47,367 nt of DNA from positions 1 to 47,367 of the forward strand of contig JANDLV010000031.1 in NCBI GenBank assembly GCA_024330185.1, read 5' to 3'. Shown piece after piece: positions 1-47,367 of this stretch. The notes under the pieces are model-generated. The model made no database searches. It was not told the DNA's origin and was given only the letters and a program-made list of their open reading frames with translations. Each line of letters opens with the position of its first letter. Positions within the stretch are counted from its first letter, which is position 1. The stretch comes from Candidatus Siliceabacter maunaloa. GTDB lineage: Bacteria > Actinomycetota > Thermoleophilia > Solirubrobacterales > Solirubrobacteraceae. A program made the translations under genes and the position numbers.

Positions 1-2
1 GG

Positions 3-1034
3 CAAGGGCAATCTCAGCCGGCGCTACCGCGCCGGGGCGCGGAAAACGGGGCTAGCGCGCCCGCCCGGGCCGCGCTGCTGGGCAACCCATCGGATGGCTA
101 CGGCGGGGCGACGCTGGCGGTCGCCGTGCAGGACTTCGCGGCGCAGGTGACCGTCTACGAGTGGCCCGAGCTCGAGGTCCTCCCCGCCGACGGGGACCGC
201 TGCGCCCACCCCTCGCTCGCGGCGCTGGTCGGCGAGGTGCGCGCGCACGGCTACGAGGGCGGTCTGCGCCTGGTCAAGGCGGCCATCGTGCGCTTCGCGC
301 GCTGGTGCGAGGAGCACGCCCTCGCCCTGGAGCACACGACCTTCTCGGTGCGCTACGCCTCCACGGTCCCCCGCGGGGTCGGGCTCGGCGGCTCGAGCGC
401 GATCGTGATCGCCACCCTGCGCGCGCTGTGCGCCTTCCACGCTGTCGCGATCCCGCCGGCCGTGCTTCCCGGCCTCGCGCTGGCCGCCGAGACGCAGGAG
501 CTCGGGCTCGCGGCCGGCCTGCAGGACCGCGTGGTGCAGAGCTACGAGGGCCTGGTGGCCATGGACTTCGCCCCCGACCTGATGGCCCGCGACGGGCACG
601 GGCGCTACGAGGCCCTCGACCCAGCGCTGCTGGGGCCGCTGTTCCTGGCCCACCGGACCGAGGCGGCCCAGCCCTCCCAGGTGGTGCACGCCGACCTGCG
701 CGCGCGCCACGACGCGGGCGAGCCGGCCGTGGTGCAGGGCATGGCCGCGATCGGAGCGCTGGCCGGCGAGGGCCGGGCGGCCCTGGAGCGCGGCGACCGC
801 GGCGCCCTGGGGGAGCTCATGGCCGCCAACGTCGCGCGGCGCGGCGCGCTCTATGACCCCGATCCGCGCCATCTCGCACTGGTGGAGATCGCGCGGGCCT
901 GCGGGACCTATGCCAACTTCGCCGGCTCGGGCGGCGCAGTGGTGGGGCCGTGCCCGGACGAGACGACCTTCGCACGGCTGGAGGAGGCCTACGCGCGCGA
1001 GGGCTGCGCGGTGCTGCGGCCGACCGTGGGGTGA
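3..1034 (+). CDS. GHMP-family sugar kinase (glucuronokinase-like), 5' end outside window
   Basis: ATP-dependent small-molecule kinase of the GHMP superfamily. The N-terminal substrate motif LGNPSDGYGG is encoded around 78-104, and the phosphate-binding motif PRGVGLGGSSA around 370-402. The reading frame is open to the left edge. The first in-frame GTG (126) would cut off the conserved GNPSDGYGG motif, and no ATG, GTG or TTG occurs in frame before it, so the real start is probably upstream of the window. The C-terminus reads GCAVLRPTVG and stop. This same 3' end is repeated at 1902-1942, beyond a two-gene module on the other strand. The exact substrate is not determined; the motif resembles plant-type glucuronokinases and related bacterial sugar kinases. 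Confidence 0.85.
   Translation, partial: QGQSQPALPRRGAENGASAPARAALLGNPSDGYGGATLAVAVQDFAAQVTVYEWPELEVLPADGDRCAHPSLAALVGEVRAHGYEGGLRLVKAAIVRFARWCEEHALALEHTTFSVRYASTVPRGVGLGGSSAIVIATLRALCAFHAVAIPPAVLPGLALAAETQELGLAAGLQDRVVQSYEGLVAMDFAPDLMARDGHGRYEALDPALLGPLFLAHRTEAAQPSQVVHADLRARHDAGEPAVVQGMAAIGALAGEGRAALERGDRGALGELMAANVARRGALYDPDPRHLALVEIARACGTYANFAGSGGAVVGPCPDETTFARLEEAYAREGCAVLRPTVG
993..1034 (+). repeat. Direct repeat copy A, 3' end of the GHMP kinase gene
   Basis: These 42 bases, ending at the kinase stop codon, match 41 bases at 1902-1942 with one single-base gap and two substitutions. The two copies flank the two-gene module on the minus strand. Confidence 0.85.
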
Positions 1035-1046
1035 CGTGGCGAAGTC

Positions 1047-1604
1047 CTAGCGCTTTCCCGAGGAGCCCGACCATGTCCGCCATTGCTCGTGGCCCGCCTG
1101 CGTTGCGTCGAAGACGTCGCTCCAGTCCGCGCGAAGCGGCTGAACTCCGAGTTTCTCGACGAGGACGCGCAGTACGTCCTCCAGCGCGATGCGGCCGGTC
1201 GGCAGGTGCGCTCCGGAGAGCGCGTCGTTCGAACATCCAGCGGCAGGCCCTATGTGAACGTGCGGTCGCGTGACCGCGCCTGCACCAGTGGGGTTCCAGT
1301 GGAAGGCCAGCAGTTCCTGACCACCGAAGGTGACCACGTAGGAGTACGCGACGGTCTCCACCTTCCACGGTCCACGTGCGTGGTCGGCCTCCACCAGGCG
1401 GTATTGCTGTCCGACGAACAGGGAGGCCTCATGATCACCGCGCAGCGCCTCGAAATCGCCGTCGCCGAGGACCATCGCGTGAGGCTCGGCCGATGGCTGG
1501 TAGCCGCCGGCGACCTGGAGGACCGACCTGCTGACGCAGCTCACCGCGAGCTGCATCGGCTCCACAAAGGCGTGGACCGCCTCAGGCGGCGTGCGACCGG
1601 CCAA
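1047..1604 (-). CDS. Uncharacterised 185-aa protein, second gene of a toxin-antitoxin-like pair
   Basis: No function is recognised with confidence. The centre reads like a compact single-domain protein: an aromatic strand (VAYSYVVTFGGQELLAFHW near residues 85-102), then TRPHVHIG and later LPTGRIALEDVLRVLVEKLG. The HW...TRPHVHIG pattern is faintly like TumE/DUF6516-type proteins, but the family cannot be assigned by eye. It overlaps the upstream 68-aa gene by 23 bases if the first ATG is used; an ATG 16 codons further in would remove the overlap. The size ratio, tight coupling and flanking direct repeats suggest a mobile two-gene cassette. The toxin role is an inference. Confidence 0.7.
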   Translation of the reverse strand: MAGRTPPEAVHAFVEPMQLAVSCVSRSVLQVAGGYQPSAEPHAMVLGDGDFEALRGDHEASLFVGQQYRLVEADHARGPWKVETVAYSYVVTFGGQELLAFHWNPTGAGAVTRPHVHIGPAAGCSNDALSGAHLPTGRIALEDVLRVLVEKLGVQPLRADWSDVFDATQAGHEQWRTWSGSSGKR

Positions 1605-1788
1605 ACGGGATCAGGATCGAGAGCCGGCTGACATGTGCATCGGCGGACTCGCGAAACTCGCCTGCATCCCATCGCGCGATGAACTCCTTTGCGCTGAGGT
1701 GGAGGTACTTCCTCGTCTGGCGATCGAGCAGTGCAACGGCCTCATCGTCAGTGAGGTCGTTGAAGGTGTGGGGGCTGATCGTCGCCAT
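1582..1788 (-). CDS. Uncharacterised 68-aa protein, first gene of the toxin-antitoxin-like pair
   Basis: Small protein with the motif YLHLSAKEFIARWDAGEF near residues 28-45 and a hydrophobic end (RLSILIPFGR). This pattern, a short helix pair with 'EF-RRWDAGE', is common in small actinobacterial genes that sit directly before a larger uncharacterised gene. The start ATG is preceded by AAGGA at a spacing of about seven bases, which supports it over the longer upstream reading. It may be the antitoxin or partner of the downstream gene; no DNA-binding motif is obvious. Confidence 0.7.
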   Translation of the reverse strand: MATISPHTFNDLTDDEAVALLDRQTRKYLHLSAKEFIARWDAGEFRESADAHVSRLSILIPFGRSHAA

Positions 1789-1901
1789 GGCGTTCCTTGA
1801 GGTCAGTCGGAGCGAAGGACCGAGCCACAAGGAGGATGCGCCACGGGCCGGACGGAAGCTCTGGCCCAGTGTAAGACCGTCCGTCTTCGAGCGGACGCCG
1901 G

Positions 1902-1942
1902 GCGCGCGAGGTTGCGCGGTGCTGCGGCCGACCGTCGGGTGA
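1902..1942 (+). repeat. Direct repeat copy B, detached kinase 3' end
   Basis: Near-identical copy of 993-1034. In one frame it still encodes GCAVLRPTVG followed by a stop, exactly the end of the kinase, although no kinase precedes it. It runs straight into the promoter region of the VOC gene, so the ancestral order was probably kinase then VOC gene with nothing between. Confidence 0.85.
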
Positions 1943-1947
1943 TATCG

Positions 1948-1959
1948 TTGCATGTGCAA
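1948..1959 (+). promoter_or_regulatory. Probable operator upstream of VOC dioxygenase gene
   Basis: TTGCATGTGCAA has two 5-base arms around a 2-base centre and lies 27 bases before the ATG of the VOC gene. TTGCA-type palindromes are typical targets of MarR-family regulators, which control MhqO-type genes in other bacteria. No MarR gene is present in the window, so the regulator is unknown. Confidence 0.4.
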
Positions 1960-1985
1960 TCAGTCCTGGCCCACGGAGGCTCCGC

Positions 1986-2915
1986 ATGCGACTCGAAGGC
2001 ATCCACCACATCACCGCGATCACCGGGGACGCTCCTCGCAACCTCGACTTCTATACGCGAGTGCTGGCGCTGCGGCTGGCGGCCAAGACGGTCAACCAGG
2101 ACGACCAGAGCGTCTATCACCTGTTCTACGCCGACGAGCGCGGCCAGCCGGGGTCGGAGCTGACGTTCTTCGAGTACCCGGGCGCTGCTGCGGGCCGGCC
2201 GGGCGCGGGCATGGTGCATCGGATCGTGTGGCGGGTCGGCTCTCCCGAGGCCATCGACTTCTGGGCCGCGCGGATCGCGGACGACGGGCTCCCCACCGAG
2301 CGCAACCAGGGCCGGCTCCTCTTCGCCGACCCCGAGGGCCTCCGGCACGAGCTCGTCGTCACCGCCCGCGACGACGAGCCGCTCCAGGCCGAGCACCCCG
2401 ACATCCCGCAGGCTTTCGCGCTCCAGGGCTTCGAGGGCGTGCGCGCCTACAGCGCCGAGCCCGACCACAGCGCCCCGGTCCTCGGGCAGATCCTCGGAGC
2501 GACACGCCAGGACGACGCCACGTATGAGGTGCGCGGCGAGCAGCGCGGCAGCTTCATCGCCTACGACCCTCCGCCGGCCGACGGCGAGCGCCCCCGCCAG
2601 GGCGCCGGCTCGGTGCACCACGTCGCGTGGGGCACCACCCAGGCCGAGCACCCGAAATGGCACGAACACCTCACGCAGGCCGGCGTGCCCAACAGCGGGA
2701 TCATCGACCGCCACTACTTCCACTCGATCTACTTCCACGAGCCCAGCGGCGTGCTGTTCGAGATCGCCGACGACGGGCCGGGGTTCACGGTCGACGTGCC
2801 GCTGGAGGAGCTGGGAACGAAGGTGATCCTCCCGCCGCAGCTCGAGCGCCACCGCGCCGAGATCGAGGCGAAGCTGACGCCGCTGCCCGACCCGCGCGCC
2901 GCGCGCGTGGAGTGA
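1986..2915 (+). CDS. Ring-cleaving dioxygenase-like VOC protein (MhqO/MhqA type)
   Basis: Two tandem vicinal-oxygen-chelate (glyoxalase/extradiol dioxygenase) modules. The first begins at once with GIHHITAITGD, giving the first metal His. The second begins around residue 208 with SVHHVAWGTT, and a metal Glu is expected in GVLFEIADDGPGF near residue 265. The 309-aa length fits the MhqO family, which handles quinones and hydroquinones through thiol-dependent detoxification. The ATG has GGAGG six bases upstream. It stands alone, with a putative operator in its leader; a detoxification role is known for the family and inferred here. Confidence 0.85.
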   Translation: MRLEGIHHITAITGDAPRNLDFYTRVLALRLAAKTVNQDDQSVYHLFYADERGQPGSELTFFEYPGAAAGRPGAGMVHRIVWRVGSPEAIDFWAARIADDGLPTERNQGRLLFADPEGLRHELVVTARDDEPLQAEHPDIPQAFALQGFEGVRAYSAEPDHSAPVLGQILGATRQDDATYEVRGEQRGSFIAYDPPPADGERPRQGAGSVHHVAWGTTQAEHPKWHEHLTQAGVPNSGIIDRHYFHSIYFHEPSGVLFEIADDGPGFTVDVPLEELGTKVILPPQLERHRAEIEAKLTPLPDPRAARVE

Positions 2916-2924
2916 GCCAGCGGG

Positions 2925-3353
2925 TCAGCCGGGGCTCGACGTCCAGGGATCGACGAGGCTGATGCTCGTCGCCTTGAAGTCGCGGGTGTTGCGGGTCGCG
3001 AGCTCGGCGCCGCGCAGACGGCAGATCGCCGCTATCTGGCCGTTGGCGATGTCGATCGGACGCCCCGCCTGCTTGCGACTGGCTGCCAGCTCTGCGTAGC
3101 GCTCAGCCGCCGCGGCGTCGAAGGGCAGGATCCGTCCGTCAAAGCCCTCACGTAGGAGCACGTCGGCCCGGTGAGCGAGCTGGGACCGCCGTGCTCCCTG
3201 CGGCAGCCGGACGATCCCGAACAGCAGTTCAGCCACGCTCACGGAGGTGAGGGCGAGGTCGTCGGACTCCTGCGCATCAGCCCAACGTTGCACCGCGGGC
3301 GCCGGTTCGGGCCGGATGAGCTCCGACACGACCATGGTGTCGAGGATGATCAC
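2925..3353 (-). CDS. vapC: VapC-family PIN-domain toxin
   Basis: PIN-domain ribonuclease of 142 aa. The acidic metal-binding set is visible: D5 in MIILDT, E42 in SVAELLFG, D101 in PIDIANGQIAA and D125 in ATRNTRDF. It overlaps its antitoxin gene by four bases (ATGA), so the two are translationally coupled. The presence of a full acidic set argues for an active RNase. It is transcribed against the VOC gene, whose stop lies ten bases away. Confidence 0.92.
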   Translation of the reverse strand: MIILDTMVVSELIRPEPAPAVQRWADAQESDDLALTSVSVAELLFGIVRLPQGARRSQLAHRADVLLREGFDGRILPFDAAAAERYAELAASRKQAGRPIDIANGQIAAICRLRGAELATRNTRDFKATSISLVDPWTSSPG

Positions 3354-3598
3354 TCGCTGAAGTCGGCTGCGCGCGCGGGCTCGTCGCGTGACGGCAGCTC
3401 GAGCTCCACGCCGCCCACATCCGCGAAGAGCTCATGAATCCACGTGCCGAGCCCTAGCTCAGGCGGACGCTTGCGAACGGCAGTTGCGAGGATCGCTCGA
3501 ACCTCCGCTTCCATCGAGCGTCCGTTCTCCGCGGCACGGACGCGCAGCTTGGCCTTCACGTCGTCGTCGAGGTTGCGGACGGTGATCGTCGAGGTCAT
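3350..3598 (-). CDS. vapB: VapB/FitA-type ribbon-helix-helix antitoxin
   Basis: 82-aa protein with an N-terminal ribbon-helix-helix (TSTITVRNLDDDVKAKLRVR, then the NGRSMEAEVRAIL helix), typical of Arc/FitA 'plasmid stability' antitoxins that bind their own promoter. The acidic C-terminus (residues 56-82) is the likely toxin-binding tail. No clear ribosome-binding site precedes the ATG. Its neighbour vapC overlaps by four bases. Confidence 0.88.
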   Translation of the reverse strand: MTSTITVRNLDDDVKAKLRVRAAENGRSMEAEVRAILATAVRKRPPELGLGTWIHELFADVGGVELELPSRDEPARAADFSE

Positions 3599-3682
3599 CG
3601 CTGTCAATGCTAGCGCGACGCGCCGGCCTCGCGGAGGCGATAGAACGCTCCCTCCACCCCCCGGGAGAGGAGCCGAGAACCC

Positions 3683-4789
3683 ATGAAGATCCGCGCCGCC
3701 GTCCTGGAGGAGTTCGGCCAGCCGCTGAACGTGCAGGAGGTCGACCTGGCCGAGCCCGCCGATGGCGAGGTGCTCGTGCGCCTGGAGGCCTGCGGCGTCT
3801 GCCACACCGACCTCTACACCGCCTCGGGCGCCGACCCCTCCGGCTACGCGCCCACGGTGCTCGGCCACGAAGGGGCGGGCGTCGTGGAAGCCACAGGCCC
3901 CAACGTCACCGACGTCCAGCCCGGCGACCACGTCGTGACCCTCTTCTCGCCCCAGTGCCGCGAGTGCATCCACTGCATCGACCCGCGCACCAACCTCTGC
4001 CTGGCCATCCGCGACCAGCAGAACAAGGGCTACCTCCCCGACGGCACCGCGCGCCTGAGCCGCGACGGCGAGCCGATCCGCCACTTCATGGGAACGTCGA
4101 CCTTCGCGCAGTACACGGTCATGCCGCAGATCGCGCTGGCCAGGATCGATCCCGAGGCCCCGCTGGACCGCGCGTGCCTGTTCGCCTGCGGCCTGTCCAC
4201 CGGCCTGGGCGCCGCGATGTTCACCGCCAAGGTCGGACCCGGCTCGACATGCGCCGTCTTCGGCGCGGGGATGGTCGGCCTGGGCGCGGTGGCCGGCGCG
4301 CGGCTGCAGGGCGCCGAGCGCATCATCTGCGTGGACCTCTCCCAAGAGCGCCTCGACCTCGCGACCGGCCAGGGCGCCACGGAGACCCTGATCGGCGGCG
4401 AGGACACCGTGGACAAGCTCCTCGAGATGACCGACGGCTTCGGCGCCGACTACACCTTCGAGGCGACGGGCAACGTCAACGTCATGCGACAGGCGGTCGA
4501 GGCGGCCCGGATGGGTTGGGGGCTGGCGACGATGTGCGGCGTTGCCGGCAAGGGTGAGACGCTCGACGTCGTCCCGCGCCTGCTCATCACCGGCCGGCGC
4601 GTGGCGGGCTCGTCCTTCGGGGGCGTGACGGGGCGCGACCAGGTGCCCCAGCTCGTGAACCGCTACATGGCCGGCGACATCGACGTCGACGCCTTCCTGT
4701 CACACCGCATCACCCTCGACGAGGTCAACAAGGGCTTCGACCTGATGCACCACCAGGACGGCATCCGCAGCGTCATCGACTTCACCTGA
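3683..4789 (+). CDS. Class III alcohol dehydrogenase (thiol-dependent formaldehyde dehydrogenase type)
   Basis: Zinc-dependent medium-chain dehydrogenase of 368 aa. Catalytic zinc ligands are C40, H62 and C169; structural zinc ligands are C92, C95, C98 and C106. The NAD-binding loop is GAGMVG at 194-199, with D218 for the ribose. MGTSTFAQYTV and the C-terminal LMHHQDGIRSVIDF are characteristic of class III (S-hydroxymethyl-thiol dehydrogenases). Actinobacteria commonly use mycothiol instead of glutathione, so an S-(hydroxymethyl)mycothiol role is possible, but the sequence itself looks more like the glutathione type. It lies 16 bases before an MBL hydrolase, a pairing also known around mycobacterial mscR. 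Confidence 0.88.
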   Translation: MKIRAAVLEEFGQPLNVQEVDLAEPADGEVLVRLEACGVCHTDLYTASGADPSGYAPTVLGHEGAGVVEATGPNVTDVQPGDHVVTLFSPQCRECIHCIDPRTNLCLAIRDQQNKGYLPDGTARLSRDGEPIRHFMGTSTFAQYTVMPQIALARIDPEAPLDRACLFACGLSTGLGAAMFTAKVGPGSTCAVFGAGMVGLGAVAGARLQGAERIICVDLSQERLDLATGQGATETLIGGEDTVDKLLEMTDGFGADYTFEATGNVNVMRQAVEAARMGWGLATMCGVAGKGETLDVVPRLLITGRRVAGSSFGGVTGRDQVPQLVNRYMAGDIDVDAFLSHRITLDEVNKGFDLMHHQDGIRSVIDFT

Positions 4790-4805
4790 ACCCCGAGGAG
4801 GCCCC

Positions 4806-5546
4806 ATGATCATCGAGCGCACCGAGAACCCGACCTTCCTCTCCAACGCCTACCTGGTCGCCGACGGCCCCGGCGGCCACGGCGTGCTGGTCGACGGCAA
4901 CGGCGAGGCCAGGGAGCTGCTCGAGCGTGTCGAGCGCGACGGGATCACCATCACCCACGTGCTGTGCACCCACCACCACGGCGACCACGTGATCGACCTC
5001 CCGCAGATCGCCGACCGCTTCGGGGTGCCGCTGCTGGCCCATCCGCTGGCGGTGGAGATCCTCGGCGAGCCCTACCTGCCGGGACTGGACGACGGCGCGA
5101 CCGTCGAGTCGGGCGAGCTGACCGTCACCGCGATCCACACCCCCGGCCACTGCGCCGACCACGTCGCGCTGAAGATCGACGACACCGACTGCCTGACCGC
5201 CGACGTCCTCTTCAAGGGTACGGTCGGCGGCACGCGCGCGCCGCGGGCGACCGGCTTCGCCGACCTGCGCCGCTCGGTCGAGCGCCTGCTGGAGCTCGAC
5301 CCTGCCACCCGCATCCACCCGGGCCACAAGGAGCCCTCGACGATCCACGACGAGTCGGTCGACAACCCCTTCGTGCGCATCTGGAAGGGCCGCGACGAGG
5401 AGGGCGCCGAGCCCTGCAAGGTCGCCGGCCGCGACGCCACCCTGATCCTCTGGGCGCCCGACTACGACGGGGGCAACAAGGCCTGGGTGCGCTTCCCCGA
5501 CGGCGAGGATGCCATCGTCGGAGGGTCACAGGTCACGCGGGGCTGA
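4806..5546 (+). CDS. MBL-fold metallo-hydrolase (glyoxalase II-like)
   Basis: 246-aa metallo-beta-lactamase-fold hydrolase. The metal motif is HHHGDH at residues 56-61, with a further His in TPGHCADH, the Asp in LTADVLFKG and a late His in IHPGHKEPS. AGGAGG lies five bases before the ATG. It is co-directional with the dehydrogenase gene, so it likely hydrolyses the thioester that dehydrogenase produces or a related thiol adduct; that role is an inference from pairing. Its last codons overlap the convergent vapC by 14 bases. Confidence 0.85.
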   Translation: MIIERTENPTFLSNAYLVADGPGGHGVLVDGNGEARELLERVERDGITITHVLCTHHHGDHVIDLPQIADRFGVPLLAHPLAVEILGEPYLPGLDDGATVESGELTVTAIHTPGHCADHVALKIDDTDCLTADVLFKGTVGGTRAPRATGFADLRRSVERLLELDPATRIHPGHKEPSTIHDESVDNPFVRIWKGRDEEGAEPCKVAGRDATLILWAPDYDGGNKAWVRFPDGEDAIVGGSQVTRG

Positions 5547-5937
5547 GCAGGCGCAGGCCGGTGATGCCCTCGTAATCACGCGGGTTGAGCGTCGCAAGCG
5601 GCAGGCCGTGCGTCAGGCAGCAGGCCGCAATCCAGGCGTCGTTCGCCGGACGGGGCCGACCGGTAGCGAGGGCGTGGCCGGTGATCTCGCCCCACCGCTC
5701 CGCTACGGCCCGATCGCCGGGAATAGGTTCGAAGTCCGAGAGCCAGTCGACCATATCGGCGACCCGGCGCCGCCCCCAGCGTGCGTGCGCGGCTCCGCGG
5801 AACAGCTCACCGACCGTGACGTACGTTATCCGTAGCCGGAGGCCGTTCAACGCTTGGAGGACGTCGCCGGGCAACGACCGCCGCATGAGCCGTGAGGCGA
5901 CGTCCGTGTCGACCACGACCTCCAGCTCATCGGCCAC
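5533..5937 (-). CDS. vapC: VapC-family PIN-domain toxin
   Basis: 134-aa PIN-domain protein with acidic residues D10 (VVVDTDVAS), E44 (TVGELFRG), D100 (ANDAWIAA) and D121 (TLNPRDYEGI). It overlaps the upstream HTH gene by 11 bases. The length and motif spacing match active VapC toxins. It belongs to a different VapC branch from the toxin at 2925. Confidence 0.9.
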   Translation of the reverse strand: MADELEVVVDTDVASRLMRRSLPGDVLQALNGLRLRITYVTVGELFRGAAHARWGRRRVADMVDWLSDFEPIPGDRAVAERWGEITGHALATGRPRPANDAWIAACCLTHGLPLATLNPRDYEGITGLRLLSPA

Positions 5938-6235
5938 GGGCGCGTTCGGCGTAGGTCATCGCCAGGAAGGCGTCGACCTCTTCGTCGGACTCGAAGATCC
6001 CCGAGTTCTCGAAGTCCTCGATCGTGAGCCAGGACTTCGGTATGGCCTGGTCGGGGCCGCGCGGAGTCAGTGCCTCGACGTCATCCCGGACCAAGCGCCG
6101 CACGCCGGACGGAAGCCGCGCGACCCTGACCTTGCCCCGGTCGGCATACCGGCGCATCGTGTTGTCGTGGACCCCGAGCAGGCGGGCCGCCTCGCGGATC
6201 GAGATGTAGGTTGGGTCGGTGGCCATGGTGGACAT
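5927..6235 (-). CDS. Helix-turn-helix antitoxin (excisionase/MerR-like DNA-binding domain)
   Basis: 102-aa protein. Residues 10-60 form an excisionase-type helix-turn-helix (ISIREAARLLGVHDNTMRRY then an RRLVRDDVEAL end). The tail, with EDFENSGIFESDEEVDAFLA, probably binds the PIN toxin. Another ATG three codons downstream is equally possible as start; neither has a good ribosome site. The gene is divergent from the exopolyphosphatase gene, with 72 bases between the starts. Confidence 0.85.
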   Translation of the reverse strand: MSTMATDPTYISIREAARLLGVHDNTMRRYADRGKVRVARLPSGVRRLVRDDVEALTPRGPDQAIPKSWLTIEDFENSGIFESDEEVDAFLAMTYAERARGR

Positions 6236-6307
6236 GGTAGCCGGCGACACACCCGCCCGACAGAGCGGCCACTGCATCGCGGCAACGCTACGCATACGCT
6301 TGGGACA

Positions 6308-7243
6308 GTGCGCGTGGCCGTCGTCGACATCGGGACCAACTCGACGCGGCTGCTGGTCAGCGACGTGGCGCAGGACGGGACGGTCACCGACCTGGAGCGC
6401 ATCAGCGAGGTGACGCGACTGGGCCAGGGCGTCGACGTCACGGGAAGCCTTGCCGACGAGGCGATGGAGCGGGTCTTCGCGGTGCTGGACCGCTACCGCG
6501 CGACGATCGATGCGCACGGGGCCACGGCGAGCCGAGCCGTGCTGACCAGCGCGGTGCGCGACGCGGCCAACGGGGCGCATTTCACCGACGTGGTCTGCGA
6601 CCGCTACGGGCTGGATGCGCGCACGATCGCCGGCGAGGAGGAGGCGCGGCTGACCTTCCTGGGGGCGACGAGCGAGCGGCCGCCGGGCGACGGCACCGCG
6701 CTGGTGGTCGTCGACATCGGCGGCGGCTCGACCGAGCTGGTCGTCGGCGCCGACGGGGCGGTGGAGGCCTTCGTCTCGCTGCAGGCCGGCGTCGTTCGCC
6801 AGAGCGAGCGCCACCTGCGCGGCGATCCGCCCGAGTCCGACGAGCTGCAGGCGCTGACCGCGGAGGTGCGGGAGGTGCTGGCCGGCGCGGTGCCCGAGGA
6901 GCACCGCGAGCGGGTGCAGGCCGCCATCGCGGTGGCGGGCACGGCGACCTCATGCGCGGCCATCGAGCTCGAGCTCGACCCCTACGACCCCGAGCGGGTC
7001 CACGGCCACCAGCTCCAGGAGGGCACGTGCGAGCTGCTGCTGGCCCGGCTGGCGACGATGACCGAGGACGAGCGCCGCGGTGTGGTCGGTCTCCAGCCCG
7101 ATCGCGCGCCGACCATCGTCGCCGGCGTCGTGATGCTGCTGGAGTGCATGCGCGCGTTCGGCCTCGACCAGGTCGAGGTCAGCGAGCACGACCTCCTGCG
7201 CGGCGCGGCGCTGGACCTGAGGGGTGCCGAAGGCGAAAGGTGA
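6308..7243 (+). CDS. Exopolyphosphatase, Ppx/GppA family
   Basis: 312-aa sugar-kinase/actin-fold phosphatase. The phosphate-1 loop is VAVVDIGTNSTRLLV at the N-terminus; the phosphate-2 loop is VVVDIGGGSTELVV near residues 135-148; the adenosine-type region is IAVAGTATS near 207. The family releases phosphate from polyphosphate or pppGpp. The start is GTG, because homologues begin just before VAVVDIGTNS. The last residues (GAEGER) and the stop codon lie inside a dispersed palindromic repeat, so this C-terminus was probably remodelled by repeat insertion. Confidence 0.9.
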   Translation: MRVAVVDIGTNSTRLLVSDVAQDGTVTDLERISEVTRLGQGVDVTGSLADEAMERVFAVLDRYRATIDAHGATASRAVLTSAVRDAANGAHFTDVVCDRYGLDARTIAGEEEARLTFLGATSERPPGDGTALVVVDIGGGSTELVVGADGAVEAFVSLQAGVVRQSERHLRGDPPESDELQALTAEVREVLAGAVPEEHRERVQAAIAVAGTATSCAAIELELDPYDPERVHGHQLQEGTCELLLARLATMTEDERRGVVGLQPDRAPTIVAGVVMLLECMRAFGLDQVEVSEHDLLRGAALDLRGAEGER

Positions 7244-7264
7244 CGCCGCCTGAGGCGGGCCCCC
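7221..7264 (+). repeat. Dispersed palindromic repeat, copy 1
   Basis: Shares GGTGCCGAAGGCG and then GCCGCCTGAGGCGGGCCCC, separated by a short variable part, with copies at 17757, 25419 and 32315. The second half folds as CCGCCT/AGGCGG and the first as GCC-GAA-GGC. This copy contains the ppx stop codon. Confidence 0.75.
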
Positions 7265-7320
7265 AGGTGGTCTCCCTGGACGGATGTCCCATTGAGCGGG
7301 CTCGATGAGGGTTCGATACT

Positions 7321-7475
7321 CATCGTGCATAGGTCGGGCGCACGCCGATTCCCAGCGGCGACTCCCGCGCCCGGCCACTACATAAGGTCCTGAAGAGGGC
7401 AAGTACCCCCTGCCCGTCCCGTCGGGGCCGACTGACCAAGCGAGGAAGCCGCCTCTCCCAGGGCGGCTTCCTTGT
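7321..7475 (+). ncRNA. Candidate structured RNA between convergent genes
   Basis: After a small hairpin near 7303-7324 the segment forms a 10-bp stem (GGTCGGGCGC with GCGCCCGGCC, one G-U pair) enclosing a CGCCG/CGGCG inner stem. A GGGCA/TGCCC hairpin follows, then a strong terminator. No open frame with coding character crosses it. It does not carry the conserved GGAA loop of SRP RNA and is too short for RNase P or tmRNA. It could be only the untranslated tail of ppx. Confidence 0.3.
7443..7472 (+). terminator. Strong, probably bidirectional intrinsic terminator
   Basis: An 11-bp perfect stem (AGGAAGCCGCC with GGCGGCTTCCT) closes an 8-base loop, followed on the plus strand by TTGTGTTC. It lies between convergent genes, 25 bases after the stop of the minus-strand thiamine-diphosphate enzyme. 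Confidence 0.8.
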
Positions 7476-7496
7476 GTTCGGGCCCCGGTCGCGGGC

Positions 7497-9143
7497 TCAC
7501 GCCAGGTTCGACCGCCGCGGATAGGCGACCGACGGGTCCGTGAGCACGTTGACCAGCGCGGGCCGCCCGGCGCTGAACGCCCGGTCCAGCGCACCGCGCA
7601 GCTCCCCGGGCTGGCGCACCAGCTCCCCGTGGCCGCCCAGCGCCTCAACGACGGTGTCGTAGCGCGTCCCGGGGGTCAGCTCGGCAGCCACGGAGTAGCC
7701 GTAGAGGGACTCCATCGGGTGCTTCTCCAGCCCCCAGATGCCGTTGTTGCCCATCACGCCCACGACGTCGACCCCGTGGCGGGCCAGCGTGTCGTACTCC
7801 ATCCCGCTGAAGCCGAAGGCGCCGTCGCCCAGGAGCAGCACGACCTGGCGGCCGGGATGGGCGAGCTTGGCGGCCAGCGCGTAGCCGGGGCCCGCGCCCA
7901 GGCAGCCGAACGGCCCGGGATCGAGCCAGCAGCCGGGCTGGTAGGAGTCGATGACCCGCCCGGCGTAGGAGACGAAGTCGCCGCCGTCGCCGATGAGGAT
8001 GGCGTCGCGGTCCAGCACCTCGGCCAGGCCGGCGTACAGGCGCATCGGGTGCAGGGGCGCGCGGTCGTCGGCGAGCTCCTCGCGCTCCGCGGCACGCCTG
8101 GCGTCCTCCTCCTCGCGCAGGTCGCCGATCCAGGCGCTGTGGCCGGGCCCGCCGCTCGCGCCCTCGCGCAGCGCCTCGAGCGTCGGGCCGATGGCGCCGT
8201 AGAGCTCGGCGGCGACCTCGCGCGGGTGGGCGCGCTGCGGCTCGCAGCGGTCCAGCACGACGATCTCGGTCTCCTCGCCGAACGAGCCGCCGAAGCCCAG
8301 GCGGAAGTCCATGGGCACCCCGACGACCAGGGCCAGGTCGGCGCCCTTCAGCCCCTTGGAGCGCGCGCGGGAGAAGAAAAGCTCGTGGTCGGCGGGGACG
8401 CATCCGCGGGCCAGCCCGTTGAGGAACACCGGGACGCGTAGCTCCTGCGCCAGCGCAAGCAGCGCCGCCTCGCCGTGGCCCCAGTAGAGGTTGGTGCCGG
8501 CCATGATCACCGGACGCTCGGCCTCGCTGAGCAGGGCCAGCGCGCGCTCGACCTGCGCGGGATCGGGCGCGGTGCCCGCGCCGCGCTCGGGCGGGTCGAG
8601 CTCGTCGTCGATCAGGGTGCCCTCGGCGAAGACGTGGTCCAGCGGCAGGTCGACGAAGGCCGGGCCGCTGGGCGGCGCCTGGGCTGCGGCCATCGCGTCG
8701 TCGATCAGGCCCGTCAGCTCGTCGACCGACTGGGCGGTGGTGGCGAAGCGGGTGAGCGGGCGCACGAACGGGATGTGGTCGATCTCCTGCAGCGAGCCCA
8801 TGCCCCAGCGCATGGCGGGCGCGCGGCCGCCCAGGACGAGCATGGGCGACTGGTTGGCCTGGGCAGAGGCGATGGCGCTCATGGCGTTGGTCACCCCGGG
8901 CCCGGCCGTCAGCGCGGCGACTCCAGGTTGGCGGGTGACCTTGGCCCAGCCCTCGGCGGCGAAGGCCGCGGCCTGCTCGTGGCGGACGTCGACGATGTCG
9001 ATGCCCTCCTCGCGGCAGCCGTCGTAGAGCGAGAAGAGGTGGCCGCCCGAGAGCGTGAAGAGCTTGGTGACGCCGTGGGCGCGCAGGCGGCGGGCGATGA
9101 GCCGCCCGCCGTGGGCGGCGCCCGGCTCGGTCTGGATGGACAT
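7497..9143 (-). CDS. Thiamine-diphosphate-dependent enzyme, acetolactate synthase large-subunit-like
   Basis: 548-aa three-domain enzyme. The N-terminal pyrimidine-binding domain has the catalytic Glu56 in [16 protein letters not shown]. The middle FAD/DHS-like domain runs about 190-340. The C-terminal diphosphate domain has the motif starting GDGAFGFSG and ending GNN at residues 439-467. No small regulatory subunit or ilvC follows, so it is more likely one of the stand-alone IlvG/IlvB-like paralogues than the biosynthetic enzyme. Its substrate cannot be read from sequence. Confidence 0.85.
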
Positions 9144-9152
9144 GGCGGGATT

Positions 9153-9716
9153 CTAGCGCGAACGTATGCGTTCAGAGTGAGCCCGGCGTCGTCGCCGGTG
9201 TCGCGCGTCGCGCGTCGCGCGCTCCACGCGCGCGGCCGTGTTCACCGCGTCGCCGATGACCGCGAACTCCAGGCGCCCTCCCCCGCCCACGGTGCCGGCC
9301 ACAACCGAGCCTGAGTTCAGACCGATGCCCACTCGCAGGCCGTCGCCGTGGCGCTCGCGCACCAGCACGGCGATCTCCCGCGCGGCGGCCACCGCGCGGT
9401 CGGCGTGGTCGCTATGGCGCTCGGGGGCGCCGAAGACGCCAAGCACGCCGTCGACCTCCTCGCCGGGCAGCGTCGTGCCCTCCTCGAGGACGCGGTCGGC
9501 CAGCACGGGGTCCACGAAGGCGCCGAAGGCCTCGCGCAGGCGCTCGCGCTCGCCCAGCCCGCGCACGGCGCCGTTGAACGACGCGGCCAGGCGGCCCACC
9601 TCGTCGGTGGAGATCAGCGGCACGCGGGCGGACAGGTCGCCCTGGGCGTAGAGGACGACGCGCGTGTAGCGCCGGCCCAGCGCCCGCCAGAGCAGCCGTG
9701 TGAGCCACTGACCCAT
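9153..9716 (-). pseudogene. Decayed class III adenylate/guanylate cyclase with HAMP remnant
   Basis: Residues 16-60 are a HAMP-like linker and 62-170 a cyclase domain, but the gene is broken in three ways. The N-terminal membrane segments expected before HAMP are missing. At residues 87-89 (GEEV then DGVLGVFGAPE) about 55-60 residues that normally hold the first metal-binding Asp are deleted in frame. After RVERATRD the frame shifts in a threefold 7-bp tandem repeat (9200-9220); the adjacent frame continues with the expected ATRDTGDDAGLT ending. The retained part, including GLNSGSVVAGTVGGGGRLEFAV (written here in two pieces: GLNSGSVVAG and TVGGGGRLEF), is still family-like. Confidence 0.8.
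9200..9220. repeat. Threefold 7-bp tandem repeat in cyclase remnant
   Basis: GTCGCGC occurs three times in a row. A 7-bp unit change shifts the frame, which explains the altered C-terminus of the cyclase remnant. Confidence 0.85.
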
Positions 9717-9755
9717 AAGCGGATCAGCCCTGGGCGGCGCGGCCGCCAGCGTGGA

Positions 9756-10400
9756 TCAGGCGTGGATGCGCCCGGGCGGGTCCGCCGGCCAGTGTGCGGC
9801 GGCCGCGGCGTCGGCCACGCGCTCCTCCCCGCAGAACAGCCGCCCGGCCACCTCGACGGCGGGCAGGCGGTCTGCGCCGCGCGCGCGCAGGGCACGTCCC
9901 GCCGTGGCCAGGGGGATGTCACGCACGGGGTCGGCGGCGGCGCGCAGGCACTGCGCCAGGGAGAGCCCGGCGGCGCCAGCGGCCTCGGCCAGGCACTCGG
10001 GGTCGTCCAGCGCGAAGCCTCCACAGAAGGCCAGCCGGGTGACGGCCAGGACGAACGAGCCGCCGCGCCCCTGCTGGGCGGCCAGGGAGGCAGCGCGCAT
10101 CGCAGGGATGGCGGCCGCGCCCGGCTCGGCGAAGGGCCAGGCGAGGGGCATGCCCAGCGCTGCGGCCCGGCGCCGGGTGCACCCGACGTCGACACCGCCG
10201 CGGGGCGGTAGGGGCATCAGCACCGGTTGCCAGTCCAGGTCACCGAAGAGCCGGTCGACGCGCTCGGCGGCCAGGTAGGTGTCGGGGGACGCGAGGTCGA
10301 AGGCGAAGCGGACGTGCGGGCGCGAGACGGACGGCGACGGGGGCACGCGGGCCGCGCCCGGCGCGAGACGGCGCCCCGAGGCGCGGCGGTGGTCCTCCAT
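9756..10400 (-). CDS. DsbA-family protein, 2-hydroxychromene-2-carboxylate isomerase-like
   Basis: Thioredoxin-fold protein of the DsbA/HCCA-isomerase group. The opening HVRFAFDLASPDTYLAAERV replaces the CxxC motif with SPDT, as in HCCA isomerases and GST kappa. VAGRLFCGEERV near the C-terminus is the usual closing strand. In this family the enzyme binds a thiol and rearranges an aromatic ring-cleavage product; the substrate here is unknown. The start is uncertain: three ATG codons lie within ten codons, none with a clear ribosome site, and homologues usually begin nearer to the HVRF strand. It is divergent from the HxlR regulator. Confidence 0.7.
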   Translation of the reverse strand: MEDHRRASGRRLAPGAARVPPSPSVSRPHVRFAFDLASPDTYLAAERVDRLFGDLDWQPVLMPLPPRGGVDVGCTRRRAAALGMPLAWPFAEPGAAAIPAMRAASLAAQQGRGGSFVLAVTRLAFCGGFALDDPECLAEAAGAAGLSLAQCLRAAADPVRDIPLATAGRALRARGADRLPAVEVAGRLFCGEERVADAAAAAHWPADPPGRIHA

Positions 10401-10524
10401 GGAGATGACGACGCCCATGGGAGCTGACAACGCAGTCGGCGGCGCAGACTTGCCCGAAGCGCGCGCCGGATTGGGGTTATCCAGACCTCACCCCGTCGCA
10501 AGCCGGAGTACAGTCTTCCTGGCC

Positions 10525-11205
10525 GTGCCGTCCCCGCCGCCGCCCAAGCGCCACCCCTACGACCAGTGGGCACCCGACGCGCGCGCGCTCGATCTCGTGG
10601 GCGACAAGTGGACGCTGCTCATCGTGCGCGACCTCTCCGGTGGCCCGCGGCGCTTCGTCGAGCTGCAGCGGGTGCTGCCCGGCATCTCCACCGAGCAGCT
10701 TCGCTCGCGGCTGAACCGCATGGTGGCCGACGGCCTGCTCACCCGCCGGCGCTACCGCGAGGTGCCACCGCGCGTGGACTACGAGCTGACGCCCCGTGCA
10801 CACGACCTGCTGCCCGTCGTCGGGGAGCTGGCGCGCTGGGGCCTGGTCTGGGCCTGGGGCGCGCCACGGCCCGGGGAGCGCATCGACGTCGGCGCGATCT
10901 TCCGCGCCGCGCCCGGGCTCGTGCGCATGGCCGGGCGCAGCGCGACGATCGAGCTGACCGTCGCCCTGCCCGACGGGAGCGAGGCCGTGTCCACGCTGTC
11001 GGCCGCCGGCGACGACGTACGCCTCATCGAGGCGCCGGCGCCCGCGCCCGACGCGCGCGTCGCGGGAACCCAGGATGCGTGGATCGCCGCCCTGGGCCCC
11101 GCGGCCGACCACGCGGGCCTGGTCGTCGAGGGCGACACGGCACTGGCCGCCTCACTGCTCGACGAGCTGGCGTATGCGCCCGCCGCCGAGCGCGCGATCG
11201 CCTAG
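10525..11205 (+). CDS. HxlR-type winged-helix regulator with C-terminal SCP2-like domain
   Basis: Residues 13-105 are a HxlR/DUF24 winged helix (ALDLVGDKWTLLIVRDLSGG, then RFVELQRVLPGISTEQLRSR). Residues 120-220 resemble the sterol-carrier-protein-2-like domain often fused to actinobacterial HxlR proteins and may bind a small ligand. The GTG start is chosen because the domain begins shortly after it; no ribosome site is visible. It is divergent from the DsbA-like isomerase gene, which is a plausible target. Confidence 0.85.
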   Translation: MPSPPPPKRHPYDQWAPDARALDLVGDKWTLLIVRDLSGGPRRFVELQRVLPGISTEQLRSRLNRMVADGLLTRRRYREVPPRVDYELTPRAHDLLPVVGELARWGLVWAWGAPRPGERIDVGAIFRAAPGLVRMAGRSATIELTVALPDGSEAVSTLSAAGDDVRLIEAPAPAPDARVAGTQDAWIAALGPAADHAGLVVEGDTALAASLLDELAYAPAAERAIA

Positions 11206-11281
11206 CCGCGGAATCGGGACCTGCCGACGGCGCGCGAGGTACCCTGGAGCAGACCGTGCCCTCGTCCCACCGCATCCCCGC

Positions 11282-11455
11282 ATGACCCAGCTCGCCCACG
11301 CCAGCCACTGGCTCGCCCAGGTCGCCTACGTCGCCCCGGTGCTGGTGCTGCTCGTCGTGCTGGGCATCACCTCGCTGCGTGATCGGCGCCGCGAGCGCCG
11401 CGGCGAGGGCTCGCCCGGCCCGGGTGGTGCAATCGGTCGACACACGCGGTCTTAA
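11282..11455 (+). CDS. Small single-span membrane protein ending inside tRNA-Leu
   Basis: 57 aa: a short N-terminus, one hydrophobic helix (VAPVLVLLVVLGI near residues 17-29), then a basic, glycine-rich tail. The last 38 bases overlap the 5' half of tRNA-Leu, and its TAA stop is the tRNA anticodon itself. The membrane segment looks genuine, but the overlap with a tRNA makes expression uncertain. Confidence 0.45.
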   Translation: MTQLAHASHWLAQVAYVAPVLVLLVVLGITSLRDRRRERRGEGSPGPGGAIGRHTRS

Positions 11456-11502
11456 AAACCGCTGCCCGAAAGGGCGTGCGGGTTCGAATCCCGCCCCGGG
11501 CA
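11418..11502 (+). tRNA. tRNA-Leu (anticodon UAA)
   Basis: 85 nt. The acceptor arms GCCCGGG and CCCGGGC pair fully, with discriminator A. The anticodon stem GCGGT/ACCGC encloses CTTAAAA, giving UAA. A long variable arm (TGCCCGAAAGGGCG) marks a class II tRNA, and the T arm has GGTTCGAATCC. The CCA end is not encoded. Confidence 0.95.
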
Positions 11503-11610
11503 TCACGATCGAGGTTTCGCCGCGCAGGCCCGCAGGCCGCAACCTCTAGCATTCTCAAGCGTTCCTAAGGGGACGGGGGCCCGTGGTGGCCCCACCGTGC
11601 TCGCTCGCGT

Positions 11611-13185
11611 ATGGAAGCCTCCGCTCTACACCACTCCGGCTCACTCGGCCTCCGCAGCCCGACGCCACTGCTGCGTCTGCAGTCCGACGAGCGGCTGGTC
11701 GCGCTCGCGCGCCGGGGCAACCAGGGGGCGTTCGAGGCGCTCGTGGGGCGCTATCAGGCGAGGCTGCTGTCCTTCTGCCGCCACATGCTGTCCTCGCGCG
11801 AGGACGCCGAGGACGTGCTCCAAGAGGTCTTCGCCGCCTCCTTCAACGCGATGCTGGCCGACGAGCGGCCCATCAACGTGCGCCCGTGGCTGTATCGCAT
11901 CGCGCGCAACCGGTCGCTCAACCACCTGCGCCGCCACCAGGCCATCGGGCAGGACTCGATGGACGTCCACCTCGCCGACAACGGCACCACCACGGCCGAC
12001 CGGGTGCACCGCCGCGAGGAGTTCCGCCAGCTCGTCGCCGACGTGCAGGAGCTGCCCGAGACGCAGCGCACGGCGCTGCTGCTGCGCGAGATCGACGCTC
12101 TGAGCTACGAGCAGATCGCCGAGGCCATGGAGACCACCGTGCCCTCGGTGAAGTCGCTGCTCGTGCGTGCGAGGGTGTCGCTGGCCGAGGCCTCCGAGGC
12201 GCGACAGCTCACCTGCGAGGAGGTGCGCGACGAGCTGGGCGAGGTCTCCGAGGGCCTGCGCCGGATCACCCCGCCCGTACGCCGCCACGCGCGCCAGTGC
12301 GAGCGCTGCGCGACCTTCCGCAAGCAGCTTCGCTCCACCAACCGCCAGCTCGCCGTGCTGGTGCCGGTGGCGCCGTTGCTGTTCTTCAAGAAGTTCTTCC
12401 TGGCCCACCTGGGGACCACGGCCGGCGCCGGCGGCGCCACCGCTGCCGGCAGCGTGGTGGCCTCCACCGCCGCCGCGGGCGGCGCGGGCTCGCTGAGCGC
12501 GGGCATCGGTGCGATCGCCTCCAAGACCGCGGCCGGCCTGGCCGCGGCGGCCATCGTGACCACGGGCGCCGTCGAGGTGGATCGGGTGCGCGGCGGCGAC
12601 CGCGACCGCGGCGCCCAGGCCGCCACCGAGCCGCGCCCCCCCTCCTCTCCCGCTGCGCCCGCCGCCGCACCGCCACCGGCGGCCACGGCGGTCCCGGTGG
12701 CCGACGACACCGAGAGGCGCGAGCGCCCGCGCCGGGCGGTCGAGGACCCCGAGCGGTGGGCCGCCGACCGCGGGGAAGAGCGCACAGAACCCAGGGAGGA
12801 GTCCAGCGAGGAGCGCGACCGGTCGCGGGACGAGACCGAGGAGTCGACCACCGCTGACGCGGAGGCGGGCGACGAGGACAGCGGCATCACAGGCTCCGGG
12901 AGCTCCAACAAGCCCGTCGAGGACGGCGACGAGGGCGCTGGCGGCGGCGCGACGCCGGTCACGCAGCCGGGCGCGATCGCCGTGCCGCGGGGTTCGTCCG
13001 ACGGCGAGCCGGCCCAGCAGCCGGGCGCCGAGCCGGTGCGCGCGAGCGGCTCGAGCAACGACGGCAAGGCCGGTCACGACAGCTCCCGCGGGAAGCGCGA
13101 CGGCTCCGCGCAGGACGATGACTCGCAGCCGGTCGCCCGCATCGCACGCACCGTCACCTCGACACGCGACGACGAGCAGGACTAG
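11611..13185 (+). CDS. ECF-type sigma factor with fused zinc-binding, membrane and acidic extension
   Basis: Sigma-70 region 2 spans residues 30-100 (AFEALVGRYQARLLSFCRHM, DAEDVLQEVFAAS, PWLYRIARNRSLNHLR) and region 4 spans about 140-195 (LPETQRTALLLREIDALSYE, then VPSVKSLLVRARVSL). Normal ECF factors end near residue 200. Here a Cys-rich segment follows (LTCEEVRDEL at 202; HARQCERCATF near 230, recalling the HxxxCxxC anti-sigma zinc motif). Next come a hydrophobic stretch (LAVLVPVAPLLFF), an Ala/Gly-rich helix (270-325) and about 190 disordered acidic residues. This suggests a sigma factor tethered or restrained in cis. Gene length 524 aa; start ATG lacks a clear ribosome site. Confidence 0.88.
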   Translation: MEASALHHSGSLGLRSPTPLLRLQSDERLVALARRGNQGAFEALVGRYQARLLSFCRHMLSSREDAEDVLQEVFAASFNAMLADERPINVRPWLYRIARNRSLNHLRRHQAIGQDSMDVHLADNGTTTADRVHRREEFRQLVADVQELPETQRTALLLREIDALSYEQIAEAMETTVPSVKSLLVRARVSLAEASEARQLTCEEVRDELGEVSEGLRRITPPVRRHARQCERCATFRKQLRSTNRQLAVLVPVAPLLFFKKFFLAHLGTTAGAGGATAAGSVVASTAAAGGAGSLSAGIGAIASKTAAGLAAAAIVTTGAVEVDRVRGGDRDRGAQAATEPRPPSSPAAPAAAPPPAATAVPVADDTERRERPRRAVEDPERWAADRGEERTEPREESSEERDRSRDETEESTTADAEAGDEDSGITGSGSSNKPVEDGDEGAGGGATPVTQPGAIAVPRGSSDGEPAQQPGAEPVRASGSSNDGKAGHDSSRGKRDGSAQDDDSQPVARIARTVTSTRDDEQD

Positions 13186-13204
13186 TGGACGACCACTAGC
13201 GCGC

Positions 13205-13534
13205 TCAGGCGACGCGGTCGCCGGGTTGGGCGCCGGGGTCGGGGCGCAGCAGCGCAACCGGACGCTCGGCCGACGTGGCGCCGAGCACGAGCACCTCCGA
13301 GCGCGTCGGCCCCACCTGGCGCGGGGGCACGTTGACCAGGGCGACGATTAGGGTCCCCTCCAGGTCCTCGCGTGCGTAGTTGGTGACCTGCGCCGTTGAG
13401 CGCCGCACGCCCAGCTCGGGCCCCAGGTCGATGGTCAGCTTCCACGCGGGCCGGCGAGCCTGCGGAAAGTCGTCCACCGCCACCACGCGTCCGACGCGCA
13501 GGTCGACCGCCCGGAAGTCGGCGAGGTCGATCAC
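13205..13534 (-). CDS. csaA: CsaA-like tRNA-binding (OB-fold) protein
   Basis: 109-aa EMAP-II/OB-fold protein covering the whole CsaA family: FRAVDLRVGRVVAVDDFPQAR at the start, then WKLTIDLG and the closing SEVLVLGATSA with VALLRPD. Family members bind tRNA and have been linked to chaperone or export functions. It is convergent with the sigma factor gene, separated by about 20 bases. Confidence 0.88.
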   Translation of the reverse strand: MIDLADFRAVDLRVGRVVAVDDFPQARRPAWKLTIDLGPELGVRRSTAQVTNYAREDLEGTLIVALVNVPPRQVGPTRSEVLVLGATSAERPVALLRPDPGAQPGDRVA

Positions 13535-13540
13535 GCCGGG

Positions 13541-14203
13541 CTACTCGGGCGGCTCGGTCATGCGCTCGGTGCCCAGGCGGAACGAGCGGAAGGGCAGCCG
13601 GATGGCCCCGACGTCGCCGATGCTCTCGGCGTTGGGCGTGCCCGAGGTCGGCGTGGCGCGCAGCTCGAGCTGTGCGCCCGCGCGCAGACCGGGCACCTCG
13701 GGCACCAGGAAGACGTCGCGGCCGTAGACCGTGCGCTCACCCAGGTCGTACTGAAATACGACCTCGTAGCCGGGAACGAAGTTGACCCGCGTGCGGCCCT
13801 CCTCGACCAGCTCGAAGCCCTCGAAGCGCTCGCGCAGCTCACGGACGTGAAAGGTGGCGAGAAGGGGCAGGACGCCCGCGGCATTGCCCTCGTAGGGCGG
13901 CAGGGTCAGGTCGCGCACGGCGAACGAGCTGACGAACAGCCCGTCCTCGCGTACGCGCTCGAGGTCCAGGGCGCCGTCGCCCTGCACGCGCTCGAACTCG
14001 TCGCCGTAGGTGAGGTTGAACGTGAACGGATCCTCCACCACGACCCACGTCTCGCCCGCCGTGGCGCCAAGCGTGGCCCACCAGACGACCAGGCCTGCCA
14101 GGGCGAGTGCCCCGACCGCCAGCGCGGCCCGGACGGCCCGTGGCAGGCGGCGCAGCAGGTCCGGCCCGCTGGGCCCGAGGCCGGGCCTGACGAGGGTCGA
14201 CAC
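13541..14203 (-). CDS. Uncharacterised membrane-anchored protein
   Basis: About 220 aa from a GTG start, one base after the stop of the upstream lipoprotein gene. One N-terminal membrane helix (AALAVGALALAGLVVWWATL, about residues 25-44) is followed by an extracellular all-beta domain with no recognised motif (TFNLTYGDEFERVQGDG, NFVPGYEVVFQYD). The tight junction and shared direction suggest it works with the lipoprotein at the cell surface. No function is assigned. Confidence 0.65.
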   Translation of the reverse strand: MSTLVRPGLGPSGPDLLRRLPRAVRAALAVGALALAGLVVWWATLGATAGETWVVVEDPFTFNLTYGDEFERVQGDGALDLERVREDGLFVSSFAVRDLTLPPYEGNAAGVLPLLATFHVRELRERFEGFELVEEGRTRVNFVPGYEVVFQYDLGERTVYGRDVFLVPEVPGLRAGAQLELRATPTSGTPNAESIGDVGAIRLPFRSFRLGTERMTEPPE

Positions 14204-14204
14204 G

Positions 14205-14729
14205 CTACGGCCCGGGCTCGACGCCCACGACGAGCGTGCCCGCGCGGGCGCCGTCCACCTCGAGCGCGTAGCGGCCCTCGCGCTGGCCCATGACGTCGAG
14301 GCCGGCGCTGCCCCCGGGCGCGACGGTGAGCTGCACGGGCGGGTCCACGAGCAGCTCGATGCGGTGGGCCTCGTCGTCGCTGGAGCGCACCTCGAGGCGG
14401 ATGCCCAGGAACTCGGGGACGCTGACCGTCGGGGGCTCGAGCATGTCGTCGGGACCCAGCTCGAAGACCGCCGGCACCCGGTTGCCCTCGTCGCCCGCTC
14501 CACCGCCGCCCGGTACGTCCTCCCCGCCGCCGGGCGACCCGGAGTCGGGCTCCTGCGCAGGGGCGGTGGGCGGCGGGGTCGGCGCGGTGGCGGTGCCCGT
14601 CGCCGTCGGTCCGTCGGGGGCCACCCGCGGCGGCCCCGCGGCGGTCGGCTCCTCCTCGCCGCAGGCGGCGACCAGGGCCGCAGCGGCCAGCAACGACCCG
14701 CCCAGGGCCCGGCGCCTCGCGTGGGTCAC
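14205..14729 (-). CDS. Lipoprotein with Pro/Gly-rich linker and cupredoxin-like end
   Basis: 174 aa. The signal peptide MTHARRRALGGSLLAAAALV ends in a lipobox (LVAAC, Cys 23). Residues 25-80 are low-complexity Pro/Thr/Gly linker. Residues 85-174 form a beta domain (FELGPDDMLEPPTVSVPEFL, then EGRYALEVDGARAGTLVVG) resembling cupredoxin-like folds, but without a visible copper ligand set. It overlaps the upstream MBL gene by four bases. Confidence 0.7.
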   Translation of the reverse strand: MTHARRRALGGSLLAAAALVAACGEEEPTAAGPPRVAPDGPTATGTATAPTPPPTAPAQEPDSGSPGGGEDVPGGGGAGDEGNRVPAVFELGPDDMLEPPTVSVPEFLGIRLEVRSSDDEAHRIELLVDPPVQLTVAPGGSAGLDVMGQREGRYALEVDGARAGTLVVGVEPGP

Positions 14730-15412
14730 AGCCCGTGCGTGTCCCCCGGGGACAGGAGGATGACCTCCGACGTGGTCGCCCGCTCGGCCTCGGCCTTGAA
14801 GGCGTGGGCGTCGGTCTCGATGGGCGGGAACGTGTCGTAGTGGCAGGGGATGACCTGCTTGGCGCCGACGAGGTTGACCGCCTCGATGGCGTCCCAGCGG
14901 TCCATCGTGTAGTGGCCGCCGATGGGCATGATCGCGACGTCGATGGGGTTGCCGCGCCTGGCGATCAGCGACAGGTCGCTGAACAGGCAGGTGTCGCCCA
15001 GGTGGTAGATGGTCCTACCGCCCATGTGGATGACCAGGCCGGCGGCCACGTGCGGGGTGCCGCTGGGGCTGACCGCGGTGTGCCAGGCGGGCACGAGCTT
15101 GATCCAACCCCAGCCGAAGCGGACGGTGCCACCCAGGTTGGGGTCCAGGACGGGATGGGCGTCGCCCAGCGCGCCCATCAGCTCGTTGGCCAGCTCGAGG
15201 ATGGCCACCACCGTCGCCCCGGTGCGCCTGGCGATGTCCACGGTGTCGCCCAGGTGATCGGGGTGGCCGTGGGTGAGCGCGATGACGTCGGCGCCGACCT
15301 CGTCGGCGGTGACGGCCCCCTTGGGGTTGCCGGTCAGGAACGGGTCGATGAGCAGCGTCGTGGCGCCCTCGGTGATCGTGAAGGCGGACTGGCCCAGCCA
15401 GCGGATGTCCAT
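14726..15412 (-). CDS. UlaG-like metal-dependent hydrolase (MBL fold, UPF0173 type)
   Basis: 228 aa. Opens with IRWLGQSAFTI and DPFLTGNP; metal motif ALTHGHPDHLGD at about 45-56; later VPAWHTA, YHLGDTCLFSDL and PIGGHYTMD supply the remaining ligands; PCHYDTFP closes the site. All are diagnostic for UPF0173/UlaG-like hydrolases, whose substrates are mostly unknown. It is the second gene of a four-gene coupled operon: one base overlaps the upstream gene and four overlap the downstream gene. Confidence 0.88.
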   Translation of the reverse strand: MDIRWLGQSAFTITEGATTLLIDPFLTGNPKGAVTADEVGADVIALTHGHPDHLGDTVDIARRTGATVVAILELANELMGALGDAHPVLDPNLGGTVRFGWGWIKLVPAWHTAVSPSGTPHVAAGLVIHMGGRTIYHLGDTCLFSDLSLIARRGNPIDVAIMPIGGHYTMDRWDAIEAVNLVGAKQVIPCHYDTFPPIETDAHAFKAEAERATTSEVILLSPGDTHGL

Positions 15413-15759
15413 CAGGTGTCTCCCTCCGTCTCGGTTCGGCGGGCCGCGAGCTCGCGGGCGAGCTCGAAACCGGCGGTTACCCCGACCATCATGCCCAGCC
15501 GGACCTCCTCCTCAACAAGGGTTCGCAACGCCTGGATGCGCGCCGAGGGGTCCCCGTCGAGCGCGGCCCGGGCGAGCTGCTTCTCGTGGGCCTCGCCGAA
15601 CCAGCCGCCGGCGTCAAGGGCCTGGTTGAGCACCCGCTGCAACCCCGGCGCGGCATGGGTGACGATCGCCTCCGCGTGGGAGAAGCGCTCCGGGTCGCTG
15701 AGGGCCTGCACCGCCGCATCGATCTCCTCGGCGGTGTAGGTGGGGCGTTCGTCGGACAC
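15412..15759 (-). CDS. Conserved hypothetical protein, first gene of the MBL-lipoprotein operon
   Basis: About 115 aa from a GTG start, predicted all-alpha and charged (TYTAEEIDAAVQALSDPERF near the start). No motif is recognised. Its stop overlaps the MBL gene start (TGATG). Only 20 bases separate its start from the divergent selD start, so promoters must overlap within the genes. Confidence 0.7.
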   Translation of the reverse strand: MSDERPTYTAEEIDAAVQALSDPERFSHAEAIVTHAAPGLQRVLNQALDAGGWFGEAHEKQLARAALDGDPSARIQALRTLVEEEVRLGMMVGVTAGFELARELAARRTETEGDT

Positions 15760-15779
15760 CGAGCGGGGATGATAGGCCC

Positions 15780-16826
15780 ATGACCATCGCACTCACGAGC
15801 CTCGCCCGCGGCGCGGGCTGCGGCTGCAAGCTCCCCGCAGCAGCGGTGCACCCGCTCGTCGCGGGCCTCCCCGCGCCGACCGACCCGCGCGTGCTGGTGG
15901 CCACGGGGACCGCAGACGACGCCGGCGTGGTCCGCGTGCGCGACGACCTCGCACTCGTGCAGACGGTCGACTTCTTCACGCCGATCGTCGACGACCCGTA
16001 CTGGTTCGGGCGCATCGCGGCGGCCAACGCCCTGTCGGACGTCTACGCGATGGGCGCCGAGCCGCTCAGCGCGCTCAACCTGGTCGCCTTCCCGCTCGAG
16101 GACCTGGGCGCGGAGGTGCTGCGCGCGATCCTGCGCGGCGGCCACGACGCGGTGACCGAGGCGGGAGCGTCGATCGTGGGCGGCCACTCCATCGACGACC
16201 CCGAGCCCAAGTACGGCCTGGCCGTCACGGGCACCGTGCACCCCGACGAGGTGCTCACCAACGCCGGGGGCCGGCCGGGCGACGCGCTGGTGTTGACCAA
16301 GCCGCTGGGCGTGGGCGCGATCACGACGGCGATCAAGCGGGGGCGGCTCGGGGACGGGGCCGCGGGAGGCGACGCCAACCGCGACGACCTCTTGGCGGCC
16401 GCCACGCAGACCATGGCCGCGCTCAACGCGGAGGCAGCGCGTGCGGCCCGCGCGGCGGGCGCCACCGCCCTCACCGACGTGACCGGGTTCGGGCTCGTCG
16501 GCCACCTGCACGAGCTGTGTGCTGCGAGCGGGTGTGCTGCTGACGTTGATGGTTCGGCCGTTCCCGCGCTGGAGGGGGCGCTCGCGCTGCTGGAGGGCGA
16601 TGAGGGAGTGGCGGTGAGCGGGGGCTCCGGCCGCAACCGCGCCTATGCGGAGGAGCGGTTCACGGAGTTCGCGGCGTCGGTGCCCGAGGCGGTGCGGCGC
16701 CTGGTGTGCGACGCGACCACGTCGGGGGGCCTCCTCGCGGCGGTGCCGCCGGGCGGCGACACGTCGTTCGGCGCCGTGGTGGGCGAGCTCGTCGAGGGCG
16801 CCGGGGGCGCCATTTCGGTCCGCTAG
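15780..16826 (+). CDS. selD: Selenide, water dikinase (selenophosphate synthase)
   Basis: 348 aa. Makes selenophosphate from selenide and ATP for selenocysteine or selenouridine synthesis. The active-site loop GAGCGCK (residues 11-17) holds Cys and Lys in place of the Sec found in some SelD. Metal and ATP motifs follow: VQTVDFFTPIVDDPYWFGRI, ANALSDVYAMGA and GGHSIDDPEPKYGLAVTG. LTDVTGFGLVGHLHE is the typical C-terminal domain motif. No selA, selB, tRNA-Sec or selenoprotein is visible here, so the rest of the pathway must lie elsewhere. Confidence 0.93.
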   Translation: MTIALTSLARGAGCGCKLPAAAVHPLVAGLPAPTDPRVLVATGTADDAGVVRVRDDLALVQTVDFFTPIVDDPYWFGRIAAANALSDVYAMGAEPLSALNLVAFPLEDLGAEVLRAILRGGHDAVTEAGASIVGGHSIDDPEPKYGLAVTGTVHPDEVLTNAGGRPGDALVLTKPLGVGAITTAIKRGRLGDGAAGGDANRDDLLAAATQTMAALNAEAARAARAAGATALTDVTGFGLVGHLHELCAASGCAADVDGSAVPALEGALALLEGDEGVAVSGGSGRNRAYAEERFTEFAASVPEAVRRLVCDATTSGGLLAAVPPGGDTSFGAVVGELVEGAGGAISVR

Positions 16827-16835
16827 ATCGCCAAG

Positions 16836-16872
16836 TGTCGAGTTGTTAGTCGTGGGGACCAACAAATCGACA
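16836..16872. terminator. Hairpin between convergent selD and rhomboid-like gene
   Basis: TGTCGA-G-TTGTT pairs with AACAA-A-TCGACA, with a GTC/GAC inner stem. It is noticeably AT-richer than its surroundings. There is no strong T-run, but the location ten bases after the selD stop fits a bidirectional terminator. Confidence 0.55.
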
Positions 16873-16901
16873 GTCGGCGCGCCGGGCCGCCCAGACGCCG
16901 G

Positions 16902-17729
16902 TCAGCGTGGTCTGAGGGCGCCCAGCAGCAGGCCGACCAGGACGCCCACCGCGCCGCCGACGACCACCGCGAGCACGCTGCCGGCGCTGACCACCGCGCC
17001 CAGCACGGCCAGCGAGACAGCCAGTACCGCCGTGCCCAGCAGGTCGGCGTCGTCCTCGTTGGGCGCGCGGCGGCGCGCGCCCAGGACCGGGACGGCCCAG
17101 GCGGCCAGCAGGGCCAGCGCGCCGCCGCCTCCGCCCAGGACGAGGTCCTGGCCCACCGCGGAGGCGGCCAGGTTGCCGGCGATGCCGCCGGCCAGGAACA
17201 GGGCGGGTACGAGCAGGAAGCCGTGGCGGCGCTCCAGCAGCCAGCCGAAGATCCCCACCGTCAACAGCGTCATGAACTGGGCCACGACGCTGCTGTAGAG
17301 GAACAGCGAGGTGACCAGGCGCCACCCGTCCTGGGTGAGCTGGAAGGCGCCGATGCTGAACAGCCCCAGATCGGCGGCCAGCAGGATCTCGGCCTGGAAG
17401 AGGACGAAGAAGACCAGGCCGGCGACGACGAGGGCGATGGTCGCGTAGGGCCGAGCGTCCTCGTCTCCACGGATACCGGGGATCTCGCCCGCGCGCAGCT
17501 TGCCCAGCCGCGGCGAGGCCTCCTTGCGCTGCTTGGGCTCCCTGGCCTTCCTCTTCCCCGGGCGCAGTCCGCGCCGGCGTTCCTTGACCTGCGGCCCGGC
17601 GGCGCCGCGCTCGATCTTGGGCGCCCGCTTGCGCAGCCGCTTGCCGCAGTAGGGGCACTCGGTGACGTAGGGACTGACCTCCGAGCCGCAGCTCTTGCAG
17701 ACGACGAAGAGGTCGGGACGACTCGACAC
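16902..17729 (-). CDS. Rhomboid-related membrane protein with N-terminal zinc ribbon; catalytic residues absent
   Basis: 275 aa. Residues 11-29 form a zinc ribbon (CKSCGSEVSPYVTECPYCG), then a strongly basic linker (32-85), then about six membrane helices. The helical part follows rhomboid layout: FQLTQDGWRLVTSLFLYSS, then FGWLLERRHG, then a glycine-rich segment. However, the GxSG serine motif reads GGGGGAL, and neither the HxxxN of helix 2 nor the late His can be found. It is therefore probably a pseudoprotease. The start and its distance from the repeat at 17757 are clear. Confidence 0.75.
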   Translation of the reverse strand: MSSRPDLFVVCKSCGSEVSPYVTECPYCGKRLRKRAPKIERGAAGPQVKERRRGLRPGKRKAREPKQRKEASPRLGKLRAGEIPGIRGDEDARPYATIALVVAGLVFFVLFQAEILLAADLGLFSIGAFQLTQDGWRLVTSLFLYSSVVAQFMTLLTVGIFGWLLERRHGFLLVPALFLAGGIAGNLAASAVGQDLVLGGGGGALALLAAWAVPVLGARRRAPNEDDADLLGTAVLAVSLAVLGAVVSAGSVLAVVVGGAVGVLVGLLLGALRPR

Positions 17730-17756
17730 CCACCCGATGATACGCGCGCGGGATGA

Positions 17757-17799
17757 GGGGTGCCGAAGGCGCAGGAGGTCGCCGCCTGAGGCGGGCCCC
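17757..17799 (+). repeat. Dispersed palindromic repeat, copy 2
   Basis: Contains GGGGTGCCGAAGGCG, then GTCGCCGCCTGAGGCGGG; best match to copy 1. Intergenic, between the rhomboid-like gene start and the GH43 gene stop. Confidence 0.75.
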
Positions 17800-17825
17800 G
17801 GGTTTCCGCTGGCGCCGGCCCGCAG

Positions 17826-20087
17826 CTAGTCGGAGTAGGCGACTCCGTCCGCGCCGGTGATGGTGGTCGGCCCGGTGAAGCCGAAGCTCGGCGAGCTGGC
17901 CGAGACCGTGCTGTCCCGGTCGGTGGCGGTGTCTACCAGCAGCTCGGGCGCTGACGTGAGGCCGCGATCGCCGGTGGAGATGCGGTAGCGCAGGCGCAGC
18001 GAGGTGACCGAGGTGGGAGCGCTCTCGCCGCGGGGCTGGATGCGCTGGTAGCCGTAGAAGAGCCGCCCCCTCGAGCCGGTGGGGCCGACGTAGCTGGCGG
18101 GCTGGTCGCTCCAGTCGGCCTGGCTGAGGACCCGCCGGCTGCGCGAGCCGACGGTGTCGAGGCGCACCTCGGTGGTCCCGGCGATCTCGCCGCTCTCCGG
18201 TTCGCCGGTGGAGTAGTTCCAGACGAAGCCCAGGCGGCGGCCATAGAGGTCGAGGCGAACGGGACCCGGCAGCCCGCTGGTACCGCGGCTGCCGCCTTCC
18301 TCGCGCACCGAGGAGCCCCCGTCGAGCGGGCGGGTGTAGAGGTAGGGATAGGTCCCACGCCGCCCGGAGCGCCGCTCGTAGACCCTGACGAACGCGACCC
18401 GGTCGCGCCAGATCGAGGGCAGCACCTCCGAGGAGTCAGCGGTGCTGGCCCCCCCGATGCGGTTCTCGACGGTCTCGCTATCGTCGAGGTCAAGGCGGAA
18501 GACGTCACACCCCCGCCCGGCCGTCCAGGCAGGATAGGGGCCCGCGAAGACGCGGGCGCCGAAGGTGTCGCGCACGCGCACCGGGTCGGGCTCGGTGGCG
18601 CAGCGGCTGTAGACGGCCACCACATCGCCATCCTCGTCGGGACCGAGGTCCACGTCGAAGGGCACCCCGGCGCGCGGCGGGATCGCCACGCGCGAGGTCT
18701 GCCCCTCGCGGGCGACGGTCAGGAAGTAGCGGTCGGCGGCGGGACTGTCGCCGACCACGCGCTCGCTGTAGGCGGTGACGCCACCGTAGTGGCTGACCGG
18801 CGAGGCTGTCTGCGAGCTCGCGCTCTCCTGGGAGCCGCCCTGAGGGGAACCACCCTGTGCGGGAGCGCCCGTGAAGGGCGTGAGCGTGCCACGCGGCGTG
18901 CCGTCGCCGCTGGGTGTGCCGTTGCTGACGCTGGGCCACGCGAAGCCCTCCCGCTGGTTGGCCGGCTCGCTGCTGGGGATATCGAAGCGCAGCGTGTCGG
19001 CCACGAGCTGGCGCCGCGAGCCCACGCACTCATTGCGATCGCCCGGCGTCGCGCCGTCCTTCTCGTTGAGGTTCGCGTGAGCGAAGAGGATCCAGGAGTC
19101 GCTGCCGGTCTGAAGTACGTCCTGGTGGCCCACACCGCAGAAGTTCGGGTTCCCCCGGCCGCTGTAGATCGGGTTGCCGCCGAACTTCACGAAGTCCCCG
19201 CCCGTCGGCGTGTTGGCCTCGCGGCGCGAGACGGCCACGCTGACGGCGTAGGAGTCGTTGGAGAAGTTGGCGATGCTGTAGAAGAGGAAATAGCGCCCGT
19301 TGCGCGCAATCATGGTCGGCGCCTCCACACTCACGCCTTCGTCGCCGCTGGCCACGACCAGCCGCGTGATGCCGCCCAAGCCACTCAGGACGTCCGAGTT
19401 GATCGGGCGGATCACGATGTCGCTCGGTCCCTTGGGCGCGTCGATGCGATCCTGGAGCTGGCGCTTGTAGAGCAGGTAGTACTCCCCGTTCGCCGGGTTC
19501 ACGAACAGCGCCGGGTCGATGAGGCTGAAGGCGCTCGGCTCGAGGCGGTTGCGCTGGTTGGCGCGGTCGCTCGCGCTGACACCGTCTCCCTCGCACTCCA
19601 GCGGCCCCGCCTCAGCCGGCACATCGTGCCTGAAGGACTCGCGGCCCATGTTGCGGAAGTTGTTAGGGGTGCTCGAGATCGCCCGGCCGATGCAGCCCTT
19701 GCCCTTGGCCTCGTGCCTCGCGCTGAACAGCAGGACGAACCGGCCGTCGGCCAGGGGGTAGATCTTCGGTGAGCCGGCGCGCTGGTCCTCGGCCCATCGC
19801 GGCTCACCCCCGGGCGCGAAGAGGGGCTCGTCCTCCCGCCAGTTGACCAGGTCGGGGGAGTTGCGCACCCGCGGCCCGCCCGTGGACGTGACGCGGAACT
19901 GTCCCTCGAGGAAGCTGACCCCCGGATCGGCCGACCCGGGATCGGCGTCGAACAGCGGATTGCCCGACTGCGCCTGAGCGGCGCCCGGCAGGCCGACCGC
20001 CAGCGCCAGCACTCCCAGCAGCCCCGCCGCGGCGAGCCGGATGACCCACCGCCGACCCGCCATCAATCCTTCGCTCCCCGCACGCAT
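17826..20087 (-). CDS. Secreted GH43-like glycoside hydrolase with C-terminal beta-propeller
   Basis: 753 aa. Sec signal peptide (RRWVIRLAAAGLLGVLALAV then GAAQAQ, cleaved near residue 40). Residues about 45-360 look like a five-bladed GH43/GH32-clan propeller: DPGVSF at the start, LIDPALFVNPANGEYYLLYK in the middle and VEAPTMIARNGRYFLFYS providing the likely Asp and Glu residues. A Ser/Gly/Thr linker (410-450) leads to a second repetitive beta domain resembling TolB/WD-type propellers. The start has GGAGAGG six bases upstream; an ATG eight codons later has AAGGA close by and is an alternative. Substrate unknown; likely plant or microbial arabinan/xylan-type sugars. Confidence 0.75.
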   Translation of the reverse strand: MRAGSEGLMAGRRWVIRLAAAGLLGVLALAVGLPGAAQAQSGNPLFDADPGSADPGVSFLEGQFRVTSTGGPRVRNSPDLVNWREDEPLFAPGGEPRWAEDQRAGSPKIYPLADGRFVLLFSARHEAKGKGCIGRAISSTPNNFRNMGRESFRHDVPAEAGPLECEGDGVSASDRANQRNRLEPSAFSLIDPALFVNPANGEYYLLYKRQLQDRIDAPKGPSDIVIRPINSDVLSGLGGITRLVVASGDEGVSVEAPTMIARNGRYFLFYSIANFSNDSYAVSVAVSRREANTPTGGDFVKFGGNPIYSGRGNPNFCGVGHQDVLQTGSDSWILFAHANLNEKDGATPGDRNECVGSRRQLVADTLRFDIPSSEPANQREGFAWPSVSNGTPSGDGTPRGTLTPFTGAPAQGGSPQGGSQESASSQTASPVSHYGGVTAYSERVVGDSPAADRYFLTVAREGQTSRVAIPPRAGVPFDVDLGPDEDGDVVAVYSRCATEPDPVRVRDTFGARVFAGPYPAWTAGRGCDVFRLDLDDSETVENRIGGASTADSSEVLPSIWRDRVAFVRVYERRSGRRGTYPYLYTRPLDGGSSVREEGGSRGTSGLPGPVRLDLYGRRLGFVWNYSTGEPESGEIAGTTEVRLDTVGSRSRRVLSQADWSDQPASYVGPTGSRGRLFYGYQRIQPRGESAPTSVTSLRLRYRISTGDRGLTSAPELLVDTATDRDSTVSASSPSFGFTGPTTITGADGVAYSD

Positions 20088-20155
20088 GCGTTTCCTCTCC
20101 CCGTCAGGTTGTGATGCAGCGTAAACGCAACACAGCGCCAGAGGTGGCGCGGTGA

Positions 20156-21256
20156 CTATGCGCCGCTGGCCGCGACGATCTCGGCCATGACCTCGGCCAT
20201 GTCGCCGTTGGCCTCGAAGACCTTGAGCTGGCGGGTCGCCCCGTTGCCCCGCTCCAGCAGGTCCACGATGCCCTCGAGGTCGGCCTCTCCGCCCAGGTCC
20301 TGCGCGTGGGGGCGCAGGCGGTCGATCAGGCGCTTGGCGAGCCGGCGGGTGGGCACGCGCTCGTCGGACGGCAGGTCGACCACCTCGCCGTCCAGCCCGT
20401 GGCGGGCCGCCAGCCACTTGTTCTCGTCGAGCATCGGATAGGGGTATTCCGAGAGCTGCTCGCCGCTGTCGAAGTGCTCGGCCATCTCGCGCACCATGGC
20501 CTGGATGAGCGCGGCGAGCGCGAGGGTGTGCTCGACGCGCGTCTGCTGGTCGCACACCCGGATCTCCACCGTGCCCAGGTTGGGGTGCGGGCGCACGTCG
20601 TACCAGAGGTAGGTGTAGTCGGCCATCACGCCGCTGCGGACCATGAACTCCGTCTGGGTCGACCAGTCCTCCCAGTCGGCGTAGGCGGGCGGGATGCCCA
20701 CGCGCGGGAAGGCGCGGAAGATCGGCATGCGCGCCGACATCAGGCCGCTGGAGCTGCCCCGCCAGAAGGGCGAGTTGGCCGACAGCGCGAGGAGCACGGG
20801 CAGGTGCACGCGCATCCCGTTGGTCACGTGGATGGCCTTGTCGGGATCGTCGATGCCCACGTGGACGTGCATGCCGAAGATCAGCTCCTGGCGGGCCACG
20901 AAGCGCAGCGCGTCGACCAGGTCGCGATAGCGGTCGCGCGCGACGATGCGCTGCTCCTCCCAGTGGGCGAAGGGATGCGTTCCGGCCGAGCCGATGGTCA
21001 GCCCGTGCGGCTCGGCCTCCTCGCGCACCCGCCGGCGAAGCTGACGAAGCTGGCGCCCGGCGGCGGCCATGTCGTCGCAAGGATCGGTGCAGATCTCGAG
21101 CACCGACTCCATGAGCTCGGGCTTGACCTCGCCCTCCGTGGACTCGGACAGGAGACGCTCGATGGCGTTGACGAGCCCATGCCCGTCCTGGTCGACGATC
21201 ATCAGCTCCTCTTCTATCCCGAGGGTGAAGTCGGGCCCGCGGAAGGCGTGGTCCAT
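20156..21256 (-). CDS. Carboxylate-amine ligase, YbdK/GCS2 family
   Basis: 366 aa. ATP-grasp-like glutamate-cysteine ligase type 2 fold. Motifs: FTLGIEEELMIVD at the start, LMESVLEICTDP, FGMHVHVGIDD (metal site, about residue 130) and GTVEIRVCDQQTRVE (about 230). YbdK members have weak glutamate-cysteine ligase activity; the actinobacterial EgtA/MshC context is not present here. The ATG at MDHAFRGPDF is chosen because homologues begin there; an earlier ATG seven codons up and a TTG before it remain possible. Confidence 0.85.
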   Translation of the reverse strand: MDHAFRGPDFTLGIEEELMIVDQDGHGLVNAIERLLSESTEGEVKPELMESVLEICTDPCDDMAAAGRQLRQLRRRVREEAEPHGLTIGSAGTHPFAHWEEQRIVARDRYRDLVDALRFVARQELIFGMHVHVGIDDPDKAIHVTNGMRVHLPVLLALSANSPFWRGSSSGLMSARMPIFRAFPRVGIPPAYADWEDWSTQTEFMVRSGVMADYTYLWYDVRPHPNLGTVEIRVCDQQTRVEHTLALAALIQAMVREMAEHFDSGEQLSEYPYPMLDENKWLAARHGLDGEVVDLPSDERVPTRRLAKRLIDRLRPHAQDLGGEADLEGIVDLLERGNGATRQLKVFEANGDMAEVMAEIVAASGA

Positions 21257-21407
21257 GCGGAGCGGGAGCCTACCCATGGGGTGCGCCGCCAACCGCGCAG
21301 TACTCTGCCCCTCGCACCACGCCGACGAAGGACCAAACCGTGGCCACCGCCGACCCAGTGAGATAGGAGCTGCTACGCCCTCCGCCCTTCCGCGCCTCCT
21401 GCGGCCG

Positions 21408-22170
21408 GTGTTTCGCCGGCGGCTGGCCGCGGCGCGAGGGGCGCTGCTGGACGCGGCCCTCCAGGATCCGCGCTTCGACCCGGCACGGATCGACGAGGCG
21501 GCGCGAGTGATCTACGCGCCCGTGGCCGGCGACTGGCCGGCCGACGCCGTCGAGCCGGTGCGGCGGCTGTTCGGCCCCGCCGAGGTCAGCGAACTCATCG
21601 AGTGGGAGGGCCCGTGGGTCGACCGCTCGCGCGTCCTTGCCGGGCGACGCCTGCACATGGCCCCACGGCCCACCGTCGACGTGGTCGACGTGGATACCGA
21701 AGGGCAGCCGGACCGGCGCGACGTCACGGTCCGCGTGGAGGCCCGGGCTGGTGCGTGGGCGGGGAACCTGAGTTGGAAGGCCACGCGCGCGCTGAGTCTG
21801 GTCGTCTCCGCGCCGTCCTGGACGCTGATGCCGGCTCGTGCCAGCGCGCGCACCCTGGTCGCCTACTGGGTGCTCGTGGAGGCCGACGGGGCACCCGGCG
21901 GATGGGTGCTCCATCGGGTGGAGGCGGGCCGCTCGGGCGGTCACCGCCTCCGGCGTGCGCCTTCGCCGGACGAGCGCCGGATCGGCTCGCTGCGTGACGC
22001 TGAGCTGCTGGCGCAACCGGCGCACGGGCGTCATGGTGACCGACTCCCCTATGAGGTCGCCCGCTCACTGCCAGCCGACCCGCGCCGGGCTCGGCGAGCG
22101 GGTAGTGCGGCGTCCTCGATTCGTCGAGGCTCCGCCCCGTGCTTGCCGGCCGGCACGGGGCGTAGCGTGA
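21408..22170 (+). pseudogene. Tim44-like domain protein, apparently without a proper stop
   Basis: The frame starting with VFRRRLAAARGALLDAALQD reads as a Tim44/TIM44-like ligand-binding domain (DPRFDPARIDEAARVIYAPV, LFGPAEVSELIEWEG, DVTVRVEARAG, then the strand TLVAYWVLVEADG and WVLHRVEAG). These match a common actinobacterial family. In this frame no stop occurs until 22886, deep inside the nuclease gene in another frame, and it would cross two hairpins at 22114-22161. A neighbouring frame does stop at 22170. A frameshift near 21950-22060 is the simplest explanation. The start (GTG) is uncertain. Confidence 0.5.
22114..22161 (+). terminator. Two consecutive hairpins before the nuclease gene
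   Basis: CCTCGA-TTCG-TCGAGG carries a stable UUCG loop (22114-22129). It is followed by GCCCCGTGC paired with GCACGGGGC (22134-22161). No T-run follows. Position fits the end of the damaged Tim44-like gene or a leader structure of the nuclease gene. Confidence 0.55.
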
Positions 22171-22177
22171 CGCGACT

Positions 22178-22696
22178 ATGCGCCGGCGCGCCGCCACGCT
22201 GTGGATCATCGGGTTCCTCCTGCTCGCCGCCTGGGCGGGGTGGGACCTCGTCCCCGGCGAGCTGTCGGGCACCCCGGGCCGCGCCGACCTGGAGGGCCGC
22301 GTGGTGCGTGTGGTCGACGGCGACACGGTGCGCGTGCGCGTCGACGGCCGCGAGGAGACGGTGCGCTACATCGGCGTGGACACCCCGGAGACCAAGCGGC
22401 CGGGCAGCCCCGTGGAGTGCTTCGGCCCGGCGGCCAGCGCGGCCAACCAGCGGCTCGTCGAAGGGCAGGAGGTGCGCCTGGAGGTGGGCGAGGCGCAACG
22501 CGACCGCTACGACCGGCTGCTGGCCTACGTGTACCGCGCCGACGACGGGCGCTTCGTCAACGAGGTCCTGGTGCGCGACGGCTACGCGCGGCCGCTGGCC
22601 ATCGCACCCAACGTGCGCCACGCCGACGCCTTCGCGGCGCTGGCCGCCGAGGCGCTCGAGGCCGGGCGCGGATTATGGAGCGCGTGTGGAGGCTGA
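22178..22696 (+). CDS. Membrane-anchored or secreted thermonuclease (SNase-like)
   Basis: 172 aa. One N-terminal hydrophobic helix (LWIIGFLLLAAWAGW, residues 8-22), then a staphylococcal-nuclease OB-fold. Catalytic residues are visible: Asp 47/49 (RVVDGDTV), Arg 63, Asp 68 and Glu 71 (RYIGVDTPE), and Arg 113 (DRYDRLLAYV). The length is right for a single SNase domain, so it is probably an active calcium-dependent nuclease outside the membrane. Confidence 0.88.
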   Translation: MRRRAATLWIIGFLLLAAWAGWDLVPGELSGTPGRADLEGRVVRVVDGDTVRVRVDGREETVRYIGVDTPETKRPGSPVECFGPAASAANQRLVEGQEVRLEVGEAQRDRYDRLLAYVYRADDGRFVNEVLVRDGYARPLAIAPNVRHADAFAALAAEALEAGRGLWSACGG

Positions 22697-22720
22697 ACGC
22701 CCGATAAGGTGCACGCGGTC

Positions 22721-22960
22721 ATGCGCATGCGTCAGAGCCTCACGAGCTTCGAGGAGGCCTTCCACGAGGAGCTCGACCACGATCGCGAGCGGCGCGAGGC
22801 CCTGCGCCGGGAGGCTGCGGCGCGCTCCCGTGCACGTGTCCGTGAGCGCGAGCAGCAGCGCAGCACGCTGCGCTTCGTGGCCCTGACCGCGACCCTGCTG
22901 GCCACCGCGGTGGTGGTGACCCTCTTCATGTTCCAGGCCCTGCTCTGGGTGATGGGCTAG
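22721..22960 (+). CDS. Small coiled-coil membrane protein
   Basis: 79 aa. Residues 7-50 are a highly charged helix (FEEAFHEELDHDRERREALR), followed by one membrane helix (FVALTATLLATAVVVTLFMF) at the C-terminus, giving a tail-anchored topology. AAGG lies 11 bases upstream of the chosen ATG; a GTG four codons earlier is possible. Function unknown. It follows the nuclease gene by 24 bases in the same direction. Confidence 0.7.
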   Translation: MRMRQSLTSFEEAFHEELDHDRERREALRREAAARSRARVREREQQRSTLRFVALTATLLATAVVVTLFMFQALLWVMG

Positions 22961-22963
22961 CGA

Positions 22964-23272
22964 CTACTCGGCGTCGAGCCGACGCCGTGCGGCGTCGACC
23001 GCAGCCCGGGCGTCGCTGATGCCGTTGGCGCCGTTCTTCCCGCCGTGCCCGCCGGGCGCGGTCACGGCCTCAGGCGCGGTCACGGCCTCAGGAGGGGAAA
23101 CCTCGCCGCGCTCCTCCTGGATCTCGATGTAGACCTCCTTGCGAAACACGGGAACCTCTCGGGGGGCCTGGATCCCGATGCGCACCTTGTCCCCCATGAC
23201 CGACAGGACGGTGATCTCGATGTCGTCGCCGATCATGATGCTCTGATTGGACTTGCGTGTCAGCACGAGCAT
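22964..23272 (-). CDS. csrA: Carbon storage regulator CsrA with extended C-terminus
   Basis: 102 aa; typical CsrA is 60-75 aa. Residues 1-60 are the whole RNA-binding domain: [20 protein letters not shown], then [20 protein letters not shown]. This includes the basic L-T-R-K start and the VPVFRKEV strand that bind GGA loops. The extra 40 residues are low-complexity, with AVTAPE twice from an 18-bp tandem repeat. AAGGAGGT lies eight bases before the ATG, an excellent ribosome site. CsrA in bacteria like this usually regulates flagellar mRNA with FliW, but no flagellar gene is nearby. Divergent from the 23367 gene. Confidence 0.92.
23056..23091. repeat. 18-bp tandem repeat in the csrA tail
   Basis: Two perfect copies of an 18-bp unit, in frame, encode AVTAPE twice. 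Confidence 0.85.
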
Positions 23273-23366
23273 GTGCCGGTACCTCCTTGCGTTGCGACCA
23301 CGAAGCTTGGACAGGCGCTGCCCACAGGCAACCGATCCCAAACGATGGGATAGGTTGCACGTCGCA

Positions 23367-23945
23367 ATGGCACGACGCTCTCTACGACCGCACCTCAATC
23401 AGATCCGCACCTGGGTCCGCCAGGGCCGCACCGACGCCTGGATCGCACACCAGCTGGAGGTCACCGTCCAGCAGATCGACGCGTTCAAGCGCGAGAACGA
23501 GCTGGCGCCCGACGGCGACCCCGACGCGGCCACCAACGGCCCCGCGCTCGACTTCGACGACGAGGTCGACCTGCGCGCCGAGGACGACGCGGCGATCGCG
23601 GCCGAGCTCGAGGCCGCCGAGGCCAAGCGCCTCGAGGAGGAGGCGGCCGCCGCCGCGGCGGGCGACAAGGAGGACCCCGACGGGGACACCGAGGACGGCG
23701 ACGAGCCCAAGCCCCGACGCGGCCGCCGCGGAGGTCGCTCGCGCGGCGGGCGACGCCGCGCGACCACAGGCCCGCTGGAGGGGGCGTTCGACCACGGCGA
23801 GGAGGGCTACGGCCTGTGGCTCGACCCCGCGGTCGCCGACAACCCCACCTACGCCGAGCACTGGGCCGGCCATCGGCCGGTCGAGGTCACGATCGAGGAG
23901 GACCAGATCGTGATCCGCCGTGCCGGGACCGGCGACGACGGCTGA
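23367..23945 (+). CDS. Conserved hypothetical protein with N-terminal HTH-like segment
   Basis: 192 aa. The start [20 protein letters not shown] with [18 protein letters not shown] resembles a small helix-turn-helix. Then follow an acidic, Ala/Glu-rich stretch (55-115), an [14 protein letters not shown] basic segment (116-132) and a compact end ([20 protein letters not shown] then [14 protein letters not shown]). The mix of charged low-complexity and terminal domains suggests a nucleic-acid-associated protein; not demonstrated. No clear ribosome site. Confidence 0.7.
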
Positions 23946-24705
23946 TCCCGCGGACCACGCGCGGGCGCTGACCTTCGAGCGGGCGTCCGTGGCGGGGGTG
24001 GTCGCCCGCGTCGAGGATCTGGGCTGGGGCACCGCCTACCTCGAGCCCGCGCTGCCGCTGGTCTACGACGAGAACTTCGTCTGGGCCCACGCCGCGGGCC
24101 TGGACGCGGGCGAGGCCATGCGCGCCGCCGATCGCGTGCTCGCACCCCTGGCACACCGGCGCATCATCATCGACGACGAGTCCACGTGGCGCGCGGCGAG
24201 CCCCCGCTTCGCGCGCGCGGGCTGGCGCTGGGAGACCGAGACCGTCATGGTCCACCGGGCGGCACCCGACCGCCCCGAGCCGGCGGTCGCCGTGGAGGAG
24301 GGCACGCTGGCCGACATCCTCCCTGCCGTGGAGGCCTACATCGCCTCCGAGCCCTGGGGGCGCCATTCGCGGACGCAGGCCGAGCTGCTCGAGCATCACC
24401 GGCGCACCACAGCGGCCATGGAGCTGGAGCGCACCTTCCTGGTGCGCGGCGACGGTGCGGCGGTGGCCTACTGCAAGCTGTGGCGGCGCGGCGCTGTCGC
24501 CCAGGTCGAGGACGTCGTCGTGCTCCCCGGCGCGCGCGGGCGCGGCTTCGGGCGCGCGGTGGTCACCGCCGCCGTGGCCGCGGCGCGCACGATGGAGCTC
24601 GAGCTGCTGTTCATCGTCGCCGACGATGACGACTGGCCCAAGGAGCTCTACGCGAAGCTGGGCTTCCGCCCCGTAGGCCGCCTGCGCATCTTCGACAGGC
24701 GTTGA
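23920..24705 (+). CDS. GNAT-family acetyltransferase
   Basis: 261 aa. A degenerate N-terminal half (residues 15-125) precedes a complete GNAT fold. The acetyl-CoA loop is VVVLPGARGRGFGRAVV near residues 200-216 (R/Q-x-x-G-x-G/A pattern), and ELYAKLGFRPVGRL is the last helix-strand. The GTG start overlaps the upstream gene by 26 bases, suggesting coupling. Substrate cannot be told from sequence. Confidence 0.85.
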   Translation: MPGPATTADPADHARALTFERASVAGVVARVEDLGWGTAYLEPALPLVYDENFVWAHAAGLDAGEAMRAADRVLAPLAHRRIIIDDESTWRAASPRFARAGWRWETETVMVHRAAPDRPEPAVAVEEGTLADILPAVEAYIASEPWGRHSRTQAELLEHHRRTTAAMELERTFLVRGDGAAVAYCKLWRRGAVAQVEDVVVLPGARGRGFGRAVVTAAVAAARTMELELLFIVADDDDWPKELYAKLGFRPVGRLRIFDRR

Positions 24706-24724
24706 GCGTGCCCTCGTCGCACGC

Positions 24725-25051
24725 TCAACCCGCTGACAGCCTCCGCCCTCCGGCGTAGTCGGTGGCCTCCCGGACGTAGCGGTGGAAGGCGGCGTCGGCG
24801 ACGGTGCGCTGGTCCCACGCCCAGGGGGCTCCGGGGGCCACGGAGACCGCAAGGTCGAGCGTCCAGCCCGTGCCCTGGTCGTAGAGGTCGACCAGCTCGT
24901 CGACGGTGAACGCGCCGCCGAGGCGGCGACGCAGCTGGGCGACGACAGCGTCGATGACCGCATCGACCGCCGGGCGCTCGTCGGGGTTCGCGCCGGCCGC
25001 GCGGCGCTCCCCCTCGCGCCACTGCTGGAGGGCGGCCTCGAAGCGGTCCAC
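24725..25051 (-). CDS. Conserved hypothetical protein downstream of ftsB
   Basis: 108 aa, mostly helical: RFEAALQQWREGERR at the start, FTVDELVDLYDQGTGW in the middle and the closing YVREATDYAGGRR. No catalytic motif is seen. It is the last gene of the minus-strand eno-ftsB block, 24 bases after ftsB, and ends convergently with the acetyltransferase gene. Confidence 0.65.
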   Translation of the reverse strand: MDRFEAALQQWREGERRAAGANPDERPAVDAVIDAVVAQLRRRLGGAFTVDELVDLYDQGTGWTLDLAVSVAPGAPWAWDQRTVADAAFHRYVREATDYAGGRRLSAG

Positions 25052-25075
25052 GCCGCCCGAGACTAGCGCCGGCCC

Positions 25076-25378
25076 TCAGTCGGGCAGGCCCTCGATGACG
25101 AAGCCCCGCTCGCCGGGCCCCACCATGCCCATCGCGCGGGCCTCGCGCTCCAGGGCGGCGGGGTCGCGCAGCTCGTCGCGGCGCGCGGCGAGGCGCTCGT
25201 TGGCGGCCTCCAACTCGGCGACGCGCTCCGTGCGCTCCCCCGCCTCGCGCCACGTGGTCACCAGCGAGGCGGCGGGGCCGATGGCCAGCCAGACCAGGCC
25301 GGCCAGTACGAACAGCAGGGCGAGGCGGGCGATGCGATCCCAGCGGATCTGCGGCGGCGGGGTGGGGCTCGATGCCAT
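25076..25378 (-). CDS. ftsB: Septum formation initiator, FtsB/DivIC family
   Basis: 100 aa. One membrane helix (ARLALLFVLAGLVWLAIGPA, residues 17-36) followed by a coiled coil (ERTERVAELEAANERLAARR) and the short PAALEREARAMGMVGPGE motif typical of the family. FtsB/DivIC joins FtsL and FtsQ in the division complex. Position right after enolase is the conserved Gram-positive arrangement. The inner ATG is chosen because the helix follows quickly. Confidence 0.85.
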   Translation of the reverse strand: MASSPTPPPQIRWDRIARLALLFVLAGLVWLAIGPAASLVTTWREAGERTERVAELEAANERLAARRDELRDPAALEREARAMGMVGPGERGFVIEGLPD

Positions 25379-25418
25379 GGCGCCCCGTTCGCCGCGTGTC
25401 CGCATGCTCCTGCGCGCC

Positions 25419-25461
25419 GGGTGCCGAAGGCGGCCAACGTTCGACCGTCGGAGGCGGGCCC
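25419..25461 (+). repeat. Dispersed palindromic repeat, copy 3
   Basis: GGGTGCCGAAGGCGG followed after a diverged centre by GTCGGAGGCGGGCCC. Lies between eno and ftsB. Confidence 0.7.
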
Positions 25462-25474
25462 GGGCGGTCCTGGA

Positions 25475-27516
<2,042 letters not shown>

Positions 27517-27593
27517 GGCCGCCCCATCCTATGGGGCCCCCTGCCGGCGACGCCGGCAGGGGGACAGGGGACGGCCGTGAGCGGTCAGGTGAG

Positions 27594-28913
27594 CTACTCG
27601 CCCTGCGGCGGGGCACCGCCCTGCGGGGGCACGGGCACCTGCTGCGGCGCGCCGCCACCCTGCGGAGGCACGGGCACCTGCTGCGGCGCACCACCCGGCG
27701 GCACCTGCTGCGGCGCGCCGCCCGGCGGCACCTGCTGCGGCGCGCCGCCCGGCGGGACCTGCTGGTTGGGCACGCCGCCCGGCGGCGCTTCCTCGCCCTC
27801 GGGCTGCTCCGGGGCGTTGGAGCAGGTCTCGACGATGAACTCGGCACGGCAGTCCGTGCGCTCGGTCCAGCGCTCGGTGTACTCCTCGACGAAGCCCTCG
27901 AGGGCCTCCTGCTGGCGCTGGCCGCTGAGAAGCTGGCGGATCTGGTCGGCCGCCTCCTCGACGGTCTGCTGCTTGGCGGGGACGATGCGCTGCACCTGGA
28001 AGACGTAGAAGCCGAACTGCGACTCCACCGGCCCGGTCAGCTCGCCCTCCTCGGTGGAGAACACCGCCTCGGCCAGTGCAGGCTCCAGGCCGCCCTGACG
28101 GGTCGCGCCGGTGAGCACGCCGCCCTCGGCGGCGGTCTGCTCGTCGATGGAGAACTCCTCGGCCACGTCGGTCCACGACTCGCCCGACTCAAGCGCCTCC
28201 TTGGCCTCCTGCGCTTCGTCCTCCTCCTCGGTCAGCACGAGGCGCAGGTCGCGCGTCTCGGGCGTGGCGAACTGCTGCTGGTTCTCCCGGTAGTACTGGC
28301 GTATGTCGTCTTCGCTGATCTGCTCGGGGTTGGTGCCCTCGGTCACCTTCTCGATCAGCTTCTGCTGCAGGAGGCTGAGGCGCACGCGCATGCGCAGGTC
28401 GTCCTCGCTGTAGCCGTACTGCTCGAGGAAAGCGCGGTACTCCTCCTCGGCCTCGAAGGAGGCTTCGCGCTCCTCGGCGAAGCGGGCGTTGACCTCCTCG
28501 GCGGATACCTCCACATCCTGCTCCTCCGCCTCGCCCTCGATCCACGAGGCGGTGATGAGGAACTGCAGGACCTCGTCGCGCAGCGCGTCGTACTCCTGCT
28601 TGCAGGTCTGGCGCAGCTCGTCTTCGGACGGCGCCTCCTGGCCCTCGGCCGGCTCGGGTGTCACCTCGCGGCGCGCCTGGACGCACTCGGCGAAGTCGGG
28701 CGGCCGCGGGACGGGGCTCGCCCCCTCGGCGCCCGGCGGCTGCAGGGAGGCCGCGGCGATCTGGACCCAGCGATCGAACTGCTCGCGGGTGATCGGCCCC
28801 TCGTCGTCGACGGCGGCGACCGAGTTGCCGGGCACGGCGTTGCCGCATGCGGCCAGGGCGATCGCGGTGAGTGCGACGGCCACTGCGGGTAGGAGAAGTC
28901 GGATTGCGCTCAT
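27594..28913 (-). CDS. SurA/PrsA-type peptidyl-prolyl isomerase lipoprotein
   Basis: 439 aa. Signal peptide with lipobox (TAIALAACG, Cys 23), a chaperone-type helical N-domain (residues 30-250) and a parvulin domain near 260-355: ETRDLRLVLTEEEDEA, TAAEGGVLTGATRQGG, LEPALAEAVFSTEEGELTGP, VESQFGFYVFQV. It folds exported proteins at the outer face of the membrane. The C-terminal 70 residues are Pro/Gln/Gly repeats (QQVPPGGAP). The inner ATG is chosen because the signal peptide begins there. In the conserved position next to mazG and mfd. Confidence 0.88.
   Translation of the reverse strand: MSAIRLLLPAVAVALTAIALAACGNAVPGNSVAAVDDEGPITREQFDRWVQIAAASLQPPGAEGASPVPRPPDFAECVQARREVTPEPAEGQEAPSEDELRQTCKQEYDALRDEVLQFLITASWIEGEAEEQDVEVSAEEVNARFAEEREASFEAEEEYRAFLEQYGYSEDDLRMRVRLSLLQQKLIEKVTEGTNPEQISEDDIRQYYRENQQQFATPETRDLRLVLTEEEDEAQEAKEALESGESWTDVAEEFSIDEQTAAEGGVLTGATRQGGLEPALAEAVFSTEEGELTGPVESQFGFYVFQVQRIVPAKQQTVEEAADQIRQLLSGQRQQEALEGFVEEYTERWTERTDCRAEFIVETCSNAPEQPEGEEAPPGGVPNQQVPPGGAPQQVPPGGAPQQVPPGGAPQQVPVPPQGGGAPQQVPVPPQGGAPPQGE
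27605..27780. repeat. Pro-Gly-Gln repeat region in the isomerase gene
   Basis: Several in-frame copies of a roughly 27-bp unit sharing GGCACCTGCTGCGGCGC; peptide unit QQVPPGGAP with two longer QQVPVPPQGG variants. Confidence 0.8.
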
Positions 28914-29053
28914 GTCCGGGCGAGGGTAGCGACTGCCCGGCGCGGGAGCCCCCTTCCTGGCCGTCTTCAACAAGCCTTCACGCGCGCTAACAGACAGGAG
29001 ACCGGCTTCGCCTTCGGTCGCCGGAACCGCCGACCTCCGGCGACGTCTGACTC

Positions 29054-32000
29054 TCAGGCCGCTTCGCGCGTCGCCGCCAGCAGGGCGTCGGCGGCTCGGA
29101 CGACCGCCGGGAAGCGCTGCTGGGGGTCCTCGGGCACGCGCAGGGAGAACTGGCTGCGCCCCGATTCGTACAGGGAGCCCGGCAGCTCGTCGTGCAGGGC
29201 CCGCGCCCGTCGCGCGTCCAGCTCGATCGGCGTCACGGCCAGGCGACCCTGGCGGAAGGTGACGGTCCGTGCGCCGGCCTGGCCGAGCTTGATGCGCGCC
29301 TGCTGGAGGGAGAGCAGGTTGGCCAGTGGCTCGGGCACCGGACCGAAGCGATCCTCGAGCTCCTCGCGCAGCATGCCCAGCTCGGCCACCTCGACCGCCG
29401 CGGCGATGCGACGGTGCACGTCGATCTTGGCCTGCTCGTAGGGGATGTAGTCGGCGGGCACGTAGGCGTCGACGTTGACGTCCAGGCGCACCGGCTCGGG
29501 GGCGTCGCCGTCGGCGCCCGCGTCGACTCCGCCCATCTCGGCCACCGCGTCGTCGAGCATCTGCAGGTAGAGCTCGAAGCCCAGGGCGGCGACGTGGCCT
29601 GACTGCTCGTCGCCCAGCAGCGAGCCCGCGCCACGCAGCTCGAGGTCGCGCATGGCGACCTTGAAGCCCGCGCCCAGCTCGGTGTAGTCGCTCAGGGCGC
29701 TCAGCCGCTGGGCGGCCTCCGGGGTCAGCGCGGCCGCGCTGGGATAGAGGAGGTAGGCGTAACCGCGTTCACGTGAGCGGCCCACCCTCCCGCGGATCTG
29801 GTAGAGCTGGGCCAGGCCGAAGCGATCGGCGGCGTCGATGACCAGCGTGTTGGCCGAGGGGATGTCGATGCCCGACTCGATGATGCTCGTGGCCACCAGC
29901 ACGTCGGCCTCGCCGCGCAGGAAGGCCAGCATGCGCGCCTCCAGCTCGGTCTCGTCGAGCTGACCGTGGGCGACCTCGAAGCGCACGCCGGGCAGCAGGC
30001 CGCGCAGGCGCTGCGCGGTCTCGTCGATGGTCTCCACCCGGTTGTGCAGGAAGAAGGCCTGGCCTCCACGCTTCTTCTCCCGCTCCAGCGCCTGGCGGAC
30101 GAGCTCCTCGTCGTACTCGCCCACGTAGGTCTTGACCGGCCGGCGGCCCTCCGGCGGGGTCTCGATGACCGAGATGTCGCGCACCCCGGCCAGCGACATC
30201 TGCAGCGTGCGCGGGATGGGCGTCGCGCTCATGGAGATCACGTCGACCTTGAGCTTGAGCTGGCGCAGCAGCTCCTTCTGCTTGACGCCGAAGCGCTGCT
30301 CCTCGTCGACCACGATCAGGCCCAGGTCCTTGGCGCGCACGTCGCGCGACAGCAATCGGTGGGTGCCCACGAGCACGTCGACCTCGCCGCGGCCGAAGGC
30401 CCCGATGGCCGCGCGCTGCTCGGCGGTGCTGCGAAAACGGCTGACGTGCTCCACACGGAAGGGCCAGTCGGCCAGGCGCTCGGCGAAGGTGCCGAAGTGC
30501 TGCTGGGCGAGGATGGTGGTGGGAACGAGCATGAGCACCTGCTTGCCGGAGGCTGCGCACTTGAATGCTGCCCGGAGAGCGACCTCCGTCTTGCCGTAGC
30601 CGACGTCGCCGCACACGAGGCGGTCCATGGGACGCGAGGACTCCATGTCGGCCTTGACCAGCTCGATGGCCTCGAGCTGGTCGGCGGTCTCGGTGTAGGG
30701 GAAGCGCTCCTCGAAGTCGCGCTGCCAGTCGCCGTCGGGCTCGGAGGCGGTGCCGGGGCGCCGCTTGCGCTCGGCGTAGAGGTTGAGCAGCTCGCCGGCC
30801 ATCTCCTGGGCCGAGCGCCGGGCGCGGGCCTTCATGGTCTCCCAGCTCTTGCCGCCCAGCTTGCTCAGCGGCGGGTGCGAGCCGCCGGCGCCGACGTAGC
30901 GGCTGATCTTGGCCAGCTGCTCGACGGGCATGTAGACCTTGTCCGAGCCCTGGAACTCGAGCTGGAGGTAGTCGCGCGTGACCCCGGCCACGGTGCGGGT
31001 GTCAAAGCCGGCGAAGCGCGCGATGCCGTGGTCCTCGTGGACGATGATGTCCTGCGTGCGCAGGTCGGCGAAGGAGCGCAGCGCGCCCCGGCGCCGCGGG
31101 CCCACCCCGTCCTGTGAGCGCTCGGCGCGCCGGCGACGGAAGAGCCGGTGCTCGGGGATGACCGCGAGCTTCAGCCCGCCGGCGACGAAGCCGTCGCGCA
31201 GGGAGGCGTTGGCGAAGCGCACGCGGCCGTCGACGGCGTGGCCGTCGTCCCCGTCGCCCAGCCACGAGGCCTTCAGGCGGGCGAGGTTGTAGGAAGCGCG
31301 GTCGCCCTCCCCCCTGCGCGGCCAGGCCACCACGGTGCGATAGCCGCCGCGCACGAGCTTCTCCAGCTCGGGCTCGGCCTCCTTGAGGGAGCGGGCCGCG
31401 GTGTCGGCGGCCTGCGCGCGGAACTCCAGCGGCTGATCACCGGCGATGGCGCTCAGGCGCACGGCGGCGCGGGCCTCGAGCGCTGCGGAGATCTCCTGCG
31501 GGGCCACGTAGAGGTGATGGGCGTCGACGTCGTGGAAGGCGGCGCAGACGTCCTGCCAGTGGTCGCGCAACGCGGACTCGACCTCCTCCTCGGCGGCGAG
31601 GATCACCGCGGCGTCGCCGGCCAGGTCGAGGAAGGCCCCGAAGCGGTCCACGGGTAGCAGATCGGCGATGTCGGGGCGGTCCTCGTCCGTGGCCGCGATC
31701 TCCGCGAGCTCACGGTGCTCCGGGGCCAGCTCGGCCGCCGGGGCGATCTCGACCGCCTGCGCGTCGCCCAGCGAGCGCTGGGTGAAGGTGGAGAACCAGC
31801 GCAGCGACTCGATCTCGATGTCGAACAGCTCGACGCGCACCGCGCGCTCCTCGGTGGCCGGGTAGACGTCGACGATCCCGCCGCGCACCGCGAACTGCCC
31901 GCGGTCGGAGACCTGCTCGACGCGGTCGTAGCCCGCCCTGACCAGGTCGGCCGAGAGCTCCTGTAGATCGACCAGGTCGCCCACGGCCAGGCGCAGGCCG

Positions 32001-32497
32001 TGGGGGCGCAGCTCGGGATCAGGCACCTTCTCGCTGAGGGCCACGGCCGAGACCACGACCACGGGCGGCTCGCCCGCCGCCCCCGGGTGGTCAAGCAGCG
32101 CGTCGAGCGCGGCCATGCGCAGGCCCACGAGGTGCGGTGGCGGCGCGAGGTGGGACTCGTAGGCCACGCCGCGCCCGGGGTAGAAGCGCACCGGCCGGGG
32201 CGCCAGCCACGCGCCCATGTCGGCGGCCAGGTCACGAGCCTGGCGGTCGTCCCCCGCGACGATGACGGCCGGCCTGTCGGCGCGGGGGTGGCGAGGGCGG
32301 CCGTGCCCCACGCCGTCCCGAAGGCCGTAATGGCCGCCCGAGGCGGGCCCCCTGTCTTCTTCAGGAGCCCCGTCGACCAGCGCGGCCAGCAGGTAGGGGC
32401 GCAGGCTGGCCGAGACGAAGGCGCGGCCTCCGTCGCGGGCGAGCGACGCTCCCTGGGGCGAGGCTTCGAGGTGGGCGAGGAGGGGACGCAGCGACAT
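29054..32497 (-). CDS. mfd: Transcription-repair coupling factor Mfd
   Basis: 1147 aa. UvrB-homology region at the N-terminus (VRFYPGRGVAYESHLAPPPH), RNA polymerase-interacting domain (EDHGIARFAGFDTRTVAG), then the SF2 motor: GDVGYGKTEVALRAAFK (Walker A), TTILAQQHFGTF, VVDEEQRFG (DEEQ box), SMSATPIPRTL and a C-terminal TRCF domain. Removes stalled RNA polymerase and recruits UvrA. Near residue 45-75 an extra stretch (DGAPEEDRGPASGGHYGLRD and on) separates two conserved N-terminal strands; it is encoded by copy 4 of the dispersed repeat and its flank. Confidence 0.96.
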   Translation of the reverse strand: MSLRPLLAHLEASPQGASLARDGGRAFVSASLRPYLLAALVDGAPEEDRGPASGGHYGLRDGVGHGRPRHPRADRPAVIVAGDDRQARDLAADMGAWLAPRPVRFYPGRGVAYESHLAPPPHLVGLRMAALDALLDHPGAAGEPPVVVVSAVALSEKVPDPELRPHGLRLAVGDLVDLQELSADLVRAGYDRVEQVSDRGQFAVRGGIVDVYPATEERAVRVELFDIEIESLRWFSTFTQRSLGDAQAVEIAPAAELAPEHRELAEIAATDEDRPDIADLLPVDRFGAFLDLAGDAAVILAAEEEVESALRDHWQDVCAAFHDVDAHHLYVAPQEISAALEARAAVRLSAIAGDQPLEFRAQAADTAARSLKEAEPELEKLVRGGYRTVVAWPRRGEGDRASYNLARLKASWLGDGDDGHAVDGRVRFANASLRDGFVAGGLKLAVIPEHRLFRRRRAERSQDGVGPRRRGALRSFADLRTQDIIVHEDHGIARFAGFDTRTVAGVTRDYLQLEFQGSDKVYMPVEQLAKISRYVGAGGSHPPLSKLGGKSWETMKARARRSAQEMAGELLNLYAERKRRPGTASEPDGDWQRDFEERFPYTETADQLEAIELVKADMESSRPMDRLVCGDVGYGKTEVALRAAFKCAASGKQVLMLVPTTILAQQHFGTFAERLADWPFRVEHVSRFRSTAEQRAAIGAFGRGEVDVLVGTHRLLSRDVRAKDLGLIVVDEEQRFGVKQKELLRQLKLKVDVISMSATPIPRTLQMSLAGVRDISVIETPPEGRRPVKTYVGEYDEELVRQALEREKKRGGQAFFLHNRVETIDETAQRLRGLLPGVRFEVAHGQLDETELEARMLAFLRGEADVLVATSIIESGIDIPSANTLVIDAADRFGLAQLYQIRGRVGRSRERGYAYLLYPSAAALTPEAAQRLSALSDYTELGAGFKVAMRDLELRGAGSLLGDEQSGHVAALGFELYLQMLDDAVAEMGGVDAGADGDAPEPVRLDVNVDAYVPADYIPYEQAKIDVHRRIAAAVEVAELGMLREELEDRFGPVPEPLANLLSLQQARIKLGQAGARTVTFRQGRLAVTPIELDARRARALHDELPGSLYESGRSQFSLRVPEDPQQRFPAVVRAADALLAATREAA
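32315..32352 (+). repeat. Dispersed palindromic repeat, copy 4 (inside mfd)
   Basis: GTCCCGAAGGC, then GGCCGCCCGAGGCGGGCCCC; same orientation as the other three copies. Read on the minus strand it encodes GPASGGHYGLRD without breaking the mfd frame. Confidence 0.75.
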
Positions 32498-32533
32498 GGG
32501 GCGGCCGGGCAGTGTAGGGCCGCCCGAGCGGGC

Positions 32534-33127
32534 TCAGCCGTCCTCGCCCGCCACCATCGCCTCGGCGGCGTCGGCGGCGCGGGCGATGAGCGCCGCGACC
32601 TCGTCGCGTGGCTCGTCGAACGTGCGCAGCACGTAGCCGGCCACGATCTCGGGGTCGGTGGAGTCGGGGCGCCCCACACCGATCCGCACGCGCGCGAAGC
32701 CGGGGTCGCCGAGGTGCGCCCGCAGCGACTTGAGCCCGTTGTGGCCGGCCAGGCCGCCGCCGACCCGGGTGCGCACCTGGCCGAAGGGCAGGTCGATCTC
32801 GTCGTGGAGGACCAGCACGCGGTCGAGGCCGACCTTGTGGGCCCCGCGGGCCGGGCCCGCGGAGCGTCCGGCCTCGTTCATGTAGGTCTGGGGCAGCAGG
32901 AGCGCGACGCGGGGGCCGCCGATCCCGGCGCGCCCCTCGCTCAGCTCGCCCTGGTAGAGCGTGGCGGGCCGCCCGAGGTCCCAGCGCCGGGCGAGCGTGC
33001 GGGCGACCTCGAACCCGACGTTGTGGCGGGTGCCCTCGTAGCGCCGCCCGGGGTTGCCCAGCCCGACGACGAGCCAGTCGGCGGGCGTGGTGGGGCCACC
33101 GGCGCCGCGGCGGCGGGGCAGCCGCAC
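32534..33127 (-). CDS. pth: Peptidyl-tRNA hydrolase
   Basis: 197 aa, GTG start. VVGLGNPGRRYEGTRHNVGF holds the substrate Asn and catalytic His; LLPQTYMNEAG, VLHDEIDLPFG with the catalytic Asp, and GGGLAGHNGLKSLRAHLG complete the site. Recycles peptidyl-tRNA dropped by ribosomes. In the conserved rplY-pth-mfd order. A 15-residue N-terminal extension precedes the usual start. Confidence 0.95.
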   Translation of the reverse strand: MRLPRRRGAGGPTTPADWLVVGLGNPGRRYEGTRHNVGFEVARTLARRWDLGRPATLYQGELSEGRAGIGGPRVALLLPQTYMNEAGRSAGPARGAHKVGLDRVLVLHDEIDLPFGQVRTRVGGGLAGHNGLKSLRAHLGDPGFARVRIGVGRPDSTDPEIVAGYVLRTFDEPRDEVAALIARAADAAEAMVAGEDG

Positions 33128-33148
33128 GGCCGGCCCGGCTAGTGGTGC

Positions 33149-33169
33149 GACCGGCGACGTTCGCCGGTC
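33149..33169. repeat. Hairpin upstream of pth
   Basis: Perfect 9-bp inverted repeat GACCGGCGA / TCGCCGGTC with a 3-base loop. Part of its sequence reappears inverted at 33278-33291. Lies 22 bases before the pth start. Confidence 0.7.
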
Positions 33170-33324
33170 AGCGGCGCCGCCATCGTCGTGGCTGGCGAGG
33201 ACGCAGGACGCAGCCTGTGCCGTGGCACTGGCAAGTCCGAGGACGACGCCAGGCGCGGCGAGGGCAAGCCGCTACCAGCGAACGTCGCCGGGCGCGCCAC
33301 TGACTCCGCCCGCGGCACGGCGGG

Positions 33325-34038
33325 CTACTCCGTGCCGTCCTGCGTGGGCACCTCGCCGGCGCCCGCGTCGGCCTCGGAGCCCTCGAGCTCGCCGGCGCCC
33401 TCGCCGACGCGCTCGGTCTCGGCCTCGATCTCCTCCTCCTCGGCGTCCGCGTCCACGGTGGGCGGCGCGAGGTTGGCGATGACCGTCTCCTCGAGGTCGT
33501 CGAGCAGCTCGATGCCATTGGGCGGGCGCACCGCGGCCAGGGTCAGCGACTCGTTCATCTCCAGGCCGGAGACGTCGTGCACGATGGACTCGGGGATGTC
33601 GCCGGGAAACGCCTCGACGTTGAGCTCGTGCGTGACCTGGTCGAGCACGCCGCCCTGGATCACGCCGGGCGACTCGTCGCCGCCCTGCAGCTCGAGGAGG
33701 ACCACGGCATGGATCTTGACGTCCAGGCGCACCCGCAGGAGATCGATGTGTCGGGTGTCGCCGCGCACGACGTCGTGCTGGGCGTCCTTGAGCACGGCGG
33801 GCTGAGTCTGGCCGTTCATCGCGAGATCGAGCACCGCGCCGCGGGCGGCCAGCGCGTGGCGTAGCAGGCGCTCGTCGACCTGGAAGGAGACGGGCTCGTC
33901 ACCGCCGCCGTAGAGCACGCCGGGCACCACGCCCTGGCGGCGCAGGCGGCGCACGGCGCGCGATCCCCCTGCGGTGTCGCGGGGCTGCAGCTCGAGCTTG
34001 GTGGCGGTGGAGGTGGAGGTGGAGGTGGAGGTGCTCAT
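33325..34038 (-). CDS. rplY: 50S ribosomal protein L25/Ctc (long form)
   Basis: 237 aa: an L25 beta-barrel (residues 12-105; GSRAVRRLRRQGVVPGVLYG) that binds 5S rRNA, a TL5/Ctc C-terminal domain (105-190; FPGDIPESIVHDVSGLEMNE) and an acidic tail. The first residues are STSTSTSTST, encoded by hexamer repeats. In the conserved prs-ctc-pth order, although here accessory DNA separates it from prs. Confidence 0.93.
   Translation of the reverse strand: MSTSTSTSTSTATKLELQPRDTAGGSRAVRRLRRQGVVPGVLYGGGDEPVSFQVDERLLRHALAARGAVLDLAMNGQTQPAVLKDAQHDVVRGDTRHIDLLRVRLDVKIHAVVLLELQGGDESPGVIQGGVLDQVTHELNVEAFPGDIPESIVHDVSGLEMNESLTLAAVRPPNGIELLDDLEETVIANLAPPTVDADAEEEEIEAETERVGEGAGELEGSEADAGAGEVPTQDGTE
34003..34032. 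repeat. Hexamer repeat at the rplY start
   Basis: One GGCGGT and four GGAGGT units on the plus strand. In the mRNA this reads ACCUCC four times just after AUGAGC. ACCUCC is the anti-Shine-Dalgarno core of 16S rRNA. Confidence 0.9.
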
Positions 34039-34081
34039 GGCCGACGCGGGAGGGTAGCGCCTCGGGCGCGGGGGAGCGGGG

Positions 34082-35968
34082 CTACCGGGGCAGGCCGAAC
34101 TGCTGCGTGGCCGAGAAGCGCCGCGCGATGTCGTCGGCAGCCGGCTTGCGGGCGCCGTCGAACGTGATCAGGCCCTTGGTGTGGATGGGCGGGGTGGGCC
34201 GCGGGTTGCCGCCGTCCCAGCCCGGGCGCACGCGAAACTCCTGCAGCGCCCAGTAAAGCGAGCCGCTGAGCCACGGCTTGCTGTCGAAGACGTCGGAGTG
34301 GTAGTTGACGAAGTCCTGCTGGTGGGCGAAGGTGCCCTTCTCCTCCACCGGCCCGTCGCGGTTGGCCTCGGCGCCGAACTCCGTGATCATGATCGCCTTG
34401 TCGGGATAGCAGGCGCGCACCGAGTCCAGGTAGGGCGAGAGGTCCTCCCGATCGGCGATCTGGCCGTTGGGCCCCGGGTACCAGCCGAAGTAGTCGTTGA
34501 AGCCGATCACGTCCAGCTCGGAGTAGGCCTCCTGGCAGCCCCCCGCCGGGTAGGCCGCAACCGCGTAGCCCACGGGCCGGCTGGGATCCAGCGCCCGCGC
34601 CGCGCGGGCGGCACGGCGCAGGTAGTCGCTCTGCACGGGCCCCGGTCGCGCCGACAGCTCGTTGCCGATCGACCACAGAGCCACCGACGGATGGTTGGCG
34701 TTCTGACGGACGTTGGCCTCCACGAGGTCGACCGCCGCGTCGCGCACGCCCATCTCTCCCAGTGCCTGGGTCTTGAGGGCGTAGACCGGCACCTCGGACC
34801 AGATCATCAGCCCGATCCGGTCGGCGTACTCGTGGAAGTAGGGATGCAGCGGATAGTGGGAGCGCACCATCGTGCCGCCGAGCTCCTTGGCCTGGCGGCC
34901 GAGCTGGCGCATCTTGGAGCGGGGGATCGCGAAGCCCAGCTCACGGTCGTCCTCGTGCAGGCCGAAGCCGCGGAGGTTGACCCGCTCGTGATTGAGCATC
35001 AGCAGGCCGTCCTCGACGGTCATCGAGCGGATGCCGCTCTTGAGGTCCCACTCGACCCGCTGCGCGCCCAAGGTGCGGGCGCGGAAGCTCGCCGAGTAGA
35101 GGTTGGGGTCGTCGGGCGACCACAGCCGCGGGTCGCGCACGGTGATGCGCCGGATGAAGGTGACCTCCCGCCCCGGGCGCACGCTGCGCGTGCCCAGCCG
35201 GAAGTCGCGCCCGCCGAAGGAACCGGTGACGGTCACCCCGCGCGTGCGCGAGTCGAAGTTGCGCACCGTGACCGCCGCGCGCACGGTGGCGTCGCAGGTC
35301 CGGCACTCCAGCTCGGGGCGCACGTCGACGCGGTCGATGCTCACGCGGTCGATGCGCTTGAGGTAGACCTCGCGCAGCAGGCCGCCGTAGTTCCACCACC
35401 CGCCGGTCGGGATCTCCTGGGTGTTGGTGCCCGAGGGCGGGAAGTCGGTCAGCAGCCGGCGGTTGTCGACGCGGATCACGAGGCGGTTGGTCCCGGTGCG
35501 CCGCAGCTCGTCGGCGGGGATGCGCAGCTCGAAGGGCAGGTAGGCGCCGGTGTTGCGGCCGATCTCCTTCCCGTTGAGCCACACGCGCGCGCGGTGGTTG
35601 ACCGACTCGAAGCGCACGGTCCAGTCGAAGCGCTCGCTGCGGGTGGGCAGGCGGAAGTCCTTGCGATACCAGCCGACGGTCCCGGCCATGGAGGCGTTGG
35701 ACTCATCGCCGGCGTTCCAGGCGTCGGGGACCTCGGCGGGCGACCAGTCGCTGGTGGACGTGCGCCGCTGCCAGCCGTCCTCGAGCCCTTGGCCGGCCTC
35801 GTCGAGGCGGAAGAGCCACTCGCCGTCGAGCAGGTAGCGGTTGTCCGGGCCGTTGGCGGTGAGCGCGCGGCGGTCGGGGCGCTCGGCCGCGTCGGCCGCG
35901 GCGGGGGCCGCCAGCAGGGCTGCCGTCGCGACGGCGAGCAGCGTGATAAGGGTCTGGCGTGCGCGCAT
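34082..35968 (-). CDS. Secreted glycoside hydrolase family 2 (beta-glucuronidase/galactosidase-like)
   Basis: 628 aa. Signal peptide (LITLLAVATAALLAAPAAAD). Sugar-binding jelly-roll domain about 40-200 (VPDAWNAGD, WYRKDFRLP, HRARVWLNGKEIGRNTGAYL), an immunoglobulin-like domain about 215-310, then a TIM barrel. The acid/base Glu lies in WSIGNELSA (about residue 434) and the nucleophile Glu in MITEFGAEAN (about 530). Closest by eye to beta-glucuronidase-type GH2. The start ATG lacks a ribosome site but gives a good signal peptide. Lies in the accessory segment that splits prs from rplY. Confidence 0.9.
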   Translation of the reverse strand: MRARQTLITLLAVATAALLAAPAAADAAERPDRRALTANGPDNRYLLDGEWLFRLDEAGQGLEDGWQRRTSTSDWSPAEVPDAWNAGDESNASMAGTVGWYRKDFRLPTRSERFDWTVRFESVNHRARVWLNGKEIGRNTGAYLPFELRIPADELRRTGTNRLVIRVDNRRLLTDFPPSGTNTQEIPTGGWWNYGGLLREVYLKRIDRVSIDRVDVRPELECRTCDATVRAAVTVRNFDSRTRGVTVTGSFGGRDFRLGTRSVRPGREVTFIRRITVRDPRLWSPDDPNLYSASFRARTLGAQRVEWDLKSGIRSMTVEDGLLMLNHERVNLRGFGLHEDDRELGFAIPRSKMRQLGRQAKELGGTMVRSHYPLHPYFHEYADRIGLMIWSEVPVYALKTQALGEMGVRDAAVDLVEANVRQNANHPSVALWSIGNELSARPGPVQSDYLRRAARAARALDPSRPVGYAVAAYPAGGCQEAYSELDVIGFNDYFGWYPGPNGQIADREDLSPYLDSVRACYPDKAIMITEFGAEANRDGPVEEKGTFAHQQDFVNYHSDVFDSKPWLSGSLYWALQEFRVRPGWDGGNPRPTPPIHTKGLITFDGARKPAADDIARRFSATQQFGLPR

Positions 35969-36114
35969 CGCGGAGGCGCGCAGAGTAGACGAGGAGCCGG
36001 CGGCGCGCTGCACCAAGCGCTGCGGGGTGGCCGCGCTCGCCGGCCTGGCGCCCCAAGCCGGCCGCCTCGCGCTCTCACGCACCACGCCCGTCCGACCAGC
36101 CGCCGGGCGGACCC

Positions 36115-36852
36115 TCAGCCGGTCCGGTGGGAACCGTCGTCGTTGAGCTCGAGGAAGCGGGACACCGATGCCGCCTGGTGGTCGAGGCGGTCGCCCAGTG
36201 AGCGCGCGTGCTCGCCCGCGCGCTCCCGGAAGTCCTCCAGGCTGGCCTGCGGATCGTCGGGCAGCGGGTAGACGTGCGCGAGGTCCTGCTGGGCGCAGGC
36301 GATCCCCATGGGCGGGCGGCCCTCGACCAGCGGGCGCGCGCCGCACACCGGCGCCACGGTCAGGCCGATGTCACGGTCGACCAGGGCCACGGGCATGAGC
36401 CGCGCCGCGGGCAGGCGGATCGGCGGGCGCGGGGAGCGGTCGACCCCCACCCGCGCGTGAGGCGCAGCGGCAAGGATCTCGCGCCAGAGGCTGAGCACGG
36501 TGTCGGCGGCCACGATGGCGTCGCGCAGCACGGTGGCCTGCTCGGCGTAGAGGCGCTCGGCCTCCGTGCGGTCGCGGGCCTCGGCCAGGTCGAGGTCGCA
36601 CGGCACGCGCAGCAGGTCGTCAAAGCTGATGGCCGCGCCTGCGCCGCGCCCGCCGCTGGCCACGTACGTCGCCAGCGTGCCCAGGTCACGCCGTCCGTGG
36701 AAGACGATGGTCAGCGCTTCGCCGAGGGCCAGGCCGCCGACGCGCAGGGCAACGGCTACAGCGTCACCGCTGTCGATCAGCGCGCGGCGCAGGAGGTCCT
36801 CGGCCTCGCCGGGTGGTGGTCCCTCATCGCCCTGGTCCTCCAATGCCTGCAT
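36115..36852 (-). CDS. Uncharacterised 245-aa protein
   Basis: No family recognised. Soluble alpha/beta protein with VALRVGGLALGEALTIVFHG near 30-50, a helical centre (DLDLAEARDRTEAERLYAEQ), LPAARLMPVALVDRDIGLTV near 150, and a charged helical end. Shares a 45-base divergent promoter region with the DUF4235 gene. The ATG is chosen because no other start lies close to the coding-like composition; AAGG is adjacent but too near. Confidence 0.6.
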   Translation of the reverse strand: MQALEDQGDEGPPPGEAEDLLRRALIDSGDAVAVALRVGGLALGEALTIVFHGRRDLGTLATYVASGGRGAGAAISFDDLLRVPCDLDLAEARDRTEAERLYAEQATVLRDAIVAADTVLSLWREILAAAPHARVGVDRSPRPPIRLPAARLMPVALVDRDIGLTVAPVCGARPLVEGRPPMGIACAQQDLAHVYPLPDDPQASLEDFRERAGEHARSLGDRLDHQAASVSRFLELNDDGSHRTG

Positions 36853-36897
36853 CCTTTCGGCTTGACGCTCGGTCGCGCTGGGTATCAACGACAACCG

Positions 36898-37173
36898 ATG
36901 AACGCCCTCTTCAAGCCTATCGGCCTTATCGTCGGATTCCTGTCGGGCATGCTCGCCCGCCAGCTCTTCAACAAGCTTTGGGGCGTGGTCTCCGACGAGG
37001 AGCCGCCCGAGCCCACCACCCGCAACACGACGATCCCCCAGCTCCTGTTCGCCACCGCGATGCAGGGCGCGATTCTCGCCGTCGTGCGCGCCTTCGTCGG
37101 CCGCGGCCTGGCCCACGGCTGGGCCGCCATCACCGGCGTGTGGCCCGGCGAGGAGAACCCCGACCCCGACTGA
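36898..37173 (+). CDS. DUF4235 small membrane protein
   Basis: 91 aa. Two hydrophobic helices (PIGLIVGFLSGMLARQLFNK and LLFATAMQGAILAVVRAFVG) around an acidic loop, as in DUF4235. Members are short actinobacterial membrane proteins of unknown role. No ribosome site stands out. Confidence 0.8.
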   Translation: MNALFKPIGLIVGFLSGMLARQLFNKLWGVVSDEEPPEPTTRNTTIPQLLFATAMQGAILAVVRAFVGRGLAHGWAAITGVWPGEENPDPD

Positions 37174-37244
37174 TCGCGGGTCGCGTCCGGGAGCGGATCA
37201 GGGTCCTCGACGCGCTCGGATGCGCCCCGGGTACGCTCAGGAGC

Positions 37245-37556
37245 GTGGACTCCCCCGCCGTCCGTCTCATGGAACGCCTGGGGCTCGACGACGACGAGCT
37301 GTGCGCGATCCTCGACATCGATCCGATCTCGGTCATCACGGGCGAGCTGGACCACCGGCCCGAGCTGGGCATCCTGCTGACGTTGACCGAGGAGGCCGCC
37401 GAGCGGGTGGGCGAGGGCGTACTGCGCCGCTGGGTGCGGCGCACCGGCCCCTCCGGCCGCCCGCTCGACCACCTCCTGGCCCGCGACTTCGCCGCCTTCG
37501 AGGACTCCCTCGAGGTGCTAGCCGCGCGCGGGTTCGTCCTGCGCGGTGGGGGCTAG
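37245..37556 (+). CDS. Uncharacterised 103-aa helical protein
   Basis: GTG start with AGGAG four bases upstream. The N-terminus (LMERLGLDDDELCAILDIDP) looks like a helix-turn-helix, and the end (GRPLDHLLARDFAAFEDSLE) faintly resembles the toxin-binding half of Xre/MbcA/ParS antitoxins. No toxin gene is adjacent, so this is only a resemblance. Confidence 0.6.
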   Translation: MDSPAVRLMERLGLDDDELCAILDIDPISVITGELDHRPELGILLTLTEEAAERVGEGVLRRWVRRTGPSGRPLDHLLARDFAAFEDSLEVLAARGFVLRGGG

Positions 37557-37575
37557 CGCCAGCCGGGCGCCGGCC

Positions 37576-37621
37576 TTCCTGCCTGAGTGTTGGCCTGCAG
37601 CAGCAGGGCGGGACGGATGGG
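37576..37621 (+). repeat. Left palindrome of a paired element
   Basis: 46 bases matching 37760-37805 at 39 positions. Ends TCCTGCC / GGCGGGA can pair through one G-U. Confidence 0.75.
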
Positions 37622-37643
37622 CACCGAGCCTCATGGCGGGTCA

Positions 37644-37719
37644 GGCGAACGGCAGCACCGAGGACCATGAGCGATTTGAGCCCGGGCGCTTCGTGTCTAT
37701 CTCGATGCTGCCGTTCGCC
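37644..37719. repeat. Inner long inverted repeat
   Basis: GGCGAACGGCAGCA (37644-37657) is perfectly complementary to TGCTGCCGTTCGCC (37706-37719); with flanks 19 of 22 positions pair, around a 48-base loop. Centred between the two outer palindromes. Confidence 0.8.
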
Positions 37720-37759
37720 GAGCCCGCCGCCGGCAAGAGAGTCGCTCCCGGCCGCGACC

Positions 37760-37805
37760 GTCCTGCCTGACTGTTGTCCTGCCACACCAGGGCAGGACGG
37801 ATGGG
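37760..37805 (+). repeat. Right palindrome of the paired element
   Basis: 46-base partner of 37576-37621; GTCCTGCC pairs perfectly with GGCAGGAC, where the left copy keeps pairing through a G-U change. Confidence 0.75.
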
Positions 37806-37815
37806 ATGCAACGCG

Positions 37816-38880
37816 TCAGTCGCCGAGCAGATCGACCGCCGCGCCCAGGTACTCGTCGGCGCGCGCGGTGAGACGGCGCAGGCCGTAGGCGTCCAGGACG
37901 GCGCGCTTGAGCTCGTTGGGGCGCGTGGCGGTGTGGGCGGCGCGCAGGCGGCGCATGAGCTCGGCGATCTCGGTGAGGGGGACCTCGGTCAGCTCGCGCG
38001 GGCCCAGCTCGCGCACGCGGACGGATGAGGTGTCGGGCGCGCGCACGACCTCCTCACCCTGGCCGGCGACCTCGTCGGCGGCGGTAAGCTCGACGCGGCG
38101 GTCGCGGGCCAGCCAGTGGAGGGCGCTGGTCAGCGGGGTGCGGGCCACCGAGGTGAGCTTGCGCCCGCCGCCGGCGCGGTTGACCACGGCGTAGGCACGG
38201 GTGGCCAGCATCGGGCCCTCGACGGCGACGACGGCCTCGATGGCGTCCATGAGGCGCGGGCGGGGCGTCTCGCGCGGGTCGCCGGGGCCGGCGCCCTCCC
38301 AGGCGCGGTAGGGCTCCAGCGCGACGCGGCCGGGGGCGCCGCCGCCCGCCGGCGTGCCGCCCTCTCCGCCCGTCGTCCAGTCGGCGACGTCCCAGTCGGG
38401 CGCGGGCTCGCCGGGGCCGAGCACGAGCACCGCCGCGCCGGTGAGCTCGTGGGTGAGCGCGCGGTCGTCGGTCTGCGCGCGCGACGGCGGGTCGGGCCAG
38501 CCGGTGAGCACGACGGCCGCGACCCGGACGCCCCCGCCGCGGGCGGCCTCGACGGCCAGGCGCGCCGCGTCGACGCTGCGCGGCCCGACCGACACCGCGA
38601 CGACCAGCGCGGCGCCGAGCTCGGCGGCGAGGTCACGCACCGCGTAGCGCGGGGTCAGCGGCGCGAGCAGCCCCCCGTGGGCCAGCAGCACCCGCAGCGG
38701 CGCGTCGGCGCGGGCCTCTTCCAGCAGGGCGTCCCTGCTCACGCGCTCGCCCGCGTGGCGTGCGGCGGTCAGCGGGCTCGCACTGGCCGGCGGGACAAGC
38801 TCGACGACCGTGCCGCCGGGGATGGCCGCGGCGACCTGGGCCTCGCCCGCGTCCGCCGTCGCACCGACGACGAGCAGCAT
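37816..38880 (-). CDS. BioD-like domain protein with DUF3320-like C-terminus
   Basis: 354 aa. Residues 1-150 have an alternating alpha/beta order like dethiobiotin synthetase-type P-loop proteins (LVVAVSVGPRSVDAARLAVE, VRVAAVVLTGW), but there is no Walker A motif at the N-terminus. After a Gly/Pro-rich linker (155-205), residues 208-354 resemble DUF3320 winged-helix units known from large helicase-like proteins (MDAIEAVVAVEGPM; TRPNELKRAVLDAYGLRRLT). The bases before its ATG reproduce the 3' end of prs, so it was probably once the next gene after prs with a TGATG overlap. Confidence 0.65.
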   Translation of the reverse strand: MLLVVGATADAGEAQVAAAIPGGTVVELVPPASASPLTAARHAGERVSRDALLEEARADAPLRVLLAHGGLLAPLTPRYAVRDLAAELGAALVVAVSVGPRSVDAARLAVEAARGGGVRVAAVVLTGWPDPPSRAQTDDRALTHELTGAAVLVLGPGEPAPDWDVADWTTGGEGGTPAGGGAPGRVALEPYRAWEGAGPGDPRETPRPRLMDAIEAVVAVEGPMLATRAYAVVNRAGGGRKLTSVARTPLTSALHWLARDRRVELTAADEVAGQGEEVVRAPDTSSVRVRELGPRELTEVPLTEIAELMRRLRAAHTATRPNELKRAVLDAYGLRRLTARADEYLGAAVDLLGD

Positions 38881-38893
38881 CAGAAGAGCTGGT
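38876..38893. repeat. Direct repeat at the BioD-like gene start (prs 3' end copy)
   Basis: AGCATCAGAAGAGCTGGT, an 18-base perfect match to 40071-40088, the 3' end of prs. Confidence 0.9.
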
Positions 38894-38978
38894 GGCCTGA
38901 AGGGTGCGTCACGACGGGCAGATTACCCGGGCTGGACGCCTACCTCGCGATCAACGAGGCAGCACGAGCGAAGGGATG

Positions 38979-39010
38979 AGGCGGCCGGGTAAACCTGCAC
39001 CCGGCCGCCT
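38979..39010 (-). terminator. Hairpin terminator
   Basis: Perfect 12-bp stem AGGCGGCCGGGT / ACCCGGCCGCCT around an 8-base loop, 52 bases beyond the stop of the small membrane protein gene. No long T-run. Confidence 0.65.
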
Positions 39011-39061
39011 CTCGAAAGTGGCGTCTGCCGCCACCAACGGTCCCTGACGACTAGTGACTGC

Positions 39062-39355
39062 CTAGTGATCGTGGTCGGCCGTCGACGGATCGCGGCTGCC
39101 GGCCTTCGCGAGCCCCCGACTGACGAGGTAGCCCGCCGTCACGATCGACACGTACAGCCAAGCCTGCCGGGCGATGAACTCGTCGTTCTCTCCGTCGGAC
39201 TCTCCGATGACAGCGGCGCTGATCAGAATTGCCACGACCACGACCACGGCGACGAACGCGTACAGCTCGCTCGTCTTGGTCGAGTGCTTGGTCTCCGACT
39301 GCTGCGTGCCGGTCCGGGCGACGTTCCGGCCGGTTTCTCGGGGTGATTCGGCCAT
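39062..39355 (-). CDS. Two-span small membrane protein
   Basis: 97 aa with a polar start, a first membrane helix (YAFVAVVVVVAILISAAVIG) and a second (AWLYVSIVTAGYLVSRGLAK), ending in GSRDPSTADHDH. This layout matches a common actinobacterial family of unknown function. AGGAGG lies five bases before the chosen ATG. It is the only intact gene in the segment inserted after prs. Confidence 0.75.
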   Translation of the reverse strand: MAESPRETGRNVARTGTQQSETKHSTKTSELYAFVAVVVVVAILISAAVIGESDGENDEFIARQAWLYVSIVTAGYLVSRGLAKAGSRDPSTADHDH

Positions 39356-39557
39356 GTGGCCTCCTAGCACTTGTAGGGGACGCGGGATCGAGAGTGATCC
39401 CGCACGCTGATAGCCGAGACCCCGACCGGAGCCCGCGCGAGAGCCCTAGCGTTGCCACGTTTTCCTTGGACTTCGCCGGCCACCCATCCAGGCGACAGGC
39501 GAAACCCGAGGAGGTGCGTGCCCCGAGCGACGGGGCGCAAACGTGCTCCTGCGACCG

Positions 39558-39984
39558 TCAGTCGTCCGCCGGGTCCAGCACGAAGATCTCGATCGCTCTG
39601 TCGGGGTCGAAGAGGATCTGGCTGTGGTAGGTCCGGACCTTGCGGCCCAGAATCTCCTCGATCGCCCCGACGGTGGTGTCCGTCATCGCCTCCTCGAGCG
39701 CAGCCGGTAATAGCGGACAAGGTCCTGGTGGCCTGCGGCGAGCAGCGTCTCCTCGCTGCGGGTCAGCCCCCTTCCATGACGGCGAAGATGTACTCGTCGT
39801 TGATGAAGGTCTTCGCCTTGGTCGGCCCCTTGCCATAGAAATCCTTCTTCATCCCCACCATCGCGTGGGAGATGCGGCCGCGCAGCGAGTCGTGGCGGTC
39901 CTCGGCACTTCCCACTGCGTCGGCGCCCGAGGCCTGGAGCTCAGACGCGGTCTCGAGCCGCGGCAGATGCTGCTCGTCCGCCAC
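39558..39984 (-). pseudogene. DUF2294 gene broken by two frameshifts
   Basis: Three frames in succession make up one DUF2294 protein. The first gives MKKDFYGKGPTKAKTFINDE and YIFAVMEGG. A shift at a run of five G (around 39772) leads to LTRSEETLLAAGHQDLVRYY. Another shift near 39700 leads to ALEEAMTDTTVGAIEEILGR and AIEIFVLDPADD. Each piece follows the expected family order. A sequencing error in one place is possible; two in 430 bases is less likely. Start is GTG. Confidence 0.75.
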
Positions 39985-40070
39985 GCGCGCATGTTACCGC
40001 GCAGGCTTGTTGAGGACCGTCACCAGATGGTTACCGGCGTGCACCATTTTGAGCCCGCAATCGCGGCAAG

Positions 40071-40088
40071 AGCATCAGAAGAGCTGGT
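40071..40088. repeat. Direct repeat at the prs 3' end
   Basis: AGCATCAGAAGAGCTGGT; covers the last codons (NQLF) and stop codon of prs. Partner of 38876-38893. Confidence 0.9.
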
Positions 40089-41070
40089 TCTCCCCCTGGA
40101 AGATCGCGCTCACCGAGCTGTCGGTGAAGATGCTGCGGATCGTGTCGGTGAGCATGTCCGAGCAGGAGAGCACGCGGATCATGTCCGGTGCGCTGGGGCG
40201 CAGCGGGATGGTGTCGGTGACCACGATGCGCTCGAAGCCCGAGGCGGCGAGGGTCTCGTAGGCGCAGCCGGAGAGGACGGGGTGGGTGGCGGCGGCGAGC
40301 ACGCGGCGGGCGCCGGCGTCGAGGACCGTGCGCCCCGCTGCGGTCAGCGTGCCCGCGGTGTCGATCATGTCGTCGACGATGACCGCGGTGCGGTCGCGCA
40401 CGTCGCCGATGACGTAGCCGATCTCGGCGACCTGCTGGGCGGGACGCTCCTTGTCCAGGATGGCCAGCTCGGCGCCGACCTTGGAGGCGAAGTTCTTGTT
40501 GAGCTTGACGCGGCCGGCGTCGGGCGCGACCACGACGAGGTCGGGGAGATCGAGGTCGGCGAAGTAGCGGGTGAGCATGTCGATCGCGGTCATGTGGTCG
40601 ACCGGCTTGGCGAAGAAGCCCTGGATCTGGCCGGCGTGGAGGTCCATGACGACCACACGGTCGGCGCCAGCGGCCTCCAGCATGCGCGCGACCACGCGGG
40701 CGGAGATCGGCTCACGCGGAGCGGACTTCTTGTCCTGGCGGCTGTAGCCGAACCAGGGGCAGACGGCGATGACGCGGTGGGCGGACGCGCCCACGGCGGC
40801 GTCGATGAGCAGCAGGAGCTCCATCAGCGCGTCGTTGGGCGAGATGCCCTCGTCCTCGTTGCCGCACAGCGGCTGGACGATGAAGACGTCGGCGCCGCGG
40901 ATGTTCTCCTCGTAGCGACAGTAGACCTCGCCGTTGGAGAACGTCTTGACGGTCACCGGGCCGAGCTCGACGCCGAGCTTGTCGGCGATGAGATGGGCCA
41001 GCGGGCGGTTGGCCCGGCCCGAGAAGAGCATGAGCCGCTTGTCGTATTCGATGCCCAGGCTGATGGACAT
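40075..41070 (-). CDS. prs: Ribose-phosphate pyrophosphokinase
   Basis: 331 aa from the chosen ATG. Makes PRPP. KRLMLFSGRANRPLAHLIAD at the N-terminus, FVRFANGE-like TFSNGEVYCRYEENIRGADV, YSRQDKKSAPREPISARV flexible loop, DLHAGQIQGFF metal site and VIVDDMIDTAGTL PRPP-binding loop. Upstream in-frame ATG codons would add 8-28 residues without homology. The last codons are duplicated near 38880. Confidence 0.96.
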   Translation of the reverse strand: MSISLGIEYDKRLMLFSGRANRPLAHLIADKLGVELGPVTVKTFSNGEVYCRYEENIRGADVFIVQPLCGNEDEGISPNDALMELLLLIDAAVGASAHRVIAVCPWFGYSRQDKKSAPREPISARVVARMLEAAGADRVVVMDLHAGQIQGFFAKPVDHMTAIDMLTRYFADLDLPDLVVVAPDAGRVKLNKNFASKVGAELAILDKERPAQQVAEIGYVIGDVRDRTAVIVDDMIDTAGTLTAAGRTVLDAGARRVLAAATHPVLSGCAYETLAASGFERIVVTDTIPLRPSAPDMIRVLSCSDMLTDTIRSIFTDSSVSAIFQGENQLF

Positions 41071-41150
41071 GGGACGTCGTGCGGGCGCGTCCATCGCGCC
41101 CGGCAGCATACGTGCGTCAGCCGATGACGCGGTCGGCGCAGGGCGCGCCG

Positions 41151-42536
41151 TCACTCGCGGGACTCGCGCTCGCGCCGCTGGGCATAGCCCTCGACGTTGC
41201 GTTGGCGCTCGCGTGCGATGCCAAGCGCGCCGGGCGGCACGTCGTCGGTGATGACCGAGCCCGCGGCGGTGTAGGCGTCGTCGCCGAGGCTGACGGGCGC
41301 CACGAGCGTGGTGTCGACGCTCGTGCGCACGCCGGTGCCGATGGTCGTGCGGTGCTTGCGCCTGCCGTCGTAGTTGGCGGTGATGGTGGCGGCGCCGAGG
41401 TTACTGCGCGCTCCGATGTCGGCGTCGCCGACATAGGACAGGTGGGGCACCTTGGCGCCCTCGCCCACGTCGGAGTTCTTGATCTCCACGAAGGTGCCCG
41501 CCTTGGCGCCCTCGCGCAGGACCGCGCCGGGGCGCAGATAGGCGAAGGGGCCGACGCTCACGCGGTCGTGCAGGTCGCAGTCGACGAGGTGGGAATGGAC
41601 GACGGTGACCTCGTTGCCCAGCCGCGCGTCGATCAGGGTGGAGTGCGGTCCGAGGTGGCAGGCCTCGCCGGCGGTGGTGGTCCCGCGCAGGACGCAGCCG
41701 GGCTCGACGACGGTGTCGGGGCCCAGGCGCACGGTCACGTCGACGCTGACCGAGGAGGAGTCGATGAACGTCACGCCTTCCAGCGCGAGGCGCTCGAGGA
41801 TGCGCTCCTGCATGACCACGCGCACCAGCGCGAGCTGGACGCGGTCGTTGACGCCCAGCGTGATCGCGATGTCGTCGGCGCGCTGCGCGGCGACGGTGTG
41901 GCCGGCGCCGCGCAGCGCGGGCACGACGTCGGGGAGGTACAGCTCGCCCTGGGCGTTGTCGGTGCGCAGCTCCTCGAGGGCTCTGGTGAGCGCGGCAGCG
42001 CTGAACGCGTAGATGCCCGCGTTGACCTCGCGGATGCCAAGCTGCGCCGGCGTCGCGTCCCCCGGCGCCCTGGTCTCGGCCACCCGCTCGACCGTCTCGT
42101 CGGGCGCGCGGACCACCCGCCCGTAGCCGGCCGGATCGGGCAGCTCCACGGTCAGCAGCGTCGCCGCGGCGGTCGAGGCCACGTGCGCAGCAGCCAGCGC
42201 CTGGATCGCCCCCGCCGTGATCAACGGTACGTCGCCCGAGAGGACGATCACGGGCCCGTCGGCCTCCGCGAAGTGCGCCGCCGCGGCCCGCACCGCCCCA
42301 CCGGTCCCGTCGGCCACCTCCTGCACCACGAGCTCCGCGCCCTCGGGGAGGTGCCCCTCCAGCGCCCGGTCGGGCCCACCGACGACCACGACCCTCGCCG
42401 CACCCGCCTCCAGCGCCGCGTGCACCGGCCACAGGCCCAACGGCCGCCCGCACAGGTCGTGCAGCACCTTGGGCACCCGGCTGCACATCCGCGTGCCCTT
42501 CCCGGCGGCCATGATCACGACGGTCGGCGCGTTCAC
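41151..42536 (-). CDS. glmU: Bifunctional N-acetylglucosamine-1-phosphate uridyltransferase/acetyltransferase
   Basis: 461 aa, GTG start. N-terminal uridyltransferase domain: VVIMAAGKGTRMCSRVPKVL, LSGDVPLI, VNAGIYAF. C-terminal left-handed beta-helix acetyltransferase: LIDARLGNEVTVVHSHLVDC, FVEIKNSDVGEGAKVPHLSY, ATITANYDGRRKHRT. Makes UDP-GlcNAc for the cell wall. The stop lies 80 bases before prs in the same direction, the usual glmU-prs pair. Confidence 0.96.
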   Translation of the reverse strand: MNAPTVVIMAAGKGTRMCSRVPKVLHDLCGRPLGLWPVHAALEAGAARVVVVGGPDRALEGHLPEGAELVVQEVADGTGGAVRAAAAHFAEADGPVIVLSGDVPLITAGAIQALAAAHVASTAAATLLTVELPDPAGYGRVVRAPDETVERVAETRAPGDATPAQLGIREVNAGIYAFSAAALTRALEELRTDNAQGELYLPDVVPALRGAGHTVAAQRADDIAITLGVNDRVQLALVRVVMQERILERLALEGVTFIDSSSVSVDVTVRLGPDTVVEPGCVLRGTTTAGEACHLGPHSTLIDARLGNEVTVVHSHLVDCDLHDRVSVGPFAYLRPGAVLREGAKAGTFVEIKNSDVGEGAKVPHLSYVGDADIGARSNLGAATITANYDGRRKHRTTIGTGVRTSVDTTLVAPVSLGDDAYTAAGSVITDDVPPGALGIARERQRNVEGYAQRRERESRE

Positions 42537-42636
42537 CGGCGGGATGGTAGGCGGGGTGGGCCGCGGGGCGCCGCCCGACGGCCCTGCTCGGCTCTCCTTA
42601 CGTAGGAGTCCGGCCACGGTCACTGGGATGGAACTA

Positions 42637-42709
42637 CTGGGGAGCGAGGATTTGAACCCCGTCTTCCAAGACCAAAACTTGGCGTGCCAGCCGATTACAC
42701 CACTCCCCA
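42637..42709 (-). tRNA. tRNA-Gln (anticodon UUG)
   Basis: 73 nt. Acceptor TGGGGAG / CTCCCCA pairs fully, discriminator G as usual for Gln. Anticodon stem CCAAG/CTTGG around TTTTGGT gives UUG. T arm has GGGTTCAAATCC. CCA not encoded. Confidence 0.95.
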
Positions 42710-42734
42710 ACGAGCCGCCGGGCTTAGCGGAAGG

Positions 42735-43097
42735 CTAGTCCCTGCGTTCCTCCTCCGGCGCCTCTGCCGAGCCGAGGTGGTCGGGCTCTCCGTAGAGGTC
42801 GTCGGCTCCCTCGACGGCCTGGGCCTCCTCGTCGACGGTGCCGGCGTGGGCCGAGGGGCTCGGCCCGCGGGGGTTGGTGGCGCGCTCCTCGAGCATGGCC
42901 TCGGCCTGCTCGAAGCCCTCGGCCTCGCCGCCGCCGGCCTCGTAGACCGGCGCCATCTCCTCGTCGCGAGGGACGCCCGGGCGGTCGGGGTCCTGGTCGT
43001 AGCCGGACTCGACACCCGGGTCGCCGCCGATCTCGCCGGCCTCCTCGGCGGCCGCGGCCGCCTCCTCCCTCAGGAACTTCTCGTCTCGCTCTTCCAT
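42735..43097 (-). CDS. Conserved acidic, probably disordered protein
   Basis: 120 aa, about one-third Glu and Asp, with no hydrophobic core: KFLREEAAAAAEEAGEIGGD at the start, then YDQDPDRPGVPRDEEMAPVY. Probably unstructured. Preceded by GTGGGCA without a clear ribosome site. Function unknown. Confidence 0.6.
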   Translation of the reverse strand: MEERDEKFLREEAAAAAEEAGEIGGDPGVESGYDQDPDRPGVPRDEEMAPVYEAGGGEAEGFEQAEAMLEERATNPRGPSPSAHAGTVDEEAQAVEGADDLYGEPDHLGSAEAPEEERRD

Positions 43098-43126
43098 GGG
43101 CCCGGACTGCCCACGGTGCTGCGGGG

Positions 43127-43918
43127 TCAATCCCAGCGAAAGTGCGTGCCGACCGGCTCGAGCGCCGCCTCGTCGACCCGGGCGACCGCTGCCCGCAGCG
43201 TGGTGGCGAAGGTCTCCCCGCTGGCGCCGATCAGGCGCATGAGCTCCTCGAGCGCCGTGGCCTCCTCGTACACGCCGTTGGCGTAGTCGGTGGCGTAGCC
43301 GACCAGCGCATAGGGAAGCTCGGCCTCCCCGGCCAGGGTGGCCTCGGGCCCGCCGGTCTGCGAGACGCCGGTGACCCCGCACTGGGCGAGCATGCGGATC
43401 TCCGCCCTCGTATTGAAGCGGGGTCCGTCCACGTGGCCGTAGCACCCGCCGTCGCGCACCGTGTGGCCCGCCTCGCGCCCGCCCTCCAGCAGTGCCTCGC
43501 GCAGCGGCCGGCTGAACGGCCGGTCGAAGATCCAGTGGCCGCGGCCCGGTTTGCCCGCCTCGGTGTACAGCGTGCAGGCCGAGCCGTCGGGCAGGCGATT
43601 GGCCAGGAAGTGCAGGTCGTCGAAGACCACAAGCGAGCCGAGCTCGAGGGCGGGGTCGACGGCGCCGCACACGGTCACCGCGAGCACGCCCTTCACGCCC
43701 GCCTCACGCAGCGCCCAGATGTTGGCCTGGTGGGTGACCTGGCTGGACAGCAGCTCGTGCCCCGGACGGTGGCGCGAGCAGTGCACGACGTCCTTGCCCG
43801 CGAAGCGCCCCTCGGTGAGCAGCGCGCGGCCGAAGGGCGTGTCGACCCACTGCGGCTCGCCAGCCTCGATGCCGGGAAGCGCGTAGGTGCCCGACCCGGT
43901 GAGTATGCCCAGCGCCAT
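43127..43918 (-). CDS. MTA/purine nucleoside phosphorylase
   Basis: 263 aa. GILTGSGTYALPGI at the N-terminus, HCSRHRPGHELLSSQVTHQA phosphate and sugar site, VTVCGAVDPALELGSLVVFDD, HVDGPRFNTRAEIRML and SQTGGPEATLAGEAELPYAL base site. All mark the methylthioadenosine/inosine phosphorylase family. The His in RHRPGHE and the QTGGPE variant (others have MTGMPE) suggest a purine or MTA substrate; not decided. Confidence 0.88.
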   Translation of the reverse strand: MALGILTGSGTYALPGIEAGEPQWVDTPFGRALLTEGRFAGKDVVHCSRHRPGHELLSSQVTHQANIWALREAGVKGVLAVTVCGAVDPALELGSLVVFDDLHFLANRLPDGSACTLYTEAGKPGRGHWIFDRPFSRPLREALLEGGREAGHTVRDGGCYGHVDGPRFNTRAEIRMLAQCGVTGVSQTGGPEATLAGEAELPYALVGYATDYANGVYEEATALEELMRLIGASGETFATTLRAAVARVDEAALEPVGTHFRWD

Positions 43919-43946
43919 GCGCGCCGGATGCTACGGGGTAGCCCAG

Positions 43947-44369
43947 TCAGTCGGGCAGCTCGACCGCCTCGATCTCGAGCAGCTCGGCGAGGTGCTCCAC
44001 GTCGTCGGGGTTGCGCGTGTACAGAGGCAGGCCGGCGGCCAGCGCGGTCGCCGCGATGAGCAGGTCCATCGCCCGTCGCCCACGCGCCTTGCGGCCGCTC
44101 GCCGCGACGAGCGGATAGATCCGCCCGAACGCACGCGCCGCGGCGGGGTCGAACGGCAACGGATCGAAGGTGGCCTCGGTTCGCTGCAGGCGGTCCTGAC
44201 GACGAGCTCGCTCGTCGGCGTCATCCGTGGCGTGCGGTCCCGCGGCCAGCTCGGCGAGCGTCACGGCCGAGATCGCGAGCTGTCCGGGCAGTTGGCCACG
44301 CTCGACGCGATCCAGGTCGATGACGACCGACGTGTCCAGCAGCCCCCGCTCGTGGCGAGGCTCAGGCAC
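43947..44369 (-). CDS. vapC: VapC-family PIN-domain toxin
   Basis: 140 aa from a GTG start. Acidic residues D12 (GLLDTSVVIDL), E40 (AVTLAELAAG), D102 (RRAMDLLIAATA) and D122 (YTRNPDDVEHL). Overlaps the antitoxin gene by eight bases. Fourth toxin-antitoxin-like pair of the window. Confidence 0.9.
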   Translation of the reverse strand: MPEPRHERGLLDTSVVIDLDRVERGQLPGQLAISAVTLAELAAGPHATDDADERARRQDRLQRTEATFDPLPFDPAAARAFGRIYPLVAASGRKARGRRAMDLLIAATALAAGLPLYTRNPDDVEHLAELLEIEAVELPD

Positions 44370-44616
44370 GCGGCTCGGAAGCCTGGTCCAGGACGGCGTC
44401 GATCTCCGCGCGCATCCGCGGCGCATCGATCTGGGGCGCCCCTTTGAACGCAGCAAGGACGGCGTCGGCGGCCACGAACCGTCGCCGGCGCAGCGGCACG
44501 AGCTCGCCTACCGCGACGCCGTTACGGGTGACGACGAAGGACTCGCCGCCATCGAGCGCGCGCATGATCTCTCCGCTCTCGTTGCGTAGCTCGCGTTGGG
44601 TGATGCGCACCGCCAT
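44362..44616 (-). CDS. vapB: Phd/YefM-type antitoxin
   Basis: 84 aa. RITQRELRNESGEIMRALDG, FVVTRNGVAVGELVPLRRRR is the Phd/YefM fold; residues 55-84 form the toxin-binding tail. A 14-bp perfect palindrome 12 bases upstream is the likely autoregulatory operator. The same frame stays open upstream through a DUF2332 remnant with no stop, so a fused longer product is possible. Confidence 0.88.
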   Translation of the reverse strand: MAVRITQRELRNESGEIMRALDGGESFVVTRNGVAVGELVPLRRRRFVAADAVLAAFKGAPQIDAPRMRAEIDAVLDQASEPRA

Positions 44617-44627
44617 TGGAACGATCG

Positions 44628-44641
44628 TAGCACCGGTGCTA
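44628..44641. promoter_or_regulatory. Palindromic operator of the Phd/VapC pair
   Basis: TAGCACCGGTGCTA is a perfect 14-bp palindrome. On the minus strand it touches a possible -10 box (TACGAT) and precedes the antitoxin ATG, as expected for toxin-antitoxin autoregulation. Confidence 0.6.
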
Positions 44642-44697
44642 TAGCTTGGACAGCCTATGGTGCGGCTCGATTTATCGCTCGATGAGGCGCCCGCATA

Positions 44698-45543
44698 CCA
44701 GCGAACGGGTGGGCCATGATCTCCGCTCGAGGCAAGCACCACCGTCGCATCCGGTGGCCAGGCACGGCAGGAAAGCTCAAAGCCGGAGAGGTGGTCGCCG
44801 GTCGGCTCGAGTGTGACCCACGCCAGCGGGTGCTGCTGGCTCGCTTCCGCGCCGGCCTCCTCCATGGACAAGTCGAGGTCGCGGCGCTCCGCATCGCCGA
44901 GGTACTGATACACCACCGACTGCCAAACGACGGTGAGCCCATCAGTGTGGCGCTCGGCCAGCCGCTCCTTGGTCCACCGCGCGGCAGCGGCGGCCTCCAC
45001 GCAGATCGGGCGACGCCGCGCAAGCTCAATTGCCTTCTTGACCTGAACGAGCCGCTCGGGCTCATCGGGCCAGATGTAGGAAAGCACGGTGGTCGCGCCC
45101 TCGACGGTCGTAACGTCCAGTGGAGCGCAATCGCAGCCACGTCGCTCTGCGATGGCCAGCGTGCCCTGGACCGACCAGGGATCGCGGACCGGGCCTCCGT
45201 CCCACGGCTCCGCGAACGAGAGAGGCGATTCCGGATCGCCCAGCGGCCTTCCCCGGACGAGGTACCGGTAGCGGTCCACCTGGAGATTCAGGCCCGCGCT
45301 GGCACCGATCTCGAGTAATCGCCCTGGCAGCCGGTGTTGCTCGGCAAGCCATAGCAACGCCCCGTAGAGCGCCACGGAGCGACCCGGCTCGTTGGTCTGC
45401 ACGGTCCGCATGACCAGCCGGCGCACGCCGATGGCGACGCCCAGCGAGGCGCCCATCACCGCGGTGATCACCGCCTCGCCACGCACGATGCGCCGCACCT
45501 GGCGCCGGTCGGTGGCGGAGACGATCGGGGCGGGGGTGGTCAT
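44698..45543 (-). pseudogene. Chimeric remnant: FtsX-like fragment joined to truncated DUF2332
   Basis: The first 35 residues (SATDRRQVRRIVRGEAVITA, VMGASLGVAIG) match the C-terminal core of FtsX-like ABC permeases. From about residue 46 the sequence becomes DUF2332 (VQTNEPGRSVALYGALLWLA, LLEIGASAGLNLQVDRYRY, FAEPWDGGPVRDPW, YIWPDEPERLVQVKKA and the ending SGDHGPPVRW), but the normal first third of DUF2332 is missing. No stop follows the end: the frame runs on into the antitoxin gene. Probably a recombination scar rather than a functional gene. Confidence 0.65.
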
Positions 45544-45640
45544 GGATGCCACGGTGAGGGCCGGACCCACGGTGGACCATCCGGTATGCCCCAATCGGGC
45601 GTTAGGGTCCTCTCTGCGGCGAGGCGGCGGTCGAGCTGCC

Positions 45641-46861
45641 TCAGCGCCGCGGCGGCACGCGGCCCGCGCCGGCGCCGGCCTCTCCGGCGGGGCCGCCGGG
45701 GCGATGTATGCCCAGGACCCGCATGGACTTGAGGCCGAGGCTGAGGCGCTCGCGGCCGTCGGTGGAGGCCATGTCCAGCCCGGTGAGGTCGCGCACGCGC
45801 TCCAGGCGGTAGCGGACGGTGTGGCGGTGGGTGAACAGGGTCTGCGCGGTCGCGGCGACGTTGGCGTCGTTGTCGAGGTAGGCCTCGACCGTGCGCACGA
45901 GCTCCGTCTCGTACTGGGCGTCGTAGGCGGCAAGCGGCTCGATGGTGTCGGCGTAGAAGCGCTGCAGCTCGGCCGGGTCCTCGCTCAGGAGAAGGCGGTA
46001 GGAGCCGACATCCTCGAAGGCCAGCAGCGCGCGCTCGGCGGTGCTCTCGGCCACGTTGGCGGCCAGCAGCGCCTCGCTGCCCGCGCGGTGCAGCTCGGCC
46101 GGGTCGGCGGCCACGCGGCTGCGACCCAGGGCGAAGGTGTTGCCTGGCAGGCCGGCCTGGAGCTCACGCAGGGCAGCCTCGGCGGCCCGCGTCGCGCGCG
46201 CCTCGTCGGGCCCCGGGACGAGCACCACGATCTCGGCCCCCGAGGTGTCGCTGCGCCGCAGGGCCACCGCGAGGGCATCGGCCGCGCCGCTGCGCGCGCC
46301 GCGCTCCACGGCCCCGAGCACCCGTGCGCGCCAGCCCTCGTCGGCGGGCGCGTGGGCGTGGGCCCGGGCGACCAGCACGCTGGCGCCCTCCCGCAGCTCG
46401 AGCCCCAGCTCGCGCCCCCGGGCGGCGATCTCCTCCGCGGCGTGCACCTCCCGGTCCAGCACGGCGGCCAGGAAGGCGCCCGCCGCCTCTTGCGAGGCCC
46501 GCGCGGGCGCCCGCAGGCGCTCGACCTCCCCGGCGAGAAGCGTGGCCACCAGGCGCACGACTCCGGCCACCGCGCCACCGCGGGCGCGCATGCGCAGCTG
46601 ACCGACCGACCGGTCGCCCAGGCGCAGCTCCAGCACCTCGATCCCCTCGCCGCCCGCCAGCACCGCCCGCTCGTCGGCCGGCGACCGCGCGGCCACGGCC
46701 AGGATCCCACCCGCCCGGTCTGCGACCACCAGCGTCGCGTCGAGCACCTTCGCCGCCGCCCGCACGACGTCCGGCAGCCCCGCCCCCGACGCAACGGCCT
46801 CGGTGACGCCGTCGAGAAGGGAGAGGTCGTGACCGACCGAGCCTTCGGCCGGCGAGGACAT
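45641..46861 (-). CDS. PucR-family transcriptional regulator
   Basis: 406 aa. N-terminal sensor region with a GAF-like start (LLDGVTEAVASGAGLPDVVR, DATLVVADRAGGILAV), a GGDEF-like centre (about 140-260) and the PucR C-terminal helix-turn-helix (TVEAYLDNDANVAATAQTLF, THRHTVRYRLERVRDLTGLD). Family members often control purine or amino-acid catabolism. The nearby MTA/purine phosphorylase is a possible link but lies in a separate unit. Confidence 0.9.
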   Translation of the reverse strand: MSSPAEGSVGHDLSLLDGVTEAVASGAGLPDVVRAAAKVLDATLVVADRAGGILAVAARSPADERAVLAGGEGIEVLELRLGDRSVGQLRMRARGGAVAGVVRLVATLLAGEVERLRAPARASQEAAGAFLAAVLDREVHAAEEIAARGRELGLELREGASVLVARAHAHAPADEGWRARVLGAVERGARSGAADALAVALRRSDTSGAEIVVLVPGPDEARATRAAEAALRELQAGLPGNTFALGRSRVAADPAELHRAGSEALLAANVAESTAERALLAFEDVGSYRLLLSEDPAELQRFYADTIEPLAAYDAQYETELVRTVEAYLDNDANVAATAQTLFTHRHTVRYRLERVRDLTGLDMASTDGRERLSLGLKSMRVLGIHRPGGPAGEAGAGAGRVPPRR

Positions 46862-46984
46862 GGTCAGAGGCTACCTCGCGGACGGGAGGGCCACAGGCGG
46901 GGAGCGAATGAGCGAAAGGCCCTCTCAGAGTTGCATCGCGGCGTGAGCGCGCCCGCGCGCCTGCGCGCCCGCCATCGTGGATGG

Positions 46985-47046
46985 CTGAGTGGCTTTCCGG
47001 CCAGGGACAGTGCGCCAGCACGGCCCTGGCCAGGGAAGCCGCTCAG
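46985..47046. terminator. Very stable 62-nt hairpin
   Basis: CTGAG-T-GGCTT-T-CC-GGCCAGGG pairs almost fully with CCCTGGCC-A-GG-G-AAGCC-G-CTCAG: 22 pairs with two G-U and a single bulged A. The loop holds GTGC/GCAC. Lies after the stop of the small membrane protein and before pucR. May end transcription or be a mobile palindrome. Confidence 0.6.
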
Positions 47047-47067
47047 GCGCCGCGAGGGCGCCCGCGA

Positions 47068-47292
47068 TCAGGCCGCGATGGTGTCCCAGAAGTAGATGAT
47101 GGCGGCGCCCCCCGCCACCCCCGCCATGACCAGCGCGGCGAGCACGTAGAGGGAGAGGAAGCTCGCGGCGATGCGCTCCAACACGCTGGAGTAGCTGTTC
47201 CACGCGGGCAGGACGATCAGCCACGCGAAGGCGGCGGCGATGAGCAGGCCGCAGAGGCCGGCGACGATGTAGGTGATCAGCTCGTTGCTCAT
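47068..47292 (-). CDS. Small two-span membrane protein
   Basis: 74 aa. First helix ITYIVAGLCGLLIAAAFAWL, second LSLYVLAALVMAGVAGGAAI, with a Trp-rich loop (WLIVLPAWNSYSSVLER). No family recognised. The ATG lacks a clear ribosome site. Repeats at the window edge lie directly upstream. Confidence 0.7.
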   Translation of the reverse strand: MSNELITYIVAGLCGLLIAAAFAWLIVLPAWNSYSSVLERIAASFLSLYVLAALVMAGVAGGAAIIYFWDTIAA

Positions 47293-47305
47293 ATGTAACG
47301 TCGCC

Positions 47306-47367
47306 GAAGGTTCGAACTTGAGAGGACCGTAGGCGAAACCTTCATCGGTCCGAACTTGAGAGGACCG
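47306..47367. repeat. Repeat unit at the window's right edge
   Basis: CGAACTTGAGAGGACCG occurs at 47313-47329 and 47351-47367, spaced 38 bases. GAAGGTT (47306) and AACCTTC (47337) flank the first copy as an inverted repeat. The window ends exactly with the second copy, so more units may follow. Confidence 0.7.

What the first reader, a model, noticed from the sequence alone, without database searches (positions are those of the whole stretch)
38876..40088. 1.2-kb insertion at the prs 3' end with an 18-bp direct repeat
AGCATCAGAAGAGCTGGT covers the prs stop codon and recurs exactly at the ATG of the BioD-like gene. Joining the outer parts recreates prs followed by that gene with a TGATG overlap. 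So prs and the BioD-like gene were probably adjacent, and the segment between was inserted with an 18-bp repeat, like an integrase attachment core. It rebuilt the prs end. The cargo is a small membrane gene and a decayed DUF2294 gene. The kinase locus at the left end shows the same logic, which hints at a shared mechanism for targeting gene ends.
Basis: partly seen in the sequence, partly recalled or inferred. Interest (0 to 1): 0.75.

Follow-up and report, generated by a model that had tools for sequence, protein, structure and literature searches.

The report
Mobile-element relic behind the prs gene
A 1.2-kb piece of foreign DNA sits at the end of the essential gene prs, flanked by two copies of that gene's last letters, and relatives show it is the remnant of a virus-like mobile element whose enzyme repeatedly uses this gene end as its docking site in this bacterial order.

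Summary
AGCATCAGAAGAGCTGGT occurs at 38876-38893 and 40071-40088 and nowhere else in the genome. Joining the flanks gives prs overlapping the BioD-like gene as TGATG. G027, in a related genus, has the two genes almost touching.

Comparison with 232 genomes of the order (a Solirubrobacteraceae lineage) shows that the prs 3' end is a recurrent attachment site for tyrosine integrases. In G069 an 8.0-kb element sits there between 17-bp copies of the prs end. It encodes an integrase, primase and phage capsid protein. Smaller inserts without integrase, carrying other cargo (Fic, TIGR04255, DUF5122, DUF2294), lie at prs in other genera, and several have matching empty sites.

Two such inserts keep an integrase C-terminus next to prs: G050, and G001 from the window's own genus. 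The window insert has no integrase trace. It does have low GC, a weak arm-like site about 41 nt past the prs stop (38-39 nt elsewhere), and a right-end block shared with G001, G067 and G018.

It is therefore an attL/attR-flanked relic of the CIME kind at an attachment gene I found no report of. The GHMP-kinase islet at the left end has the same layout. No movement was tested.

The parts
40075..41091 (-). prs (ribose-phosphate pyrophosphokinase); its 3' end is the attachment gene, rebuilt intact (...GENQLF*)
   Evidence: Pfam PF13793/PF14572/PF00156; present in 61 of 61 relatives
40071..40088 (-). prs-side core copy (attL-like), covers the prs stop codon
   Evidence: exact 18-bp repeat
40017..40036 (-). 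degenerate arm-type pair CGGTAACCATCTGGTGACGG, 41 nt past the prs stop; TGCTAACG-type pairs sit at 38-39 nt in G069, G050, G224, G085
   Evidence: PWM scan: score 8.5, about the 99th percentile of random 170-nt windows, best pair in the insert
39763..39984 (-). decayed DUF2294/MpsC gene, N-terminal fragment
   Evidence: PF10057 positions 5-43, E 8e-4, below cut-off
39558..39836 (-). decayed DUF2294/MpsC gene, C-terminal fragment in another frame
   Evidence: PF10057 positions 68-110, E 6e-5; 70% nt match to the insert at prs in G035
39062..39355 (-). small ORF of 97 aa with a hydrophobic stretch, sporadic cargo
   Evidence: in 31 of 146 family genomes at many loci; nearest relative (G071, 74% aa) is also directly downstream of prs
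38978..39011 (.). inverted repeat GAGGCGGCCGGGT/ACCCGGCCGCCTC, terminator-like, between cargo and right end
   Evidence: I7
38899..38927 (-). right-end block GGTAATCTGCCCGTCGTGACGCACCCTTC, shared with G001, G067 and G018 directly before their second core; reads as a -10-like box plus GTG
   Evidence: order-wide search finds it only in G000, G001, G067
38880..38912 (-). possible leaderless 10-codon ORF (MTHPSGHQLF*) whose stop overlaps the BioD-like start (TGATG)
   Evidence: sequence; inference
38876..38893 (-). BioD-side core copy (attR-like), covers the BioD-like start codon
   Evidence: exact 18-bp repeat
37816..38880 (-). BioD-like (AAA_26) gene, ancestral neighbour of prs
   Evidence: PF13500; adjacent to prs in G027

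Best explanation
The 1.2-kb segment is a decayed integrative element without integrase, flanked by attL and attR, at a tyrosine-integrase attachment site formed by the last codons and stop of prs. Proposed steps: an element carrying a copy of the prs end at its attP entered the attB formed by the prs 3' end (shown for integrase-bearing G069; inferred for the window). Crossover inside the identical core left prs with an intact end supplied by the element, and a second core copy in front of the next gene (sequence shown). The element then lost its integrase, leaving small cargo of which DUF2294 is already broken (integrase relics shown in G001 and G050; inferred for the window). The right end may give the cut-off BioD-like gene its own promoter and a mini-ORF whose stop overlaps the BioD-like start (inference).
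For: Exact unique repeat, with clean adjacency of prs and the BioD-like gene after removal. Prs and BioD-like genes adjacent in G027. G069: 8.0-kb element at the prs end with 17-bp perfect core repeats, encoding an integrase (PF00589 + Arm-DNA-bind_4 + SAM_3), CHC2/RepB primase and phage capsid. Integrase C-terminal relics beside prs in G050 (90% over 21 aa to the G069 integrase) and in G001, same genus. Second cores with different cargo in G001, G004, G018, G050, G068, G132. Empty sites: G070 vs G068, G065 vs G004, G127/G034 vs G132. Arm-like pairs with 11-bp period 38-39 nt past the prs stop in four genomes, weak equivalent at 41 nt in the window. Low GC. Rarity of such repeats at other gene ends.
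Against: No integrase or integrase relic was recognised in the window insert. Its arm-like site is weak. The shared right-end block differs from the G069 right end, so the window element may belong to another integrase lineage. G003 has an insert at the same junction without a repeat. Five genomes show only short tandem copies (33-86 bp) of the prs end, so part of the signal there is local duplication. All comparisons rest mostly on draft genomes.
Confidence: 0.87

Rival explanations
1. Non-autonomous cassette rather than dead relic: a small cargo unit keeping functional att sites, moved in trans by integrases of satellites that use the same site.
For: Several inserts are only 0.5-3 kb, have one or two cargo genes, and (G132) keep arm pairs at both ends; related cargo recurs at prs in other genera: the 97-aa ORF in G071, DUF2294 in G035; second element-like left ends follow the right core in G069 and G050.
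Against: In the window the arms are weak and DUF2294 is broken; no G069-like integrase was found in this genome; movement cannot be tested here.
Confidence: 0.2
2. Illegitimate insertion: a fragment captured at a staggered break, with an 18-bp target duplication, no recombinase.
For: Only two short repeats; no integrase in the window insert.
Against: The same gene end is hit in many genera, an integrase element sits at the same core in G069, integrase relics occur in G001 and G050, and a conserved block precedes the second core.
Confidence: 0.06
3. Duplication by selection or slippage: the second copy is a coupling signal copied from prs for the next gene, and the DNA between came by other means.
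For: 33-86 bp tandem copies of the prs end in G029, G031, G064, G118, G166; the second copy restores the TGATG overlap.
Against: In G067 the copy lies before a convergent gene, where coupling is meaningless; long inserts carry unrelated foreign cargo; G069 is an integrase element.
Confidence: 0.05
4. Assembly artefact joining unrelated contigs at an 18-mer.
For: Draft genome.
Against: The same layout occurs independently in same-genus G001 and many other assemblies; 18 bp is shorter than usual assembly k-mers (own knowledge).
Confidence: 0.02

Closest known systems
Cis-mobilizable elements (CIMEs), defined as elements that lost integration and transfer genes but kept attL and attR (PMC5704250)
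   Same: attL/attR-flanked, no integrase, small cargo; second element-like left ends after the right core in relatives (G069, G050)
   Different: 1.2 kb only; the parental element in this order looks like a phage satellite rather than an ICE; cis-mobilisation not shown
Phage satellites / PICI-type islands (the G069 element: integrase, HTH, primase, major head protein)
   Same: same attachment gene and core type; arm pair at nearly the same distance past the prs stop
   Different: the window segment has none of their genes left
Integrative elements at 3' ends of protein-coding genes, e.g. the Streptomyces PAISt island at the bacA 3' end (PMC4057263 abstract)
   Same: site-specific insertion at the 3' end of a protein-coding gene
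   Different: target here is prs with a core of about 13-18 bp that rebuilds the gene end; no paper in the searched library was found to name prs as the target

Membership tests
CIME-type relic element | flanked by attL and attR core repeats | tested here: met
   18-bp exact repeats at both ends; same core bounds the G069 element
CIME-type relic element | no integrase or transfer genes inside | tested here: met
   ORFs, Pfam and tblastn of the insert
CIME-type relic element | derived by decay from an integrative element | tested here: inconclusive
   shown for G001 and G050 by integrase relics; no relic in the window
CIME-type relic element | can be mobilised by a second element integrating at one att site | not testable with these tools
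   needs experiment; second element-like left ends after the right core in G069 and G050 fit
Autonomous tyrosine-integrase element | encodes the integrase | tested here: not met
   none in the insert; no G069-like integrase at E<=1e-30 in the own genome
Autonomous tyrosine-integrase element | target gene 3' end restored, empty site in relatives | tested here: met
   prs intact; G027 adjacent
Transposon / insertion sequence | terminal inverted repeats and transposase | tested here: not met
   no terminal inverted repeats at the two ends; no transposase family hit among the ORFs and frames scanned

The most novel reading that the evidence does not exclude
The prs 3' end acts as a long-lived docking site where one- or two-gene cassettes without integrase are exchanged in trans by satellites using the same core, and the cassettes' right end carries a portable leaderless promoter and mini-ORF that keeps the next gene expressed.
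Probability: 0.17. Interest if true: 0.65.

Novelty: new member of a known kind. Interest (0 to 1): 0.42.

Why it matters
It identifies prs, a gene present in every relative searched, as a recurrent integration site in a little-studied actinobacterial order. It gives the core sequence and a spacing rule for arm-like sites, and so a way to find satellites and their relics there. It also offers examples at different stages of decay, including one in the same genus, of how an integrase element shrinks to an att-flanked islet.

Tried and rejected
Promoter/mini-ORF as the only reason for the repeat: rejected as sole cause because G067 has it before a convergent gene and the block occurs only beside core copies. 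IMG/VR scan for the right-end core: two hits, both AT-rich virus genes without integrase nearby, chance. G069 integrase in viral contigs: nothing. G180 as proof of an occupied/empty polymorphism: rejected because the two prs tails differ at 3 of 128 bases, so they are different strains or contamination. Integrase relic in the window insert ('LDAYLAINEAARAKG' next to the right core): no Pfam support. Kinase-end relatives: only distant homologues, no conclusion.

Full report
Observation. The 18-bp repeat AGCATCAGAAGAGCTGGT is at 38876-38893 and 40071-40088, exact, absent from shuffles even with 3 mismatches, and unique to these two places in the 3.79-Mb genome. On the minus strand it reads ACCAGCTCTTCTGATGCT. 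The upstream copy covers the stop of prs (GENQLF*), the downstream copy the ATG of the BioD-like gene. Removing one copy and the 1,177 bp between joins prs to that gene with a TGATG overlap. Families: prs (PF13793, PF14572), BioD-like AAA_26, DUF2294/MpsC in two frames.

Relatives at the junction. In the genomes searched, the BioD-like gene was seen next to prs only in the window's genus and one related genus. In G027 the two are practically adjacent (prs TAG, then the BioD-like start within about 10-15 bp). In same-genus G001 about 640 bp of different DNA separate them, and a second copy of the prs end (GAACCAGCTGTTCTGAC, 17 bp) stands before the BioD-like gene. G001's copies carry the G001 prs allele (CTG...TGAC) and the window's carry the window allele (CTC...TGAT). 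The DNA just inside the second copy is alike in both (48 bp, 81%), the rest of the inserts is not. G003 has a 1.4-kb insert at the same place without a second copy.

A recurrent site. In 146 genomes of the family most genomes have one match to the prs end, prs itself. A second same-strand copy downstream was seen within 2.2 kb in G001, G004, G018, G029, G031, G064, G068, G118 and G132, besides the window; G166 has one 56 bp on. In other families of the order G050 has one about 3.1 kb on, and G221 and G224 have one on another contig. Some are only 33-86 bp apart and look like tandem duplications (G029, G031, G064, G118, G166); these I set apart. The long ones carry foreign cargo: Fic in G018 (PF02661), TIGR04255 in G132, DUF5122 in G050, and a DUF2294 match in G035, which has a weaker second core. 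Empty counterparts exist: G070 for G068 (same genus, YihY-like gene directly after prs), G065 for G004, G127/G034 for G132. Among 348 gene-like ORF ends only prs ends and the window's kinase end behave this way at <=2 mismatches.

The enzyme. In G069 the prs end (GAGAATCAGCTGTTCTAG) recurs 8.0 kb on as AAGAATCAGCTGTTCTAG. The element between has a tyrosine integrase with an arm-binding domain, an HTH protein, a CHC2/RepB primase and a phage major head protein, i.e. a satellite-like island. Its left end has direct repeats TGCTCACG/TGCTAACG with 11-bp period 38 nt past the prs stop; the same pair type sits at 38-39 nt in G050, G224 and G085 and at 61 nt in G132. The window's best pair in the whole insert, CGGTAACC/GGTGACGG, sits at 41 nt with a score near the 99th percentile of random windows: supportive, not conclusive. 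In G050 and G069 the right core is followed by another element-like left end, which suggests tandem accretion. Reading attL and attR of G132 (AAT...TAG against AAC...TGA) places the crossover between the Asn codon and the stop, inside CAGCTGTTCT (sequences; inference).

Relics. tblastn with four integrases against the DNA downstream of prs finds the C-terminus TYAHLLPQSDELAAERVAAAL in the G050 insert, 90% identical to the G069 integrase and in a similar position and the same orientation, and a decayed C-terminus (...ALSTYMGHATVAFTLDH*SHLVP) in the G001 insert. The latter matches the C-termini of integrases of the family, most with open frames of 340-450 aa, at 45-71%. So in the window's own genus the insert at this site is the wreck of an integrase element. 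The window insert itself has no recognisable integrase.

Cargo. The 97-aa small ORF is sporadic (31 of 146 genomes, many loci), and its nearest relative also lies directly downstream of prs, in G071. This makes it more likely cargo than an ancestral neighbour. GC of the insert is 66.1% against 72.9% for the window.

Right end. The block GGTAATCTGCCCGNNGTG...CCCTTC occurs in the order only before core copies, in the window, G001 and G067, plus a looser form in G018. It reads as a -10-like box and a leaderless GTG with a 10-codon ORF ending like prs. In the window its stop overlaps the BioD-like start. A terminator-like inverted repeat lies before it. I infer, without test, that this end re-supplies expression to the gene cut off from prs. 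In G067 the same block precedes a convergent gene, so this cannot be the origin of the repeat.

Filing. It works like, and meets the testable defining features of, a CIME: att-flanked, integrase lost (definition read in PMC5704250). It is not an autonomous element, and no transposon feature was found. I found no paper naming prs as attachment gene in the searched library; that library lacks most subscription journals.

Undecided: whether G001 and the window share one old insertion or had two; whether any islet still moves; whether the kinase-end islet uses a related integrase.

Noticed in passing
window 1002-1034 and 1910-1942: The 3' end of a GHMP-kinase-like gene (33 nt ending in TGA) recurs at 94% after 875 bp of low-GC DNA (66.4%) that holds two small unnamed ORFs (1047-1604 and 1582-1959, minus strand): a second gene-end islet with the same layout.
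   Followed up: partly
L119 (G029) 1654-1835; L123 rc (G031) 4006-4056; L125 rc (G118) 2730-2790; L162 rc (G166) 4475-4550: Short tandem copies (33-56 bp units, 55 bp x3 in G029) of the prs 3' end directly downstream of prs, without cargo; origin unexplained.
   Followed up: partly
L180 (G069) 171-8209: 8.0-kb satellite-like element with its own primase and major head protein at the prs 3' end.
   Followed up: yes
L164 (G180 C17): Downstream of prs lies an ORF whose start reads like a Vsr-type endonuclease (by eye), while another contig of the same assembly (L163) has the prs end followed by a different gene; the two prs tails differ at 3 of 128 bases.
   Followed up: partly
window 37816-38880: The C-terminal part of the BioD-like protein matches the end of NCBIfam NF058533 (anti-phage ProA) and DUF3320, both below their curated cut-offs.
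   Followed up: no
window 47309-47367: A 21-bp near-perfect repeat with 38-bp spacing (GGTYCGAACTTGAGAGGACCG) lies at the very right edge of the contig.
   Followed up: no
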